Source of the DNA: Aurantiacibacter sp. D1-12
Lineage (GTDB): Bacteria > Pseudomonadota > Alphaproteobacteria > Sphingomonadales > Sphingomonadaceae
NCBI RefSeq assembly: GCF_028858515.1
Contig: NZ_JAPJZJ010000001.1
Span: 620,001 to 684,000 of the forward strand
Direction: 5' to 3'
DNA: 64,000 nt
Made by a program: the position numbers and the translations under genes. This document shows positions 1 to 64,000 of this stretch, one piece after another. How positions within the stretch are numbered: the first letter of the stretch is position 1; each line of letters starts with the position of its first letter. The notes under the pieces are model-generated. The model was not told where the DNA came from and did not search any database. It saw only the letters and a program-made list of their open reading frames with translations.

Positions 1-817
1 CAAAGGCGATCAGGGGTGGGAGGAAGCCCCAGGCGAGGAACGTCACCGCACCTGTCCCGGCTATCAGCGCGACTTTGTGCGGCGGGATCTTGTATCCCTG
101 TCGTACGGCATTTCCGTAATTCACTACAGCCCAGACAATCCCGACAGCCCAGATGCCAAGAGCGATGTTGCGCAGCGGAGCATGCCCGGCCTCAAGATAG
201 CCCGGAGCAGTCGCAAGAACTGTTAGCGGAGTGTCGGCAAAACCGGAAAGCTGGTCTGCATGCAAAACGAAGGACGCGCCGACAAAGATCGGCCCGACGT
301 AGAGCATCCAGTTGAGCAGAAGGTCCGTCCGGCGGAGAAAGGTAGGTCCGTTACCCGCCTTGAAGTCGTAGATTCGGGCGATACCAAACGTCTGCATGGC
401 AGAGTGGTGCACGTCCCAGAAGAAAGCCACGATCCCTGCAATGATGAAGACGGTCGGCGAAACGGCCAGCGCCGCGATCAGCACAACGGGGACCACCGTC
501 AACCGGAAGCGATTGGCTGAAAAAACGTCCTGATTGAGGTAGGCGCGCGGCACCACGGCAACCAGATGGCCGTACGTGATCATCGTTGCGAAAAGAAACG
601 CATAGACCGCGACTTCGGAAGAGCTGGCGCCAAGCGCAAGCTCGGTGCCTTTCAACCACAGCGCAAGGAAGCACAGTACAGCAACCGGAGCGCCCCAAAG
701 GAGGAACGCGTCGGCGAAAGGCGTGGCAATCGCGCGTTTCGGATCGGCAAGCTTCGCAAGTGTGCGCTCTGCTGTCGCACCGTCCTGATTGTCGTTCTCG
801 AATGGCCGCGATGCCAT
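1..817 (-). CDS. Multi-pass membrane protein, C-terminus cut by window edge
   Basis: Reading the minus strand from an ATG at 817 gives 272 codons with no stop before the left edge, so the C-terminus is missing. The start MASRPFENDN is followed by a hydrophilic segment and then about seven hydrophobic stretches typical of an integral membrane protein. A motif FFWDVHHSAMQ sits near residue 125, followed by FGIARIYD; the paired histidines could bind metal or haem, which is inference. It lies 68 bases downstream of the DUF817 gene on the same strand, so cotranscription is likely. I do not recognise the family. The open frame and consistent membrane topology make it a real gene. Confidence 0.75.
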   Translation of the reverse strand, partial: MASRPFENDNQDGATAERTLAKLADPKRAIATPFADAFLLWGAPVAVLCFLALWLKGTELALGASSSEVAVYAFLFATMITYGHLVAVVPRAYLNQDVFSANRFRLTVVPVVLIAALAVSPTVFIIAGIVAFFWDVHHSAMQTFGIARIYDFKAGNGPTFLRRTDLLLNWMLYVGPIFVGASFVLHADQLSGFADTPLTVLATAPGYLEAGHAPLRNIALGIWAVGIVWAVVNYGNAVRQGYKIPPHKVALIAGTGAVTFLAWGFLPPLIAF

Positions 818-885
818 AATCTCTCACCCCCGGTGAACCAATCACGGTTGGGGATAGGCAGGTTTGGTAAACAGAGAGTTTATAT

Positions 886-1749
886 TTAGCTTCGCTCATC
901 AGGTGCCTGCGGACGCGAAACGAGTGTGACGAGCACGAAAGAGATAAACATCAGCAGTGCCCATGACCCGAATTTGGCGACCGAAACCATCTGCCAACCG
1001 TCTTCCTGATCGGGATAGGCCCAGGCATTGGCAAAGGTGGCGATGTTCTCCGCAAACCAGATAAACAGTGCGACCAGCAACCAGCCTATGATCAGCGGCA
1101 TCCAGCGCGGTTCGCGCCATACCGTAAAGTAAATGCGCGAACGCCAGAACAGCGCCCCGATAATGCCGAACAGCACATATCGCATGTCCGGTATGTAATG
1201 ATGGGCAAAGAAATTGACGTAGATTGCTGCAGCAATCGCCCAGGTCATCCATGTTGCCGGGTAATGGGTGAACCGGAAGTCGAATATGCGCCAAACGCGG
1301 GCGATGTAGCTACCCACGGCGGCATACATGAAGCCCGAGAACAGCGGGACTCCGCCGATCCGCAGCATCGCTTCCTCCGGGTAAACCCATGATCCCACAG
1401 CCGTCTTGAATATCTCCATCACCGTGCCGACCACGTGAAACGCAAGGATAACCTTCGCCTCGTCCCAGGTCTCCAACCGGAAAGCCAGCATCGCAATCTG
1501 GATGCCAAGCGCGGCGAGGGTCAGGAAATCGTAGCGGTGAAGCGGCGCATCGTCCGGATAGAACAGATGCGTCGCCATCAGCAGCGCGAGCATCAGCCCG
1601 CCAAACAGACACGCCCACGCCTGCTTGAAGCCGAAGAGCAGGAACTCGTAGAACCAGCTCGCAGGGCCGCGGGAGGGCTCGAAAGCCTCAAGCCGCGCAC
1701 GGATGGCAGCGAAGCGGGTGTGCGACGGCCTTGCGTCTTCAACCGTCAC
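886..1749 (-). CDS. DUF817 family integral membrane protein
   Basis: The 287-residue product is almost entirely hydrophobic, with about eight membrane spans, and resembles the DUF817 family, whose function is unknown. Recognisable segments are FYEFLLFGFKQAWACLFGG near residue 35, KTAVGSWVYPEE near 116 and NFFAHHYIPDMRY near 180. It begins with GTG, and that codon overlaps the parE stop as GTGA (1746-1749), so translation is probably coupled to parE. The next gene downstream is another membrane protein that also carries a His-His motif. The family assignment is from memory of its conserved segments. There is no basis for a biochemical role. Confidence 0.82.
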   Translation of the reverse strand: MTVEDARPSHTRFAAIRARLEAFEPSRGPASWFYEFLLFGFKQAWACLFGGLMLALLMATHLFYPDDAPLHRYDFLTLAALGIQIAMLAFRLETWDEAKVILAFHVVGTVMEIFKTAVGSWVYPEEAMLRIGGVPLFSGFMYAAVGSYIARVWRIFDFRFTHYPATWMTWAIAAAIYVNFFAHHYIPDMRYVLFGIIGALFWRSRIYFTVWREPRWMPLIIGWLLVALFIWFAENIATFANAWAYPDQEDGWQMVSVAKFGSWALLMFISFVLVTLVSRPQAPDERS

Positions 1750-3734
1750 GCGTCGATCATTTCGCGATCAATCTCACCTGCACGGTTCTGGATGAAGTTG
1801 AAGCGGTGCTCGGGATTGCGGCCCATCAGCTGGTCGACAAGTTCCTTCACTGCGAAGCGCTGTTCGTGCTGGTCGGGCAGGGTGATGCGGATCAGGCTAC
1901 GGGTCGCCGGATCCATCGTCGTTTCGCGCAATTGGCCGGGGTTCATTTCGCCGAGACCTTTGAAGCGGCTGACTTCAACCTTCTTGCCCTTGAACTGGTT
2001 CGCCTCGATCTCTGCACGATGTTCGTCATTGCGGGCGTAAAGGCTCTCCTTGCCTGCCGTAAGGCGGTAGAGCGGCGGCTGTGCGAGATAGAGGTGCCCA
2101 CGGCGCACCAGCTCGGGCATTTCTTGAAAGAAGAAGGTCATCAGCAGCGTCGCGATGTGCGCGCCATCGACATCGGCGTCGGTCATGATGACAATCCGAT
2201 CATAACGCAGCTGCTCTGGATCGCATTCCTTCCGCGTGCCGCAGCCGAGCGCGAGTGAAAGGTCGGCGATTTCGCTGTTTGCGCGGATTTTGTCAGCCGT
2301 AGCGCTGGCGACGTTCAGGATTTTGCCGCGGATTGGCAGGATCGCCTGCGTTTTGCGGTTGCGCGCCTGCTTGGCGGAGCCGCCTGCCGAATCCCCCTCG
2401 ACGATAAACAGTTCGGTTTCACCTTCGCCGTCACCCGAGCAATCGGTCAGCTTCCCAGGCAGGCGCAGCTTCTTCGCATTGGTCGCGGTCTTGCGCTTGA
2501 TCTCGCGTTCCTGCTTGCGCTTGAGCCGCTCTTCCATGCGCTCCATCACCGAACCGAGCAGCGCCTTGCCGCGCTCCATATTGTCGGTAAGGAACTGGTC
2601 AAAGTGATCGCGCACCGCGTTCTCGACGAGACGAGCAGCTTCCGGCGAAGTCAAGCGGTCCTTGGTCTGGCTCTGGAACTGCGGATCGCGGATGAAGACG
2701 CTGAGCATGATCTCTGCGCCCGTCATCACGTCGTCAGCAGTAAGACTGTTCGCCTTCTTGACGCCTGTCAGCTCGCCGAATGCACGCAGACCCTTTGTCA
2801 GCGCCGCGCGGAGGCCCGCCTCGTGGGTGCCGCCATCGGGCGTGGGCACCGTGTTGCAATACCAGCTCGTCGAGCCATCAGACCACAGCGGCCATGCGAC
2901 GGCCCATTCGACACGGCCTTGTGAGGTGCCATCGTTCTCGGGAAAGTCCTGCGTTCCGCTGAAGAAGTCTGCAGTGACGCATTCGCGGTTACCGACCTGC
3001 TCCTTCAAGTGATCGGCCAGACCGCCGGGGAACTGGAATGTCGCCTCTGCGGGCACCTCTTCAGACGCGAGCGAGGGTGCACATTTCCAGCGAATTTCGA
3101 CGCCTGCAAACAAGTAAGCCTTGGACCTCGCCAGCTTGAACAGCCGCGCCGGCTTGAACTGGCGATCCCCGAAAATCTCGGTGTCGGGAATGAAGGTAAC
3201 GCTCGTCCCGCGGCGGTTGGGTGTGTCGCCAACCTTCTCGATCTTACCTTGCGGCTGACCTTTGGAGAATTCCTGCGCAAAAACTTCCTTGTTACGCGCG
3301 ACTTCGACGCGGGTAAGGCTGGAGAGCGCGTTCACGACGCTCACACCCACGCCGTGCAGGCCGCCTGATGTTGCGTACGCCTTGCCCGAGAACTTGCCGC
3401 CCGAATGCAGCGTGGTGAGGATCACTTCGAGTGTGGATTTGCCGGGAAACTTGGGATGCTCGTCCACCGGGATGCCGCGACCGTTATCGGTTATCGTCAG
3501 GCGATTGCCCTCATCCAGCACCACTTCGATACGGTTGGCGTGGCCTGCCACGGCTTCGTCCATCGCGTTGTCGAGCACTTCGGCCGCGAGGTGGTGGAGC
3601 GCGCGATCATCGGTGCCGCCGATATACATGCCGGGGCGCCGGCGGACGGGCTCCAGCCCTTCCAGCACCTCGATTGAGGAGGAATCGTAATCACCGCCGC
3701 CCTGTGGCAGCTCTTCAAAAAGATCGTCGCTCAT
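1746..3734 (-). CDS. parE: DNA topoisomerase IV subunit B
   Basis: This is the ATPase subunit of topoisomerase IV, which with ParC decatenates daughter chromosomes. The 662 residues match the family length. In order they show the GHKL ATPase fold (VLEGLEPVRRRPGMYIGG near residue 24, DNAMDEAV near 55, DNGRGIPVDEHP near 82, GGLHGVGVSVVNALS near 123), the transducer region, and the TOPRIM domain (FIVEGDSAGGSA near 428, MTDADVDGAHI near 500). The short alphaproteobacterial C-terminus ends in FIQNRAGEIDREMIDA. ParE is preferred over GyrB because of its length (GyrB is usually about 800 residues) and the absence of a GyrB insertion. It lies 62 bases downstream of the PBP-activator gene and overlaps the DUF817 gene by 4 bases. 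Confidence 0.95.
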   Translation of the reverse strand: MSDDLFEELPQGGGDYDSSSIEVLEGLEPVRRRPGMYIGGTDDRALHHLAAEVLDNAMDEAVAGHANRIEVVLDEGNRLTITDNGRGIPVDEHPKFPGKSTLEVILTTLHSGGKFSGKAYATSGGLHGVGVSVVNALSSLTRVEVARNKEVFAQEFSKGQPQGKIEKVGDTPNRRGTSVTFIPDTEIFGDRQFKPARLFKLARSKAYLFAGVEIRWKCAPSLASEEVPAEATFQFPGGLADHLKEQVGNRECVTADFFSGTQDFPENDGTSQGRVEWAVAWPLWSDGSTSWYCNTVPTPDGGTHEAGLRAALTKGLRAFGELTGVKKANSLTADDVMTGAEIMLSVFIRDPQFQSQTKDRLTSPEAARLVENAVRDHFDQFLTDNMERGKALLGSVMERMEERLKRKQEREIKRKTATNAKKLRLPGKLTDCSGDGEGETELFIVEGDSAGGSAKQARNRKTQAILPIRGKILNVASATADKIRANSEIADLSLALGCGTRKECDPEQLRYDRIVIMTDADVDGAHIATLLMTFFFQEMPELVRRGHLYLAQPPLYRLTAGKESLYARNDEHRAEIEANQFKGKKVEVSRFKGLGEMNPGQLRETTMDPATRSLIRITLPDQHEQRFAVKELVDQLMGRNPEHRFNFIQNRAGEIDREMIDA

Positions 3735-3796
3735 GCCTTCTGCTATAGGCGCTCGGAATCGCGCGCTTCAAGCGGGTTGCAGCGAGTTATCCGCCC

Positions 3797-4966
3797 TCAG
3801 AACCCTCTGGGAGCGGCATCGACCACGGTGAAGACGCCGTTGCCGACCTGGCGGACTTCGAACGCGCGCTCGCCAATGCCATTCGACATGAAGCGGAACG
3901 GACCATCGAGACCGAGGAAACCTTCGCTATTGGTCAGCAGGCCATCGGGTAGATCGCGGCCCGGTCGCCAGTCGCGCGTCAGGCGGAGAGTCAGAAGAAC
4001 GGCATCGTAGCCTAGCGTCGCAATGCGGAAAGGCTCGCCACCAAAGCGGCTCTCATAACTTTCGGCAAACTGCGCATAACGATCATCCGAAACGCTGGAG
4101 AACCATGCACCGCGCAAGGCGTTGCTGCGGGTCAGCTCAGCCTCGCGGCTCCACAGCTCGGTACCGATGATCGAAGGAAGCGCATCGCCTGCATCCTTCA
4201 GGCGCGGAGCGGCCATAGTGGCAAGCCGCGCGCTGTCTGCAATCAGCACTGTGTCATAACCGCCTTGCTGGGCAAGCCTGTCCGCCGCGCTGATAATCGA
4301 AGTGTTGTTGCGGTCATACCGTTGGACATCCACCACCGAGCCTCCGCGCGCGGCCACTGCACGCTCCGCTGCGGCAGTCGTACGGTTTCCGTAGTCCCCG
4401 CGAGGCGCAAGAATGGCGAAGCGACGGGCGCCCTGATCAACCGCGAAACTCACGGTCCGTTCAACCGACTGTTCGGGAATATGGCCCATCACGAACACAT
4501 CGTTGCGCGCGACAGTCGTGTCGTTGGAGAATGTGATCAGCGGCACATCGGCATCGCGCGCCTGCTCCAGAACGGAGCCGACATTGTTGCGCACCAGCGG
4601 GCCAAGGATCAGGCGATTGCCATCAGAAATGGCACGGCGGGCAGCATCGCCGGCGCCGCCAGCGGTATCATAAGTCGTGATGCGCAGATTCTCTGCACCG
4701 GTATCCAGCAGAGCCATAGTGGTGGCATTGGCGATAGACTGACCTACCTGAGCATTGGTGCCACTCAGCGGAACCAGCAACGCCACACGGTGACGTTCGG
4801 TATCCTGCGGCAGGACATCGGCGCTGGGGCCCGCGACAGGCGTATTATCGACCGGGGTCGATCCGGTATCGGCCAAACCGCCATTCCCGTTGGGGATGAC
4901 CTGACACGCAGTGAGCAGAATACTACCCATTCCCACCGCGAGCAGGCGCTTGAAATTACCGAACAT
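3797..4966 (-). CDS. LpoA-like penicillin-binding protein activator lipoprotein
   Basis: This 389-residue lipoprotein has a periplasmic-binding-protein (type 1) fold of the LppC/LpoA group, whose known members activate peptidoglycan synthases from the outer membrane. The chosen start MFGNFKRLLAVG (ATG at 4966) is preceded by GGAG nine bases upstream; an ATG at 4981 would overlap that site. The lipobox LLTAC puts the lipidated Cys at residue 21. A low-complexity linker follows, then HRVALLVPLSGTNAQVGQSI. It is divergent from rsmI and yraN, the same neighbourhood as lpoA/rsmI/yraN in enterobacteria, which supports the assignment. The N-terminal TPR domain of E. coli LpoA is absent. An amino-acid-binding role is a less likely alternative. 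Confidence 0.8.
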   Translation of the reverse strand: MFGNFKRLLAVGMGSILLTACQVIPNGNGGLADTGSTPVDNTPVAGPSADVLPQDTERHRVALLVPLSGTNAQVGQSIANATTMALLDTGAENLRITTYDTAGGAGDAARRAISDGNRLILGPLVRNNVGSVLEQARDADVPLITFSNDTTVARNDVFVMGHIPEQSVERTVSFAVDQGARRFAILAPRGDYGNRTTAAAERAVAARGGSVVDVQRYDRNNTSIISAADRLAQQGGYDTVLIADSARLATMAAPRLKDAGDALPSIIGTELWSREAELTRSNALRGAWFSSVSDDRYAQFAESYESRFGGEPFRIATLGYDAVLLTLRLTRDWRPGRDLPDGLLTNSEGFLGLDGPFRFMSNGIGERAFEVRQVGNGVFTVVDAAPRGF

Positions 4967-5005
4967 GCTTGCTGTCTCCATTGAACCTGGTCCAAGGATG
5001 TACGC

Positions 5006-5848
5006 GTGACCCAGCGCAGCGACCCTCTTTCACCCGGCCTCTACATCGTTGCCACCCCGATTGGCAATCTTGGAGACATTACCATGCGGGGAGCCGATGT
5101 TCTGGCACGGTGTGACGGGATCGCCTGTGAAGACACGCGCGTAACGCAAAAGCTGATCCGGCATCTGGGCATTTCCAAGCCCCTGTGGCGGTATGACGAC
5201 CATTCCGCCCCCAATGATCGTGCACGCCTGGTCGAAAGCATGCGTGAAAAAGCGGTGGCACTGGCAAGCGACGCCGGAATGCCGCTTGTGAGCGATCCGG
5301 GGTATCGTCTTGTTATCGAAGCAAAAGAGGTGGGAGTTCCGGTGACCGTCTTGCCCGGCGCGAATGCTCCACTCACGGCACTGGCGCTGTCTGGCTTGCC
5401 CAATGATCGCTTCATGTTCGCAGGATTTCTCCCACAAAAGGAGAAGGCCCGCCGCGACGTGCTGGAGGAGCTGGCGCACGTCCGCACTACGCTGATCTTC
5501 TTCGAAACATCGCCGCGCCTCGTCAAAAGCCTGACCGCTATCGGCGAACTCTTCCCGGATCGCGAAGTCTCGGTCGCGCGCGAACTGACAAAGCTTTACG
5601 AGGAATGCCGGACAGGAAGCGCTGCGGCGCTGGCAGAGCACTACACCGCGCACCCGCCCAAGGGGGAGATCGTCCTGCTTATTGGTCCTCCGGTCGAACG
5701 CGAGGCGAGCACAGACGATGCCGAGGCGATGCTGCGCGAACTGCTCGAGACCGAGAAGGCTTCCAAAGCGGCGGCGCAGGTCGCCAAGGCAACGGGTCTC
5801 GACCGCAAGACACTCTATGCCCGCGCAATGGAGATCAAGGACGAATGA
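5006..5848 (+). CDS. rsmI: 16S rRNA (cytidine(1402)-2'-O)-methyltransferase
   Basis: RsmI uses SAM to 2'-O-methylate C1402 in the decoding centre of 16S rRNA. The 280-residue product starts with GTG, with AAGGA seven bases upstream. It shows the family signature LYIVATPIGNLGDIT near residue 13, the tetrapyrrole-methylase motif CEDTRVTQKLI near 41, ASDAGMPLVSDPGY near 88, and VLPGANAPLTALALSGLP near 117. The C-terminal helical segment KAAAQVAKATGLDRKTLYARA is also typical. Its TGA overlaps the yraN-like ATG (ATGA, 5845-5848), giving translational coupling. Only 39 bases separate its start from the divergent lipoprotein gene. Confidence 0.95.
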   Translation: MTQRSDPLSPGLYIVATPIGNLGDITMRGADVLARCDGIACEDTRVTQKLIRHLGISKPLWRYDDHSAPNDRARLVESMREKAVALASDAGMPLVSDPGYRLVIEAKEVGVPVTVLPGANAPLTALALSGLPNDRFMFAGFLPQKEKARRDVLEELAHVRTTLIFFETSPRLVKSLTAIGELFPDREVSVARELTKLYEECRTGSAAALAEHYTAHPPKGEIVLLIGPPVEREASTDDAEAMLRELLETEKASKAAAQVAKATGLDRKTLYARAMEIKDE

Positions 5849-6195
5849 AGCGCCAGATTGCCGAGAAACGCGGACGGCAGGGAGAGGGAAGGGCTGCCGC
5901 CTGGCTGCAGCTCAAAGGCTGGCGCATTCTCGGCAAACGTGTGCGCACACCTGCAGGCGAAATCGACATTGTCGCCAAACGCGGCAACATAATCGCCTTC
6001 GTCGAGGTCAAATGGCGCGCGAAGAAAGCCGATCTCGATCACGCTATCGACGAATATCGACTGTCGCGAGTGGCAGCGGCAGTGGAAGCCGTGGCGCACA
6101 CCTATGCCACCCATGGCGAAGATATCCGGCTTGACGTAATCCTCCTTGCACCAGGCAGCATGCCACGCCACATCGTCAACGCCTGGCAGCCTTAA
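5845..6195 (+). CDS. YraN family (UPF0102) endonuclease-like protein
   Basis: This 116-residue protein starts at the ATG overlapping the rsmI stop; a longer upstream reading of the frame runs through rsmI and is not credible. It has the UPF0102/YraN pattern: RGRQGEGRAAAWLQLKGWRI near residue 9, then a PD-(D/E)xK-like core in which GEIDIVAKRGN and FVEVKWRAK supply the acidic and lysine residues of a restriction-endonuclease-like fold. The biological role of the family is not settled; nuclease activity has been suggested. The rsmI-yraN pairing, next to an lpoA-like gene, is widely conserved. It is 9 bases upstream of gshB and probably in the same operon. Confidence 0.9.
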   Translation: MKRQIAEKRGRQGEGRAAAWLQLKGWRILGKRVRTPAGEIDIVAKRGNIIAFVEVKWRAKKADLDHAIDEYRLSRVAAAVEAVAHTYATHGEDIRLDVILLAPGSMPRHIVNAWQP

Positions 6196-6204
6196 GGAAT
6201 TTCC

Positions 6205-7161
6205 ATGTCTCTACGCGTCGCCGTCCAGATGGACCCGCTCGAAAGCATCAACATCGCGGGCGACTCCAGCTTTGCCCTGATGCTCGCCGCGCAGGAGCGT
6301 GGACATGAGCTGTGGGAATACCATGTCAAAACGCTGAGCTGGGAAGGCGACAAGGTCTGTGCATGGGCGCGCCGTGTAACGCGGGTCGAGCGCAAGCAGG
6401 GTGATCACTTCACCGCCGGCGAACTGCGCAAGATCGACCTCGGCGAAGATATCGACGTAATCCTGATGCGGCAGGACCCGCCATTCGACCTTGGCTATAT
6501 CAGCGCAGCACTGATCCTCGATCGGCTGAAAGGCAAGACGCTCGTCAGCAACGATCCGCGCGAAGTCATCAATGCGCCTGAAAAGATGTACGTTCTCGAC
6601 TACGCACGTTTTATGCCGCCCACATTGATTACCCGCGTGCTGGATGACGTTCGCGCTTTCCAGAAAGAGCATGGCGCAGTCGTGGTGAAACCGCTTCATG
6701 GCAATGGCGGCAAAGCCATCTTCAAGATCGATGCAGAGGGCACCAACATTTCCGCGCTGTTCGAGGTGTTCAACCAAACCTGGCCTGAACCGCATATGGT
6801 CCAGCCCTTCCTCCCGAGCGTGTCCGAAGGTGACAAGCGTATCGTGCTGGTCGATGGCGTGGTTGCAGGTGCTATCAACCGCAAGCCGGGCGAGGGTGAG
6901 TTCCGATCCAACCTTGCGCAAGGCGGCTCGGCAGAGGCTACCGGATTGACCGACCGCGAGCAGGAAATCTGCGATGCAATGGGTCCGGATCTGAAGCGTC
7001 GCGGCCTGACATTCGTCGGCATCGATGTGATTGGCGGCGAGTGGCTAACCGAAATCAACGTGACCTCGCCCACCGGCATCGTTGCCATCGACAAGTTCAA
7101 CAATACCGACACCGCCGGAATGATCTGGGACGCACTTGAGGCACGCCACGCCGCAATGTGA
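6205..7161 (+). CDS. gshB: Glutathione synthase
   Basis: GshB ligates gamma-glutamylcysteine and glycine using ATP. The 318-residue length is normal. The N-terminus RVAVQMDPLESINIAGDSSF is diagnostic of prokaryotic glutathione synthase. The ATP-grasp domain is visible as LMRQDPPFDLGY near residue 89, NDPREVINAPEKMY near 113, VVKPLHGNGGKAIFKI near 154, and the metal and ATP site LTEINVTSPTGIV near 281. AAGGA precedes the ATG by seven bases. It sits directly after rsmI and the yraN-like gene and 34 bases before a DedA-type membrane protein. No regulatory site is evident. Confidence 0.96.
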   Translation: MSLRVAVQMDPLESINIAGDSSFALMLAAQERGHELWEYHVKTLSWEGDKVCAWARRVTRVERKQGDHFTAGELRKIDLGEDIDVILMRQDPPFDLGYISAALILDRLKGKTLVSNDPREVINAPEKMYVLDYARFMPPTLITRVLDDVRAFQKEHGAVVVKPLHGNGGKAIFKIDAEGTNISALFEVFNQTWPEPHMVQPFLPSVSEGDKRIVLVDGVVAGAINRKPGEGEFRSNLAQGGSAEATGLTDREQEICDAMGPDLKRRGLTFVGIDVIGGEWLTEINVTSPTGIVAIDKFNNTDTAGMIWDALEARHAAM

Positions 7162-7195
7162 GCGAACAAACGCACGACCTGCGCGTTGATCAACC

Positions 7196-7807
7196 ATGGA
7201 CGCAATCATCATCGATTTGATCGCCCGCGGGGGCTATCTCGGCATCTTCTTTCTGATGGTGCTGGAAAATGTCGTCCCGCCTGTACCCAGCGAAGTCATC
7301 ATGGGCATCGGCGGCGTACTGGTCGAACGCGGCGAGATGGCATTCTGGCCGCTGTTGTTGATCGGGACTGCGGGCACCGTCACCGGCAATTACTTCTGGT
7401 ACTGGCTCGGTGACAAATACGGATACGAGCGCTTGCAGCCCATCGTCGACCGATGGGGCCGCTGGCTGACCGTCGACTGGGAGCATATCGAGAAAGCCCA
7501 GGCATTTTTCTCGCGCCACGGGCACTGGGTCGTCTTCTTCATCCGTATGAGCCCGTTTCTGCGTACGATTATCTCGCTTCCCGCCGGACTGGTTCACATG
7601 CCGAAGTGGAAGTTCTTCGCCTTCACTTTCGCCGGATCGCTGGTGTGGAATGCCGCGCTGATAGGCGGCGGAGCATGGCTGGGAAGCCAGCTGCGTGAAT
7701 CGCAGGACATGCTCGGCTGGATCATCATTGGCCTCACCGTTGCGGCGGTAGCCGGCTATCTCTACCGCTTCTTCACCTGGAAGCCGCGCGAGCAGCAGAC
7801 CGACTAG
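7196..7807 (+). CDS. DedA family membrane protein
   Basis: The 203-residue protein has the DedA/VTT (SNARE-associated) layout. An N-terminal re-entrant segment holds the motif LENVVPPVPSEVIMGIGG near residue 21, followed by GTAGTVTGNYFWYWLGDKYG near 60. After a hydrophilic stretch come FFIRMSPFLRTIISLPAGL near 114 and two C-terminal spans. DedA proteins are polyprenyl-phosphate or lipid flippases needed for envelope homeostasis, and the proline and arginine motifs seen here are family hallmarks. Its TAG overlaps the stop of the convergent xerC gene by 4 bases, leaving no room for a conventional terminator between the two. Confidence 0.9.
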   Translation: MDAIIIDLIARGGYLGIFFLMVLENVVPPVPSEVIMGIGGVLVERGEMAFWPLLLIGTAGTVTGNYFWYWLGDKYGYERLQPIVDRWGRWLTVDWEHIEKAQAFFSRHGHWVVFFIRMSPFLRTIISLPAGLVHMPKWKFFAFTFAGSLVWNAALIGGGAWLGSQLRESQDMLGWIIIGLTVAAVAGYLYRFFTWKPREQQTD

Positions 7808-8703
7808 TCGTTTTCGCGCGGGTGGGCGGAGCGATAGGCTTCAAGCATCTTGGCCGCATCTACCTTGGTATAGATCTGCGTCGAGCCAAGGCTCGCGTGG
7901 CCAAGCAGTTCCTGCAGACTGCGCAAATCCGCTCCTGAGCCGAGCAGATGGGTGGCAAAGCTGTGGCGCAGGGCGTGTGGTGTCGCAGTGCTCGGCAACC
8001 CGAGCGCCTTGCGCGCCCGCGCCATCGCCTTTTGCACCATGCCCTGAGACAGCGGACCGCCTTTGACGCCGCGAAACAGTGCGTCATCCTCTGCCAGATC
8101 GAAGGGGCATGCGGCCGCATACTTCGCCACGGCTTCTCGCACGATCGGGATTAGCGGCACGACGCGCTGCTTGTTGCCCTTGCCCGTTACGACCAGCGTT
8201 TCGCCCAGCGGCAGGTCGCTGGCTTTGAGCGACAGAGCTTCGGCAATGCGTAGCCCTGCGCCGTACATCAGCAGCAGCACGGCAGCATCGCGCGCACCGG
8301 TCCAGTCCTCTGCCGCCATGTCGGACACAGTCTCGACCATATGCGTGGCCTCATCAGGCGTGACGGGGCGGGGCAAGCCCTTCTTGATACGCGGACCACG
8401 AATTCGGGGCGCGGCGCCGGGATCGGCGCCCACCTTGTCCCGCGCAAAGGCGACAAAGCCTTTGAGTGCTGAGAGTTCTCGCGCGGCAGAAACATTACTG
8501 ATGCCTTCCGCACGGCGGCTGGCCAGCTGCCCGCGCAAGTCGCGAGTGCTGAGAGCCGCCACGCTTGCCCAATCGCGCAGGTCGAGCCGCTCAACGAGCC
8601 GTCCGGCAGTCGTGACATAGGCACGCACGGTATGAGAAGATCGACGACGCGCGATAGCGAGGTGCGCTTCCCACTCGTCGAGAAGGTCGGGCATGCTGCT
8701 CAT
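7804..8703 (-). CDS. xerC: Tyrosine recombinase XerC
   Basis: XerC and XerD resolve chromosome dimers at dif. The 299-residue protein has an N-terminal SAM-like core-binding domain (SSHTVRAYVTTAGRLVERL) and a C-terminal catalytic domain. Its active-site residues are visible: Arg in YGAGLRIAEAL, Lys in VTGKGNKQRVVPL, His and Arg in TPHALRHSFATHLL, His in LLGHASLGSTQIYT, and the nucleophilic Tyr in that last motif. The ATG overlaps the hemW stop (ATGA), so it is the last gene of rph-rdgB-hemW-xerC. XerC is chosen over XerD from sequence style and its place beside hemW; no second xer gene is present to compare. Confidence 0.88.
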   Translation of the reverse strand: MSSMPDLLDEWEAHLAIARRRSSHTVRAYVTTAGRLVERLDLRDWASVAALSTRDLRGQLASRRAEGISNVSAARELSALKGFVAFARDKVGADPGAAPRIRGPRIKKGLPRPVTPDEATHMVETVSDMAAEDWTGARDAAVLLLMYGAGLRIAEALSLKASDLPLGETLVVTGKGNKQRVVPLIPIVREAVAKYAAACPFDLAEDDALFRGVKGGPLSQGMVQKAMARARKALGLPSTATPHALRHSFATHLLGSGADLRSLQELLGHASLGSTQIYTKVDAAKMLEAYRSAHPREND

Positions 8704-9851
8704 GCGCCTACCAATCCATCGGTGACAAGACGCGGGAGGAGGGCGTCGAGCAATGGCATTCCTGCGGGTGTCACTCCCAGTCGCTCATCCGTTCGCCACA
8801 GGAAGCCGAGGTCCTGATGCCGTGTGATCTCACCCGGGTCGAGCAGCTGCGATGACTCCATGCCAAAACGGCCTGCCAAGGCAGCAAGGTCCATCCCTTC
8901 GGCAAGCCGCAGCCCCATAAGCAGCGCTTCGGATGCCTGCTCCTCGACACCAAGCACCCGCTCTTCCTGCGAGCCGTGCCCGTTGCGCTCGACAGCGGCG
9001 AGCCAGTTCTCCGGTTTCTTGTGACGTGTCGTCGCCATACCACCACGCCGCCCGTGTGCGCCGGGGCCGATGCCGGCATAGTCCTGATACCGCCAGTAAG
9101 TGAGGTTGTGCGCGCTTTCATGGCCGGGCCGCGCGTGGTTGCTGATCTCGTAAGCCGGCATGCCCGCTTGTTCGGTCAGTTCGCGGGTGATGGCGAACAA
9201 GCCTGCTGCTTTGTCATCGTCGAGCGGCACAAATTCCTCCCGCCGCACCATGCTTTCAAACCGCGTGCCGGGTTCGATGGTTAGCTGGTACAGCGAGAGA
9301 TGATCGGTGCCGAAACCAAGTGCGCGCGTCAGCTGATCGCGCCAATGGTCGGGCGACTGATCGGGGAGGGCATAGATCAGATCGAAACTGACCCGCTCGA
9401 ATGCCCTCTGCGCGGTTTCGAGTGCTTTCAGTCCCTCTTCGGCATTGTGCAATCGTCCGAGGAACGTGAGAGCATCGTTATCAAGCGATTGCAGCCCCAG
9501 AGACACGCGATTGACGCCTGCCGCAGCTAGATCAGCAAATTTCGCCGCCTCCACCGAGGAGGGGTTAGCTTCAAGCGTGATCTCGATGTTTGGCGAAAAA
9601 CCCCACAATTTTTCAGCTTCTTGCAGCAGGGTATTCACAAGCTTTGGAGGCATCAGCGAAGGTGTGCCACCCCCGAAGAAAATGGAGTGTAACGCCTCTC
9701 CACCCGCCAGCTCTGCCTCATGCCGCAAGTCCGCCAACAGCGCGGCTTCCCAAGTGGCGTGATCAATCTCATCCCGGACATGCGAATTGAAGTCACAATA
9801 GGGGCATTTCTTGAGGCAAAAAGGCCAGTGAATGTAGAGCGCGCGCGCCAT
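8700..9851 (-). CDS. hemW: Radical SAM haem chaperone HemW
   Basis: HemW is a radical SAM protein that binds haem and is often misnamed coproporphyrinogen III oxidase. Its N-terminus YIHWPFCLKKCPYCDFNSH holds the CxxxCxxC cluster ligands, and the PFC cysteine is typical of HemW. GGGTPSLMPPKLV near residue 60 is the SAM-binding GGxTP motif, and LTLEANPSS lies near 96. The 383-residue length and the short HemN C-terminal domain (ITRHQDLGFLWRTDERLGVT) fit HemW rather than the longer HemN. It follows rdgB by 12 bases, overlaps xerC by 4, and has the rdgB-hemW adjacency common in proteobacteria. Confidence 0.9.
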   Translation of the reverse strand: MARALYIHWPFCLKKCPYCDFNSHVRDEIDHATWEAALLADLRHEAELAGGEALHSIFFGGGTPSLMPPKLVNTLLQEAEKLWGFSPNIEITLEANPSSVEAAKFADLAAAGVNRVSLGLQSLDNDALTFLGRLHNAEEGLKALETAQRAFERVSFDLIYALPDQSPDHWRDQLTRALGFGTDHLSLYQLTIEPGTRFESMVRREEFVPLDDDKAAGLFAITRELTEQAGMPAYEISNHARPGHESAHNLTYWRYQDYAGIGPGAHGRRGGMATTRHKKPENWLAAVERNGHGSQEERVLGVEEQASEALLMGLRLAEGMDLAALAGRFGMESSQLLDPGEITRHQDLGFLWRTDERLGVTPAGMPLLDALLPRLVTDGLVGA

Positions 9852-9863
9852 GATCCGCGCAGC

Positions 9864-10493
9864 CTACCCGCCGAACTGGTCTGCCACCAGCTTTGCGAAC
9901 GCATCGGCGCGGTGGCTCATCGCGTGCTTCTGCTCGGGCTGGAGCTCGGCGAAAGTCTGCTCGTGGCCACTGGGCACAAAGACCGGATCATAGCCAAAAC
10001 CCATTTCTCCACGAGGAGGCCATGTCAGAGAGCCGTCAACGCGGCCTTCAAACACCGCATGCTCGCCATCGGGCCACGCGAGCGCCAAGACGCAGGAAAA
10101 CCACGCATCGCGCGGTGTATCGGGTCCCTTCGCCTGCAACAGCCCCTCGACCTTACCCATTGCCATGTACCAGTCACGGCCCGGCTCGCCTTCAAACCAT
10201 TGCCGCTCGGCCCAATTAGCGGTGTACACTCCGGGCCGCTCGCCCAGCGCAGCAACCGACAATCCACTATCATCTGCGAGGGCAGGGAGGCCCGACGCCT
10301 CTGCAGCCGCCCGCGCCTTGATTAGCGCATTGGCGACGAAGGTCTTGCCCGTCTCGGGTGGCTCGAGAAGACCCAGCGAGCCTGCCGAAATGCAATCGAG
10401 CCCGTACGGTGCAAGGAGGGCGGAAATCTCCTTCAGCTTGCCCGCATTGTGCGTGGCAATAACCAGCTTTCCGCCCCCTAGCTTACGGCTCAT
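9864..10493 (-). CDS. rdgB: RdgB/HAM1 family dITP/XTP pyrophosphatase
   Basis: RdgB hydrolyses dITP, dXTP and ITP to monophosphates, keeping deaminated purines out of nucleic acids. The 209 residues carry the Ham1 signatures [17 protein letters not shown] near residue 11, [14 protein letters not shown] near 70, [14 protein letters not shown] near 87, [15 protein letters not shown] near 158 and [10 protein letters not shown] near 191. The lysine-binding, aspartate and FGYDP residues of the active site are intact. Its start overlaps the rph stop by 4 bases, so it is the second gene of the rph-rdgB-hemW-xerC operon. Confidence 0.95.
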
Positions 10494-11203
10494 TTTACCG
10501 CCTCATCCTGTGCCTTGAAGATCTCCGCACAGCTCATCTGCGCGAGGCGGAGCAGGCGCAGCAGGCCTTCCTCGTCATAGGTCGCGCCTTCTGCGGTGGC
10601 CTGTACCTCGGCGATCTGGCCGCCTTCGATCAACACGAAATTAGCATCGGCATCGGCGTTAGAATCTTCGGCATAGTCGAGGTCCGAAACCGGCGTGCCC
10701 TGATAGATACCACACGAAATCGCCGCGATCTTTGCGGTAATCGGATCTTCCTTGATCGCACCCTCTGCCATCAGCTTGTTGACCGCGAGACGCAGCGCCA
10801 CCCATGCCCCCGAAATCGAGGCCGTACGCGTTCCGCCATCGGCCTGGATCACATCGCAATCGAGCGTGATTTGCCGCTCGCCGAGCTTCTCCAGATCGAC
10901 TACTGCGCGAAGGCTCCGCCCGATCAGGCGCTGGATTTCCTGCGTTCTCCCGCTCTGCTTGCCGCGAGCTGCTTCACGCGAGCCACGAGTGTGCGTTGCC
11001 CGCGGAAGCATCGAATATTCGCCGGTGACCCAGCCCGAGCCTTTGCCACGCAGCCACGGCGGAATGCGTTCTTCCACAGAGGCCGTGCATAACACCCGCG
11101 TATCGCCAAAGCTGATCAGGCAGCTGCCCTCTGCATGTTTGGTAAAGCCGGTTTCGATGGTGATAGCGCGCATTTCGTCGGGCGCGCGGCCGGAAGGTCG
11201 CAT
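10490..11203 (-). CDS. rph: Ribonuclease PH
   Basis: RNase PH is a phosphorolytic exoribonuclease that trims tRNA 3' ends. The start is the ATG at 11203 ([14 protein letters not shown]): AAAGGAG lies seven bases upstream and the product is then the standard 237 residues. An in-frame upstream ATG at 11233 is ignored. Motifs include [18 protein letters not shown], the phosphate-binding [20 protein letters not shown] region, and [20 protein letters not shown] in the catalytic core. It heads the operon leading to xerC and is divergent from the DUF6438 lipoprotein gene, with 75 bases between starts that must hold both promoters. Confidence 0.95.
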
Positions 11204-11278
11204 AGAAAACTCCTTTGGATTACCCTGTCGCATAGGCTAATCTGGGGCACGATCAAGCGCTGCTGCGAGGAAGATGCC

Positions 11279-11827
11279 ATGATGTCCAGATTGAGCCCTA
11301 TTCTCATCGCATTCGCCTTGTCTGCGTGCATGCAGGATGGAGCGGTTACCGAACCGGCATCCGATGCTCCTGCAACTTCCGAAACCCCTATTGCATCCGG
11401 CGAGCGGATCGCGTTTTCACTAGAGCCCTGCTTCGGCTTCTGCCCCGACTTCGAACTTGAGATAGACGGGTCAGGTCGAGGCACCTATGACGGACAGAAT
11501 TTCGTTCTTCAACGCGGCCGACATGACTTTTCTGCAAGCGCGGAAGAAGTCGCCGCATTCGCCGAAAGGCTCGCCCCATTCCGTCCGGCGCAGGACACCA
11601 GCTACGGATACGATAACTGTGACGTTCCGGTCTACACAGATGCGCCGAGCGTGCGGATCACCTGGTTTGGCGAAGACGGCAACCGAACCGAACTCAACTG
11701 GTATCTGGGTTGCAGACAGCCGGGCCTTGTCGAACATGAAGGGACGATCACCGAGGCATGGGAAGAACTTCCCATCGGACATCTTGTCGGGTCTGATGAA
11801 GATCGGGCCAGCTACCGCGACCGTTGA
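11279..11827 (+). CDS. DUF6438 domain lipoprotein
   Basis: The 182-residue product starts at the first of two adjacent ATGs (11279, 11282). The longer upstream reading of this frame runs back across rph and is discarded. The signal peptide ends in a lipobox, FALSAC, with the lipidated Cys at residue 17. The mature part carries LEPCFGFCPDFELEIDGSG, the CxGxCP(x)Y-type pattern of DUF6438, and later a second cysteine pair (NCDVPVY, YLGCRQPG). Function is unknown. It ends 36 bases before hrcA on the same strand, but a link to heat-shock control is not shown. Confidence 0.78.
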   Translation: MMSRLSPILIAFALSACMQDGAVTEPASDAPATSETPIASGERIAFSLEPCFGFCPDFELEIDGSGRGTYDGQNFVLQRGRHDFSASAEEVAAFAERLAPFRPAQDTSYGYDNCDVPVYTDAPSVRITWFGEDGNRTELNWYLGCRQPGLVEHEGTITEAWEELPIGHLVGSDEDRASYRDR

Positions 11828-11863
11828 TTGCATCAGATCCTTGCTGACACCATAACGCTTCCC

Positions 11864-12907
11864 ATGCCCAACACGCCGATCGCAGAATTGACGGACCGCG
11901 CCCGCGATATCTTCCGCCTGGTGGTGGAAGATTATCTGGCGAGCGGGCAGCCGGTTGGATCAAAAGCGCTTGCCCAAACCGGAGGGGTAAACCTCTCTCC
12001 CGCTTCTATCCGTTCGGTCCTTAGCGAGCTCGAGCAACTCGGTTTACTCGCTGCACCGCATACAAGCGCCGGAAGGATGCCCACCAACAGCGGGCTACGC
12101 ATGTTTGTGGACGGCATTATGCAGGTGGCAGAACCCACCGCCCAGGAGCGTGCGGCAATTGAAAAGCAGCTGGCCGAGCCGGGACCGATCGAGGCTGCGC
12201 TGGAGAAGACCAGCTCTATCCTGTCCGATATCTCCGGTGCCGCGGGAATGGTCATGGTGCCCAAGCGAGAAGCGAAACTGGCCCAGATGCGCTTAGTAAC
12301 GCTAGACGCGACGCGCGCGCTGGCCGTGCTGGTGGATGAGGATGGTCATGTCGAGAACCGGGTACTCGATCTCGGGGCGCAAGCCTCTCCCACCAACCTG
12401 GAGCAGGCGGGTAACTACATTTCCGCCCATCTTGCCGGACGCACGCTTGCAGATGCGGCGCAGGCGATGCGACAGGAAATATCATCGGGTAAAAGCGCAC
12501 TGGACGAAGCGTCGGCTAGCCTTGTGGAAGCCGGGATCGCGGTCTGGAGCGAGGATTCGGCCAAACGCCCCGTGCTGATCGTGCGCGGGCAAGCCAACCT
12601 CCTTGATGAGGCGGCTCTGGGCGATATCGAGCGGGTGCGCTCGCTGATCGATGACCTTGAGAACAAGCAATCGGTCGCTGAACTGCTCGACAGCGCGCGC
12701 GAAGCGGGATCAGCACGGATTTTTATCGGGTCGGAGAACCGGCTGTTCTCGCTGTCGGGTTCGTCAGTCATCGCATCGCCCTATCGCGACCGCGATGGAA
12801 AAGTTGTTGGCGTTCTGGGCGTGATCGGGCCAACGCGGTTGAATTACGCGCGTGTCGTTCCCATCGTGGACTTCACAGCCCAGTCGCTGGGCAAGAGATT
12901 AGGTTAG
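11864..12907 (+). CDS. hrcA: Heat-inducible transcription repressor HrcA
   Basis: HrcA represses groESL and sometimes dnaK by binding CIRCE operators. The 347-residue product starts at ATG 11864 (MPNTPIAELTDRARDIF). A TTG at 11828 in frame is less likely. The N-terminal winged helix is clear: VEDYLASGQPVGSKAL near residue 22, then LSPASIRSVLSELEQLGLL and PHTSAGRMPTNSGLRMFVD. The C-terminal GAF-like domain ends in GVIGPTRLNYARVVPIVDF, the family's last conserved block. It is followed after 10 bases by grpE. I found no CIRCE element (TTAGCACTC / GAGTGCTAA) in the window, so its targets, probably groESL, lie elsewhere. Confidence 0.95.
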   Translation: MPNTPIAELTDRARDIFRLVVEDYLASGQPVGSKALAQTGGVNLSPASIRSVLSELEQLGLLAAPHTSAGRMPTNSGLRMFVDGIMQVAEPTAQERAAIEKQLAEPGPIEAALEKTSSILSDISGAAGMVMVPKREAKLAQMRLVTLDATRALAVLVDEDGHVENRVLDLGAQASPTNLEQAGNYISAHLAGRTLADAAQAMRQEISSGKSALDEASASLVEAGIAVWSEDSAKRPVLIVRGQANLLDEAALGDIERVRSLIDDLENKQSVAELLDSAREAGSARIFIGSENRLFSLSGSSVIASPYRDRDGKVVGVLGVIGPTRLNYARVVPIVDFTAQSLGKRLG

Positions 12908-12917
12908 TTGGGGTACC

Positions 12918-13517
12918 ATGTCGGATAAAGACGAAGCCAAGAACGAGAACGGGCACGACGAAGCGGTCGAAAAAGAGCTGGAGGGCGTTCCCGAGGAATT
13001 CCTGAGCGATGATGACGGTGAAGACGAAGCGGGCGAGGGCGGCGTTGAAGAAGCGCTGGAGTCGCTGAAGGCTGATCTCGAAACCGCCAAACAGGAAGTG
13101 CTGTATGCCAAAGCAGAAGCACAGAATGTCCGTCGCCGGTCCGAAAAGGAAGTTCAGGACGCGCGCAACTATGCCGCAGCAGGCTTTGCCCGCGACATCT
13201 TGGGCGTGGCAGACAATCTGAAGCGCGCGATAGACGCTGTCCCGGCGGACTTGCGCGAAGACGACAAGTTCAAAGGGCTTGTCTCCGGTATCGAAGCAAC
13301 GATGCGTGAACTGGACAAAGCCTTCGCCAACCATGGCATCAGCAAGATCGCTGCAATGGGTTTGCCACTCGATCCCAACCAACACCAGGCGATGTTGGAA
13401 GTGCCTACGGACGAGGAAGAGCCGGGCACCATCGTGCAGGAAATGCAGGCCGGATACATGATCCGCGACCGGCTGCTTCGCCCGAGCATGGTTGGCGTAG
13501 CCAAAAAGCCGGATTGA
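12918..13517 (+). CDS. grpE: Nucleotide exchange factor GrpE
   Basis: GrpE releases ADP from DnaK. The 199-residue protein has a long acidic N-terminus (residues 1-50), a coiled-coil helix (LKADLETAKQEVLYAKAEAQ followed by NVRRRSEKE), and the beta domain with the conserved MGLPLDPNQHQAMLEVP and AGYMIRDRLLRPSMVGVA blocks. It follows hrcA by 10 bases and is closed by a strong intrinsic terminator 20 bases downstream. The hrcA-grpE pair is therefore a complete unit, separate from dnaK-dnaJ 3 kb away. Confidence 0.96.
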   Translation: MSDKDEAKNENGHDEAVEKELEGVPEEFLSDDDGEDEAGEGGVEEALESLKADLETAKQEVLYAKAEAQNVRRRSEKEVQDARNYAAAGFARDILGVADNLKRAIDAVPADLREDDKFKGLVSGIEATMRELDKAFANHGISKIAAMGLPLDPNQHQAMLEVPTDEEEPGTIVQEMQAGYMIRDRLLRPSMVGVAKKPD

Positions 13518-13537
13518 TCCGTTTCAGATTGACCAGA

Positions 13538-13574
13538 AAAAGGGGCGCCCTCCACAATGGAGAGCGCCCCTTTT
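13538..13574 (+). terminator. Intrinsic terminator of hrcA-grpE
   Basis: The arm AAAAGGGGCGC at 13538-13548 pairs perfectly with GCGCCCCTTTT at 13564-13574. One C-A mismatch follows, then four more pairs (CTCC with GGAG) close a five-base loop, ACAAT. The T run inside the right arm continues as TTTTCTTT. It begins 20 bases after the grpE stop. Because the left arm starts with four A residues, it can also end transcription coming leftward, but the minus-strand gene there stops before it. Confidence 0.9.
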
Positions 13575-13593
13575 CTTTCAGCTTTTGCCGGAG

Positions 13594-14532
13594 CTATTCG
13601 CTGTAGAGCTCCGAAATGTTGAGCTCAGCCGCGTTGTTATCGGTACCGCCGTAGGTGCCGACCCAGATCTCGTAACGCCCCGAGAGCGGCGTGTTGAAGC
13701 TGATTGACGGGTTGAGGCCTTCGCCACCGTCATCGTTGCAATACCATTGGCCGTTCGGCGCATTCACGACCAGCGTCGTATCCGCCATTGAATCGACCGA
13801 AATGTAGAGCGGCACAGTGCCCGCTTCATAGTTGAGGCGAACATCTGGCGCATTGGCGATATAGCCGCGGCACTCGTCACCAAGCCCAGTTGCATCGTTT
13901 ACCCCGCCGGACTGCAGGTTCACCAGATAAGGATCGGGCACGAAGCCGGCACTCAGATTGACTGTTTCGTAGATCGGATCAGCATTCACATCCGGACCAC
14001 TGGCACTCGGTTGGATCATGGCTGTCTGGCCGCTGCCGGTGATCATTTCTCCATCACCGCCATACAGCTCGGAGATGGCTAGCGTGGCATCATGCGTATC
14101 ACTGCTACTGTAGGTGCCGACCCAAATCTCGTAACGGCCAGACATGGCAGGATCGAACACATACTGCGGGTCAAGGCCTGGACCGCTATCATCGTCACAG
14201 TACCAGCTGCCGTCAGGCGCATTGATCACAAGCGTGATGTCAGCTTCCGATGCAGCGGAAATGATCAGCGGCAATGAACCGGCTTCAAAGAACAGGCGGA
14301 CATCAGGCGAAGTTGCGACGTAGCCGCGACATTCGCCACCCAGATCGCGCGCATTGTTGACGCCGCCAGAGCGGAGCGAAACGTAATAGGGATCAGGCGT
14401 AAAACCAGAGACAAGCTCAACGGTTTCGTAGATCGGATCGGCGCTGACATCCTGTGCAGCGGCAGGCGCCGGCATTGCTGCGACGCCCAACAGCGCAGCA
14501 GCAGCACCAAAGGCGTAAAACTTCTTGTACAT
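13594..14532 (-). CDS. Secreted protein with two copies of an unknown ~127-residue domain
   Basis: The start is ATG 14532, with GGGGGA upstream; a TTG at 14553 would include that site. The 312-residue product has a Sec signal peptide (residues 1-27, cut after APAAAQ). It is followed by two homologous domains, roughly residues 31-157 and 184-310, offset by exactly 153. Both contain ADPIYETV, DPYxVxLxSGGVN, GxECRGYxAxxPDVRL, NAPxGxWYCxDD, SGRYEIWVGTY and ISELY. Each copy has two cysteines (68/112 and 221/265), probably a disulphide, and acidic DDD/NDD turns that may bind calcium. It looks like a beta-sandwich resembling pre-peptidase C-terminal domains, but I cannot name the family. It stands alone between terminators and the next operon. 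Confidence 0.85.
   Translation of the reverse strand: MYKKFYAFGAAAALLGVAAMPAPAAAQDVSADPIYETVELVSGFTPDPYYVSLRSGGVNNARDLGGECRGYVATSPDVRLFFEAGSLPLIISAASEADITLVINAPDGSWYCDDDSGPGLDPQYVFDPAMSGRYEIWVGTYSSSDTHDATLAISELYGGDGEMITGSGQTAMIQPSASGPDVNADPIYETVNLSAGFVPDPYLVNLQSGGVNDATGLGDECRGYIANAPDVRLNYEAGTVPLYISVDSMADTTLVVNAPNGQWYCNDDGGEGLNPSISFNTPLSGRYEIWVGTYGGTDNNAAELNISELYSE
13597..14442 (-). repeat. Tandem duplication of a domain-coding unit
   Basis: Two direct copies of a coding unit, about 14442-14062 and 13983-13603, lie in the secreted-protein gene 459 bases (153 codons) apart. Long runs are near identical at DNA level, such as the gtttcgtagatcggatc block near the start of each copy and the tcgtaacg block near the end. 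The duplication has kept the reading frame exactly. Confidence 0.8.
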
Positions 14533-14695
14533 ATGACAGATCCCCCTTTTCAAACACGATATCTCGTTTCGGTGCGACCCGCCTTGTTCAGCTATTCAAC
14601 CCCTGAGCTGAACGAAAAGTGTATCCAATGTCTTGCTGCATGCAGGCTATCAAATCATGCGGGGTAGGCATAGCCCACGCGAATTCCGCGCGGCA

Positions 14696-15277
14696 TCAAA
14701 TCAACACATACAAAACCAAATAGCGCACAATCAGAGCGACCAGCAGCACCGCCTGAACATGTCGATTGCGGAACACCATGGCTGCACCCATCATTGCAAC
14801 GAAGAAGAGCGTTAAGCCAACGCTCGCCGGAGTAAGCAGAGCTTCGCGGACTTCGTCGAGCGACAACAGATAGGCCCACTGGACAAACACCAGCGCGATC
14901 AGGATCCCGAAGATCGTGCGCGAAACACGAAAGTAATGCGTATCCAGGTTGCGGAACCGTTCGGGATCACTTGGAAACACTAGCCTCGCCGCAAGGTAAT
15001 AGGCGCTCGCAAAGCCCATCACCCCCAGCAACATCTGTGGTGACACGTTGACAAGCGGGCGCACGGTCCAGGCGAACATCCAGAAGCTCATCAGATCGAC
15101 CATCACGAACACGGCCATGAGCGGCGTGAGCCAGCCGATCACGAACTGATCGTCCTTCCCCTCGGCATCGCGGGCGAATTCATATTCCAGCGCACGCCCC
15201 AATCCGCCCAACAATTCGACGAGCGAAAGGCCAAGAATTAGCGCGTAGAGCACGAAGATGAATTCGAAATCTGTCAT
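14696..15277 (-). CDS. Six-span integral membrane protein, unknown function
   Basis: The 193-residue product has about six hydrophobic spans: FIFVLYALILGLSLVELLGG at the N-terminus, LTPLMAVFVMVDLMSFWMF near residue 50, LLGVMGFASAYYLAARLVF near 82, IFGILIALVFVQWAYLL near 121, VGLTLFFVAMMGAAMVF near 148 and VLLVALIVRYLVLYVLI at the end. A cytoplasmic-looking loop, FPSDPERFRNLDTHYFRVSR, joins spans three and four. No family was recognised. Its ATG overlaps the stop of the HExxH gene (15274-15277), and that gene overlaps the PCu(A)C lipoprotein gene, so all three are probably made from one message. Confidence 0.75.
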   Translation of the reverse strand: MTDFEFIFVLYALILGLSLVELLGGLGRALEYEFARDAEGKDDQFVIGWLTPLMAVFVMVDLMSFWMFAWTVRPLVNVSPQMLLGVMGFASAYYLAARLVFPSDPERFRNLDTHYFRVSRTIFGILIALVFVQWAYLLSLDEVREALLTPASVGLTLFFVAMMGAAMVFRNRHVQAVLLVALIVRYLVLYVLI

Positions 15278-15780
15278 GCAGGGGCTGCTCCAGGGAAATT
15301 CACCAGAGCGTCATAGGCGCTTTTGTCGGCAACGCCGGGCAACACCCGACCTCGTCGCAGCAAGAAGGCATGTTCCACGATCCGCGCCTGCTGCTCGATG
15401 CCGTACTTCTCCAGCGGCCACCCGGGTTTGAGTGAATAGTCATACCGCGCCCACGGCATTCGACGTGTAACCAGATACCACTCTCCGAGCGTCTGGGTTT
15501 GCCAGACATGCGTCATCTCGTGGATGAACAGCCCTTGCCGATGGAGCGGGGCCGTCGAGAAGTCCTCGCAATAGACCTCGCCCAGCGGGTGGAAGTGGAT
15601 GTGTCCGCGCGGGGCCATCGTCACGCGTTTGGGTTGGAAGAATGCCCATTTACGGCGACGGATCAGGACTTTGGAATAGTCGACCGCACTACCGAACATG
15701 CTTCGGGCAAGGTCAATCTCGCCCGGGGTGAGGGGGCGCTCTCCGCCTACCGGACAGGCTAGCACCCCGTTATCGCTCAA
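15274..15780 (-). CDS. HExxH-containing putative metallopeptidase-like protein
   Basis: The 168-residue product carries GLFIHEMTHVWQTQTLGEWY near residue 84, a gluzincin-type HExxH zinc motif. Other landmarks are TPGEIDLARSMFGSAVDYSKV near 18, HIHFHPLGEVYCEDF near 60 and EQQARIVEHAFLLRRGR near 130. In the last of these a Glu could be the third zinc ligand. No signal peptide is visible. I recall sphingomonad relatives being labelled vgr-related, a name that says little. It lies between a copper-chaperone-like lipoprotein and a membrane protein with 4-base overlaps on both sides. Peptidase activity is inferred from the motif only. Confidence 0.75.
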   Translation of the reverse strand: MSDNGVLACPVGGERPLTPGEIDLARSMFGSAVDYSKVLIRRRKWAFFQPKRVTMAPRGHIHFHPLGEVYCEDFSTAPLHRQGLFIHEMTHVWQTQTLGEWYLVTRRMPWARYDYSLKPGWPLEKYGIEQQARIVEHAFLLRRGRVLPGVADKSAYDALVNFPGAAPA

Positions 15781-16295
15781 CCTTCTTCTGCCTCACTCTC
15801 GCGCGGATCGGTACCCGCAGGATAGAGCGTCACAGGGAAGCTGCACTTGTCACCGCCCGCAAAGGTCAGCGTCAGCTCGCTCTCGGCGCCAGCTTCCATC
15901 TCTTCGCTCAAGCCCATCACCATCACGTGCGTGCCGCCCGGCTCGAACTCGAAAGTCGCCTCTGGTTCCACAGTGACACCGCCGGCGACTTCCTGCATCT
16001 GCATTTCGAAGTCGTATTCGACGGTCATGTGAAGTGTCGCGCTTTCCGATCCGACCATGTTGGCCGCCCGAACGTAGATCGTGCGATCCGTGCCGTTCGT
16101 GATGGTGAAATAGGCGGCAGCCGGATTTCCGGCCACCGCAGGCATTGCCAACCAGCCATTCTCTACCGTGATACCCGGAGGGCAATCACCTGCGGCAATT
16201 TCTTCAACCGGAGCATCGGCTTCGCCGTCACAAGCCGCAAGAGCGAGCGCGCTCAACGATACAGTGAGAGCCGAAAATACCTGTTTGCTGTTCAT
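15777..16295 (-). CDS. PCu(A)C-type copper chaperone lipoprotein
   Basis: This 172-residue lipoprotein (lipobox LALAAC, Cys at residue 22) has the PCu(A)C/DUF461 fold. Proteins of this family carry Cu(I) in the periplasm to cytochrome oxidase Cu-A or Cu-B sites. The ligand pattern is visible: AYFTITNGTDRT near residue 62, LHMTVEYDF near 87, MQEVAGG, and GGTHVMVMGLSE near 124. This supplies the two histidines and methionines expected (H-M...M...H-x-M). Two extra cysteines (GDCPPG, DKCSFP) flank the core. No SCO or oxidase gene is adjacent; instead it overlaps the HExxH gene. Confidence 0.85.
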   Translation of the reverse strand: MNSKQVFSALTVSLSALALAACDGEADAPVEEIAAGDCPPGITVENGWLAMPAVAGNPAAAYFTITNGTDRTIYVRAANMVGSESATLHMTVEYDFEMQMQEVAGGVTVEPEATFEFEPGGTHVMVMGLSEEMEAGAESELTLTFAGGDKCSFPVTLYPAGTDPRESEAEEG

Positions 16296-16341
16296 TGTGT
16301 TCCCCTCTTGGACGTTGCGAATTTTCTAGGGGCTTGCTTCC

Positions 16342-16369
16342 CTTGTGCCAAGCAAAAGCGCACCTATAT
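16342..16369 (+). promoter_or_regulatory. Sigma-32 (RpoH) type promoter of dnaK
   Basis: CTTG at 16342-16345 is followed by a 17-base spacer and CCTATAT at 16363-16369. This fits the alphaproteobacterial RpoH consensus CTTG-N17/18-CYTATNT very well. It lies about 97 bases upstream of the dnaK ATG and outside any coding region. No CIRCE element is seen here, so dnaK is probably under RpoH rather than HrcA control. Confidence 0.8.
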
Positions 16370-16466
16370 CCGCCCTCGTTACACAGCTTTTTGAGCTGCG
16401 GCACGGGCTTCGCCGGGACTAGGGGAGCCGACTTCGCAGCGTCCAATATGAAAGAGATGGGGAATT

Positions 16467-18407
16467 ATGAGTAAGATTATCGGTATCGACCTGGGTACGA
16501 CCAACAGCTGCGTCTCCGTGATGGAAGGCGGCAAGCCCAAGGTCATCGAGAATTCTGAAGGCGCGCGCACCACGCCGTCTATCGTGGCATTCACCAAGGA
16601 TGGTGAGCGCCTGATCGGTCAGCCTGCCAAGCGTCAGGCCGTGACCAACCCGGACAACACTTTGTTCGCGATCAAGCGCCTTATCGGCCGCCCGTTCAAC
16701 GATCCGACGACCAAGAAGGACATGGACCTTGTCCCTTACGAGATCGTCAAGGGCAAGAACGGCGATGCATGGGTCAAGGCCGGTGGCGACGAGTATTCGC
16801 CTAGCCAGATATCTGCCTTCATCCTGCAGAAGATGAAGGAAACCGCCGAGAGCTACCTCGGCGAAACCGTGACCAAGGCGGTTATCACCGTTCCTGCATA
16901 CTTCAACGATGCGCAGCGCCAGGCAACCAAGGATGCCGGCCAGATCGCAGGCCTTGAAGTAGAGCGTATCATCAACGAGCCGACTGCGGCCGCGCTTGCC
17001 TATGGCATGGATAAGGAAGACGGCAAGACCATCGCCGTTTATGACCTTGGCGGCGGTACTTTCGACGTGTCCATCCTCGAAATCGGAGATGGCGTGTTTG
17101 AAGTAAAGTCGACCAACGGCGACACCTTCCTGGGCGGCGAAGACTTCGACAACGCGATTGTCGAATACCTTGCCGACCAGTTCAAGAATGCCGAGAACAT
17201 GGACCTGCGCAAGGACAAGCTGGCCCTGCAGCGTTTGAAGGAAGCCGCCGAAAAGGCCAAGATCGAGCTTTCCAGCAGCGCGCAGACCGAAGTGAACCTG
17301 CCGTTCATCACTGCACGCATGGAAGACGGCACTTCGACCCCGTTGCACCTTGTTGAAACCATCTCGCGCTCGAAGCTCGAGCAGTTAGTGGGCGACCTGG
17401 TGAAGCGCACGCTCGACCCGTGCAAGAAGGCACTGGAAGATGCTGGCGTTTCCAAGGACCAGATCGACGAGGTTATCCTCGTCGGCGGCATGACCCGTAT
17501 GCCTAGGGTCCGCGAAGTGGTGGAAGAGTTCTTCGGATCCAAGCCGCACACCGGGGTCAACCCCGACGAAGTTGTTGCTATGGGTGCTGCCATCCAGGCT
17601 GGCGTTCTGCAGGGCGACGTGAAGGACGTTCTGCTGCTCGACGTTACCCCGCTTTCGCTGGGTATCGAAACGCTGGGCGGTGTGTTCACGCGCATGATCG
17701 ACCGTAACACAACGATCCCGACCAAGAAGACGCAGGTCTATTCGACGGCTGAAGACAACCAGAACGCCGTGACCATCCGCGTTTTCCAGGGCGAGCGTGA
17801 AATGGCCGCAGACAACAAGCTGCTCGGCCAGTTCGACCTTGTCGGCATCCCGGCTGCGCCGCGCGGTGTTCCGCAGATCGAAGTGACCTTCGATATCGAC
17901 GCCAACGGCATCGTGAACGTGTCCGCCAAGGACAAGGGCACGGGCAAGGAACAGCAGATCCGTATTCAGGCCTCGGGCGGTCTCAGCGATGCTGACATCG
18001 ACCAGATGGTTCAAGATGCCGAGAAGTTTGCTGACGAAGACAAGAAGCGCCGCGAAAGCGCCGAAGTCCGCAACAACCTCGACAGCCTCGTCCACGCGAC
18101 CGAGAAGCAGCTCGAAGAAAACGGCGACAAGATTGACGCCGCGATCAAGAGCGATGTCGAAGCTGCCGTTGCCGAAGCCAAGACCGCGCTTGAGGGCGAC
18201 GATGTCGAGGTGATGAAGGAAAAGAGCCAGAAGCTCACCGATAGCGCCATGAAGATGGGCCAGGCTATCTACGAGAAGACACAGGCCGAAGGCGCCGATG
18301 CTGCGGCAGATGCGGCAGCGTCGGGTGACGACACCGCCAAACCTGCCGAAGAGGAAGAGGTTGTCGAAGCCGAGTTCACCGAAGTGGACGACGAAGACAA
18401 GTCCTAA
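16467..18407 (+). CDS. dnaK: Chaperone DnaK (Hsp70)
   Basis: DnaK is the ATP-dependent Hsp70 that binds exposed hydrophobic peptides with DnaJ and GrpE. The 646 residues match the family. The phosphate-binding loop [19 protein letters not shown] is at the N-terminus, [19 protein letters not shown] near 192, and the linker and substrate-binding domain start near 385 ([19 protein letters not shown]). The helical lid follows, then a tail rich in Ala, Asp and Glu that ends in [22 protein letters not shown] precedes the ATG. A sigma-32 promoter lies upstream and dnaJ follows after a hairpin. Confidence 0.98.
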
Positions 18408-18427
18408 GCGGACGATGGAAAAGCTGA

Positions 18428-18458
18428 CCGCCACCGATGCACCAGACGTCGGTGGCGG
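18428..18458 (+). terminator. Intergenic hairpin between dnaK and dnaJ (attenuator-like)
   Basis: A perfect 10-bp stem, CCGCCACCGA at 18428-18437 with TCGGTGGCGG at 18449-18458, closes an 11-base loop. It is not followed by a T run (next bases CAAGCTTTGGGG). It is therefore more likely a partial terminator, processing or mRNA-stability element that lowers dnaJ relative to dnaK than a full stop. Confidence 0.6.
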
Positions 18459-18478
18459 CAAGCTTTGGGGACACAGCT

Positions 18479-19612
18479 ATGTCTGCGGGTGAAACCGACC
18501 TTTACGAAATCCTCGGCGTATCGCGCGGAGCCGATGGGGCTGCGATCAAATCCGCCTATCGCAAGCTCGCGATGAAGTATCACCCGGACCGCAACCCGGG
18601 CGATGCCGAGGCCGAAGCGCAGTTCAAGGCGATCAGCGCCGCCTATGACATTCTCAAGGATGATCAGAAGCGCGCCGCCTATGACCGCTATGGCCATGCC
18701 GCCTTCCAGAACGGTGGCCCCGGTGGAGGCGGAATGGGTGGCCAGGATTTCAGTGATCTTGGCGACATTTTCGAAACAATCTTCGGCAGTGCATTTGGCG
18801 GTGGTGGACCGGCCAGTGGTCGTGCGCGGCCACGTCGCGGCGCCGACCTGCGCTATGACATGCAGGTCAGCCTGGAAGAAGCTTTCCACGGCAAGGAAAC
18901 GCAGATCGAAGTCGAAGTCTCGAGCACTTGCGAAACCTGCTCGGGTTCGGGCGCTGAGCCGGGCACGTCACGCCGCCGGTGTGAACTGTGCCACGGCGCA
19001 GGCAAGGTCCGCGCCAAGCAGGGCTTCTTCGTTATCGAACGCCCATGCCCCAACTGTCATGGCGCAGGTGAAGTCATTGAAAGTCCTTGCAGACCATGCC
19101 GCGGTGAAGGCTCGGTCGACAAGCTACAGACCCTTGATGTCGATATCCCGCCCGGCGTCGACAACGGCACCCGCATCCGCCTCTCCGGCAAGGGTGAAGC
19201 CGGACCGCGTGGTGCTCCTTCGGGCGATCTCTACATTTTTGTGCATGTGAAGCAGCATGCGGTGTTCGAGCGTGAGGGAACCTCGCTGTTCACCCGCGTT
19301 CCGGTGAGCTTCACCACGGCAGCGCTGGGTGACACGATCGAAATCCCCGGTCTCGATGGTGAAGTGCACGACATCAGCATCCCGGCAGGCATCCAATCGG
19401 GCAAACAGCTGCGCAAACGCGGAGCAGGCATGCCGGTGTTGCAGGGCAGGGGGCGCGGCGATCTTGTCGTCGAGGTGCAGGTCGAAACGCCGACCAAGCT
19501 TTCGGCCCGCCAGAAAGAGATCCTGTGCGAATTCCGTGAGACCGAAACGGGTGAAGAATGCCCCGAAAGTCGCGGATTTTTCGAGAAAATTAAGGAAGCG
19601 TTCGGAGGGTAG
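18479..19612 (+). CDS. dnaJ: Chaperone DnaJ (Hsp40)
   Basis: DnaJ stimulates the DnaK ATPase and delivers substrates. The start is the ATG at 18479 (MSAGETDLYEILGV), giving 377 residues. The frame's earlier ATG at 18437 lies within the dnaK-dnaJ hairpin. The J domain holds MKYHPDRNPGD with the HPD motif, then a Gly-rich region near 75-105. Four CxxCxGxG-type zinc repeats follow: CETCSGSGAEPG, CELCHGAGKVR, CPNCHGAGEVI and CRPCRGEGSV. The C-terminal substrate domains end in GFFEKIKEAFGG. It converges with the patatin-like gene, 3 bases between stops. Confidence 0.97.
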   Translation: MSAGETDLYEILGVSRGADGAAIKSAYRKLAMKYHPDRNPGDAEAEAQFKAISAAYDILKDDQKRAAYDRYGHAAFQNGGPGGGGMGGQDFSDLGDIFETIFGSAFGGGGPASGRARPRRGADLRYDMQVSLEEAFHGKETQIEVEVSSTCETCSGSGAEPGTSRRRCELCHGAGKVRAKQGFFVIERPCPNCHGAGEVIESPCRPCRGEGSVDKLQTLDVDIPPGVDNGTRIRLSGKGEAGPRGAPSGDLYIFVHVKQHAVFEREGTSLFTRVPVSFTTAALGDTIEIPGLDGEVHDISIPAGIQSGKQLRKRGAGMPVLQGRGRGDLVVEVQVETPTKLSARQKEILCEFRETETGEECPESRGFFEKIKEAFGG

Positions 19613-19615
19613 GGG

Positions 19616-21928
19616 TTACCCGAGCTTCTCCAGAATTTCCTCTCGCAGCCCATCAATCAGATGCCGTCGGCATAGTCCGCGCGCCTCTTCTTCGTCGCAG
19701 ATCGCCAGAAAGGCATCGCGCTTGAAGGCGAGACATTCGTTATTGTCGAAACCACCCGGGACGGTCGAGCAGACCAAGTCGATCATCCGCTCTGCCCCGT
19801 GGAAGCGTCCCCACAGATAATCGTTCTCGCGGTAAAAGCGGCTGAAAAAGGCACCGAAATTGAAGAACTCTGTACCGCGCAGCGTTGCCTCTGCGCCGCC
19901 ATCGCGGATGGAGGTCGCGTCATCAGGACTGATGCGGTCGACTTTCACCGGATCGAATTCGGTCAGACCTTCGTTGCGCAGCAGCGGCAAAGTGGCGACG
20001 TCGTAAAACGGGAAGCCCAGGTAAGCGAAGAGCACGCGTCGCCGCAGGTCACGCGGCATCGCTTCCAGCGCATCGGCTAGAATAGCTTCTGCCTCCACAT
20101 CGGCTTCGCGCAGGGATCGCCGCTGCGCCAGCGTGTCGAGCAATAGTTCTGGCTGGCGCAGAGCGTCCTTGGCGATTGCAGCGAAATCTGCACCCAGATT
20201 GGCCAGATCTTCACGCTCGTAATAGAGCGCCAACGCGCGGTAGACCTGCTCGCGGGCGACTTCGAGATCTTCGTCCGGAATGTCCGGGTCGGCATCCCAT
20301 TCGCGCGACAAACGCCGCGCTAGCAACCGTAAACGCCGGATGCGGAACGCCAGATCGTGATCCCGGAGGAAGGTGATCGCGGCTTCGCTCGCACCCTTGC
20401 CGCCATCGCTCAAATTAGCGAGGCCACGCGCTTCTATCGCCTCGCGCAGACGGGCCGCGATCCCGTCTGCATCGGGATGGTCGGGCTGCGGGGCAACGGC
20501 GTGCACCAGCTCGGCAATGCGCGCGATAATGCCCGCCATCTTCGCCTGAGCGTAGGAATGGAAGGCATAGCCGGCCCGCTCTGCCGCAACCTGCTGGGCT
20601 TTCGACCGCCATTTCCCGAGCCGAGCAGGCGTTGGCTTGTCGAGGAACAGCGTCCGGCCGAACAACTTCTCCACCACCGCCTCGACCTCGGGGCGCAGCC
20701 CCACGACCATCTTCTGCAAATGATGCGCTTCACGCGATTGCGCCTCGAGCGTCTCCAGGTTGTCGCGGATCGGCTGTTCGCGCGGGATTGTTGAGAGCGA
20801 ACCGACGATCGCCGAGAAGAAACCTATGGGCCGCACTTCCTCACCGCTCTTCGCGAGACGGCGGCGCGGGGTCGGGTCTATATAGACAAAACGCCGGTCC
20901 ACCTCGCGCTGGGCAGGCCGCGCATTCAGCCCTGCCATCGCACCTTCAAACGGAGCGTTCACAAGCACCGATCCGTCGATCAATGCGACATGCTCGGTCG
21001 TGCCGCGTTCGACATGGGTGGGCATGATGCGCGAGAGGAAGTCGTGCCGGCTGGGCCAGCTATCCTCTTTCAGGCCATCAATCTCGGCCACCTCGAGCGG
21101 AGGGAAAGCGCCGGGAAAACTCGCGGTCGCGCGCGCTGCGAAGGTCAACTCCCGCAAGTCAGCCAGATCTTGTCCTCCGGCATCCGGCACGTGAGCACGG
21201 AAACCGATGGGCATGCGATGCTCGCTCTCCTCCACAAGGGGAGGGCTGTTGAGGCGCAGCAATTCACGGTGCCCGCGATAGTCGGTGGCAGTTACCAGCA
21301 GATCGAGCGGATGATGTGGTGGGAGAAGTGGCGTATCCGCTTCCATCGTGCTCATCGCCTGCAAGGCATCGTGGAGCAGCCGGGTGAAGCCGGGGCCGGA
21401 AAATGGAGGCTCAAACCAGCGCCCGCGCACCAGGCCGGAGATCTTGCGCCGCACTTCCTCGCGCGTTTCCACCGCTACGCTTTCATTCACGGCGTTGCCG
21501 GGGCGATTGGTGAGATACCAAACGAGGGGTCTCATCCACGGCTTGGCCGCGATGTCTGACCACGGCCGCGCTTCCTCCGCCACCAGCTTTTCAACGTCGG
21601 CGTTCTTCAGCCAGAGTTCGGTCAGCGGCTCCAGACTGCGTCCTGAATGAACCGCCTGCGCCAAAAACACCGCATTGATCCCGCCTGCACTCGCGCCGGT
21701 GATAATATCGGGCAGCATGCGCAGCCGAAGCGCATGATCGCCTTCAATCTTCCGCAACAGAGATAGATAGACGCCCTCGACACCCGCCTGCTGCTCGAGA
21801 CCGTCACCATGAAACGCACGGCTGGCGCGGGCCAGCTTCCATATCTCTTTTGTGACCCCGTGCATGTACACGGCCAGACTGACCCCGCCGTAGCAGACAA
21901 GCGCGATCCTGAGTTCCTTCTGCCGCAT
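19616..21928 (-). CDS. Large patatin-like phospholipase family protein
   Basis: The start is taken at ATG 21928 (MRQKELRIALVCYGGVSLAVYMHG), giving 770 residues; an in-frame ATG 27 bases earlier adds nine residues. The N-terminal patatin domain has the oxyanion-type glycine segment ALVCYGGVSLA, the nucleophile elbow DIITGASAGGINAVFLAQ with Ser near residue 80, and the catalytic Asp in ALIDGSVLVNAPF around 320. Regions after about 360 are helical, rich in Arg and Glu, and unlike known lipases. The family is known as a long patatin-related protein in proteobacteria; acyl-hydrolase activity is expected but the substrate is unknown. It is divergent from radA. Confidence 0.85.
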   Translation of the reverse strand: MRQKELRIALVCYGGVSLAVYMHGVTKEIWKLARASRAFHGDGLEQQAGVEGVYLSLLRKIEGDHALRLRMLPDIITGASAGGINAVFLAQAVHSGRSLEPLTELWLKNADVEKLVAEEARPWSDIAAKPWMRPLVWYLTNRPGNAVNESVAVETREEVRRKISGLVRGRWFEPPFSGPGFTRLLHDALQAMSTMEADTPLLPPHHPLDLLVTATDYRGHRELLRLNSPPLVEESEHRMPIGFRAHVPDAGGQDLADLRELTFAARATASFPGAFPPLEVAEIDGLKEDSWPSRHDFLSRIMPTHVERGTTEHVALIDGSVLVNAPFEGAMAGLNARPAQREVDRRFVYIDPTPRRRLAKSGEEVRPIGFFSAIVGSLSTIPREQPIRDNLETLEAQSREAHHLQKMVVGLRPEVEAVVEKLFGRTLFLDKPTPARLGKWRSKAQQVAAERAGYAFHSYAQAKMAGIIARIAELVHAVAPQPDHPDADGIAARLREAIEARGLANLSDGGKGASEAAITFLRDHDLAFRIRRLRLLARRLSREWDADPDIPDEDLEVAREQVYRALALYYEREDLANLGADFAAIAKDALRQPELLLDTLAQRRSLREADVEAEAILADALEAMPRDLRRRVLFAYLGFPFYDVATLPLLRNEGLTEFDPVKVDRISPDDATSIRDGGAEATLRGTEFFNFGAFFSRFYRENDYLWGRFHGAERMIDLVCSTVPGGFDNNECLAFKRDAFLAICDEEEARGLCRRHLIDGLREEILEKLG

Positions 21929-22036
21929 GGCGCAGTTCTGACAGATGGGGCGCATATTTCAAAGAGCTGTGCGCAAGCTATCCTCTGCGTTGAACAGGAC
22001 TTGCGTTCCACTTCTGTTCCGCATAGTGGAGCAGGT

Positions 22037-23404
22037 ATGGCCAAGCCCAAAAAGCGCTTTATCTGTACCGAATGCGGCAGCGTTTCGACGCGCTGGCAGG
22101 GGCAGTGCCCTGACTGCAGCGAGTGGAATACATTGGTTGAGGACGCGCCTGAGACTAAATTTGCCGCCAAACATGACTTGTCGAGCGGAGGCAGGGCCAT
22201 CGCCTTCGAGAGCCTTGATGCGCCGACCAAGCCGCTCGACAGACGTAGCACGGGCCTGAAAGAATTTGACCGTGCATTGGGCGGTGGACTGGTGCCCGGG
22301 TGCGCGATCCTGATGGGTGGTGAGCCTGGAATCGGCAAATCCACGCTCCTGCTGCAAGCGGCTGCGGCGATCTCGCGGACCGGCGGCGATGTGGTCTATG
22401 TAAGCGGTGAAGAGGCGACCGGACAGGTCCGCATGCGCGCCAAGCGGCTGGGTTTGGCCGATGCACCGCTCAAACTGGCAGCGGCCACCTCGGTCCGCGA
22501 TATTCTGACTACGCTCGGCAAGAACGGCGCTCCCGATATGCTGGTGGTGGATTCGATCCAGACCATGCATTCGGACATGATCGAGGGCGCACCCGGAACA
22601 GTCAGCCAGGTTCGTGCGAGCGCGTTCGAGCTGATCCGGTACGCCAAGGAAACGGGCACCTGCCTCGTTCTCGTCGGCCACGTCACCAAGGACGGCAATA
22701 TCGCCGGGCCACGCGTGCTGGAGCACATGGTCGATACGGTGATGAGCTTTGAGGGTGAGCGCAGCCACCAGTACCGCATTCTGCGCAGCCTGAAAAACCG
22801 CTTCGGCGCGGTGGATGAGATCGGCGTGTTTTCGATGGAAGGGCAGGGGTTGGAGGAGGTTTCCAACCCTTCATCACTGTTCCTTTCCGGTCGCGAAGAG
22901 CCCATTGCAGGAAGTGCCGTCTTTCCCGCAATCGAAGGCACAAGGCCCGTACTGGTCGAGATTCAGGCGCTTATCGTACGCTTGCAATCAGGCGCGACCC
23001 CGCGCCGTGCGGTAGTCGGCTGGGACACTGGTCGCCTCGCCATGCTGCTTGCGGTGCTGGAATCGCGCTGCGGGCTGAGTTTCTCGACAGCAGAAGTCTA
23101 TCTCAACGTTGCGGGTGGCTATCGCCTGTCCGATCCGGCTGCGGACCTGGCCGTTGCCGCAGCACTTGTATCAGCATTGGCTGATAAACCATTGGCAGCA
23201 AATCATATCTGGCTCGGCGAAGTGGCACTTTCAGGCGAAGTGCGCCCGGTGGCACATTCGGCACTGCGCTTGAAAGAGGCGAGCAAGCTGGGCTTTACAC
23301 ATGCGAGTGGCCCGGCGGACGGCGGGCAGGGCGTGCCCAATTTACGTTACACAGATGTTGGCGGCGTGGCGTCACTCGTTGACCGGGTGATGGCATCTAC
23401 CTAA
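22037..23404 (+). CDS. radA: DNA repair protein RadA
   Basis: RadA is a RecA-like, DnaB-type helicase that drives branch migration during recombinational repair. The ATG at 22037 gives 455 residues; upstream in-frame codons run antisense to the patatin gene. The N-terminal zinc finger is CTECGSVSTRWQGQCPDC. Walker A is GGEPGIGKSTLLLQ near residue 96, the RadA-specific KNRFGAVDEIGVF near 254, and the C-terminal Lon-protease-like domain has VYLNVAGGYRLSDPAADLA near 357. CvpA-like and IscU-like genes follow closely. Confidence 0.96.
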   Translation: MAKPKKRFICTECGSVSTRWQGQCPDCSEWNTLVEDAPETKFAAKHDLSSGGRAIAFESLDAPTKPLDRRSTGLKEFDRALGGGLVPGCAILMGGEPGIGKSTLLLQAAAAISRTGGDVVYVSGEEATGQVRMRAKRLGLADAPLKLAAATSVRDILTTLGKNGAPDMLVVDSIQTMHSDMIEGAPGTVSQVRASAFELIRYAKETGTCLVLVGHVTKDGNIAGPRVLEHMVDTVMSFEGERSHQYRILRSLKNRFGAVDEIGVFSMEGQGLEEVSNPSSLFLSGREEPIAGSAVFPAIEGTRPVLVEIQALIVRLQSGATPRRAVVGWDTGRLAMLLAVLESRCGLSFSTAEVYLNVAGGYRLSDPAADLAVAAALVSALADKPLAANHIWLGEVALSGEVRPVAHSALRLKEASKLGFTHASGPADGGQGVPNLRYTDVGGVASLVDRVMAST

Positions 23405-23417
23405 AATCGGCGCTGCA

Positions 23418-23939
23418 ATGACGGGATTTGATATCATCGTGCTCTTGCTGGTCGGGGTGGGAGCAATTGGCGGTTTCATGCGCGGATTCGTGCAGGAAGT
23501 TCTTTCGCTCGCTGCATGGGTTCTGGCGGTATTTGCCATCCGCTTTCTGCATACAGACCTGACGGCTGCGATTCTGGAATTCATGGGATCGCCCGTGACG
23601 GCAAGCATTCTGGCATTCACCATGCTGCTGCTCATCCCCTACGCTGCAATGAAACTAATCGCGCGGATTGCAGGGCGCACCGCGCGTAATTCCGTGCTTG
23701 GACCGATAGACCGAGTGCTTGGCTTTGGCTTTGGCGCAGTCAAAGGCGTCATCATCGTGATCATCGCATTCTCGCTGCTTGCCTTGGGTTATGACACTGT
23801 TTGGGGAGCGCAAGGCCGTCCGCCGTGGATTTCTGAAGCCCGGACCTATCAGCTGGTCGATTCCGGTTCGCGCGCAATGGTGCAGATCATTCAGGAGCGG
23901 CGTGCACGCCTTTCCGATGAAGACGCTGAGGCCGAGTGA
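23418..23939 (+). CDS. CvpA family membrane protein
   Basis: The 173-residue product has four membrane spans in the CvpA layout. FDIIVLLLVGVGAIGGFMRGF at the N-terminus matches the family signature (D-x-x-x-GxxR/KGF-x-x-E-x-x), followed by VQEVLSLAAWVLAVFAIRFL. Later come LIPYAAMKLIARIAGR and DRVLGFGFGAVKGVIIVIIAF. CvpA was named for colicin V production in E. coli and affects envelope robustness, with no agreed biochemical role. It starts 13 bases after radA and its TGA overlaps the GTG of the next gene. Confidence 0.88.
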   Translation: MTGFDIIVLLLVGVGAIGGFMRGFVQEVLSLAAWVLAVFAIRFLHTDLTAAILEFMGSPVTASILAFTMLLLIPYAAMKLIARIAGRTARNSVLGPIDRVLGFGFGAVKGVIIVIIAFSLLALGYDTVWGAQGRPPWISEARTYQLVDSGSRAMVQIIQERRARLSDEDAEAE

Positions 23940-24367
23940 GCGCGGACAAGCTCTACACGAGCGACATGCTGGCAGCGGCAGTCTCGCTTGCCGCATTTCC
24001 ACCTCTCCCTGATGCTGGGCGACACGCAGAAGCGCGTTCCCAAACCTGCGGCTCGACACTACAGATGGATGTCGATCACGATGCAGAGGGCCGAATTCGC
24101 TCGATCGGCATGAAAGTAAACGCTTGCGCCGTTGGACAGGCATCTGCCGCGATATTCGCGAAGCATGCCGGGGGTTTCGGGCTGGAAGAGCTCTTCCGCG
24201 TAAAATCTGCCCTGGAAGCGTGGCTGGGCGGGGAGGGTGAGCTGCCCGATTGGCCCGAAATCGAGCTGGTGGCTGCTGCCAAAGACTATCCGGCCCGGCA
24301 CGGCGCTATGCTGCTATCGTGGAATGCGGCGATATCGGCTCTTTCCAGCACCGAACCTTCGGGCTAA
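23936..24367 (+). CDS. IscU/NifU-like iron-sulfur scaffold-related protein
   Basis: The 143-residue protein has the NifU N-terminal (IscU) fold. ARSQTCGSTLQMDV near residue 34 holds Cys38 and VNACAVGQASAAIFAKHA near 61 holds Cys64, the first two cluster-ligand positions. The third IscU cysteine, in the LHC segment, is replaced: the matching region near residue 118 reads DYPARHGAMLLSWNA. A bona fide assembly scaffold is therefore uncertain, although this two-Cys form appears common in sphingomonads by recollection. The GTG start overlaps the cvpA-like stop. No isc or suf genes are nearby. Confidence 0.82.
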   Translation: MSADKLYTSDMLAAAVSLAAFPPLPDAGRHAEARSQTCGSTLQMDVDHDAEGRIRSIGMKVNACAVGQASAAIFAKHAGGFGLEELFRVKSALEAWLGGEGELPDWPEIELVAAAKDYPARHGAMLLSWNAAISALSSTEPSG

Positions 24368-24397
24368 TCCCGCCGAAACGACATTTCGGGGGAACGC

Positions 24398-26032
24398 ATG
24401 GCCGACGCAGCCGCAGCAGAACATCAGCCCAGCGCGAAGGAAATTCGCCTTGTCATCGGCGCCAGCTCGGCGGGCACGGTGTTCGAGTGGTACGATTTCT
24501 TTATCTACGGAACGCTTGCCTACATTCTGAAGGACGCGTTCTACGACGTCGATAACGATACACTGGGGCTGTTGCTGGTGTGGTCAACCTTTGCCGTCGG
24601 CTTTGCTTTCCGTCCGATTGGCGCAATCCTGTTCGGCTATCTGGGCGATAAGCTGGGGCGCAAATACACTTTCCTTGTCACCGTGACGCTGATGGGCATC
24701 GCGACTGCCGGGGTGGGCTTTATACCGACCGTGGCCACCATAGGCGTTGCCGCGCCGATCATCGTGATCTGCTTACGCGTGTTGCAAGGCCTTGCACTCG
24801 GCGGGGAATATGGCGGAGCGGCGATTTACGTAGCCGAGCACGCTCCGGCTGAAAAGCGCGGGTTCTACACTAGCTTTATCCAGGCGAGTGTCGTTGGCGG
24901 CTTTGTACTGTCGATCATAGTGGTGCTGATATGCCGCGCGCTGATTCCGGAACAGGACTTCGTTGAATGGGGCTGGCGTATTCCGTTCCTGCTGTCGATC
25001 CTCCTGCTTGTGATCTCGCTCTGGATGCGACTGAAACTGTCGGAAAGTCCGGTGTTCAGGGCGATGAAGGAGGCAGGCGAAACCGCAGGCAACCCGTTCG
25101 TCGAGAGCTTTACCTATCCGGGGAACAAGAAGCGTATTTTCATTGCCCTGTTCGGGGTGACCGGTGTGCTGACCACGATTTGGTACACCGCCTTCTTCTC
25201 CAGTCTGTCGTTCCTGCGCGGCCCTATGCGGCTGGATGCCGGGCTGGTGGAATGGATACTGCTGATCGCCGGTGGCCTGTCGATGGCGTTCTACGTCATG
25301 GTAGGCAAATGGTCGGACAAGGTCGGGCGCAAGAAGCCGATAATCATCGGCGCGGTAGCCTCGCTCGCATTGCTGTTCCCGATATTCTGGACGATGGGAT
25401 CACTCGCCAATCCCGGACTGGCACAGGCATCGCAGGAAAACCCCGTTGTCGTCAGTGGTACCCAGTGTACCACCGATCCGTTCGCTGATCTGTTCGATCG
25501 TGCGCAGAGCGATTGCGGCAAGATTCTCGAGACATTGACCGCCAATGGCGTGAGCTATTCGGTTGAAGAGGGCGGCGAGCTTGGCTTGTCCGTATCGGGC
25601 AATGCTGTTCCCATTGGTGCCGACTGGCTCGAAAGCGGAGACGCCCGCCGCGATGGCATTCTTGCAGAGCTGGGCACTCGCGGTTTCAACTTTGAACGTC
25701 AGACGCCGCCGATGGCCAACATTCTCGGTATTATCGGGCTGCTGCTAATCCTGGGCATGCTGTCCGCACTGACCTATGGCTCCGTAGCGGCGCTGTTGAC
25801 CGAGATGTTCCCGGCCAAGATCCGCTACAGCTCGATGTCGATCCCCTACCATATCGGTGCCGGTTACCTTGGCGGTTTCCTGCCACTGATTGCCGGCATC
25901 ATCGTAGCGCGGACGGGCAATGTCTATTCGGGACTTTGGTATACCATGATCGTCGTTGCCTTCGGCGTTATCGTCGCTTGGTGGGGCCTGAAAGGCGGAC
26001 CGCCGCAAGAATTCAGCGATGACGATGCCTGA
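24398..26032 (+). CDS. MFS transporter, metabolite:H+ symporter (MHS/ProP-like) type
   Basis: The 544-residue protein has the 12-span major facilitator layout of the MHS group. SSAGTVFEWYDFFIYG near residue 23 and the loop motif GYLGDKLGRKYTFL near 80 are typical. LRVLQGLALGGEYGGAAIYVAEHAP follows near 130 and GKWSDKVGRKKPI near 303. Characterised members take up osmolytes, dicarboxylates or similar metabolites. An insertion of about 95 residues (roughly 340-435) sits between spans and is hydrophilic, with two cysteines (QCTTDP, SDCGKI); it should be a soluble periplasmic or cytoplasmic cap. Its end overlaps the alr start by 14 bases. Confidence 0.88.
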   Translation: MADAAAAEHQPSAKEIRLVIGASSAGTVFEWYDFFIYGTLAYILKDAFYDVDNDTLGLLLVWSTFAVGFAFRPIGAILFGYLGDKLGRKYTFLVTVTLMGIATAGVGFIPTVATIGVAAPIIVICLRVLQGLALGGEYGGAAIYVAEHAPAEKRGFYTSFIQASVVGGFVLSIIVVLICRALIPEQDFVEWGWRIPFLLSILLLVISLWMRLKLSESPVFRAMKEAGETAGNPFVESFTYPGNKKRIFIALFGVTGVLTTIWYTAFFSSLSFLRGPMRLDAGLVEWILLIAGGLSMAFYVMVGKWSDKVGRKKPIIIGAVASLALLFPIFWTMGSLANPGLAQASQENPVVVSGTQCTTDPFADLFDRAQSDCGKILETLTANGVSYSVEEGGELGLSVSGNAVPIGADWLESGDARRDGILAELGTRGFNFERQTPPMANILGIIGLLLILGMLSALTYGSVAALLTEMFPAKIRYSSMSIPYHIGAGYLGGFLPLIAGIIVARTGNVYSGLWYTMIVVAFGVIVAWWGLKGGPPQEFSDDDA

Positions 26033-27065
26033 CACGCCCGCTGCCAGCCTCCGCCTGCGGGTAGACACCGATGCGCTGGCGGCAAACTGGCGGTATCTGG
26101 ACAGCCAATCCGGCGCGGCGGCGACCGGCGCGGCAGTAAAGGCCAATGCCTACGGGGTAGGCGTGAATAGAGCGGTTCCTGCACTGCTAGCCGCTGGCGC
26201 AAGGCATTTCTTCCTCGCCCACTGGAGTGAGGTTCCTGCGATCCTGCCGTACGTCGAAAGCAGTATGGTCAGCGTACTTCACGGCGTGCGCAACGCCGAA
26301 GAGGCAGCCTTTGCGAAAGAAACCGGTGTCCTGCCGGTCATCAATTCGGTGCGTCAGGCAGCGCTGTGGGCCGGGAGCGGCGGCGGACCATGCCATCTGA
26401 TGATTGATACCGGGATCAACCGCCTCGGTGTGCGTCCCGGCGACCTTTCCGATCCCGCCATAAGTGCTCTGGATGTGAGCATCGCAATGTCCCATCTCGC
26501 CTCGGCAGACGAGGACAGCGCGCAGAACGCCAAGCAACTGGCGGCATTCCAGTCCGCGGCGGCGCACGTAGAAGCGCGTCATCTGAGCCTTGCCAACAGC
26601 GCCGGGATCATGCTCGGCAGCAACTACCATTTCGATCTCACGCGGCCGGGCATCGCGCTGTATGGCGGAACCGCGCATCCGGCGATGGCGGGCAAGATTG
26701 CACAAGTCGCCTACCCTGAAGCCGCAGTGATACAGATCCGCGAGCTCTCGCCGGGCGATAGCGTGGGTTACAATGCCCTATGGACCGCAGACAAGCCATA
26801 CCGCGCCGCAACCGTCTCCATCGGCTACGCAGACGGGTTTCTGCGCATGATGGGGCCAGGCGGTGCGCTGCACCATCGTGGCGCGCAACTGCCCGTTCTG
26901 GGCAAGGTCTCGATGGATATGATCGTGGTCGATGTTTCGGGCGTCGAAGTGAAAGAGGGCGACTTCCTATCCGTACCCCTTGATTTGCCCGCAGTTTCCG
27001 CCCGATCCGGCCTGTCACAATATGAATTACTAACCGTCCTTGGTCACCGTTTTGACCGGTCTTGA
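26019..27065 (+). CDS. alr: Alanine racemase
   Basis: Alr is the PLP enzyme that makes D-alanine for peptidoglycan. The 348-residue product shows the PLP-lysine motif AAVKANAYGVGV (Lys41), the helix around DTGINRLGVRPGDL near 127, the SNSAG-type segment LANSAGIML near 190, and the second catalytic base in PGDSVGYNALW near 246. SIGYADGFLRMMG and GKVSMDMIVVDVSG are also conserved. It overlaps the MFS gene by 14 bases, implying one transcript. The start MTMPDTPAASL could also be at the second Met. Confidence 0.94.
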   Translation: MTMPDTPAASLRLRVDTDALAANWRYLDSQSGAAATGAAVKANAYGVGVNRAVPALLAAGARHFFLAHWSEVPAILPYVESSMVSVLHGVRNAEEAAFAKETGVLPVINSVRQAALWAGSGGGPCHLMIDTGINRLGVRPGDLSDPAISALDVSIAMSHLASADEDSAQNAKQLAAFQSAAAHVEARHLSLANSAGIMLGSNYHFDLTRPGIALYGGTAHPAMAGKIAQVAYPEAAVIQIRELSPGDSVGYNALWTADKPYRAATVSIGYADGFLRMMGPGGALHHRGAQLPVLGKVSMDMIVVDVSGVEVKEGDFLSVPLDLPAVSARSGLSQYELLTVLGHRFDRS

Positions 27066-27148
27066 GACGTAGCCTATCTCGCAATTGCAAATCTCGTGTT
27101 GCGGGTGCTAAGACGCCGCAGCGCAATACCTAGGGAGTGGGCCGTTTC

Positions 27149-27706
27149 ATGGCTGAGAAAAACAAGACGGAAAACGGGACCGTCATTATCAAGAAATACG
27201 CCAACCGGCGCCTCTACAACACCAGTTCTTCCAGCTATATCACGCTAGACGATCTTGCCGGCATGGTCCGAGATAATGTCGAATTCCAGGTTCTGGATGC
27301 CAAAAGCGGCAATGACATCACCCATTCGATCCTGACCCAGATCATCATGGAAGAAGAGGCGAATGGAGAGCATATGCTGCCCGTCAGCTTTCTGCGCCAG
27401 CTGATCGGCATGTACGGCAACTCCATGCAGGCGATGATGCCACCGTATCTCGAAGCGGCAATGGCCAACTTTCAGGACAATCAAAGCACGCTGCAGGATG
27501 CGTTCAAGAACAGCATGGGTGCCGACGCGCTAACCAAAATGGCCGAGCAGAACATGGCCATGTTCCAGGCCGCAGCCAGCGCCTTCATGCCGGGCGCCCA
27601 GACGGCTCCCGCTAGTGCTGAAGAGCCCAAGGACAAGAGCGAGATTGACGCGCTTCGCGACCAGATGGCCGCAATGCAGCGCAAGCTGGACGAACTGGGC
27701 GACTAA
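27149..27706 (+). CDS. phaR: Polyhydroxyalkanoate synthesis regulator PhaR
   Basis: PhaR represses phasin and PHA genes and binds both DNA and PHA granules. The ATG at 27149 gives 185 residues; an in-frame GTG at 27137 is too close to the GGGAG sequence. The N-terminal PHB_acc_N domain reads VIIKKYANRRLYNTSSSSYI near residue 11, then TLDDLAGMVRD and the PHB_acc domain ILTQIIMEEEANGEHMLP near 63. The C-terminus has a long helical stretch and a coiled coil (DALRDQMAAMQRKLDEL). Its presence suggests the strain stores PHA. A GCAATTGC palindrome lies about 60 bases upstream. Confidence 0.92.
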   Translation: MAEKNKTENGTVIIKKYANRRLYNTSSSSYITLDDLAGMVRDNVEFQVLDAKSGNDITHSILTQIIMEEEANGEHMLPVSFLRQLIGMYGNSMQAMMPPYLEAAMANFQDNQSTLQDAFKNSMGADALTKMAEQNMAMFQAAASAFMPGAQTAPASAEEPKDKSEIDALRDQMAAMQRKLDELGD

Positions 27707-27791
27707 TCGAACCCAGCTTTTTGCCTGACATGGGGCCGCGCCGGGGCCACGTTACCTGTTCATTTTCACATTCACTCGAGACCATTGCCAC

Positions 27792-29336
27792 ATGTCCAAC
27801 ATCCGCCACGCCCTCACCATCAAGCGCGAAGACGATTTTGCGCAGTGGTATCAGGAAGTCATTTCCGCAGCCGACATGGCAGAGGAATCGGGTGTTCGCG
27901 GATGCATGGTCATCAAGCCGTGGGGCTTTGGCGTGTGGGAGCGCATGCAGCGCCTGCTGGATGACCGGATCAAGGCGGCGGGCATCCAGAATGCCTATTT
28001 CCCGATCTTCATCCCCCTCAAGAATTTCGAGCGCGAGGCCGACCATGTGGAAGGCTTTGCCAAGGAAATGGCAGTTGTCACCCACCATCGGCTGATTGCA
28101 GATGGAAAGGGCGGCCTTGTCCCCGATCCTGAGGCGAAGCTGGAAGAGCCGCTCGTCGTGCGGCCGACTTCCGAAACGATTATTGGCGACGCGATGGCGC
28201 GCTGGGTGCAGAGCTGGCGTGACTTACCGCTGAAGCTCAACCAGTGGGCCAACGTCGTGCGCTGGGAAATGCGCACCCGCATGTTCCTGCGCACGAGTGA
28301 ATTCCTTTGGCAGGAAGGGCATACCGCCCACGCTGACGAAGAAGGCGCTCGCGAGGAAACCATGCGTGCGCTGGAGATGTATCGCGCCTTTGCCGAGGAA
28401 GATGCGTCTATCCCTGTGATAGCAGGCGAAAAGCCGGAGAACGAGCGTTTCCCGGGTGCCGAGGAAACCTGGTCGATCGAGGCGATGATGCAGGATGGCA
28501 AGGCACTGCAGGCCGGCACCAGCCACTACCTTGGCACAAGCTTCGCCGAAGCTGCGGGTATTCGCTTTCAGGATGCCGAGGGTGGGCAGGCGCTCTGCCA
28601 CACAGTGAGCTGGGGCATGTCCACGCGTATGGTCGGCGGTCTGATCATGACCCACGGCGACGACGATGGCCTGCGCGTTCCGCCGAAGCTGGCGCCGCAT
28701 CAGGTCGTGATCCTCCCCATGCTGCGCGGCAAGGACGAAGATGATGCGCTCATCGCCTATTGCGAGGAACTGCGCGCCGCGCTGGCAGAAAAATGGTCGC
28801 TCGGCGAGCCGGTCCGCGTCCTGCTTGATACCCGTCCGGGTAAGGCGGCAGCCAAGCGCTGGGACTATGTGCGTAAAGGCGCCCCTGTCATCATCGAGGT
28901 CGGTGGGCGTGATATGGAAAGCGGCGTTGTCTCGATGCTGCGCCGCGATGCTCTGTGGAATTCGGACAACGGCAAACCCGCATTCGCTGCGCCAAGCCGT
29001 GAAGACGCTGCAGAAACGATCCCGGCTTTACTCGAGGATATCCAGACTGCCCTGTTCACCGAAGCAGCCGAGCGCCGCGACGTTAACATCACCCGTGGTA
29101 TCGACAGTATGGATGCTCTGGCAGCGTTCTATACCGAGAACACTCGCTATCCCGGCTGGGTCGAGGTGCAGTGGTCCAAGCCGACCGGCGAGGCACTGGA
29201 AAAGGTGGTTGAGCAGTTGAAAGCGCTCAAGCTCACCTTCCGCAACGTTCCTATGGATCAGTCTCCGGCGGACGGCACCTGCATGTTCACAGGTGAACCT
29301 GCGAAAGAGCGGATTTACGTCGCGCGCGCCTATTGA
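27792..29336 (+). CDS. proS: Prolyl-tRNA synthetase, archaeal/eukaryote-like type
   Basis: ProRS charges tRNA-Pro. The 514-residue protein is the type-3 (archaeal/eukaryotic-like) form: MVIKPWGFGVWERMQRLLDDR near residue 39 and the class II motif 2 region NQWANVVRWEMRTRMFLRTSE followed by EFLWQEGHTAH. It lacks the YbaK-like editing insertion of the usual bacterial enzyme. Motif 3 is MSTRMVGGLIMTHGDDDGL near 276. The anticodon-binding domain follows from about 300, and the chain ends in a tail with MFTGEPAKERIYVARAY. It is 85 bases downstream of phaR. Confidence 0.93.
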   Translation: MSNIRHALTIKREDDFAQWYQEVISAADMAEESGVRGCMVIKPWGFGVWERMQRLLDDRIKAAGIQNAYFPIFIPLKNFEREADHVEGFAKEMAVVTHHRLIADGKGGLVPDPEAKLEEPLVVRPTSETIIGDAMARWVQSWRDLPLKLNQWANVVRWEMRTRMFLRTSEFLWQEGHTAHADEEGAREETMRALEMYRAFAEEDASIPVIAGEKPENERFPGAEETWSIEAMMQDGKALQAGTSHYLGTSFAEAAGIRFQDAEGGQALCHTVSWGMSTRMVGGLIMTHGDDDGLRVPPKLAPHQVVILPMLRGKDEDDALIAYCEELRAALAEKWSLGEPVRVLLDTRPGKAAAKRWDYVRKGAPVIIEVGGRDMESGVVSMLRRDALWNSDNGKPAFAAPSREDAAETIPALLEDIQTALFTEAAERRDVNITRGIDSMDALAAFYTENTRYPGWVEVQWSKPTGEALEKVVEQLKALKLTFRNVPMDQSPADGTCMFTGEPAKERIYVARAY

Positions 29337-29366
29337 TACTTCCCCCTGCGAGACGGGGAGAATTTC

Positions 29367-29954
29367 ATGATCGCAGCGGTCAAACACAATCTGGGCAACC
29401 TCACCAATTTCAACGGGCGCGACGGACGACCGACCTTCTGGTGGTACGTCCTGTTCCTGGTGGTGGCGCAATATCTGGTAGGCATCGTGGCAACGATCCC
29501 GATGATGGCTGGGGTCATGACCACCGCGTTTGATGCCGCACAAGCTGGCGTCGACCAGACGCAGATGCAGGAAACCATGTTCGCCGGGATGGCTGACTCC
29601 ATGCGCAGTGTTATGTGGGTTGGTGTAGTGACCAGCATCGTCTGCGCTCTGTTGATCCTCGCTTCGTTTGTCCGCCGCCTGCATGACAGCGGCAAGTCGG
29701 GCTACTGGGCCATCATCCCGATGGTGACCCAAGCAGTAGCGATGTACTTCAGCGTGCAGATGATGGGGCAGATTGATGAGATATTCGCTGCAGCGTCCGA
29801 TCCGGAGCAGATGCAGCAAATCCAGCGCGAAATGATGATCCAGGGCGGCGGCTTCGTCGGCTACATCGGCTATCTGTTCGTGATCGTCATGGGGGTACTG
29901 AAATCTGACGAAGGCCCCAACCAGTATGGCGATGCGCCAGTCAGCTTGAGCTGA
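29367..29954 (+). CDS. DUF805 family membrane protein
   Basis: The 195-residue product has the DUF805 pattern: NFNGRDGRPTFWWYVLFL near residue 15, which introduces the first span, and a central RRLHDSGKSGYWAIIPMV near 107 that is the most conserved family motif. It ends with GPNQYGDAPVSL, also typical. Four spans are expected. A long loop between spans one and two contains Gln/Met-rich sequence. Family function is unknown. It follows proS by 30 bases, across a weak hairpin, so some read-through cotranscription is likely. Confidence 0.9.
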   Translation: MIAAVKHNLGNLTNFNGRDGRPTFWWYVLFLVVAQYLVGIVATIPMMAGVMTTAFDAAQAGVDQTQMQETMFAGMADSMRSVMWVGVVTSIVCALLILASFVRRLHDSGKSGYWAIIPMVTQAVAMYFSVQMMGQIDEIFAAASDPEQMQQIQREMMIQGGGFVGYIGYLFVIVMGVLKSDEGPNQYGDAPVSLS

Positions 29955-30027
29955 CGACTGGGCGACACTGATCACACGGCCATAGGTCTGCTTGCCAATC
30001 GCGACATTTTGCGCGAGTTCTCTGCCT

Positions 30028-31443
30028 ATGCGCAAATTGTCTTTGATCGCGGCACTGGCCGCAACTCCGCTCGCTCTCCTCTCCGCTGCACCTGCCAGCG
30101 CGCAAGAGGCAGACAATGATCCCGGCCTCGAAGTATCCGAAGAGCGGCTTCGCGCCGACATGGACACCATCGTCAGCTTCGGGACGCGGCACACCCTCTC
30201 ATCGCAGACCGATCCCGAGCGCGGCATCGGAGCTGCGGTTGACTGGGCGCTCGCAGAATTCGGTCGGATTGGCGATGCCTGCGGCGGTTGTCTGGAAGTC
30301 TTGCCGGTGGGACGCGTTGTCGAGCCCGATGGCAGGCGTATTCCCGAACCCACGCTGATCCGGAATGCCGTCGCGATCCAGCGCGGTACCGAACGCCCGA
30401 ACGAAGTGATCATCGTGCAAGCGCATTATGACAGTCGCGTCACCGATCCGCTTAACGGCGTAGACGATGCTCCCGGAGCGAATGACGATGGTTCGGGCAG
30501 CGTCATGGTGCTCGAAGCATCGCGCATCCTTTCACAGAACGAATATCCCTCCACGATTATCTACGCCCTGCTGACGGGCGAAGAGCAGGGACTTTTCGGC
30601 GCCGGTATCCTCGCGGATTGGGTGACCGAGCAAGGCATGACGGTGAAAGCCGTGCTCAACAATGACATGATCGGCAATTCGTGCGGATCGGACGGATTTT
30701 GCGATCCGGAGCACGTGCGCGTGTTCTCCGAAGGGCTGCGTGCCGATTCCACCGCAGAACTGCGCGCCCGCCAGCGCCGCTTCGGGGGCGAGAACGATAG
30801 CCCCGGTCGCAATCTCTCCCGCTGGCTGGCCGGAGTGGCAGCCGACTATCCTGACGGAATGCAGGTTCGGCAGATTTGGCGGACAGACCGCATGGGCCGC
30901 GGCGGGGACCAGATTCCGTTCCTTGATCGTGGCTATCCCGCCGTTCGCGTGACCGTCTCTGTCGAAGACTATGAACACCAGCACCAGGACCTGCGCGTTG
31001 AAGATGGAATTACTTATGGCGACACCGTGGACGAGATCGATTTTGATTACCTCACCCGCAGCAGCGTGCTGAATGTGCGTGCACTGGATCGGCTGGCGCG
31101 CGCACCAATGCCGCCTGTCCTGAGTGCGAATGGTGCAGTGCGGACGGACACGTCACTTGAATGGGATCATGTCGAGGGTGCAGATTACTACGTCATCGCG
31201 AGGCGACGGACAGACGCGTCCACCTGGCTTGAGGACAATCGCTCATTCATGCATTTCGATGAGACGCCAACGGGTACAAATGAACCGCCTGTAGGCACAT
31301 CAATCGAATATGTTGACGGACGTCGGGCAGATGATTGGCTTTTCGGAATTCAGGCGTGCTCCGCTGACGGAGCCTGTAGTCCCTTTGCCACTGCCGTCCC
31401 GGGCGGCGCTTTCTATCCGCTAGAGGTCGACAGCGAGGACTGA
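30028..31443 (+). CDS. Secreted M28 family zinc aminopeptidase with C-terminal Fn3-like domain
   Basis: The ATG at 30028 begins a clear signal peptide (MRKLSLIAALAATPLALLSA, cut after PASA) and gives 471 residues. The M28 catalytic domain has its metal ligands in order: His in IVQAHYDSRVTD, Asp in GANDDGSGSVMV, the Glu pair in TGEEQGLFGAG, Asp in LNNDMIGNSCG, and His near the end in DYEHQHQDL. A beta-sandwich region of fibronectin type III style follows from about 370 (SLEWDHVEGADYYVIARRR). A cysteine pair in the N-terminal part (DACGGCLE) may form a disulphide. It probably degrades peptides in the periplasm or outside. Confidence 0.9.
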   Translation: MRKLSLIAALAATPLALLSAAPASAQEADNDPGLEVSEERLRADMDTIVSFGTRHTLSSQTDPERGIGAAVDWALAEFGRIGDACGGCLEVLPVGRVVEPDGRRIPEPTLIRNAVAIQRGTERPNEVIIVQAHYDSRVTDPLNGVDDAPGANDDGSGSVMVLEASRILSQNEYPSTIIYALLTGEEQGLFGAGILADWVTEQGMTVKAVLNNDMIGNSCGSDGFCDPEHVRVFSEGLRADSTAELRARQRRFGGENDSPGRNLSRWLAGVAADYPDGMQVRQIWRTDRMGRGGDQIPFLDRGYPAVRVTVSVEDYEHQHQDLRVEDGITYGDTVDEIDFDYLTRSSVLNVRALDRLARAPMPPVLSANGAVRTDTSLEWDHVEGADYYVIARRRTDASTWLEDNRSFMHFDETPTGTNEPPVGTSIEYVDGRRADDWLFGIQACSADGACSPFATAVPGGAFYPLEVDSED

Positions 31444-31463
31444 ACCGCGCATAGGCCGCGGCA

Positions 31464-33743
31464 ATGGCAAAACGTCCCAATACCCGCAAATTTCAGGGCC
31501 TTCCGAGCAAGGATCAGGTTCTTGAGTTCATCAAGACTGCCGACGGCCCCGCCGGCAAGCGCGAAATCGCGCGTCATTTCCGCCTGAAAGGTCAGGAAAA
31601 GATCGCCTTGAAGGCGCTGCTGAAAGACATGGCCGAGGAAGGCCTGATCGACAGCAAGAAGAGCGCATTCCACCGCATGGGTGGGCTGCCCAAGGTCACC
31701 GTACTGCGCATTGTCGAGATCGACGAGGGCGAGCCCGTCGCCATCCCCGAAAGCTGGCAGCCGGACGATGCCACCCCGCCGCCGCGCTTACGCGTGATCG
31801 AGCGCAAGAAGCAGGCCGCGCTCCGCGTCGGCGACCGCATCCTCGCGCGCACCGAGGAAGCGGGCAGGGGGCACATCGCCCATCCGATGAAGAAATTGCC
31901 CGCCACCGAAGGCGCGATGCTCGGCGTGATCGAGATCGACAAAAGCGGGCAGGCGTGGCTGGCTCCGGTCGACAAGAAAATCCGCAACTCGGCCAAGGTC
32001 AGCGATGTTGGCGGCGCGGAGAAGGGCCAGCTTGTGCTCGCCGAACCCGCAGGGCGTGGGCGCAATTCCAGCGTCAAGGTGATCGAGGTGTTGGGCGATC
32101 CGCTTGCTCCGAAGAGCTACAGCCTCATCGCCATCCACAAATACGGCATCCCGCACACATTCCCGCAGGAAGTGCTGGACGAGGCGGCACTCGCCGCCAA
32201 AATCCCGCTTAGCGAAGACAAACGCGAGGACCTGCGTTCGCTTCCCATCGTCGCGATCGACCCAGCAGACGCGCGCGACCATGACGATGCCATCTGGGCC
32301 GAACCGGACGGGAAGGGTGGCTTCGACGCGCTCGTCGCGATTGCCGACGTCTCTTTCTACGTGCGCTCCGGCAGCAAGCTCGACCGCGAGGCAAGGAAGC
32401 GAGGCAATTCGGTCTATTTCCCTGATCGCGTCGTGCCGATGCTGCCCGAAGTGCTTTCCGCCGACGTGTGCTCGTTGCGGCAGGACGAGGACCGCGCGGC
32501 GATGGCGTGCCATCTCAAGATCGATAAAAGCGGCAAGGTTACTGACTGGCGCTTCACGCGCGCCTTGGTCCGCATCCACCACAATATACCTTACGAGAAG
32601 GCGCAGGAGGCTGTCGACGGCGGCGACGCGCCCGAATTCCTGCGCAACCTCTGGGACGCATGGAAGCTACTGGCGAAGGCGAGGGCGGACCGCGACCCGC
32701 TCGATCTCGACCTGCCCGAGCGCCGCGTGGTGCTCAACGACAAGGGCCAGATCGAAGAGATCGCCGTGCGCGAACGCCTCGATGCGCACCGCGTGGTCGA
32801 GGATTTCATGATCGCCGCCAATGTCGCCGCGGCCAAGGCGCTGGAAAGCAAGGCGCAGCCGGTGGTCTATCGTATCCACGAGCCGCCAACGCGTGAGAAG
32901 CTGATCGCGCTGCGCGAATATTTCGACTCGATCGGCAAGAAGCTCGCGCTCGGTCAGGTCATTACACCGGGCCTGTTCAACCGGATGATGAAGGACATCA
33001 CCGATCCGGGCGAAAAGGCACTGGTGCAGGAGGCAGTTCTGCGCAGCCAGACGCAGGCCTATTACGGGCCGAAGAATGCAGGCCATTTTGGCCTCGCGCT
33101 AGGCTCCTACGCGCATTTCACTTCGCCTATTCGCCGGTATGCCGACCTGCTGGTGCACCGCGCGCTAGTCGACGGGTTCGGGCTAGAACAGCCAGCTCCC
33201 AAAGGCAGGATCCCCGACACAAGCGGGCTAGACGAGCGTGATCGTGCCGATATGTCGAAGATCACCGACGCCATCAGCGTGACCGAGCGTCGCGCAATGG
33301 AAGCCGAGCGCGACACGGTCGATCGCTACGTCGCCGCATGGCTTTCAGGCCGCGTGGGCGAGGTGTTCTCCACCCGCATCACCGGCGTTACCGGCTTCGG
33401 TTTCTTCGCGACCATTGTCGGGCTGGGTGGAGACGGTCTGGTGCCGATCAGCACGCTGGGTCGCGAGTATTTCCGCCACGAAGAGGGTGCTCAGGTGCTC
33501 GTCGGAGAGGACAGCGGAACACGTTATGCGGTCGGCGATGTTCTCGATCTACGGTTGGGTGAGGCCAACCCGCTCACGGGCGCACTCAAGTTTGAGCTGC
33601 CCGAGGGCGGCGGTGGGGGCCAGAAAGTCGAACCGCGCGGACGGCGTCCGTACAAGAAGCCGCGCAAGGACAAGAAGGGCAAGCACCAAGTCGGCAGGCG
33701 TGGTCGCCCGGGCAATATCCGCCATCAGGGGCGTAAGCGCTAA
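31464..33743 (+). CDS. rnr: Ribonuclease R
   Basis: RNase R is a processive 3'-5' exoribonuclease that degrades structured RNA. The 759 residues contain an N-terminal winged-helix region (KREIARHFRLKGQEKIALKA near residue 32) and cold-shock/OB domains. The RNB catalytic domain follows, with AIDPADARDHDDAIWAEPDG near 268 and SYAHFTSPIRRYADLLVHRA near 550. An S1 domain (ITGVTGFGFFATIVGLGGDG near 639) precedes a Lys/Arg-rich tail ending in GRPGNIRHQGRKR. This order and length distinguish it from RNase II. Its stop overlaps the end of the convergent universal stress gene by 4 bases. Confidence 0.96.
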   Translation: MAKRPNTRKFQGLPSKDQVLEFIKTADGPAGKREIARHFRLKGQEKIALKALLKDMAEEGLIDSKKSAFHRMGGLPKVTVLRIVEIDEGEPVAIPESWQPDDATPPPRLRVIERKKQAALRVGDRILARTEEAGRGHIAHPMKKLPATEGAMLGVIEIDKSGQAWLAPVDKKIRNSAKVSDVGGAEKGQLVLAEPAGRGRNSSVKVIEVLGDPLAPKSYSLIAIHKYGIPHTFPQEVLDEAALAAKIPLSEDKREDLRSLPIVAIDPADARDHDDAIWAEPDGKGGFDALVAIADVSFYVRSGSKLDREARKRGNSVYFPDRVVPMLPEVLSADVCSLRQDEDRAAMACHLKIDKSGKVTDWRFTRALVRIHHNIPYEKAQEAVDGGDAPEFLRNLWDAWKLLAKARADRDPLDLDLPERRVVLNDKGQIEEIAVRERLDAHRVVEDFMIAANVAAAKALESKAQPVVYRIHEPPTREKLIALREYFDSIGKKLALGQVITPGLFNRMMKDITDPGEKALVQEAVLRSQTQAYYGPKNAGHFGLALGSYAHFTSPIRRYADLLVHRALVDGFGLEQPAPKGRIPDTSGLDERDRADMSKITDAISVTERRAMEAERDTVDRYVAAWLSGRVGEVFSTRITGVTGFGFFATIVGLGGDGLVPISTLGREYFRHEEGAQVLVGEDSGTRYAVGDVLDLRLGEANPLTGALKFELPEGGGGGQKVEPRGRRPYKKPRKDKKGKHQVGRRGRPGNIRHQGRKR

Positions 33744-34192
33744 CTCAACCTATCAATCTCGTCCTGCGACAGACCACCGGGAATCACGAACAGCGGACAG
33801 CTCAACCCACTTGAATTGGCCGAGAAATGCGACACCAGCGGCCCAGGTGCGCCATCGGCGGCGGCCCCCAGCACCAGTGCGGCCACTTCGGGATGCTCTG
33901 CCAGGTATTCGGAAACGACCGCTTTCGCGTCACCTACCCGCACTGCGATCTGCGGCATCTTGCCGCTTTCGTAGGCAAGCTCACCTGCAGCACTGCTCGC
34001 AAGGGCTTCCGCGCGATCCCGCGCCTCTTCCTCGATTGTCGCCTGCACCCCGCCAAAGGCGTTGAACGCCTGTTTCGGTACCAATGCCAGCAAGTGGACC
34101 ATGCCCCCCGTTTTGGCCGCACGGCGTGAAGCAAATCGCAAGGCGACCTTCGCCTCGTCCGTTTCGTCAATAATCGCCAGATAGACGCGCAT
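33740..34192 (-). CDS. Universal stress protein (UspA) family
   Basis: The 150-residue product starts at ATG 34192 with GGGGA upstream; a longer reading of the frame crosses the pdhC promoter and is rejected. It shows the Usp fold: MRVYLAIIDETDEAKVALRF at the N-terminus, a central helix region, and ALVLGAAADGAPGPLVSHFS near residue 107, which resembles the G-x2-G-x9-G-S/T nucleotide loop but with spacing I cannot confirm. It ends with CPLFVIPGG, typical for the family. It is divergent from pdhC by 144 bases and convergent with rnr. Confidence 0.87.
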   Translation of the reverse strand: MRVYLAIIDETDEAKVALRFASRRAAKTGGMVHLLALVPKQAFNAFGGVQATIEEEARDRAEALASSAAGELAYESGKMPQIAVRVGDAKAVVSEYLAEHPEVAALVLGAAADGAPGPLVSHFSANSSGLSCPLFVIPGGLSQDEIDRLS

Positions 34193-34336
34193 TCGTATTT
34201 CCCCGTCCCAAGCGTTGGATAATGCGTGAAATCGCGGCATTAGCAAGTCTGCCTTGCCCCGCGCGGGCAAATTGGCCAATGGTCGCCTGCACGAAACTGC
34301 GCGCAAGAACAGATTTACAGGGAGTCTTCTCCGCAC

Positions 34337-35620
34337 ATGCCGATTGCCATCAAGATGCCCGCCCTTTCGCCCACGATGGAAGAGGGAATCCTCGCCAAGT
34401 GGCTGGTTAAAGTGGGCGATACCGTGTCCTCCGGCGACATCATGGCCGAAATCGAAACCGACAAGGCGACGATGGAATTCGAAGCCGTGGATGAAGGCGT
34501 GATCGCACACATCCAGGTGGACGAGGGCACCGAAGGCGTGAAGGTCGGCACCGTGATCGCAACGCTTGCCGAAGATGGCGAAGATGTGGGCGATGTGCAG
34601 CCCGCTGGCGGCGGAGATGCTGCACCTGCACCTGCTCCGGCTCCGGCTGTTGAAGAGGCTGCTCCCGCGCCAAACCCGGCACCTGCAGCCCCCACAGCGG
34701 CTCCGGCCCCAGCTGCATCATCCGGCGACCGCATTATCGCATCCCCGCTAGCCAAGCGCATTGCCGAACAGAAAGGTATCGACCTGTCCGGCGTGAAGGG
34801 CTCCGGTCCCAATGGGCGCATCGTGAAAGCGGACGTTGAGGGTACGCAGCCCGGTGCGGCCGCTCCGGCATCGGCTCCCGCCGCGACGCCCGCGCCTGCC
34901 GCAGCCCCCGCAGAGGCACAGGACTTCGGCATTCCGCACGAAGTCGAAAAGCTTTCCGGCATGCGCAAGACCATCGCGCGCCGCCTGACCGAGTCCAAGC
35001 AGCAGGTCCCGCATATCTACCTTACGGTCGATATCCGCCTCGACGCGCTACTCAAGCTGCGCAGCGAATTGAACGCCGCGCTTGAACCGCAGGGCGTAAA
35101 GCTCTCAGTCAACGATCTGATGATCAAGGCGCTGGGCAAGTCATTGGAAGCCGTGCCCGCTTGCAACGTGCAATTCGCCGGCGACTCCATGCTCAAGTTC
35201 AGCCGCGCAGATGTATCGGTGGCGGTAAGCATTCCCAACGGCCTTATCACCCCCATCGTAACCGATGCGGGCAGCAAGGCGGTGAGCAAGATCAGCACAG
35301 AGATGAAAGATCTCGCCACCCGCGCCAAGGAAGGCAAGTTGGCGCCCGAGGAATACCAGGGCGGAACGGCAAGCCTTTCCAACATGGGCATGTTCGGCAT
35401 CAAGCAGTTCGAAGCCGTCATCAACCCGCCGCAGGGCATGATCATGGCCATCGGCGCGGGCGACAAACGCCCCTATGTCGTCGATGACAGCCTCCAAATC
35501 GCCAGCGTCATGAGCGCCACCGGCAGCTTCGACCACCGCGCCATCGACGGCGCCGACGGCGCGCAGCTGATGAAGGCGTTCAAGGAGATGATAGAAGCAC
35601 CGCTGGGGCTGGTGGCCTAA
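34337..35620 (+). CDS. pdhC: Pyruvate dehydrogenase E2, dihydrolipoyl acetyltransferase
   Basis: This is the E2 core of the pyruvate dehydrogenase complex; it transfers acetyl groups from lipoate to CoA. The 427 residues comprise one lipoyl domain ([18 protein letters not shown], lipoyl Lys43), an Ala/Pro-rich linker of about 85-130, and the subunit-binding domain ([20 protein letters not shown] from about 135). A second Ala/Pro linker and the catalytic domain follow, with [15 protein letters not shown] near 398 carrying the active His. The [11 protein letters not shown] start is typical of alphaproteobacterial PDH E2. E1 genes are not in the window. A thioesterase and lpdA follow. Confidence 0.95.
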
Positions 35621-35629
35621 GGCGGCACG

Positions 35630-35998
35630 ATGAGCCGCAACCCAGCCATCCGCGTCACCGCCATGCCTGCCGATGCCAACGCATACGGCGACATTTTCGG
35701 CGGCTGGCTGATGAGCCTGATGGACTCCGCCGCAGGCCTTGTCGCTGCTCGCCGCGCGAAGGGCAGGGCGGTAACAGTCGCGATGGATGCGGTCGAGTTC
35801 CACAAACCGGTGAAGGTGGGGGACGAAGTCTCCGTCTATGCCGAGATCACCAAGGTCGGCCGCACCAGCATGGTGATCGCCACCGATGCCTATCGACGCG
35901 AGCGCCATTCGGAAGAAGAAGAGCTCGTCACCTCCGCCAAGTTCACCTTCGTTGCGGTGGATGAAAGCAATAAGCCCCGCCCGGTGGATGCAGCATGA
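35630..35998 (+). CDS. Hotdog-fold acyl-CoA thioesterase (YciA-like)
   Basis: The 122-residue protein has the acyl-CoA hydrolase signature of the YciA/BACH group. MPADANAYGDIFGGWLMSLMD near residue 12 contains the catalytic Asp/Gly-containing helix, followed by AGLVAARRAKGRAVTVAMDAV and FHKPVKVGDEVSVYAEIT near 60. It would hydrolyse short or medium acyl-CoAs to free CoA. It lies 9 bases after pdhC and 174 bases before lpdA, inside what looks like a PDH-related cluster, so acetyl- or related acyl-CoA balance is a reasonable inference. Confidence 0.88.
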   Translation: MSRNPAIRVTAMPADANAYGDIFGGWLMSLMDSAAGLVAARRAKGRAVTVAMDAVEFHKPVKVGDEVSVYAEITKVGRTSMVIATDAYRRERHSEEEELVTSAKFTFVAVDESNKPRPVDAA

Positions 35999-36035
35999 TT
36001 GTACGCTTTCCTACAACTGCAACGCCGCGCGATAT

Positions 36036-36053
36036 GGGCTGTATGAACAGCCC
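36036..36053 (+). terminator. Short hairpin after thioesterase gene, possible terminator
   Basis: GGGCTGT at 36036-36042 pairs perfectly with ACAGCCC at 36047-36053 around a four-base loop ATGA. It is followed by TTTCGTC, only a weak T run. It sits 38 bases after the thioesterase stop in the 174-base gap before lpdA, so it may separate the two transcripts or only attenuate. Confidence 0.45.
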
Positions 36054-36172
36054 TTTCGTCTCGTCCGCAAACGCAATTCCAGGCGTGAAATCAGCCCCGG
36101 AGAAATTCCTCCCTTGGACACTGTCACGCCTGTCACACCTTGAACAGCAAACCATTGAAAACAGGACATACC

Positions 36173-37588
36173 ATGTCTGACAACTCCTACGACGTCATCG
36201 TACTCGGTTCCGGCCCCGGCGGCTATGTCGCGGCAATCCGCTGCGCGCAGCTCGGGCTCAAGACCGCGATTGTGGAACGCGAGAACCTGGGCGGTATCTG
36301 CCTCAACTGGGGCTGCATTCCGACCAAGGCGCTGCTGCGTTCGGCAGAGATCCTGCACTATGCCCAGCACGCCAAGGATTACGGTCTGAAGATCGCGGGC
36401 GCTATCGAGGCGGACCTTGAGGCAGTGGTGAAGCGTAGTCGCGGCGTTGCCAAGCAGCTCTCCAGCGGCATCGCGCACTTGATGAAGAAGAACAAGATCA
36501 CCGTGCATATGGGCGAGGGCACACTGACCAGCCCCACCAGCCTGACGGTAAAAGGCGAGAAGGGTGAAGAGAAGCTCTCCGCCAAGCACGTGATCGTCGC
36601 CACCGGCGCGCGCGCGCGCGACCTCCCCTTCGCTCCGGCAGACGGCAAGAAGGTGTGGACCTACCGCACCGCCATGACCCCGCCCGAAATGCCCAAGAGG
36701 CTGCTTGTCATCGGATCGGGTGCCATCGGCATCGAGTTCGCCAGCTTCTACAACGACATGGGCGCCGATGTGACCGTGGTCGAGATGCTCGACCGCATCG
36801 TGCCGGTCGAAGACCACGAGGTCTCTGCCTTCCTTCAGAAGAGCCTCACCAAGCAGGGCATGACCATCATGACCGGCGCGGGGGTCGAGGACCTGAAGGT
36901 GACCGGCAAGGGCGTAACCGCGAAGATCAAGGACAAGGACGGCAAGGTCCACACGAACGAGTACACCCACTGCATTACCGCCATCGGCATCATGCCCAAC
37001 ACCGAGAACATCGGTATCGACAAGCTGGCCGAGCTCGATCGCGGGTTCATCCAGATCGACCCGTACGGACGCACCAAATCGAAGGGCCTGTGGGCCATCG
37101 GCGACTGCACACCGGGCCCGTGGCTGGCGCACAAGGCGTCGCACGAAGGTGTTACCACCGCAGAGGCCATCGCGCAGGAGCTGGGCAACAAGGAAGTGCA
37201 CCCGCACCCGCTCAACCGCTCTGCGATCCCGGGCTGCACCTACTGCCACCCGCAAATCGCCAGCGTGGGCATGACCGAAGCCAAGGCGAAGGAAGCCGGC
37301 CACGAGGTGAAGGTCGGCGTGTTCCCTTTCATCGGCAACGGCAAGGCCATTGCACTGGGCGAGGCCGAGGGCTTCACCAAGACGGTGTTCGACGCAAAGA
37401 CCGGCGAGCTGCTCGGCGCGCACATGGTCGGCGCGGAAGTAACCGAAATGATCCAGGGCTACACTATCGGCATGACGCTGGAGACGACGGAGGCGGAGCT
37501 GATGAACACAGTCTTCCCGCACCCAACGATCAGTGAGTCCATGCACGAGGCGGTCTTGGGAGCGTACGGACGGGCGCTGCACATCTGA
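36173..37588 (+). CDS. lpdA: Dihydrolipoyl dehydrogenase
   Basis: Lpd (E3) reoxidises dihydrolipoamide in 2-oxoacid dehydrogenase complexes. The ATG at 36173 has AGGA seven bases upstream and gives 471 residues; an in-frame ATG at 36140 lacks a site. FAD binding is shown by VIVLGSGPGGYVAAIRCAQL, the redox disulphide by GGICLNWGCIPTKALL, NAD binding by LLVIGSGAIGIEFASFY near 178, and the second FAD motif by GLWAIGDCTPGPWLAHKA near 305. The interface His-Glu pair is in FPHPTISESMHEAVLGAYGR near the end. Position after pdhC suggests it serves pyruvate dehydrogenase. Confidence 0.95.
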   Translation: MSDNSYDVIVLGSGPGGYVAAIRCAQLGLKTAIVERENLGGICLNWGCIPTKALLRSAEILHYAQHAKDYGLKIAGAIEADLEAVVKRSRGVAKQLSSGIAHLMKKNKITVHMGEGTLTSPTSLTVKGEKGEEKLSAKHVIVATGARARDLPFAPADGKKVWTYRTAMTPPEMPKRLLVIGSGAIGIEFASFYNDMGADVTVVEMLDRIVPVEDHEVSAFLQKSLTKQGMTIMTGAGVEDLKVTGKGVTAKIKDKDGKVHTNEYTHCITAIGIMPNTENIGIDKLAELDRGFIQIDPYGRTKSKGLWAIGDCTPGPWLAHKASHEGVTTAEAIAQELGNKEVHPHPLNRSAIPGCTYCHPQIASVGMTEAKAKEAGHEVKVGVFPFIGNGKAIALGEAEGFTKTVFDAKTGELLGAHMVGAEVTEMIQGYTIGMTLETTEAELMNTVFPHPTISESMHEAVLGAYGRALHI

Positions 37589-37603
37589 TCGAGAGGAAAT
37601 AGT

Positions 37604-38533
37604 ATGGAAGGCAAGGGCACCCACTCCTACGTTCCCGATCCACGCAATGCGGACATCGTGATCTGTGTGAATGGCGAGCATTTTGCGCGTGACGAAGCGA
37701 AGGTCAGCGTCTTCGACTCCGGCTTCATGCTGGGTGATGGGGTGTGGGAAGGGTTGCGGCTGCACGAGGGCCGGTTCGCCTTCCTCGACCAGCACTTCGA
37801 TCGCCTGTGGCGCGGGGCGAAGGCGATCCACATGGATCTCGGCGTCACGCGGGAGGAGCTGGAGGCGCGGCTCTACGCGGTACTCGATGCCAATGGCATG
37901 ACCGGTGATGGCGTGCATCTGCGGCTGATGTGTACGCGCGGTGTGCGCTCAACGCCCTATCAAGATCCGCGCGTGGTAATCAGCCCTGCAACCATCGTGA
38001 TCGTCCCCGAATGGAAAGAGGCTGCACCCGAAACCGCGACGCGGATGCTCGATCTGTTCACCGTCCATGTCCGGCGCGGCTATCCCGATGTGCAGGACCC
38101 AATGCTGAACTCGCACAGTAAGCTCAACTGCATCACCGCATGTATCCAGGCAGCACAAGCGGGCGCAGACGAGGCGCTGATGCTCGATCCGCATGGCTTC
38201 GTGGCAACGTGTAACTCGACCCACTTCTTCATCGCTAAAGATGGCGAGATCTGGACCTCGAGCGGCGACTACTGCCTTGACGGTATCACGCGTGGGACGG
38301 TGATCAGCGTGGCGCGTGAGGCGGGCATCACGGTACACGAACGCAACTTCTCGCTCACCCATGTCTACGGCGCGGACGAAGCCTTCACTACCGGCACGTT
38401 CGCCGGCGTGGCTCCGGTTGGAACGGTAGACGGACGCGTGCTTGGCACAGAACGCGGGCCCATGGTGGAACGGCTGCAGCAGCTCTACCTCGCGCGGCTA
38501 GCAGGTGACGTACAGGGCAGGGGACGACCATGA
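37604..38533 (+). CDS. Class IV PLP aminotransferase (BCAT/D-amino acid transaminase-like)
   Basis: The 309-residue product is a fold-type IV aminotransferase. The PLP lysine is in LNSHSKLNCITACIQA (Lys173), and VFDSGFMLGDGVWEGLRLHEG near residue 37 and FVATCNSTHFFIAKDG near 204 are class signatures. CLDGITRGTVISVAREAG and EAFTTGTFAGVAPVG complete the site. True IlvE has a Y-G/E pattern in its substrate arm that I cannot confirm, so the substrate is open. Its TGA overlaps the ATG of a sulfotransferase-like gene, a pairing with known fused counterparts by recollection in plants. Confidence 0.88.
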   Translation: MEGKGTHSYVPDPRNADIVICVNGEHFARDEAKVSVFDSGFMLGDGVWEGLRLHEGRFAFLDQHFDRLWRGAKAIHMDLGVTREELEARLYAVLDANGMTGDGVHLRLMCTRGVRSTPYQDPRVVISPATIVIVPEWKEAAPETATRMLDLFTVHVRRGYPDVQDPMLNSHSKLNCITACIQAAQAGADEALMLDPHGFVATCNSTHFFIAKDGEIWTSSGDYCLDGITRGTVISVAREAGITVHERNFSLTHVYGADEAFTTGTFAGVAPVGTVDGRVLGTERGPMVERLQQLYLARLAGDVQGRGRP

Positions 38534-39258
38534 CTATCTGTATCGCCATGTGGTCGGGACCGCGTAACATCTCGACCGCGATGATGCGCAGCTTCGGCGC
38601 GCGCGCAGACTGTGCTGTCTCGGATGAGCCGTTCTACGGCGCGTTCCTGAAGAATAGCGGAGAGCAGCATCCGATGGGCGCTGAAACCATCGCTGACATG
38701 GATTGCGACTGGCAAAGCGTACTGGCAGCCCAGTCCGGCGAGGCACCAGATGCCAGGGCACTCTGGTATCAGAAGCACATGCCGCACCACATGGTCGGTC
38801 CGGTCAGCATTGCGGACATGCCCGATCATCGCCATGCGTTTCTGATCCGCGATCCGCGTCGCGTTGTGGCCAGTTACCGTAAGAAGAACGAGCTGCGCCG
38901 TGCCGAAATGCTCGGCTTTGCGCAGATGCGCTCATACTTTGAACTGGAGCGGGAGCGTAGCGGCTCGATCCCGCCAGTTGTCGATAGCGATGCAATTCTC
39001 GCTAATCCTTCTGGCGTGCTGGAAAAGCTGTGTGAGGGGCTTGGCATTGCATGGGACCCCGTGATGCTTTCCTGGGACAAAGGGCCGCATCCGGATGACG
39101 GGATCTGGGGAGCCCATTGGTACGACAAGGTCAATGTGTCGACCGGCTTTGGTCCTCCCCTCGGGGAAATGCCCGAATTGGACGGCGCGTATGCCGAGGT
39201 TGCCGATGCTTGCAGAGCTGATTTTGAAGCACTCGCCGAGCACACTATTACTGCGTGA
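38530..39258 (+). CDS. Sulfotransferase-like P-loop protein
   Basis: The 242-residue product has the sulfotransferase layout. IAMWSGPRNISTAMMRSFGA at the N-terminus matches the 5'-phosphosulfate loop, and AFLIRDPRRVVASYRKK near residue 97 matches the 3'-phosphate motif that binds PAPS. A catalytic His is not obvious; KHMPHHMVG near 81 holds candidates. The C-terminus has WGAHWYDKVNVSTGF. It is coupled to the aminotransferase by an ATGA overlap. The acceptor molecule is unknown; the gene could act on an amino-acid-derived compound made or consumed by its partner, which is inference. Confidence 0.8.
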   Translation: MTICIAMWSGPRNISTAMMRSFGARADCAVSDEPFYGAFLKNSGEQHPMGAETIADMDCDWQSVLAAQSGEAPDARALWYQKHMPHHMVGPVSIADMPDHRHAFLIRDPRRVVASYRKKNELRRAEMLGFAQMRSYFELERERSGSIPPVVDSDAILANPSGVLEKLCEGLGIAWDPVMLSWDKGPHPDDGIWGAHWYDKVNVSTGFGPPLGEMPELDGAYAEVADACRADFEALAEHTITA

Positions 39259-39359
39259 CGGATAATCTTTCCTACAGAATGGATTAAACGCGACAGCCCA
39301 CTCGTTCTCCTGTTGAAACGGCCATCGGGGCCGGAATTCAATTATCTAGGAGACGCCAC

Positions 39360-39716
39360 ATGAAGACTTTTGCAATCACCGCCGCCGTTGCCGCGCTCAC
39401 TATCGGCAGCGCCGCCAATGCCAACGCCCCCAAGCTGTACGAAGAGCAACTGGCGATGGAGGAAGAAGCCCGCATTCTGCAGCAGCCGATTGCCGGTATC
39501 TACAACTCGTTCTGGTTCGATTACCGTATCAACGTAGTCGAAACGCAGGAAGAGCTCTATTCCGACCTGCGCCGAGCGAGCGACATCGAGGATATGCGCG
39601 ATGCCTGGGAAGAATATGCCCACGAACTGCGCGATAACCGCATGGACTACACCCGCGAAATGGCTGAGCGTGGCTACCGCGCGACTGTTACGGGTACCGT
39701 CACGTTCGAAGACTGA
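39360..39716 (+). CDS. Small secreted helical protein, unknown
   Basis: The 118-residue product has a signal peptide (MKTFAITAAVAALTIGSAANA, cut near residue 22-24). A charged helical mature region follows, with LYEEQLAMEEEARILQQPIA, then DIEDMRDAWEEYAHELRDNR. It ends in a short beta-like tail RATVTGTVTFED. AGGAG lies seven bases upstream of the ATG. It has no cysteines and no recognised domain. It is a stand-alone gene between the sulfotransferase-like gene and tRNA-Ser, closed by a 13-bp hairpin. Confidence 0.8.
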   Translation: MKTFAITAAVAALTIGSAANANAPKLYEEQLAMEEEARILQQPIAGIYNSFWFDYRINVVETQEELYSDLRRASDIEDMRDAWEEYAHELRDNRMDYTREMAERGYRATVTGTVTFED

Positions 39717-39736
39717 GTCAGGAGAAACCCAGCGCA

Positions 39737-39769
39737 CAGACCTCCTGCCCCAAAAAGGCGGGAGGTCTG
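39737..39769. terminator. Bidirectional hairpin between secreted-protein gene and tRNA-Ser
   Basis: The arms at 39737-39749 and 39757-39769 form a 13-bp stem with one G-T pair, around a seven-base loop (CCAAAAA). It begins 21 bases after the stop of the plus-strand gene and 1 base before the 3' end of the minus-strand tRNA, so it could end transcription from both sides. There is no T run after it on either strand. Confidence 0.6.
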
Positions 39770-39770
39770 C

Positions 39771-39860
39771 TGGCGGATGGGGTGGGATTCGAACCCACGA
39801 AGGGCTTGCACCCTTGCCGGTTTTCAAGACCGGTGCATTCAACCGCTCTGCCACCCATCC
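39771..39860 (-). tRNA. tRNA-Ser (anticodon UGA)
   Basis: The minus strand starts GGATGGGTGGCAGAG and ends GGGTTCGAATCCC then ACCCCATCCGCCA, giving a 7-bp acceptor stem, a TTCGAAT T-loop and an encoded CCA. The anticodon arm is CCGGT-CTTGAAA-ACCGG, so the anticodon is TGA (reads UCA). The variable arm AAGGGTGCAAGCCCTT is long, as expected of a class II serine tRNA. Total length is 90 bases. Confidence 0.96.
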
Positions 39861-39994
39861 GACCGAGCGAAGGCCAGCTAGCGCGTTTATCATGGCTTGT
39901 CACCCATGCATTCTGCCGCACAATCGACTCAACTGGGCGCAACCGTGAAAACAGGGGATTCCCAAGCACGCCAATGCTGTCATAGAGTGGAAGC

Positions 39995-41029
39995 ATGATC
40001 ACCAAATCCCTCCGCCATCTCGGCATCGCCATTTCCGCCTGCTTGCTCGCCACCGGACCTGCTCAGGCGCAGAACCAGTCATTCGACAGCTATCTGGACG
40101 ATGTTGCCGAACGGGCGAGGGCGGAAGGTGTCAGCCAAGCCACTATCGACCGCGTCTTCGCCGGCTTAACCCCGCACGCACGAGTACTGGAACTTGATCG
40201 CGAGCAGGCCGGCTCTGGAGGGAACGTCAATCCGGCGACAGGCTTCGCGTGGATGAGCAGCTATATCCGTCGGCACAACAGCAGCTCGCGGATCAGCGGC
40301 GGGCACCGCACACTTTCACGCATCGGTCCGCTCGCTGCCGAGATCGAGCGCGAATATGGTGTTCCCGCAGAAATCATCGTCGCGATATGGGGGCATGAGA
40401 CCGCCTATGGCGCGGTTATGGGCGGGTTCGATCTGCCGCGCTCGCTGGCCACGCTTGCATGGGATGGCCGCCGCCGCGCGTTGTTCGAGCCTGAGTTGAT
40501 CGACGTGCTAAAGATGGTCGACATGGGTGTTCCGCGTTCGCAGCTCGAAGGCAGCTGGGCGGGTGCATTCGGCAATGGCCAGTTCCTGCCGAGCGTATAC
40601 CTTCGCCTCGCAGTCGATGGAGACGGTGACGGAGACCGCGATGTCTGGAATTCGGATGCCGACACCGTCCATTCAATCGCTAATTATTTCCGCGATGCCG
40701 GATGGCGAACAGGTCAGCCCTGGGCGGTGCGCGCCTATGTCCCCAACAGCGTTGATCGCACCGATATCGAGAACCACACCGCCGCGCCTGTTTGTCCGCG
40801 TGTACACGGTCGTCACAGCCGCTGGATGACGGTGCGCGAATGGCGTGAAAGGGGTGTCGAACCGCGTGCACCGATTGCCGATGACGTCATGGCTTCGCTG
40901 TTCGAACCGGACGGTCCGGCAGAACCCGGCTACCTCTTAACTCAGAATTATAGGGTTATCCTCGAATATAACTGCTCGAACTATTACGCGATGAGCGTGG
41001 GGTTACTTGCAGATGAGATCGCCAGATAA
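39995..41029 (+). CDS. Lytic murein transglycosylase (MltB type)
   Basis: The 344-residue protein has a signal peptide (cut after GPAQAQ, residue 26) and the SLT_2/MltB domain, which cleaves glycan strands with 1,6-anhydro product. IIVAIWGHETAYGAVMGGFD holds the catalytic Glu135. LATLAWDGRRRALFEPELID near 151 and WAGAFGNGQFLPSVYLRLAV with GDGDRDVWN follow, both conserved. There is no lipobox, so it is periplasmic rather than outer-membrane-anchored. The C-terminus YNCSNYYAMSVGLLADEIAR is family-typical. It overlaps the start of the RlpA-like gene by 17 bases. Confidence 0.92.
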   Translation: MITKSLRHLGIAISACLLATGPAQAQNQSFDSYLDDVAERARAEGVSQATIDRVFAGLTPHARVLELDREQAGSGGNVNPATGFAWMSSYIRRHNSSSRISGGHRTLSRIGPLAAEIEREYGVPAEIIVAIWGHETAYGAVMGGFDLPRSLATLAWDGRRRALFEPELIDVLKMVDMGVPRSQLEGSWAGAFGNGQFLPSVYLRLAVDGDGDGDRDVWNSDADTVHSIANYFRDAGWRTGQPWAVRAYVPNSVDRTDIENHTAAPVCPRVHGRHSRWMTVREWRERGVEPRAPIADDVMASLFEPDGPAEPGYLLTQNYRVILEYNCSNYYAMSVGLLADEIAR

Positions 41030-42146
41030 GAACAGAATTGCACGCCTTTCCAAAGGCGTAGCCACACTTGCACTAGTCGCCGGGCTCTCGGCATGCGGAA
41101 CGGTTTCGGGTGGATCAGGTGATTCGTCCTTAACGGTTGTACCGCCTGCCCAGCGTGCAAACGGGCCGAGTGCGGACTATCCGATAACCATAGGACAGCC
41201 TTATTTCGTCAACGGGACAGAGTATGAGCCTGCTGACGTAATGAACTATGACCATGTCGGTTATCTGGCGTTGGATGCCGGAGCCACGGGCTATTCCGGT
41301 TCGCATCACACGCTGCCATTGCCGAGCTACGTCGAGGTCACCTCGCTCGAAACCGGTCGGACCATACTTGTCCGTCTGGAGCGTCGCGGACCGATGAACA
41401 GCAACGATCTGCTTGCACTTTCGCCCGCCGCGCTGACTCAACTGGGCGCGACGCCAGACACACCAGTTCGTGTGCGCCGCGTGAATCCGCCAGAGGAACA
41501 TCGTTTCCTGTTGCGCGCGGGCGAAGCGGCACCTCTTCGTATGGATACACCGGCGTCGCTTTTGACAGTTCTACAGCGTCGTTTGCCCGAAACGGGCACC
41601 GCTTCACTGAATACAAACCGTGCTGTGTCGGAGTCCGGTAACACTATCCAAGCGGTCGACGTTGCTGCATCCACCGTTGAGGCGCCGCCCGCGAATACGG
41701 TGCCGATACAACAAGAATTGCCTGCCTTGGCCCAAGCACCGGCTGCCCGCGCCTCTGCAAGCGAGACGACAGAGGGCCCGCCCGCATTGCCACCGCTCGA
41801 TGGACCACGACCGGTCGCAACCAGTCCGACACCGGCAGCAGGAGCCTTTGCCGCGGCATTTGGCGAGAGGTCTGCGCCTGCAGATGACGCCAATGCCACA
41901 CCAGCGCCAGAGACAGTGCCGGCCACGCAACCCGCCCAGGGCCGATTTGTCGTCCAGGCAGCTGCCTTCTCGACAGAGGAACGTGCTGACCGGGTTGCTG
42001 GGACACTTGATGGCTTCGTAATGCAGGCAGGCCGCTACTGGCGCGTCCGTACCGGTCCGTTTGCAACCCGTGGAGAAGCCGAGGCGAGCCTCGCCAATGT
42101 CCGGCGCGCGGGTTATAGCGATGCCCGAATCCTAGACGGCGGTTAG
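41013..42146 (+). CDS. RlpA/SPOR-domain lipoprotein with degenerate active site
   Basis: The ATG at 41013 gives 377 residues. The lipobox GLSAC puts the lipidated Cys at residue 28. A double-psi beta-barrel like RlpA spans about 58-155: YPITIGQPYFVNGTEYEP, HHTLPLPSYVEVTSLETGR and ILVRLERRGPMNSNDLLALS. A long Ala/Pro-rich linker follows, then a SPOR domain from about 310 (FVVQAAAFSTEERADRVAG). RlpA normally has ASWYG and DRGP; here these are YLALDAG and RRGP, so lytic activity is doubtful. It may be a septal binding protein. It overlaps the lytic transglycosylase gene and precedes the carboxypeptidase gene. Confidence 0.85.
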   Translation: MRSPDKNRIARLSKGVATLALVAGLSACGTVSGGSGDSSLTVVPPAQRANGPSADYPITIGQPYFVNGTEYEPADVMNYDHVGYLALDAGATGYSGSHHTLPLPSYVEVTSLETGRTILVRLERRGPMNSNDLLALSPAALTQLGATPDTPVRVRRVNPPEEHRFLLRAGEAAPLRMDTPASLLTVLQRRLPETGTASLNTNRAVSESGNTIQAVDVAASTVEAPPANTVPIQQELPALAQAPAARASASETTEGPPALPPLDGPRPVATSPTPAAGAFAAAFGERSAPADDANATPAPETVPATQPAQGRFVVQAAAFSTEERADRVAGTLDGFVMQAGRYWRVRTGPFATRGEAEASLANVRRAGYSDARILDGG

Positions 42147-42179
42147 GGTCAATCTACCCTCTGCCGCGCAGTGTGGCAG

Positions 42180-43337
42180 ATGGGCGTGCATCGACTGACA
42201 GCAACAGCACTGGCAATGGCGGCGGCATTGTTGCCGGCAACGCCTGTTGCATCAGCAGATGCGCCGGTTCCAGAGGAGATACCCGTCGGGCTGCTGGTTG
42301 ACCTATCCACCGGCCAAACCCTGTTTTCGCGCGAGGCAGATCGTCGTTTCGTGCCCGCCTCCGTCACCAAGGTTATGACCGCCTACACCGCTTTCAAGCT
42401 GGTGGAGGAGGGTGAATTGCGACTGGACATGCCTTTCCTCTACAGCGCAGCGCTTGAAGAGGAGTGGTATGCCGAGGGTTCTAACATGTTCCTGCGTGCA
42501 GGAGAGCGACCCACAATCGCGCAGCTGCTGCTCGGCATCACAACCGTATCGGGCAACGATGCCAGTGTTGCATTGGCGATTGCCGCGACTGGGTCGCTTG
42601 AAGACTGGATCGCGCTGATGAATGCCAATGCGCAAGAGCTTGGTATGCGCAATACACATTTCGGGTCCGCCAATGGCTTTCCCGATGGCGGCCAAACCTA
42701 CACCACTGCGAGCGATCTTGCGCTCCTGGGGCAAGCGATAACGCAGCGTTATCCCGGCCTCTATCGACGCTATTTCGGGCACCGCACTTTGCGCTGGCGA
42801 GACATCACGCAGTCCAATCATGACCCTGTAACAGGCCGCGTGGAAGGTGCCGACGGGATGAAGACGGGCTACACGAACGAAGCCGGTTTTACTTTCCTCG
42901 GTTCCGCCGAACGCAACGATCACAGGCTTGTCATGGTGCTTGCCAGTGCACCGACAACGGAAATTCGCGATGACGCGGCACGCGCTCTTCTCGAATGGGG
43001 TTTTGCAAACTTCGAACGGGCAACGCTGGCCGAGGCAGGCGCGATTATCGGATCGGCCGAAGTGCAGGATGGCAGCGCGCAGCGTGTAAATCTGCGTCTG
43101 GAACACGATTTCGCCGTGGCCCTTCCAGTAGGCAGCACGCCTGAGCGCTGGGACGTTGCCATAGTCTATCGCGGCCCGATTGAGGCACCTGTTGCAGCAG
43201 GAGAGATAGTAGCAAGGTTGCGACTGTCTGTGGATGGAGAGATAGCACTGGAAGCGCCTCTGCTAGCGGCAGCCGACGTGGAAGAGGCCAACGTTTTAGA
43301 GCGGATTTCTAACGCATTCGGGAGCTGGATCGGATGA
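42180..43337 (+). CDS. D-alanyl-D-alanine carboxypeptidase (PBP5/6, S11 family)
   Basis: This trims the terminal D-Ala from peptidoglycan stem peptides. The 385-residue product (ATG 42180; GTG 42171 is an alternative) has a signal peptide ending near VASADA. The three active-site motifs are SVTK (Ser61-Lys64), SGN (Ser124) and KTG (228-230). The C-terminal PBP5-type beta domain (LRLEHDFAVALPVGSTPERW) is followed by LERISNAFGSWIG, probably the amphipathic membrane anchor. It ends overlapping the tmk ATG by 4 bases, in a wall/replication operon. Confidence 0.93.
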   Translation: MGVHRLTATALAMAAALLPATPVASADAPVPEEIPVGLLVDLSTGQTLFSREADRRFVPASVTKVMTAYTAFKLVEEGELRLDMPFLYSAALEEEWYAEGSNMFLRAGERPTIAQLLLGITTVSGNDASVALAIAATGSLEDWIALMNANAQELGMRNTHFGSANGFPDGGQTYTTASDLALLGQAITQRYPGLYRRYFGHRTLRWRDITQSNHDPVTGRVEGADGMKTGYTNEAGFTFLGSAERNDHRLVMVLASAPTTEIRDDAARALLEWGFANFERATLAEAGAIIGSAEVQDGSAQRVNLRLEHDFAVALPVGSTPERWDVAIVYRGPIEAPVAAGEIVARLRLSVDGEIALEAPLLAAADVEEANVLERISNAFGSWIG

Positions 43338-43969
43338 CTCGCGGACGATTTATCAGCTTTGAAGGCGGGGAAGGCGTTGGCAAGTCAACGCAGGCATCCA
43401 TGCTTACAGCACTGCTACAGGCCCGTGGCCTGGCTGTCCTGCAAACACGCGAGCCCGGCGGTACACCTGGTGCCGAAGCCATCCGTGCACTGCTGCTAGA
43501 CAAGCAGTACGATTGGGACGCCGCAGCCGAAGCCCTGCTGTTCGCCGCCGCACGGTCGGACCATGTCGACCACGCCATCCGCCCAGCGCTTGACGCAGGC
43601 GAATGGGTCGTATGCGACCGCTTCATTGATTCCTCCCGCGCCTATCAGGCCGGCGGGGATGACCTGTCGGACGATGCGATCCTTTCGTTGCACACCATCG
43701 GTTCGCACGCTCTGATGCCAGACATCACGTTCCTGCTTCAGGCCGATGATGCCGAGGTCGCTGAAAGGCTGACTGCTCGCGACGGTGACAATTCGGACCG
43801 GATAGGTGGGCGATCTCCCGAGTATCACGCCCGCGTGGCACAGCGCTTCCGAGATCTTGCGGTGATGGATCCTGAGCGGTTTGTGATCATCGATGCAGCA
43901 GGTTCCCCCACAGATGTTCATGAGCGCATTCTCCGCGCCATAGCTCCGCTGCTAGGAGAAGGCGGGTGA
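43334..43969 (+). CDS. tmk: Thymidylate kinase
   Basis: Tmk phosphorylates dTMP to dTDP. The 211-residue protein has Walker A FEGGEGVGKSTQASML near residue 9, the TREPGGTPGAEAIR block near 36, WVVCDRFIDSSRAYQ near 93 with the DR(Y/F) motif, and a lid region with arginines (AERLTARDGDNSDRIGGRSP). Tmk-holB adjacency is a common bacterial arrangement. Both its start (ATGA overlap with the carboxypeptidase gene) and its end (GTGA overlap with holB) are coupled. Confidence 0.95.
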   Translation: MTRGRFISFEGGEGVGKSTQASMLTALLQARGLAVLQTREPGGTPGAEAIRALLLDKQYDWDAAAEALLFAAARSDHVDHAIRPALDAGEWVVCDRFIDSSRAYQAGGDDLSDDAILSLHTIGSHALMPDITFLLQADDAEVAERLTARDGDNSDRIGGRSPEYHARVAQRFRDLAVMDPERFVIIDAAGSPTDVHERILRAIAPLLGEGG

Positions 43970-44922
43970 GCTATATCGGCCACGATGACGCCTGGGCCGA
44001 GTGGCGCCGCGCGCTATCGGGCGAACGGATGCATCACGGATGGATTCTTTCGGGGCGCAAAGGTGTTGGCAAGTCGGCCTTCGCTTTGGCCGCCGCGCGT
44101 GAACTGGTCGCCGAAGAGGGCATATCGCAGCCGGAAGGTGACCACCCAGATGTGCTCTACATCTCGCATCCTCCAAAGAATGATACCGAGGCGAAAAAGC
44201 GAGCGGATGGAAAGCCGTTTGAACTCGCGCGCAATATCAAAATCGAACAGATCAGGCAGCTCCAGCAACGGCTGACAACGCGACCAACGCTTGGTTCGCG
44301 CCGTGCCGTGATCATTGATCCTTCGGACGATATGGAGGCTCCCACTGCCAACGCTCTTCTGAAGAGTCTTGAGGAGCCTCCTGAGGGCACCTTCTTCCTC
44401 CTGATTGCCCACCGCATCGGGCGGCTGTTGCCGACGATCCGCTCGCGCTGCCGGGTGCTGTCGTTTCCGCGCGTTTCCGATGCCGATATGGAGGCAGTAC
44501 TTGCACGCGAAGCTCCGCAGGCCAGCGGTGAAATGCGCGATGCTGCAATTGCCGCCGCGAGCGGTTCTCCCGGCGCGGCCATAGATTTCGTCGAGCTGGA
44601 TCTCGGCAAAATTCACACGCTCATGCAAAAGATTGCGGTCAACGGCGATCCGGACTTCGCCATGCGCGGCCAGTTGGCTGCGGCGATGGGAGCGCGCCCG
44701 AAGCGCGAGAAGCAACTGGCAGCTGTCGAGCTGGCAAGGGCTGTGGTTGCCGAACGTATGGACCATGTTTCCCATGCAGATATCCCGGCCATGGTAGACA
44801 CGCATCAGGAGCTGGTCCGGCTTGCCGCGCAGGCGCCCACAGCCAATTTCGATGCTGGTCTTTTGATCATGGAAATCGGGACATTGCTCAGCAAGCTTGC
44901 AGCCTCACGGAGCGCCGCCTAG
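43966..44922 (+). CDS. holB: DNA polymerase III delta' subunit
   Basis: Delta' is part of the clamp loader. The 318-residue product starts at a GTG overlapping the tmk stop. HHGWILSGRKGVGKSAFALA near residue 23 is a Walker A-like motif. Later come DPSDDMEAPTANALLKSLEE and PPEGTFFLLIAHRIGRLLPT, and IRSRCRVLSFPRVSDADMEAV with the SRC arginine-finger motif near 156. The C-terminal helical domain is normal for alphaproteobacteria. The zinc module is not clear. metG follows after 12 bases. Confidence 0.92.
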   Translation: MSYIGHDDAWAEWRRALSGERMHHGWILSGRKGVGKSAFALAAARELVAEEGISQPEGDHPDVLYISHPPKNDTEAKKRADGKPFELARNIKIEQIRQLQQRLTTRPTLGSRRAVIIDPSDDMEAPTANALLKSLEEPPEGTFFLLIAHRIGRLLPTIRSRCRVLSFPRVSDADMEAVLAREAPQASGEMRDAAIAAASGSPGAAIDFVELDLGKIHTLMQKIAVNGDPDFAMRGQLAAAMGARPKREKQLAAVELARAVVAERMDHVSHADIPAMVDTHQELVRLAAQAPTANFDAGLLIMEIGTLLSKLAASRSAA

Positions 44923-44934
44923 GGATGCGCGCAA

Positions 44935-46491
44935 ATGGCTGATCCTTTCTATCTTACCACCGCGATTCACTATCCCAACGGCAAGCCGCACATCGGCCAT
45001 GCCTACGAGACAATCGCTGCCGACGTTTTGGCACGCTTCCACCGCCAGATGGGCCGTGATGTGCGCTTCCAGACGGGTACCGACGAGCACGGTCTGAAGA
45101 TGGCACAAAAGGCGCGCGATCTGGGTGTCACTCCGCGCGAGCTGGCGGATGAAATGTCCGGCTATTTCCGCGACCTGTTCGACAAGCTCGATATTTCCTA
45201 CGACCGTTTCATCCGCACCAGTGAGGACGTACATCACACGGCGAGCCAGGAAATCTGGCGGCGGATGGAAGCGAATGGTGACCTCTACCTGGATCGTTAC
45301 GAGGGATGGTACTCGATCCGTGACGAAGCCTATTACGACCAGAGCGAACTCGTCGAAGGGGAGGGGGGCGAAAAGCTCTCCCCGCAAGGCACACCAGTCG
45401 AGTGGACAGTCGAGGAAAGCTGGTTTTTCCGCCTGTCAAAGTATCAGGAGCCCCTGCTCGCGCTCTACAACGAAAACCCAGATTTCATCCGTCCTGACAG
45501 TCGGCGCAACGAAGTGATGCGCTTTGTTGAAGGTGGACTGCGCGATCTCTCGGTAAGCCGCACCAGCTTCGACTGGGGCGTGAAAGTGCCCGGCGCGGAA
45601 GATCACGTCATGTACGTGTGGGTTGATGCGCTTACGAACTACCTGACCGGGCTTGGCTTCCCCGAAGAAACCGAAAACATGGGCAAGTTCTGGCCGGCAG
45701 ACCTACATCTGATCGGCAAGGACATCACCCGCTTCCATACCGTCTACTGGCCCGCCTTCCTGATGAGCGCCGGTATTGAGTTGCCCAAGCAGGTTTTTGC
45801 GCACGGCTTCCTGCTCAACAAGGGCCAAAAGGAAAGCAAATCACTCGGCAATGTGACTGATCCGGCAGAGCTGGCCGATCTCTATGGTGTGGACGTGCTT
45901 CGATACTTCCTGCTGCGCGAGTTCTCCTTTGGGCAGGATGGAAGCTATTCCCATGAAGCTATTGTAAATCGGTCAAATTCGGAACTTGCGAATAGTTTCG
46001 GCAATCTGGCGCAGCGTACGCTTTCATTGATCTTCAAGAACTGCGAAGGCGACCTTCCGCTACTGGCGGATCTAGCCGGCGCTGATGCCGAACTTCTCGA
46101 TCAAGTGAATTCGGTCTGCAAGAGCGATCTGCCAGACGCTTTCGAGCGCCTTGCGTTCGCGCAAGGCCTTGAGGCTTGGATGGGCGCCGTCTTCGCTTGC
46201 AATGCCTATATCGACGCGCAAGCTCCTTGGGCACTCAAGAAGACCGATCCTGATCGAATGAAGACAGTTCTGGCAACGCTCTATGTCTGCATTGCGCAGC
46301 TAGCCACCGCCGTTATCCCGGTGATGCCGGGATCAATGGCCAAGCTACGCAGCACGATGGGCGTGGGCGAGGGCGCTGTTGACACTGACTGGTATACAGA
46401 ACTGGCATCTAGCGATTTCTGCCTCGATAAGCCGCAAGGTCTCTTCCCACGGCTCGAACTGCCCGAAGCGGACGAGGGCGAGGGCGCGTAG
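44935..46491 (+). CDS. metG: Methionyl-tRNA synthetase
   Basis: MetRS charges initiator and elongator tRNA-Met. The 518-residue protein has the class I HIGH motif in HYPNGKPHIGHAYETI (His19-His22). The second signature, usually KMSKS, reads KESKS here (299-303) in LLNKGQKESKSLGNVTDP. The anticodon-binding region includes FGNLAQRTLSLIFKNCEG. The short form has no C-terminal tRNA-binding domain, as is usual in alphaproteobacteria. RTSFDWGVKVPGAEDHVMYV and WVDALTNYLTGLGFP are conserved. Its TAG shares a base with the GTG of the next gene. Confidence 0.96.
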   Translation: MADPFYLTTAIHYPNGKPHIGHAYETIAADVLARFHRQMGRDVRFQTGTDEHGLKMAQKARDLGVTPRELADEMSGYFRDLFDKLDISYDRFIRTSEDVHHTASQEIWRRMEANGDLYLDRYEGWYSIRDEAYYDQSELVEGEGGEKLSPQGTPVEWTVEESWFFRLSKYQEPLLALYNENPDFIRPDSRRNEVMRFVEGGLRDLSVSRTSFDWGVKVPGAEDHVMYVWVDALTNYLTGLGFPEETENMGKFWPADLHLIGKDITRFHTVYWPAFLMSAGIELPKQVFAHGFLLNKGQKESKSLGNVTDPAELADLYGVDVLRYFLLREFSFGQDGSYSHEAIVNRSNSELANSFGNLAQRTLSLIFKNCEGDLPLLADLAGADAELLDQVNSVCKSDLPDAFERLAFAQGLEAWMGAVFACNAYIDAQAPWALKKTDPDRMKTVLATLYVCIAQLATAVIPVMPGSMAKLRSTMGVGEGAVDTDWYTELASSDFCLDKPQGLFPRLELPEADEGEGA

Positions 46492-47270
46492 TGCTGATCG
46501 ATAGCCACTGCCACCTCGTCTACGAAGGCCTCGCCGAACGACAGGATGAAGTTCTGGCCAGCGCACGCGCAGCCGGCGTTAAAGGCTTCCTCAATATCTC
46601 GACCCGCGAGCGGGAGTGGGGCGATGTCATTGCCGTTGCAGAGCGCGAGAGCGATGTCTGGGCGACTGTCGGTATTCACCCGCACGAGGCGGACCAGCAC
46701 GCCGACCTGGGCCGTGATATCCTGCTCGAAGCCTCTCAGCACGAGCGCGTCATCGGACTCGGTGAAAGCGGGCTCGACTATTATTATGATAAGTCGGACC
46801 GGCAGGTGCAGCAGGACTTGTTCCGCATGCACATCGGTGTCGCGCGCGAAACTGGCCTGCCGCTGGTGATCCATACTCGCGATGCGGACCAAGATACTGG
46901 CGACATCCTGGAAGACGAGATGGGGAAGGGGGCCTTCCCCGCTCTAATCCACTGCTTCACCGCTTCGCCCGAATTTGGTCGCCGCGTGCTCAACATGGGC
47001 CTCACGATCTCGCTTTCAGGGATTGTAACCTTCAAAAACGCCGTCGAACTGCAGGAATTCGCGAAGGAAATTCCTGATGATCACCTGTTGGTAGAGACCG
47101 ACAGCCCGTTTCTGGCACCCGTACCGCATCGCGGCAAAACGGGTGAGCCGGCATTTGTGCGCAACACTGCCGAATTCGTCGCCGAACTGCGTGGTGTCAG
47201 CGTTGAAGCTCTTGGCGCAACAACAACCGCCAACTTCTTCAAACTATTTAATAAAGCGAACCCCGCGTGA
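46491..47270 (+). CDS. TatD family metal-dependent hydrolase/deoxyribonuclease
   Basis: The 259-residue product has the TatD TIM-barrel metal sites: LIDSHCHLVYEG at the N-terminus, GIHPHEADQH near 61, GLGESGLDYYYDKSDRQVQQ near 86, PLVIHTRDADQDT near 124, ALIHCFTASPEFGRRVLNMG near 150, and LLVETDSPFLAPVPHRGK near 199. TatD proteins are 3'-5' exonucleases acting on DNA and are placed after metG in many bacteria, as here. GTG start with one-base overlap to metG; the stop overlaps the next GTG. Confidence 0.92.
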   Translation: MLIDSHCHLVYEGLAERQDEVLASARAAGVKGFLNISTREREWGDVIAVAERESDVWATVGIHPHEADQHADLGRDILLEASQHERVIGLGESGLDYYYDKSDRQVQQDLFRMHIGVARETGLPLVIHTRDADQDTGDILEDEMGKGAFPALIHCFTASPEFGRRVLNMGLTISLSGIVTFKNAVELQEFAKEIPDDHLLVETDSPFLAPVPHRGKTGEPAFVRNTAEFVAELRGVSVEALGATTTANFFKLFNKANPA

Positions 47271-48034
47271 AGCTGATCGTCCTCGGCTGCGGGACAAGTA
47301 CCGGTGTACCGCGGATCGGCAATGACTGGGGCCTTTGCGACCCCAACAATCCGAAAAACCGCCGCACTCGCGTGTCGATTATCGTCGAAAGCAATGCGGG
47401 AAGCCGACTGCTGGTCGATACCTCGCCCGATCTGAGGCAGCAACTCCTCAGCAACAATATCGACAAGGTAGACGCGGTATTCTGGACACACGACCACGCG
47501 GACCATTGCCACGGTATCGATGACTTGCGGCCGCTGCGATTTGGCCGAACCTCGGGAATACCCGGATTTGCTTCTGAAGCGACTGTGAAACGCCTGAAGC
47601 CGCGGTTCAGCTACGTTTTCACCGGTGAGCACGGGTACCCGAACATCGTAGAGCTCAATACGCTTGGCAACCTTCGTATGTTCGCCGGGTTTGGCGTAGA
47701 AACACTCGAAATGCCGCATGGCCCGATCACAACTACTGCCTATCGGTTCGATACAGACGAAAAATCAATAGGTTATGCCACAGACTTTAGTCAGGTTACT
47801 GACAAGATGGTGAGCTTCTTCAAGGATGTGGACGTGCTTGTAACCGATTGCCTCCGACGCGAACCGCATCCGACACATGCCAATCTCGATATGGCCTTGA
47901 AGCTGGCCAAGCGGAGCAAAGCGCGCAAAGCAGTGCTGTCACATCTCGACAAGAGCATGGATTATGCGACTTTGAGTGCCGAGGTGCCGACAAACGTCCT
48001 TGTCGGCTATGATGGTATGCAACTGGTAGCTTGA
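47267..48034 (+). CDS. Metallo-beta-lactamase-fold hydrolase (PhnP-like)
   Basis: The 255-residue protein has MBL-fold zinc motifs: FWTHDHADHCHGIDDLRPL near residue 72 (HxHxDH), then HGPITTTAYRF, and a later His near the end in LSHLDKSMDYATL. The N-terminal LGCGTSTGVPRIGNDWGLCD with a zinc-binding Cys pair and the segment RRTRVSIIVES resemble PhnP, a phosphodiesterase cleaving cyclic ribose phosphates. tatD followed by such a gene is a common arrangement. Enzyme activity is inferred; the substrate is not known. GTG start overlaps the tatD stop. Confidence 0.87.
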   Translation: MKLIVLGCGTSTGVPRIGNDWGLCDPNNPKNRRTRVSIIVESNAGSRLLVDTSPDLRQQLLSNNIDKVDAVFWTHDHADHCHGIDDLRPLRFGRTSGIPGFASEATVKRLKPRFSYVFTGEHGYPNIVELNTLGNLRMFAGFGVETLEMPHGPITTTAYRFDTDEKSIGYATDFSQVTDKMVSFFKDVDVLVTDCLRREPHPTHANLDMALKLAKRSKARKAVLSHLDKSMDYATLSAEVPTNVLVGYDGMQLVA

Positions 48035-48047
48035 AGGAGACCGCAAC

Positions 48048-48224
48048 ATGGAAAGCATGAGTTCGGTTCAATGGGTATCGATCATCGCGTCGCTCGGATG
48101 GCTGGTGCTCGTGCTTGGAGCCTATCGATCCTACCAGGTCGACACATCCAAAACTATCCGCATGGCGCTGACGTGGGCAGCAATCTTCACTGGTCTCGCT
48201 GTATTCTTCACTCTGCTGACGTAA
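48048..48224 (+). CDS. 58-residue two-span membrane protein
   Basis: An ATG at 48048 with a good Shine-Dalgarno (AAGGAG, 8 bases upstream) opens 58 codons ending at TAA 48222-48224. The product starts MESMSSVQWVSIIASLGW and has two hydrophobic spans (about residues 8-26 and 40-57). They are joined by a polar loop YRSYQVDTSKTIRM. It begins 13 bases after the MBL-fold gene, so it belongs to that operon. No family was recognised; it may be a small anchor or a lineage-specific inner-membrane protein. The RBS, codon usage and position support translation. Confidence 0.72.
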   Translation: MESMSSVQWVSIIASLGWLVLVLGAYRSYQVDTSKTIRMALTWAAIFTGLAVFFTLLT

Positions 48225-48296
48225 GGTAGACATTACATAGGCTTGACCGATCTGGAGAGTGCCCGATAACCCAAAATGGCATGTCTATTACTTAAC

Positions 48297-48310
48297 ATAA
48301 TATATATTAT
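48297..48310. promoter_or_regulatory. AT-only perfect palindrome in AT-rich gap before mazG
   Basis: ATAATATATATTAT at 48297-48310 is a perfect 14-bp palindrome within an unusually AT-rich stretch (about 48280-48335) of the 135-base gap between the small membrane protein gene and mazG. It lies about 50 bases before the mazG ATG, so it may hold mazG's -10 region or be a regulator site. Confidence 0.4.
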
Positions 48311-48359
48311 CATTCCAATATCTATAACCCGATAGACGTAGAGATCCGACCTCCCCATC

Positions 48360-49121
48360 ATGTCAGAACAACTCAATCGACTGCTCTCCATCATGGCGCG
48401 CCTGCGCGACCCTGACCATGGTTGCGAATGGGATGTAGCGCAAACCTTCGAAACGATCGCGCCGTACACTCTAGAGGAAGCCTACGAAGTCTCTGACGCC
48501 ATCGAGCGCGACGATATGGACGATCTGCGCGGCGAGCTTGGCGATCTGCTGCTGCAGGTCGTCTTCCACGCACGCATGGCTGAGGAAGCTGGCCACTTCG
48601 CCTTTGAAGACGTCGCGAAGGCAATCTCGGACAAGATGGAAGCGCGCCACCCGCATATATTCGGTGACGAAGGCGGTGTAATGGACGGAAAGCGCTGGGA
48701 AGACCTGAAGGAAGCGGAACGGAAGTCTTCGGGCTCGGACAGCGCGATGGATGGCGTGGCAAAGGCACTCCCGGCGCTCTTACGCTCTGAGAAGTTGCAA
48801 AAGCGCGCTGCACGGGTCGGTTTCGAGTGGGAAGATGCACGAGGTCCACGCGATAAACTGCTGGAAGAATTACAAGAACTGGATGAGGCTTCCGAAGAAG
48901 AGAAACTAATGGAGGCCGGCGATGTGCTGTTCGTCGCGGTGAATATCATTCGGCGTTACGGCGTGGATGCAGAGCAGGCGCTCAAAGCATCCAATGCCAA
49001 GTTCGAACGTCGTTTTCGCGCGATGGAGGAACTTGCCAAGGCAGATCACCAAAACTTTGCTTCGCTGTCTCTGGATGAGCAGGAAGAGTACTGGCAGCGC
49101 GCCAAAAGAACCGTGGGCTAG
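48360..49121 (+). CDS. mazG: MazG nucleoside triphosphate pyrophosphohydrolase
   Basis: MazG hydrolyses NTPs to NMP and PPi, helping nucleotide-pool cleaning and ppGpp balance. The 253-residue protein has two MazG repeats. The first shows RLRDPDHGCEWDVAQTFETI near residue 15, EEAYEVSDAIER near 39 and ELGDLLLQVVFHARMAEE near 60 with the acidic EExxE/ExxD metal sites. The second near 170 (LLEELQELDEASEEEKLMEA then GDVLFVAVNIIRRYG) repeats it. It converges with hflX, with a 4-base stop overlap. An AT-rich gap precedes it. Confidence 0.94.
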   Translation: MSEQLNRLLSIMARLRDPDHGCEWDVAQTFETIAPYTLEEAYEVSDAIERDDMDDLRGELGDLLLQVVFHARMAEEAGHFAFEDVAKAISDKMEARHPHIFGDEGGVMDGKRWEDLKEAERKSSGSDSAMDGVAKALPALLRSEKLQKRAARVGFEWEDARGPRDKLLEELQELDEASEEEKLMEAGDVLFVAVNIIRRYGVDAEQALKASNAKFERRFRAMEELAKADHQNFASLSLDEQEEYWQRAKRTVG

Positions 49122-50389
49122 GAACCCAAGGCCTCGAAACGGCCGAATTCCTTATCGGTCAAGCGAACCTCTATCCGGCGTAGCGGGCCGCCCTCACCCT
49201 CACCTGCATCCGCTTCGGCGAGAACTTCTCCGTTGGCATGGAGCCAGGCGATCCGTTGGCCGTCACTTGCCAGAATTTCGAGCGCATAAGTCTTGGCGCC
49301 CTCGGTCAGAACCGCGCCAAGCCGCTGCTGAAGGCTGTCCAGACCATCACCGGTAATGGCCGAAATCGCGAGAACACTGTCGTCCGATGCCGCGATGCAG
49401 CCTAGCTCCTCGCGAGCGTCTTCATCGAGCAGATCCCACTTGTTCCATACCTCGAGTACGGGGGCGTCCACGCCCTCCCCCGCCTCATCCACCACTCCAA
49501 GGTCGTGGAGAACGGCAAGCACTTGCCGCTTCTGCTGCGCGCTATCCGGATTGGCAATGTCGCGGACATGCAGGACGATGTCAGCGGCGGTTACCTCCTC
49601 CAGTGTCGCTCGGAAAGCGGCAACGAGTTGCGTCGGCAAGTCAGAGATGAAGCCCACAGTGTCAGACAGGATAGCCTTCTCCACGCCGGGCAGGCCGATT
49701 GCGCGCATGGTCGGATCAAGCGTGGCGAACAGCAAGTCCTCCGCCATGACGTCAGCACCCGTCAAGCGATTGAAAAGTGTTGATTTTCCAGCATTCGTAT
49801 AGCCGACGAGCGCAATAACCGGCCACGGTGCCCTCCCCCGTCGCTTGCGATGCAGTTCGCGCGTCTTGCGTACCTGCTCCAGTTCACGGCGCAGCTTTGC
49901 CATGCGATCGCGGATCATCCGGCGGTCAGCCTCGATCTGCGTCTCACCCGGGCCACCCAGGAAGCCGAAACCACCGCGTTGACGTTCAAGGTGGGTCCAG
50001 CTGCGCACCAGACGGCTGGCCTGATAATCGAGGTGTGCAAGTTCGACCTGCAAGCGACCTTCGGCCGTTGCCGCTCGTTCTCCGAATATTTCGAGAATCA
50101 GACCTGTGCGGTCGATCACCTTGCGGCCGATCTTCTCTTCCAGATTACGCTGCTGGATCGGCGTAAGCGCTCCATCCACGATAACCAGCTCGGCTTCGTG
50201 CAATTCGCAATCGGTCTTGATCCGCTGCACCTGCCCTTCCCCGAAAAGGGTGTTAGGGCGGATATCGCGGACGTTGAGGATGAAGGCCTCTGCAACGACA
50301 ATGCCGATCGCCAGCGCAAGGCCTTTCGCTTCTTCAAGCCGGGCTTCAGGGTCTTCCCCACTGCGCTGGCCGCGAATATCCGGGCACAC
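49118..50389 (-). CDS. hflX: GTPase HflX
   Basis: HflX is a ribosome-splitting GTPase used under stress. From the first canonical start in frame (GTG at 50389) the protein has 423 residues. The HflX domain shows RPNTLFGEGQVQRIKT near residue 44, QQRNLEEKIGRKVIDRTGLI and the QRGGFGFLGGPGETQIEADR loop near 137. The G domain has VALVGYTNAGKSTLFNRLTG (Walker A), LSDTVGFISDLP and NKWD. Homology-like sequence (VTRGARALVV) continues upstream to the hfq stop without any ATG, GTG or TTG, so the true start may be non-canonical, for instance CTG 50446. It follows hfq in the same frame. Confidence 0.9.
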   Translation of the reverse strand: MCPDIRGQRSGEDPEARLEEAKGLALAIGIVVAEAFILNVRDIRPNTLFGEGQVQRIKTDCELHEAELVIVDGALTPIQQRNLEEKIGRKVIDRTGLILEIFGERAATAEGRLQVELAHLDYQASRLVRSWTHLERQRGGFGFLGGPGETQIEADRRMIRDRMAKLRRELEQVRKTRELHRKRRGRAPWPVIALVGYTNAGKSTLFNRLTGADVMAEDLLFATLDPTMRAIGLPGVEKAILSDTVGFISDLPTQLVAAFRATLEEVTAADIVLHVRDIANPDSAQQKRQVLAVLHDLGVVDEAGEGVDAPVLEVWNKWDLLDEDAREELGCIAASDDSVLAISAITGDGLDSLQQRLGAVLTEGAKTYALEILASDGQRIAWLHANGEVLAEADAGEGEGGPLRRIEVRLTDKEFGRFEALGS

Positions 50390-50458
50390 GACAAGGGCAC
50401 GCGCACCGCGTGTGACCTCGCCTTCGATGTCGTCATCTACAATCAGGCTGCTTCGCCC

Positions 50459-51022
50459 TTAGTCTTCGTCTTCATCGCTCTCGCCAAACCCGTCGTCGGT
50501 CAGATCGACGTGGGTGGCGGGCTGGATGGTCGAGACGGCGTGTTTGTAAGCCAGCTGCACATAGCCTTCACGCTCGAGCAACATGCAAAACAGGTCATAA
50601 GCGGCAATGCGGCCTTGCAGCATCACGCCATTGACGAGGAACATCGTCACCTGAACCGCTGCATCACGCACACGACTGAGGAAGATATCCTGCAACAGAC
50701 GCTGCTTGCGATTTCCGTCAAAGCCGGTGTCGAAGCTGTCTGCGTCTACAGGGTTGCTGGGCATGATGGTGGAAACGGCATGTTTGTATACCAGCTGCGA
50801 TTGGCCATCACGGCGCAGCAGGATCGAGAAATTGTCGAACCAGGTGACGATGCCTTGCAGCTTCACGCCTTTCACCAGGAACATGGTGACCGGCATTTTT
50901 TCTTTGCGCAGGTGGTTGAGGAACAAGTCTTGCAAATTGCCGACTTTCGGCGCCGTATTCGTCGAAACCTGCTCTTCCTCTACTGCCGGACGCGGCCTTG
51001 CGGAGAGGGTACCCTTGGCCAT
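50459..51022 (-). CDS. hfq: Tandem-domain RNA chaperone Hfq (two Sm domains)
   Basis: The ATG at 51022 has GGAG eight bases upstream and gives 187 residues, about twice the usual Hfq. Two Sm domains lie at about 27-90 and 106-170, exactly 80 residues apart. Both have LQDxFL (Gln31, Gln111), VTMFLVxGVxLQG, a conserved Phe (65, 145) and YKHAVSTI (Lys80-His81, Lys160-His161) of the proximal face. Copy 1 keeps the basic rim (LRKEK). Copy 2 has VRDAA there and Met134 where E. coli Lys31 lies. An acidic tail ends the protein. A functional ring may be a trimer of two-domain chains. It sits between ntrX and hflX. Confidence 0.93.
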
Positions 51023-51183
51023 TGATCTGACTCCATTTTTGTTGGTGACCGGTGCCCCGATCACAGTCAGGCGCAAGAATTGCTCTCACACCGGATCCAT
51101 TGTGCTGTGCAGAATGACACAGAAACATGTAATCTTCGAGACAGATATTTGGGTGTCGCAACCTGATTGCGCAAGGGTGCAAG

Positions 51184-52572
51184 CTAGTCGCCCGAATCCG
51201 CCTTTTCGTTCCGGTCATTCATGCCGAGCAGCTTCAGCTTACGGTGCAAGGCAGACCGCTCCATCCCGATAAAGCCCGCGGTTTTTGAGATATTGCCCGA
51301 GAAGCGACGAATCTGAATCCGCAGGTACTCGCGCTCGAAGCTCTCGCGCGCTTCACGCAGAGGTACGCCCATCAGGTTGGTCATACCCGAACCGCTATCA
51401 GATGATGCACCGGTGATCTCTTCGGGCAACATTTCGGGCGAAATCGTCTCGAACTCCTCGCGCGGCGCAAGGATGACCGTACGCTCGATCACATTGCGGA
51501 ACTGGCGCACATTGCCTGGCCAGTCATAGGCCTGCAGCGAAGCCATCGCCTCTGGCGCCACAGATGGCGGATGAAGCCCCTGTTCGCGCGCATATCGCGT
51601 GAAGAAATGCTCGGCCAGGGCCGGAATGTCATCGCGCCGCTCAGCCAGCGGCGGGATTTCAATGGGCACCACGTTCAACCGGTAGAACAGGTCTTCGCGG
51701 AACCGCTTCGCCTCGATTTCTGCGAGCAGATCCTTCGCGGTGGAGGAGACCACGCGCACATCAACACCGATCTGACGGTTGCCCCCTACGCGCACGAAGC
51801 TCTGATCGGTGAGAACACGCAGGATGCGGGCCTGTGTGCTCTCCGGCATATCTGCGACTTCATCGAGATAGAGCGTTCCGCCGTCCGCGAGTTCGAGCAG
51901 ACCGGGGCGGACAAGCTTGCCGTCCGCTTCCTCGCCAAAAAGCTCCGGCTCGAACCGCTCTGGCGTTATGCGCGCCGAGTTGACCGATACGAAGGCCTTG
52001 TCTGCACGCGGGCTCCAGGCATGCAGCAGCCGCGCGGCGACTTCCTTGCCTGCTCCGGCCGGGCCGCTGACCAGCACCCGGCTTCCGGTATTGGCGACGC
52101 GCTTCAGCGTCGCGCGAACATTGTTGATAGCCGAGGAGTTACCGGTGAACTCGTCGGGTGACGTCATGCCTTCGCGCAGACGTTCGTTCTCGCGCCGCAA
52201 CCTTTCGGTCTCGGTAGCGCGCTCGACGAGGTGCAACAGCTTTCCAGCCTCAAACGGCTTTTCGATGAAGTCCATCGCGCCGCGGCTGACAGCGGAAACC
52301 GCGGTATCGATATTACCGTGGCCGGAGAATATCAGCACAGGTAGACCGGGCTCGCGCGCCTTGATGGCATCGAGCACTTCCAACCCGTCGCGCGGCGAGC
52401 CGTGCAGCCACACGTCAAGCAGCACCAGGCTCGGGCGGCGCTCGTCAACCATCGCGATGGCTGTCTCGCTGTCGCCAGCGGTACGGCACTCATAGCCTTC
52501 GTCGCTCAGGACGCCGGCCACAAGATCACGAATATCCCGTTCGTCATCGACTACGAGGATGTCGAGTGCCAT
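51184..52572 (-). CDS. ntrX: Nitrogen-related response regulator NtrX
   Basis: NtrX is the response regulator partner of NtrY. The 462 residues include a receiver domain (VVDDERD acidic pocket, phospho-Asp53 in LVLLDVWL), an AAA+ ATPase domain with Walker A GPAGAGKE at 170-177, and Walker B LYLDEVADM near 227. A C-terminal Fis-type helix-turn-helix (NISKTAGFIGMERSALHRKL) ends it. The GAFTGA loop that contacts sigma-54 is absent: the matching part reads ELFGEEADGKLVRPG, as in other alphaproteobacterial NtrX proteins. It is therefore likely not a classic sigma-54 activator. Order ntrY-ntrX-hfq is standard. Confidence 0.94.
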   Translation of the reverse strand: MALDILVVDDERDIRDLVAGVLSDEGYECRTAGDSETAIAMVDERRPSLVLLDVWLHGSPRDGLEVLDAIKAREPGLPVLIFSGHGNIDTAVSAVSRGAMDFIEKPFEAGKLLHLVERATETERLRRENERLREGMTSPDEFTGNSSAINNVRATLKRVANTGSRVLVSGPAGAGKEVAARLLHAWSPRADKAFVSVNSARITPERFEPELFGEEADGKLVRPGLLELADGGTLYLDEVADMPESTQARILRVLTDQSFVRVGGNRQIGVDVRVVSSTAKDLLAEIEAKRFREDLFYRLNVVPIEIPPLAERRDDIPALAEHFFTRYAREQGLHPPSVAPEAMASLQAYDWPGNVRQFRNVIERTVILAPREEFETISPEMLPEEITGASSDSGSGMTNLMGVPLREARESFEREYLRIQIRRFSGNISKTAGFIGMERSALHRKLKLLGMNDRNEKADSGD

Positions 52573-52588
52573 TCAGTATTCTCCTGTC

Positions 52589-54826
52589 TCAATCATTGCC
52601 CGCCTCTGCCGCATCAAGGTGATCACCCGGATGAACGGCGAAGCGGAGTGTTGCGCGGGTACCCTCACCTTCGCTCCCCGCAGCGAAGGCGAGTTCTCCG
52701 CCGTGTTCTTCGACAATCTTTTTCACGATAGCGAGGCCGAGCCCGGTGCCCTTCTCCCGCGTCGTAACGTAAGGCTCGATCACGTTGACCCCGCCTTGCG
52801 GCAGACCCACGCCATTATCTTCGACTTCGATCTGCATGAATTCACCTTTCATGCTGACCGAGAGCGCGATCTTGCCACGCCAATCCGGTTCCGCATCGCG
52901 GCCGCGTGTGTCGATGGCCTCCGCCGCATTCTTCAGAACATTGGTCATGGCCTGACCAAGCTGGTGCCGATCGCATTCGATGGGCGGAACGTCGCTGTCG
53001 GTGGTAAAGCGATAGGTGATCTCAGGGTGCGCGACCTCTTGCAGGAACAATGCCTGTCGCACCAAATCAACCGCGTCTTCCTGCCGGAAAACAGGCTTGG
53101 GCAAACGTGCAAAGCTTGAAAATTCGTCCACCATCTTGCGCAGGTCACCCACCTGCCGGATGATCGTACCGGTCAGCTCGTCGAACAGCTCGCTATCTTG
53201 CTCGATCTGCTTGCCATAGCGGCGCTTCAATCGCTCGGTCGCGAGCTGGATCGGGGTGAGCGGATTCTTGATTTCGTGCGCGATACGGCGCGCAACGTCC
53301 GACCAGGCAGCCTGTCGCTGGTCGAGCAACTGGCGGGTGATATCCTCGAAGGTAATCACCATGCCCTCGGTCGCAGGCGAGAGCTGCACGGCGAGCGTAA
53401 GAAGATCGGTGCCACGGTTGTACTGGATGATTTCGCTGAGAGATCCGTCTTTCACCAGCTGTGCCAGCTGCGGCACAGCATCGCCCAGCTTCTCGCCAAC
53501 GAGGTCGTGATCCGCCTGCTCGAACAGCAATTGCTGTGCCGAGCTGTTCATCAGCGCAATACGCCCTTCCCCGTCGAGCGAAATTATGCCCGCAGTAATG
53601 GACTCAAGCACCGCTTCCATAAACGCACGGCGCTCGGCGAGCTGGTGGTTGGCACCAAGCAATTCGTCCGTCTGCCGCTCGATCTGCGAGGACATGCGGT
53701 TGAAGGCACGGCCGAGAAGGCCAATCTCGTCCTGCTTTCCGATCCGGCCCGATACACGCATGGCATAGTTACCGCTGCCGATCTCTCCCGCTGCATCAGC
53801 AAGTTCAGCAAGAGGCTTCACCTGACGGTCAGCAAAGCGAAGAGCCGCCCACACAGCGATGCCGACGAGTGCGAGACTGACGAAGAAGAGGGCGACATTG
53901 AATTGGAGCTGCAGGACACGGGCGCGGTCGGTAAAATCGGCATATGATTCGACCGTATCTTGGGCCTGTAAGTAGAGGCGCGTCGCTTCAGGTTGAGCAT
54001 TTCGCGCTACATAAAGATACGCGTCCGACGCCCGGTCCAATAGGGTTATAGCTTCAATCTGCTCCAGGTTCGCGCGAGCAACAAAAGCCGTACCCTCGTC
54101 AAGAGCTTCCATGTCTTCGGGAGTTACACGCAAACGTTCGCGGTCATCCTCAGGATCCAGCATGAATACCAAACGCGCATCACCATCTTGTGATCGGCGA
54201 TAGATACTCGCTTCACTCAATTCGCGCGTATAGGTTTGTTGCAAGACTTGATTGTAGAACTCCGGGCTTACAACCGACATTCTTTCAAGGAAAAATCGCA
54301 CGTCGCTGGACATTGCCACGGCATTCATGCCGACTGTGCGCTGATTATCGTTATAGTAGCGCTCGGCGAGCTCGCCCGCATCTTCGATCACACCCCGCGA
54401 GCTACCAGTAAACCAAAAATCGACGCCCGACTGGAATAGAATCGACGCAAACACCGCTACGAATAGAGTCGGAATCGCGGCGATGAGTGAGAAGAAAAAG
54501 ACGAGGTTCACGTGCAAACGGGAGGTTGCGCTCCCAGCCCTCTTAATCGCAATCCGACGGCCCCAAAGCACAACAATACCAAGCGCAGGAATAAGCGTGC
54601 CAAGTAGAAGCGCTGCGGCCTGCTCTGACGGCATAAGCTCAATGCTGTTCGTAAGAGCCGCAATCGTCACGTAGGCGGTAAATGCCATCACCACGAGCGT
54701 GATGACGCAGAGCACTTCAAGCCAAAGGAACAGGTTCATCTTCCGCCCAGCAACCTGCGCGCGCCGCCACCAGCGCGATCTCTTCTGGGTGGAATTCACC
54801 GTATCAGGGGCAGTCGTGCTGGCCAC
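52589..54826 (-). CDS. ntrY: Nitrogen-related sensor histidine kinase NtrY
   Basis: NtrY is a membrane sensor kinase that phosphorylates NtrX. The 745-residue product starts at GTG 54826. It has several N-terminal spans (LEVLCVITLVVMAFTAYVTI near 37, then LLLGTLIPALGIVVLWG and FFFSLIAAIPTLFVAVFAS), a periplasmic domain to about 300, a fourth span and a HAMP domain. A PAS domain follows near 390-500, then HisKA ([20 protein letters not shown], phospho-His near 522) and an HATPase with DNGVGLPQGGVNV and KGTGLGLAIVKKIVEEHGG. It lies 16 bases before ntrX and 58 after ntrC. Confidence 0.94.
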   Translation of the reverse strand: MASTTAPDTVNSTQKRSRWWRRAQVAGRKMNLFLWLEVLCVITLVVMAFTAYVTIAALTNSIELMPSEQAAALLLGTLIPALGIVVLWGRRIAIKRAGSATSRLHVNLVFFFSLIAAIPTLFVAVFASILFQSGVDFWFTGSSRGVIEDAGELAERYYNDNQRTVGMNAVAMSSDVRFFLERMSVVSPEFYNQVLQQTYTRELSEASIYRRSQDGDARLVFMLDPEDDRERLRVTPEDMEALDEGTAFVARANLEQIEAITLLDRASDAYLYVARNAQPEATRLYLQAQDTVESYADFTDRARVLQLQFNVALFFVSLALVGIAVWAALRFADRQVKPLAELADAAGEIGSGNYAMRVSGRIGKQDEIGLLGRAFNRMSSQIERQTDELLGANHQLAERRAFMEAVLESITAGIISLDGEGRIALMNSSAQQLLFEQADHDLVGEKLGDAVPQLAQLVKDGSLSEIIQYNRGTDLLTLAVQLSPATEGMVITFEDITRQLLDQRQAAWSDVARRIAHEIKNPLTPIQLATERLKRRYGKQIEQDSELFDELTGTIIRQVGDLRKMVDEFSSFARLPKPVFRQEDAVDLVRQALFLQEVAHPEITYRFTTDSDVPPIECDRHQLGQAMTNVLKNAAEAIDTRGRDAEPDWRGKIALSVSMKGEFMQIEVEDNGVGLPQGGVNVIEPYVTTREKGTGLGLAIVKKIVEEHGGELAFAAGSEGEGTRATLRFAVHPGDHLDAAEAGND

Positions 54827-54884
54827 GTTGCAAGCTTACAACAACACTGTTGCAGTTTTGCAAGGGCTTTCTGGTGATTTGTCC

Positions 54885-56294
54885 TCATCCGCCGCTGAAC
54901 TGCTCGGGATCGATATCCATATCCTGCAATCGCTTGCGCAGCGTGTTGCGATTGATACCCAGCAATTGGGCGGCCTTCAGCTGATTGCCGTTCGTGCGTG
55001 AGAGCGCGTACTGGAAAACTGGACGTTCCAACTCTGCCAGTGCGCCGTGATAAAGCTCACCCTCGGCGAAATCTTGACGCGCGAGCCATTGGGATACGGC
55101 CTCTCCCACCGATCCTTCGCTATTCGCGGCGGTAGGATCGAGGCCATCACTCAAGAGGCCAGTCAACGCCTGTGCATCGATCACATCCTCTCGTGCAAGC
55201 AATGCCGCACGAAAGATCACGTTGCGCAATTCGCGCACGTTCCCGCGCCAAATATGCGAAGCGAGAATGTCGACAGCGCCGGCCGACAATACCCGTGACG
55301 GCAGCCCCTCCTGCGAAGCGACCGCAAGGAAATGCTTTGCCAACGGCTCTATGTCGGTCGCGCGATCACGCAACGGAGGCAGCTGGATGGGGACAACGTT
55401 CAGCCGGTAGTAGAGGTCTTCACGGAAGCTCCCATCCGCTATCATCGGGGCGAGATCCTTATTGGTCGCCGCGATCACGCGCACATCGACTGCGATTTCC
55501 TGACTGCCCCCGACACGGCGTATCCGGCCCGACTGCAGGGCACGGAGTAACCGGGTCTGCGCCTCGGCAGGCATGTCGCCGATTTCATCTAGGAAAAGCG
55601 TGCCGCCATTCGCCGCTTCAAACTTGCCGATATTGCGCGCGGTCGCGCCGGTGAAAGCACCCTTCTCGTGCCCGAATAGCTCGCTTTCGATCAGCTCGCG
55701 CGGGATAGCGGCAGCGTTCACGGCGACGAACGGGCCAGTTTTGCGACTGCCGAGCTGATGGATAGCCTCGGCCACCAGCTCCTTTCCCGTCCCGCTCTCA
55801 CCCAGAACGAGCACGGACAGGTCATTATTCAGTACGCGGGTGATCAGGCGGTAAACCTCCTGCATTGCTGGACTACGTCCGATGAGCGGCAGCCCCTCTG
55901 GCGGTAGGTCTGGAGCCTCGCCTCCCTTCCCCTTCGAATTGGATGCCTGCACCGCCGCGCGCAGAACTTCGTCCAGATCAAAGGGCTTGGGGAAGTATTC
56001 GAACGCGCCGCGCTCGGTTGCCCGCACGGCGGTGTCGAGCGTGTTTTGCGCCGACAGAATGATTATCGGAAGCTCGGGGTAGAGATCACGCACCTGCCCA
56101 AGCGTTTCGATCCCGTCACCATCAAGCAACATGACATCGGTCAGCATCACATCGTAGGTCTGACCCGCCAGCGCATCATCCCTGCCCTGCACCGTGTCGG
56201 TGGCGTCGACATGGAACCCCTCCGCCTCCAACCCGGCACGAATTACGGTGGCGATGGCGTTGTCATCTTCAACCAGAAGCGCGCGGCGTGTCAT
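54885..56294 (-). CDS. ntrC: Nitrogen regulation response regulator NtrC
   Basis: NtrC activates sigma-54 promoters of nitrogen assimilation. The ATG at 56294 overlaps the ntrB stop and gives 469 residues. Receiver domain: ALLVEDDNA, phospho-Asp53 in VMLTDVMLLDGDG. The AAA+ domain has Walker A GESGTGKE (165-172), an intact GAFTGA (212-217) and Walker B TLFLDEIGDM. The C-terminal Fis domain ends with GNQLKAAQLLGINRNTLRKR. Unlike NtrX in this window it has the complete sigma-54 contact loop. Confidence 0.95.
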   Translation of the reverse strand: MTRRALLVEDDNAIATVIRAGLEAEGFHVDATDTVQGRDDALAGQTYDVMLTDVMLLDGDGIETLGQVRDLYPELPIIILSAQNTLDTAVRATERGAFEYFPKPFDLDEVLRAAVQASNSKGKGGEAPDLPPEGLPLIGRSPAMQEVYRLITRVLNNDLSVLVLGESGTGKELVAEAIHQLGSRKTGPFVAVNAAAIPRELIESELFGHEKGAFTGATARNIGKFEAANGGTLFLDEIGDMPAEAQTRLLRALQSGRIRRVGGSQEIAVDVRVIAATNKDLAPMIADGSFREDLYYRLNVVPIQLPPLRDRATDIEPLAKHFLAVASQEGLPSRVLSAGAVDILASHIWRGNVRELRNVIFRAALLAREDVIDAQALTGLLSDGLDPTAANSEGSVGEAVSQWLARQDFAEGELYHGALAELERPVFQYALSRTNGNQLKAAQLLGINRNTLRKRLQDMDIDPEQFSGG

Positions 56295-57382
56295 GCAGTG
56301 TCCTTTGCGTTGGCGATCGGCAGATGGATGCGGAAATGGGTCCATCCGCCCTTCTCGTCTCTCTCATGGCTCACACGGCCATGCATGTCGCGAACCAGCT
56401 TTTGAACAAGCGCGAGACCGAGCCCCTGCCCATTCGGCTTGCTCGAAACAAAGGGTTCGAAGATGTGATCGTGCAGTGCTGGGTCGATGCCCTGCCCGTT
56501 ATCGCTGATGCGGATCTCGACCGCCAACCTTACCGGTCGGCCGAGGCGGATCACGTTGGTGACGAGCCCGCTCACAAACCTTGTATGAATCTGCACCTGC
56601 GGCTCGGCATGTGACATGGCAGCGTCGCGTGCATTGGCCAACAGGTTGACCAGGACTTGCACCAGAGCGCCCTCACTGGCCAGAACCGGGGGCAGCGAAG
56701 GGTCAAACTCCTCTTTCCATGACAAAACGTCTTCCGATGTCAGCTTTACCGTTGCCAATGCCTGGTGAATGGACTGGTGCAGGTTCACAGGAGCTAATGG
56801 CTCGGCCTGTTCGCGACCTAGCCGCTGCATGCGATCGAGCAGCTGTACGATGCGATCGACTTCGCTGACCACCAGCTCGGTCAGGGAGGCCTCTGCCTTG
56901 CTAACTTTGCGCTCCAAGAGCTGCGCGGCGCCCCGAATTGCTGCCAATGGATTCTTTATCTCGTGAGCTAACACCGCTGGTCCGCGCAGAGCGGGAAGCC
57001 GTTCAAGCTCCTCCATCAGGTCACTCTGGCTGGCATCGGACAGGGTCACGACCCGCCACCCGGGAAATGCAGCTATTGCGGATACGGTCATGTTGCCTCG
57101 CCACTGCTGATCGTTGATTGCGAGATCGAGCCCACGCGCCACAAACTGCGAATCCGGTTTGCTCAGCTCTTCAGCCAAGCGGGGCTGCTCGACCTGAACG
57201 ACATCAAGCAAGTTCTTCCCCACCAGGCGCGGAGCACTGGCGCCAAGAAGCACTTCACCCGCCGGATTCACTTCTTTGATTCCCATGTCTGCTGAAATGA
57301 GAAGCATCGCGAAGCTTAGCCCCGCAATCTGTTCACCCGGTCCCGGCTGCGGGATTGGCACGCCAGAACCCTGTTCGTTCAC
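56291..57382 (-). CDS. ntrB: Nitrogen regulation sensor kinase NtrB
   Basis: NtrB is the soluble PII-controlled kinase and phosphatase of NtrC. The 363-residue product has a PAS domain (about 20-130) and HisKA with [20 protein letters not shown] (phospho-His near 140). The HATPase has [31 protein letters not shown] and [20 protein letters not shown]. It has no membrane spans. It overlaps dusB by 4 bases upstream and ntrC by 4 downstream, giving the dusB-ntrB-ntrC order. Confidence 0.95.
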
Positions 57383-58401
57383 GCCGCGCGTCGCCGGATA
57401 AAGGGCTCGTAAAAGCGCTCAAGCTCACCGCGAACCTGATTGGCGTCATCAATGAAATTGACTTTGTTGCGGAAGTCAGCGCTGCCGTGCAGACCCTTGG
57501 TATACCAACCCAGATGCTTGCGGGCGATCTTCACGCCGACATCCTCGCCGTAATGCTCCAGCATTCCGTTGTAGTGCTCGATCAGCGTCTCATACTGCTC
57601 GGCAAAGCTCGGGCTTTCGAGAACTTCGCCGGTCTGCCACCAGTGCATGACCTGACCGAGTAGCCACGGTTTGCCGTAGGCACCGCGTCCGATCATCAGG
57701 CCGTCCGCACCCGATTGTTCGAGCGCTTTTGCAGCATCCGGGATGGAGCAGATATCACCATTGACGATGACCGGAATATCGACCGCGTCTTTCACAGACT
57801 TGATGAACGACCAGTCGGCGTTGCCCTTGTACATCTGGTTGCGCGTTCGACCGTGAACTGTGACAAGCTTCACGCCCAGATCTTCAGCAATATGGGCGAG
57901 CTCAGGCGCGTTGAGGCTTGCATGGTCCCAGCCCATCCGCATCTTGACCGTAACTGGGACGTCGACAGCTTTTACCGTCGCTTCCATCAGCTTGGTGGCG
58001 AGCGGAACCTCCCGCATCAGCGCGCTGCCGGCGAACTGTCCTACGACCTTGCGCACCGGGCAACCAAAGTTGATGTCGATGATCGCCGCTCCCTGATCTT
58101 CGCTCAGCTTGGCAGCATCGGCCATACTCTGCGGATCGCAGCCAACGAGCTGCATCGACACAGGGTCTTCGCTTTCGTGCCAGCGCGCCTTCTGGATCGA
58201 TTGGCGCGTTTCGCGGATCGCAGCCTCGCTCGCGATCATCTCGGTCACATTGAGCCCGCTGCCATAGCGTCGCACCAGTTGACGGAACGGCATATCCGTC
58301 ACGCCCGTCATCGGGGCAAGCACGACCGGGCAGTCGATCCGGATCGGACCAACTTCGATCGGCGTGACCGGTGGAGGAGGAGGATTCAGCGTGTCGCTCA
58401 T
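57379..58401 (-). CDS. dusB: tRNA-dihydrouridine synthase B (NifR3)
   Basis: DusB is a flavoenzyme that reduces uridine to dihydrouridine in tRNA. The 340 residues have the DUS signature [20 protein letters not shown] near residue 30. The active-site Cys is in [20 protein letters not shown] near 105, followed by [19 protein letters not shown] near 144, [17 protein letters not shown] near 171 and [19 protein letters not shown] near 224. It is first in the ntr operon, as is normal in alphaproteobacteria (nifR3-ntrBC). It is divergent from ispDF. Confidence 0.94.
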
Positions 58402-58406
58402 ATGTG

Positions 58407-58423
58407 TGCCTAATATTTAGGCA
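58407..58423. promoter_or_regulatory. 17-bp inverted repeat in dusB/ispDF divergent region
   Basis: TGCCTAA at 58407-58413 and TTAGGCA at 58417-58423 are perfect inverted arms around TAT. The element is 6 bases upstream of the dusB ATG and 53 bases upstream of the ispDF ATG, in a gap of only 74 bases that must hold both promoters. A dimeric repressor site is possible, but no regulator is assigned. Confidence 0.5.
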
Positions 58424-58475
58424 GCCGCATAGTGGATTGCGGGGCGCGGCTCAAGCAGCTAGCGCGCTTTGCGTC

Positions 58476-59642
58476 ATGCATAGCAATTCGGGCCAAGTCC
58501 CGCCTTTCTCTGCGATTATCGTTGCTGCCGGCAAGGGCTTGCGCGCAGGTCAGCCGATTCCGAAGCAATTTGCCGGTTGGAATGGCAAGCCCGTGGTACG
58601 CCATTCCGCGGAACACTTCGCCGCAGCTGGCGCAGCAGAAATCATTGTCGCCATTCCCGAAGGCGCAGATGAAGTTGCCAGCTCGTGCCTCAGCGGGATT
58701 GCGAGTGTTCGACTGATCACCGGAGGAGCCACGCGACAAGAAAGCGTCAGAATTGCACTAGAAGCGCTGGAGGAAACCACGCCAGACACGGTTCTGATCC
58801 ATGACGCTGCCAGACCTGACCTGCCCCAACCGGTGATTGAACACCTGCTCGCAGCCATGGAAGAGCATGAGGGAGCAATTCCCGTGCTTCCGGTGGTCGA
58901 CAGCATGGTCCGAGCAGAAAACAATCGTATGGCGGGCGATGCGAAACGTGATGAGCTGCGTCGCGTTCAAACGCCCCAGGCATTCCGGTATGGATCCATT
59001 ATGGCGGCGCACCGGGCTTGGATCGGCGAAAGCACTGCCGGAGACGACGCACAGGTGCTCGTTGCCGCAGGAAAAGAGGTCGCGCTGGTTGTGGGTGACG
59101 AGCGGCTCAAGAAACTGACTTACGCAGAGGACTTTATGGCTCCACAAGCCCCCTTCCCCGCGCTCCGCATGGGCACCGGATTCGACGTCCACCGGCTTGC
59201 CGAGGGTGAAGAACTCTGGCTGTGCGGAATCAAGATCGATCACGACAAGGGCCTTGCCGGACACAGCGACGCCGATGTCGGCCTACACGCAGTGGTGGAT
59301 GCAATCCTTGGTGCCTGCGCGCAAGGTGATATCGGAGACCATTTTCCACCAAGCGATCCGCAATGGAAGGGAGCGCCTTCCTCTCGCTTCGTCGAACACG
59401 CCGTCAAAGTCGCTGCTGATGCCGGATGGGCAGTCAGTAACGTTGACCTCACGCTCATCTGTGAAGCCCCGAAGATCGGCCCGCATCGCGAAGCCATGCG
59501 AACACGGCTTGCGGAACTGCTTGGTCTTGAAACGAACCAAGTAAACGTCAAAGCGACTACAACCGAGAAGCTCGGTTTCACCGGACGCGGCGAAGGCATA
59601 GCTGCGCAGGCGGCGGCAACATTGATGGCGAGTGCCCCATGA
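58476..59642 (+). CDS. ispDF: Bifunctional IspD-IspF enzyme
   Basis: A fused enzyme for two non-consecutive steps of the MEP isoprenoid pathway. The ATG at 58476 gives 388 residues; the upstream in-frame part lies across the divergent promoter. The N-terminal IspD half has AIIVAAGKGLRAGQPIPKQF near residue 13, VLIHDAARPDLPQPV near 107 and RVQTPQAFRYG near 165. The C-terminal IspF half starts near 231 with MGTGFDVHRLAEGEELWLC, then GHSDADVGLHAVVDAILGA and GDIGDHFPPSDPQWKGA with the zinc ligands. The fusion is well known in Alphaproteobacteria. It overlaps pncC by 4 bases. Confidence 0.96.
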   Translation: MHSNSGQVPPFSAIIVAAGKGLRAGQPIPKQFAGWNGKPVVRHSAEHFAAAGAAEIIVAIPEGADEVASSCLSGIASVRLITGGATRQESVRIALEALEETTPDTVLIHDAARPDLPQPVIEHLLAAMEEHEGAIPVLPVVDSMVRAENNRMAGDAKRDELRRVQTPQAFRYGSIMAAHRAWIGESTAGDDAQVLVAAGKEVALVVGDERLKKLTYAEDFMAPQAPFPALRMGTGFDVHRLAEGEELWLCGIKIDHDKGLAGHSDADVGLHAVVDAILGACAQGDIGDHFPPSDPQWKGAPSSRFVEHAVKVAADAGWAVSNVDLTLICEAPKIGPHREAMRTRLAELLGLETNQVNVKATTTEKLGFTGRGEGIAAQAAATLMASAP

Positions 59643-60136
59643 GCGAAAGCATTCTCCCCGAACAAGTGTTCAAACTCGCCAAGCGGGTTGTCGAAGAAAA
59701 CACCAAGGCTGGCCGCAAGATCGTACTCGCGGAAAGTTGCACCGGCGGGCTTGTGGCCGCGGCTATAACCGAGATAGCCGGCAGCTCTGCCGTGCTGGAT
59801 CGCAGCTTTGTCACCTATTCCAACGAGGCGAAGCAGGTCGATCTTGGCGTGCCTTCGGATATCATCGAAGCGTTTGGCGCTGTCTCGATTGCCACGGCAT
59901 TCGCAATGGCGAAAGGCGCGCTTGATCGCAGCAATGCCGATGTCGCCGTAGCGATTAGCGGGATTGCTGGCCCCGGTGGTGGATCAGACCTGAAGCCCGT
60001 CGGCACAGTCGTCTTCGCTCGGGCTATTCGCAGCGAGGAAGAACCCATGGCTGACGAGCGTCTGTTCGAAGGCGAGAATCGCGCCGGAGTTCGGCGTCAA
60101 GCAACGTTGGTAGCGCTGGAGCTATTGCTGCCGTAG
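59639..60136 (+). CDS. pncC: Nicotinamide-nucleotide amidohydrolase PncC (CinA C-terminal domain)
   Basis: PncC hydrolyses NMN to nicotinate mononucleotide in NAD recycling. The 165-residue product is the stand-alone CinA C-terminal domain: KIVLAESCTGGLVAAAITE near residue 27 has the catalytic Ser-Cys-Thr region, LDRSFVTYSNEAKQVDLGVP near 53, and ISGIAGPGGGSDLKPVGTV near 110. The CinA N-terminal (COG1058) domain is not attached. It overlaps ispDF at its start. Its last 40 bases overlap the convergent RatA-like gene. Confidence 0.92.
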   Translation: MSESILPEQVFKLAKRVVEENTKAGRKIVLAESCTGGLVAAAITEIAGSSAVLDRSFVTYSNEAKQVDLGVPSDIIEAFGAVSIATAFAMAKGALDRSNADVAVAISGIAGPGGGSDLKPVGTVVFARAIRSEEEPMADERLFEGENRAGVRRQATLVALELLLP

Positions 60137-60558
60137 AGGTCGGCGGCACGCGCCTCGAACGCGGCTACCATCTTGCGGAAGGCACGGTCGATATACTGGC
60201 CAGCCAGCGTTTCAAACATGAGGTTCTTAAAGGTGAAGTCGACGCAGAAGTCGATCTCGCAGGCCCCCTCACCCACGTTGCGGAAAGTCCAGTTGTTGTC
60301 GAGATCGCGCAAAGGACCATCGACGTAGTGCACGTTGATCGTGTTCGGGCGATCTTTGACTACCTTCGAAGTGAACTTCTCTCGCAGCGCCTTGAAACCG
60401 ACAAGCATGTCGGCAGTCATCTCTGTGTCGCTATCCTTGCGAACACGTGTTGCGACAACCCACGGGAGGAACTCGGGGTACTTGTCCACGTCGGCAACAA
60501 GGTCGAACATCTGTTCGGCCGTGTAGGGAAGCTGCCGGGTCTCGCGGATTGAAGGCAT
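60097..60558 (-). CDS. RatA/Coq10 family START-domain protein
   Basis: The 153-residue protein has the polyketide-cyclase/START fold of the RatA and Coq10 family: RQLPYTAEQMFDLVADVDKY near residue 8, FLPWVVATRVRKDSDTEMTA and LVGFKALREKFTSKVVKDRP near 51. It ends in ETLAGQYIDRAFRKMVAAFE. Coq10 members bind ubiquinone and support respiration, while E. coli RatA was described as affecting 50S association; the family name toxin is not proven for alphaproteobacteria. Its stop region overlaps pncC by 40 bases, and its start abuts the lipA stop (shared base). Confidence 0.88.
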   Translation of the reverse strand: MPSIRETRQLPYTAEQMFDLVADVDKYPEFLPWVVATRVRKDSDTEMTADMLVGFKALREKFTSKVVKDRPNTINVHYVDGPLRDLDNNWTFRNVGEGACEIDFCVDFTFKNLMFETLAGQYIDRAFRKMVAAFEARAADLYGSNSSSATNVA

Positions 60559-61508
60559 CAGGCGGTCTTGGCAGCAGCTTTCGCCAGCTTGGCTTCGCGG
60601 GCAGCCTTCATTTCGGCGAAATCGTCACCCGCATGATAGCTGGAGCGCGTGAGCGGAGTTGAAGCAACCTGCAGAAAGCCCTTCGCTCGCGCAATCGCAC
60701 CATAGGCATCGAACGCCTTCGGCGTGACGAATTCCTCGACGTTCGCATGCTTTGGCGTTGGCTGCAGATACTGACCCATCGTCATGAAATCGACGTCAGC
60801 GCTGCGCATGTCGTCCATCACCTGGTGGACTTCGAGCCGCTGCTCACCCAGCCCAAGCATGATGCCGGACTTTGTAAAGATCATCGGATCATGGCTCTTC
60901 ACTTCCTCGAGCAGCCGCAGCGAAGCGTAGTAGCGAGCGCCGGGACGGATCGTCGGATACAGGCGCGGCACAGTCTCGAGGTTATGGTTGTAAACGTCTG
61001 GTCCAGCCTCACAAATCGCCTCGACAGCAGGACGCATCTTACCGCGGAAATCGGGCGTCAGGATTTCGATCGTCGTATCCGGCGTCTCACGGCGAAGCGC
61101 CTTGATCACCTTCACGAACTGGCCCGCGCCGCCATCGGGAAGATCGTCACGATCAACGCTGGTGATGACAATGTGTTCGAGCCCCATCTTGCCCGCAGCA
61201 ACCGCTACGTTTTCCGGTTCCATCGGATCAACAATGCGCGGCATGCCTGTTTTCACATTACAAAAGGCACAGGCACGCGTGCAGACGTCCCCCAGAATCA
61301 TCACGGTGGCGTGCTTCTTAGTCCAGCACTCGCCGATATTGGGGCACGCAGCCTCTTCGCAGACTGTGTTGAGATTGAGGTCGCGCATGAGCTTGCGCGT
61401 CTCGTGATAGCCCTTCGAAACGGGGGCTTTCACACGGATCCAGTCCGGCTTACGCTGACGCGCCGGACGTTCGCCCTCGGGCTGCGGAGGATTGGACAGA
61501 TCAGTCAT
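60558..61508 (-). CDS. lipA: Lipoyl synthase
   Basis: LipA inserts two sulfurs into octanoyl-lipoyl domains using radical SAM chemistry. The start is ATG 61508 ([12 protein letters not shown]); a GTG at 61520 is possible. The 316 residues hold the auxiliary cluster motif [12 protein letters not shown] (CxxxxCxxxxxC), the radical SAM cluster CTRACAFC and the conserved C-terminal [33 protein letters not shown] and the [14 protein letters not shown] block are also typical. Its product matures the PdhC and other E2 lipoyl domains, linking it to pdhC and lpdA here. Confidence 0.96.
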
Positions 61509-61591
61509 TTCGCAGCCCACTTAGTGAACAGTCAGGATAACCGCAATGGGGGTGCTTGCCCTCATTCGTGTGCTCGCATAAGTGAGCGCAC

Positions 61592-62575
61592 ATGGACGCG
61601 ATGGGCATACAGGCACTGACCTCTCCGGTAGTGCTCTTTTTCGTACTCGGATTGCTTGCAGCTTTTGCCCGATCCGATCTCGCCATCCCGGAAGCAATTG
61701 CAAAGGGCATGTCGCTCTACCTAATGGCTGCGATCGGTCTGAAAGGCGGCATTGAAGTCGCCGAGTCCGGCTTGGATGGAACGGTCCTCGCAGCTCTAGC
61801 AGCGGGTATTGGTGCCGGCTTTATCATGCCGCTGTATGCCTATTGGATACTCAAGGGCTTTGGGAAGCTGGATCGAATCAATGCCGGCGCGGTCGCTGCG
61901 CATTATGGTTCAATTAGCGTTGTAACGTTCGTAACGGCCATCGAGATCTTTGAACTGCAGGGAAATCCACCCGAAGGATACATGGTCGCGGTTATGGCGA
62001 CGATGGAAAGTCCTGCAATTCTTGCAGGTCTTCTTCTCGCCAGGGGCGCTGGTTCGAACGAAGATCAAAGTACCAAAGAGCTGCTGCACGAAGTGCTGTT
62101 CAATGCCTCGGTGGTGCTGTTGCTCGGTGCATTCGCGATCGGCTGGATCGCTGGACCAGAAGGCTTCTCGGACGTGGAGCCATTCTTCGGCGCCATGTTC
62201 AAGGGAGTGCTCTGCATCTTCCTCCTCGACATGGGCTTGATAGCAGCCAGGCGAATAATGGACTCGCGTGCACTCACCTGGAGACTGGTGGCAATCGCAA
62301 TTGCCCTTCCCTTGGTAAACGGCGTGATCGGCACAGCATTGGGCGCAAGCATCGGCCTCGATACAGGTTCAGCAGCAGCGCTCGGAGTGTTGTGCGCCAG
62401 TGCAAGCTACATCGCAGTTCCGGCGGCGATGCGTATGGCGCTGCCCGAAGCGGACCCGGGCGTCTACCTCACCATGTCGTTATCCATTACATTTCCCTTC
62501 AACGTCCTTATCAATATCGGATTGATTGGCGCGCTAGCGGTGATGATGACCGGTAACGGAGCAGCGGTACCATGA
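61592..62575 (+). CDS. sbtA: SbtA-type sodium-dependent bicarbonate transporter
   Basis: SbtA takes up HCO3- with Na+. The 327-residue product shows the family N-terminus SPVVLFFVLGLLAAFARSDL and AIPEAIAKGMSLYLMAAIGLKGG near residue 31. The two five-span halves typical of SbtA are visible. AHYGSISVVTFVTAIEIFEL near 109 and ALGVLCASASYIAVPAAMRM near 266 match the two substrate-binding repeats. Its TGA overlaps the sbtB ATG (ATGA). A carbonic anhydrase follows. In cyanobacteria SbtA is part of the CO2-concentrating mechanism; here it may feed anaplerotic carboxylation, which is inference. Confidence 0.9.
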   Translation: MDAMGIQALTSPVVLFFVLGLLAAFARSDLAIPEAIAKGMSLYLMAAIGLKGGIEVAESGLDGTVLAALAAGIGAGFIMPLYAYWILKGFGKLDRINAGAVAAHYGSISVVTFVTAIEIFELQGNPPEGYMVAVMATMESPAILAGLLLARGAGSNEDQSTKELLHEVLFNASVVLLLGAFAIGWIAGPEGFSDVEPFFGAMFKGVLCIFLLDMGLIAARRIMDSRALTWRLVAIAIALPLVNGVIGTALGASIGLDTGSAAALGVLCASASYIAVPAAMRMALPEADPGVYLTMSLSITFPFNVLINIGLIGALAVMMTGNGAAVP

Positions 62576-62880
62576 TCGAAACAGTCATCCGAAAACGTAT
62601 CGAAATCCTGGCCGACCAGGCGCAGGCCAAGCACGTGACGCAGGCCATCGATGACGCCGGGATTACAGGTTGGACAATTACTCCCGTCACCTCCGGCAAA
62701 GGCCGCGAAGGTCGTTGGCGCGAAGAGCGGGTTATGGGAACCGACAAGGTCTTTATCCTGACGATCGCACCACAAGAGAAGGCGATGGCCTTGGCAGAGG
62801 CGCTCGCACCGGTGCTGACACAGCGTGGACTCTTGCTGACTATGTGGGATGTTGAAGTCATTCGCGGTGAGCGCTTCTAA
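62572..62880 (+). CDS. sbtB: SbtB, PII-like regulator of SbtA
   Basis: SbtB binds SbtA trimers in response to cAMP and adenine nucleotides. The 102-residue product has the PII fold with a T-loop (PVTSGKGREGRWREERVMG near residue 37), beta strands KVFILTIAPQEKAMALAEAL near 61 and TMWDVEVIRGERF at the C-terminus. The redox C-terminal CGPxGC extension of cyanobacterial SbtB is absent. Both ends are coupled: ATGA with sbtA and TAATG with the carbonic anhydrase gene. The context makes the assignment much firmer than sequence alone. Confidence 0.85.
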   Translation: MIETVIRKRIEILADQAQAKHVTQAIDDAGITGWTITPVTSGKGREGRWREERVMGTDKVFILTIAPQEKAMALAEALAPVLTQRGLLLTMWDVEVIRGERF

Positions 62881-63518
62881 TGCCCGAGTTTCGCGAGCTA
62901 TTGCACGGATATCGTCGCTTTCGTGAAGAAGGCTACCCGAAACAACGCGCCCGTTACGACAAGCTCGTTACCGAGGGCCAGCATCCAAAGCTGATGATCA
63001 TTGGCTGTTCGGATAGCCGAGTCGACCCCGCGCAGATATTCGATGTTGATCCCGGTGAAATCTTCGTTGTGCGCAACGTTGCGGCGCTGGTTCCGCCGTA
63101 TGAAATAACTGCCGGTCAGCACGGAGTATCAGCGGCCGTTGAATTTGCCGTGCAATTTCTCAAGGTCCGCCAAATCGTAGTGATGGGCCATGGCATGTGC
63201 GGTGGCTGCAAGGCGGCACTAACGCAGGACCTTCAAGGCAATGAGGCTGGTGCAGGCGGCTTTGTCGCAAACTGGGTGCATTTACTTGACGAAGCTCGAG
63301 AGCCCGTGGCCGCAAAGTTCGGAACGGAAAGCCGCGAGGCGGAACGCGAAATGGAGCTGGCGGCGGTCGGCGTGAGTATCGACAACCTGCGAACCTTCCC
63401 TTTCGTTCGAGACGCGGAAGAACGCGGCGACCTAAAACTACGCGGCACGTTCTTCGCGATTTCCGAAGGCGTGCTTTACCTTCGGAACGAAGAAACACGC
63501 GAGTTCGAGGCAGTCTGA
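62880..63518 (+). CDS. Beta-class carbonic anhydrase
   Basis: The 212-residue zinc enzyme interconverts CO2 and bicarbonate. Zinc ligands are Cys43 and Asp45/Arg47 in IIGCSDSRVDPAQIF, and His104 and Cys107 in VVMGHGMCGGCKAAL. VRNVAALVPPYE near residue 65 and GTFFAISEGVLYLRNEETRE at the end are typical. No signal peptide is seen, so it is cytoplasmic. It is third in sbtA-sbtB-can, with one base shared with the sbtB stop, so import and hydration are co-produced. Confidence 0.93.
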   Translation: MPEFRELLHGYRRFREEGYPKQRARYDKLVTEGQHPKLMIIGCSDSRVDPAQIFDVDPGEIFVVRNVAALVPPYEITAGQHGVSAAVEFAVQFLKVRQIVVMGHGMCGGCKAALTQDLQGNEAGAGGFVANWVHLLDEAREPVAAKFGTESREAEREMELAAVGVSIDNLRTFPFVRDAEERGDLKLRGTFFAISEGVLYLRNEETREFEAV

Positions 63519-63600
63519 TAAAATTGCTATTGCGAATTATTCGCAAGACCGATAGGCACCTCCGACCAACTCAAGAGAACACCCCATCAAGGATCCCTCA

Positions 63601-64000
63601 ATGCGTAAAATTACCCTTGTTTCAACCGCCACCGCTTTCGCCCTTGCCCTAGTAGCCTGCTCGCCGGCGGCTGAAGAGGCTCCTGCTGAAGAAAGCACCG
63701 AAACTGAAGCGGCTGACGAGACCGCTGTAGCTGGCGTTCTTGACGCCAGCACCGCAACTGCAGCAACTCTTGCTGCTGTTGAAGGTGTGTCCGAAGAACT
63801 TGCCGCCGCGATCGTGGCAGGCCAGCCTTACGCCTCGGTTGCCGACTTCAATTCTGTCCTCACCGCAACTCTTTCTGAGGAAGAGGCTGCGACAGTTCGT
63901 GCCAATGTGTTCGTGCCGATTGATCTCAACACCGCAACACGAGACGAGATCAACCTCGTGCCCGGTATGACGGACCGCATGGCGCACGAGTTCGAAGAAT
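63601..64000 (+). CDS. Lipoprotein with helix-hairpin-helix-like repeats, cut by window edge
   Basis: An ATG at 63601 opens 133 codons with no stop at the right edge. The N-terminus MRKITLVSTATAFALALVAC ends in a lipobox with Cys20, followed by an acidic linker rich in Ala and Glu to about residue 45. Two ComEA-like helix-hairpin-helix units follow: LDASTATAATLAAVEGVSEE near 47 (with AAAIVAGQPYASVADF), and IDLNTATRDEINLVPGMTDR near 106. Lipid-anchored HhH repeats of this kind may bind DNA, but competence genes are not nearby. It begins 82 bases after the carbonic anhydrase gene and probably has its own promoter. Confidence 0.75.
   Translation, partial: MRKITLVSTATAFALALVACSPAAEEAPAEESTETEAADETAVAGVLDASTATAATLAAVEGVSEELAAAIVAGQPYASVADFNSVLTATLSEEEAATVRANVFVPIDLNTATRDEINLVPGMTDRMAHEFEE

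Follow-up and report, generated by a model that had tools for sequence, protein, structure and literature searches.

The window, the 64,000-nucleotide stretch of Aurantiacibacter sp. D1-12 DNA that was analysed, carries a double-domain hfq gene whose open reading frame begins with an ATG at 51022 and ends with a stop at 50459 on the minus strand, as read from the list of open reading frames and the translation (Table 1). In a profile search, the Pfam Hfq family PF17209 matched two stretches of the encoded chain (186.7 bits; cut-off 27). The curated Hfq threshold of TIGR02383 was also passed (175.5 bits; cut-off 61.7), and NCBIfam NF010691 (PRK14091), a model of the RNA chaperone Hfq built for the double-domain form, scored 303.8 bits (cut-off 270) with profile positions 6–174 of 176 aligned. 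Searched at the genome level, the two Hfq matches span 50935–50747 (108.6 bits) and 50695–50507 (82.4 bits); a profile search of the genome (2.57 Mb, 12 contigs) returned no further Hfq match, and a second, separate hfq was dismissed as a candidate on that basis. The first-pass annotation of the sequence had described an exact 80-residue period, and this holds (L30/L110). The period varies from 72 to 83 among 106 distinct relatives, with values of 79–81 in 88 of them, and copies 1 and 2 of the window protein are 56% identical over 61 columns. The gene lies between hflX and an ntrX-like response regulator gene, both named from context. Both neighbours were matched at 108 of 109 two-domain loci, a set that includes the window and in which its gene is present twice, and at 72 of 75 named two-domain loci.

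Table 1. Features of the double-domain hfq locus, with positions in the window; residue numbers refer to the window protein unless marked as E. coli
Feature	Position	Strand	Basis
Double-domain hfq, 187 aa	50459..51022	-	Translation; PF17209 twice; NF010691; genome search
N-terminal extension, residues 1-29	50936..51022	-	Mean pLDDT 57-67 per block of ten (low confidence)
Copy 1 Sm/Hfq domain, residues 30-94	50741..50935	-	Profile match; AlphaFold; VIA-align
Copy 1 rim patch R39-K40-E41-K42 (E. coli 16-19)	50897..50908	-	Three basic residues in 101/106
Copy 1 distal-face K51..K54 (E. coli 28 and 31)	50861..50872	-	Lys28 in 106/106 copy 1s
Linker, residues 95-109, including basic R105-K106-Q107-R108	50696..50740	-	Length and charge counts
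Copy 2 Sm/Hfq domain, residues 110-174	50501..50695	-	Profile match; modelled alone
Copy 2 rim R119-D120-A121-A122 (E. coli 16-19)	50657..50668	-	Basic residues mostly 0-2
Copy 2 distal-face N131..M134 (E. coli 28 and 31)	50621..50632	-	Met31 in 100/106, Asn28 in 105/106
Acidic C-terminal tail, residues 175-187, ending ESDEDED	50462..50500	-	Tail charge counts
Downstream hflX	49118..50389	-	ORF; tblastn match in 109/109 two-domain loci (L001-L152 set)
Upstream ntrX-like response regulator gene	51184..52572	-	ORF; tblastn match in 108/109 two-domain loci

The first-pass annotation had read the protein as two full Sm domains, in agreement with the two Pfam stretches and with the Hfq folds predicted for both halves. 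The AlphaFold model, built with 76 sequences, contains a helix and five strands in each half with mean pLDDT values of 93–98 for the core blocks; in copy 1, the helix spans residues 30–40 and the five strands fall within residues 44–88. The model of the whole chain has a pTM of 0.75 despite 42 residues under pLDDT 70, which suggests a defined placement of the two domains. By sequence, the best solved relative is Hfq from Caulobacter crescentus (PDB 6gwk), and none of the 35 sequence matches in the PDB, the longest of 114 residues, is long enough for a double Hfq. VIA-align placed model residues 27–99 on Caulobacter Hfq (6gwk_R) and residues 105–174 on a solved Hfq, both with Z 9.9, and both copies matched the solved Hfq fold in the single-chain comparison of Foldseek. 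Copy 2 was also modelled alone, giving five models with pLDDT values of 93.7, 92.3, 89.9, 73.9, and 49.0. The best of these superposed on Caulobacter Hfq (6gwk_X) with a TM-score of 0.96 (target-normalised) and an rmsd of 0.6 Å over 66 columns. The second domain, on whose fold the earlier reading of the chain had been made to depend, is thus predicted to have the Sm fold.

Alignment with single-domain Hfqs, recommended by the same annotation, was carried out with 106 distinct double proteins (106 copy 1s and 106 copy 2s) and 41 single-domain rows, the latter unthinned for identity. The counts leave out L002 (the same gene as L001), two identical doubles, and L086 and L092, each an additional locus from a genome represented elsewhere in the set. 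Protein searches covered 120 genomes, in four sets of 30, that were hand-picked for a spread of genera. Residues were given E. coli numbers by way of the E. coli Hfq sequence. A further 64 named sequences were found with a pattern containing the copy 2 motif NGVM, and they are uninformative for positions 28 and 31. On the proximal face, the translation contains YKHAVSTI and the Gln of LQDxFL in both copies, as had been noticed at the outset. The residues Q8, F/Y42, K56, and H57 are kept in both copies of 103 of the 106 proteins, as they are in the window protein; in copy 2 taken by itself, K56 and H57 are present in all 106 and Q8 in 105. Position 41 is Asn in 91/106 copy 1s and Leu in 82/106 copy 2s. 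Judged by these sequences, the predicted proximal pore is six-fold in its key residues.

The rim differs between the copies. Copy 1 has LRKEK at residues 38–42 where copy 2 has VRDAA (118–122), an early observation that the translation confirmed, so positions 16, 17, and 19 are R, K, and K in the former and R, D, and A in the latter. All three positions are basic in 41/41 singles and 101/106 copy 1s. Copy 2 rims with 0, 1, 2, and 3 basic residues occur in 26, 59, 20, and 1 of the 106 proteins, respectively, and the loss is therefore graded; two basic residues remain in copy 2 of 28 of the 64 proteins in the named sample. A loop-4 arginine (the equivalent of Caulobacter R49) is basic in 103/106 copy 1s and 3/106 copy 2s, with Glu in 82 of the copy 2s. 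The seven residues that precede helix 2, which include RKQR in the window protein, carry a net charge of +2 or more in 79/106 proteins; the same pre-helix stretch has a net charge of 0 in 40/41 singles and of 0 or +1 in 86/106 copy 1s. From its sequence, the basic patch of copy 2 may be displaced beside the helix instead of absent. Because the Hfq helix begins closer to the pore than to the rim, the RKQR linker need not be equivalent to a rim patch. The first-pass claim that copy 2 had lost its basic rim patch stands for the complete patch, found in one of 106 proteins, and has to be qualified by the retention of R119 and by RKQR beside the helix. A net charge of −3 or lower is typical of the copy 2 tail (94/106) and of the tail of single-domain proteins (39/41) and is found in the linker after copy 1 in 3/106 proteins; the tails of 12/106 double Hfqs are less acidic than this.

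On the distal face, Met134 takes the place of a lysine (K54 in copy 1), as first described and as confirmed in the translation. Position 31 is Lys in 98 and Arg in 8 of the 106 copy 1s, and it is Met in 100/106 copy 2s; the six exceptions all belong to one fast-evolving genus (g12). The double Hfqs of this genus (L057, L060, L062, and L118–L122) are 43–54% identical to the window protein. All eight carry indels and six are without Met31, and the locus is still found between ntrX and hflX. Position 28 is Asn in 41/41 singles and 105/106 copy 2s and Lys in 106/106 copy 1s; at the level of sequence, copy 1 also departs from the single-domain state. The asymmetry of rim and distal face that the first-pass annotation had pointed out is thus lineage-wide in the 106 proteins, and three of its elements had been overlooked: K51 of copy 1, RKQR, and an acidic tail on copy 2 only. 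In Pseudomonas Hfq structures, the backbone of K31 forms a hydrogen bond with the phosphate of the A nucleotide, and in simulations the backbone of N28 contacts the N nucleotide (both from excerpts of PMC8121710). With these contacts made through the backbone, side-chain changes at positions 28 and 31 might, by analogy, tune ARN binding and not abolish it. A further nearly fixed difference lies near the end of the last strand, at position 63 (M87, 50762–50764, in copy 1; Q167, 50522–50524, in copy 2). This residue is Met in 41/41 singles and 95/106 copy 1s and Gln in 101/106 copy 2s, and the difference could mark distinct domain–domain interfaces.

A survey of 296 genomes of the order included 213 from the window's family, of which 202 gave two Hfq matches and 11 gave one; the 83 genomes outside the family gave one match in 76, none in six, and two, on different contigs, in one (the counts 213, 202, 11, and 83 were tallied by eye from the result rows). 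The suggestion that double-domain Hfq occurs in sphingomonads is supported by these 202 genomes, which also dispose of an oddity of this genome alone. For the fetched loci, the presence of both matches in one open reading frame was confirmed, yielding the 106 distinct double sequences; a sequencing or assembly artefact was rejected given the same two-domain frame in all of them, with the same neighbours. Of 289 genomes of the class, four scored above the NF010691 cut-off, and these are the only members of this family among them; none of 14 control genomes did. The best score outside the family was 147 bits against the cut-off of 270, below which a strongly diverged double could fall. Occurrence outside the family was set aside on these results, and within the samples examined the two-domain Hfq is confined to one GTDB family. 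Two domains are present in named relatives such as Aurantiacibacter, Novosphingobium, Qipengyuania, Sphingomonas, Sphingobium, and Sphingopyxis. Genome G001, from a different family of the order, was considered as a possible tandem and rejected, its two Hfq matches (L090 and contig C82) lying on different contigs; the second match covers query residues 18–66 only and is perhaps contamination or a second gene.

In a tree of the flanking HflX and NtrX, a quick build in which 20 of 68 inner branches are open, the 50 double rows form one clade (SH-aLRT 100) and the nine single-domain rows of the family all lie outside it; one single-domain row of the family (L059) is placed among other families. 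With one double clade and the family's singles outside, the simplest history, and the apparent one, is one duplication with no reversal in the sample. Since the tree shows one change, a history of recurrent gains and losses of the second domain was rejected. A scan of a viral collection returned one relative, a separate single-domain Hfq with 59% identity (L233:2980-3261) on a contig of 52 kb that is catalogued as viral (IMGVR_UViG_3300043777_000338). Neither hflX nor ntrX had a match in the DNA around it, and either the hfq may be mobile or the contig bacterial and mis-filed.

The explanation that we favour, at a probability of roughly 0.55, is that the gene is the genome's housekeeping Hfq and that its double-domain product forms a three-chain, alternating pseudo-hexamer. 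The mechanism we infer begins with one in-frame duplication that would have doubled hfq in the ancestor of most of the family. Three chains would then probably assemble into a ring of six Sm domains, with the two copies in alternation. The proximal pore would be six-fold and would bind sRNA U-tails in the ordinary way. The rim would be three-fold, with a full Arg/Lys annealing patch as a rule on copy 1 only, as would the distal face, where copy 1 has basic residues at both 28 and 31 and copy 2 usually has none at either. After the fusion, only the three copy 2s would have a free acidic C-terminal tip, and each tip would regulate the intact rim of a neighbouring copy 1; the rim that lost its tip, that of copy 2, would be the same rim that lost the basic helix residues. 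Both neighbours of a copy 2 in an alternating ring would be copy 1s, so the three tips would meet three full rims, a pairing that we infer from sequence together with the Caulobacter structure. The fuller statement, that a six-fold proximal pore combined with three-fold rim, distal face, and tip regulation has been kept by selection since one duplication, is offered more tentatively, at somewhat worse than even odds. The graded rim loss, the basic linker before helix 2, the weaker tails of 12/106 proteins, the faster evolution of copy 2, the spread in pLDDT among the models of copy 2 alone, and the packing of Caulobacter tails against neighbouring hexamers count against the proposal. The first-pass annotation had likewise suggested a trimer of two-domain chains, an idea in print since 2010; the change in sRNA–mRNA matching that it attached to the trimer would be a putative consequence.

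How much of this asymmetry is held by selection was judged from changes counted by parsimony on a tree of the same HflX/NtrX flanks. A three-chain pseudo-hexamer could have acquired its rim differences by relaxed constraint, three patches being enough and the others decaying with no new function. This reading, which we regard as rather unlikely, draws on the free change of the copy 2 rim: positions R16, R17, and R19 changed 30, 37, and 48 times in copy 2 and 0, 27, and 7 times in copy 1, and one of the 27 copy 1 R17 changes was between basic and non-basic residues. Copy 2 R16 flipped between these two states 20 times. Positions 41 and 38 of copy 2 are loose too (15 and 17 changes), and copy 2 evolves at roughly double the rate of copy 1, with a median dN/dS of 0.21 versus 0.11 (959 non-independent pairs sharing branches, with eight diverged rows with indels left out); plain relaxation would give the same faster evolution. 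Decay does not predict, however, that N28, M31, and Gln63 of copy 2 and K28 of copy 1 would be nearly fixed. Position 28 shows no change in copy 1 and one in copy 2, position 31 shows one and four, respectively, and Gln63 of copy 2 shows three. Copy 2 R19, basic in only 6/105 despite its 48 changes (raw parsimony), may also speak against decay. Given the near-constancy of positions 28 and 31 in both copies, the distal-face alternation looks held by selection; the rim difference of copy 2 may reflect either release from constraint or selection for non-basic residues.

Other assemblies would use six chains. The copies differ enough for possible self-sorting, and a spacer of 21 residues, from the last strand of copy 1 to the start of helix 2, would be compatible in length with six chains forming two stacked homotypic rings, one of each copy, joined by linkers. 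Neighbouring domains are, however, a simpler match to the confident arrangement of the single chain (pTM 0.75), and both copies keep the fold of a protein that makes one homomeric ring; these two points are indecisive, and we consider stacking improbable. A ring of six chains in which each contributes a single domain and the second domain hangs free is more improbable again. The faster change of copy 2 fits it, as does nothing else that was found, and it sits poorly with the conservation of K56, H57, and Q8 in copy 2, residues that work in the pore of the assembled Hfq ring.

The asymmetry between the copies is real and lineage-wide in the sample. An ordinary Hfq has several RNA-binding surfaces, all repeated six times on identical subunits, which makes the effect of having just three rims or three tails hard to probe. 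If the proposed alternation is true, a mutation in one copy would affect three of the six positions, and the family would offer a natural test of the number of rims and tips required in an Hfq ring and of the independence of neighbouring rims. The alternation would also be relevant to the control of the rim by the acidic tail, the tail being on one copy only and the full rim largely confined to the other. In practical terms the significance is modest, limited as it is to one bacterial family.

Both copies of the window protein have Q8, F42, K56, and H57 in common with E. coli Hfq, which has one domain per chain and carries R16/R17/R19 and K31 in every subunit. The Novosphingobium case was reportedly first noticed by Sun et al. 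in 2002. Two copies of hfq-like genes in Novosphingobium aromaticivorans are mentioned, with citation of another paper, in an excerpt of PMC3474761. Double-domain Hfqs are very likely working riboregulators: Hfq-dependent repression by the sRNA SuhB is described for Sphingopyxis granuli in excerpts of PMC6563040, and S. granuli is taken to have a double Hfq by its genus, the four fetched Sphingopyxis Hfqs (L216, L217, L219, and L220) all being double-domain. Excerpts of PMC10725011, PMC9797736, and PMC5770649 contain no mention of two Hfq domains, and no published description of copy asymmetry was found in the literature surveyed by excerpt. The two-domain architecture is already known, and the asymmetry of its copies is apparently undescribed.

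The window protein has the same architecture as the NF010691 family, with no difference seen. By its description, it is also like Hfq of Zymomonas mobilis (ZMO0347), with two domains per chain. Yang et al. (2010; excerpts of PMC2877685) reported the two Sm-like domains of that protein, noted the double form in six further species of Sphingomonadales, and posed the question whether a ring is formed by three proteins; a Z. mobilis Hfq mutant had lower tolerance of several inhibitors, and asymmetry between the copies at residue level is not described in those excerpts. Caulobacter crescentus Hfq resembles the window protein in the fold of both copies, the acidic C-terminal tip, and the basic rim. 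In that protein, the acidic tip of one protomer touches the basic rim of the next, and in the crystal the tails also pack against neighbouring hexamers (excerpts of PMC6561178). Unlike the window protein, Caulobacter Hfq has one domain per chain and hence six identical rims and six tips.
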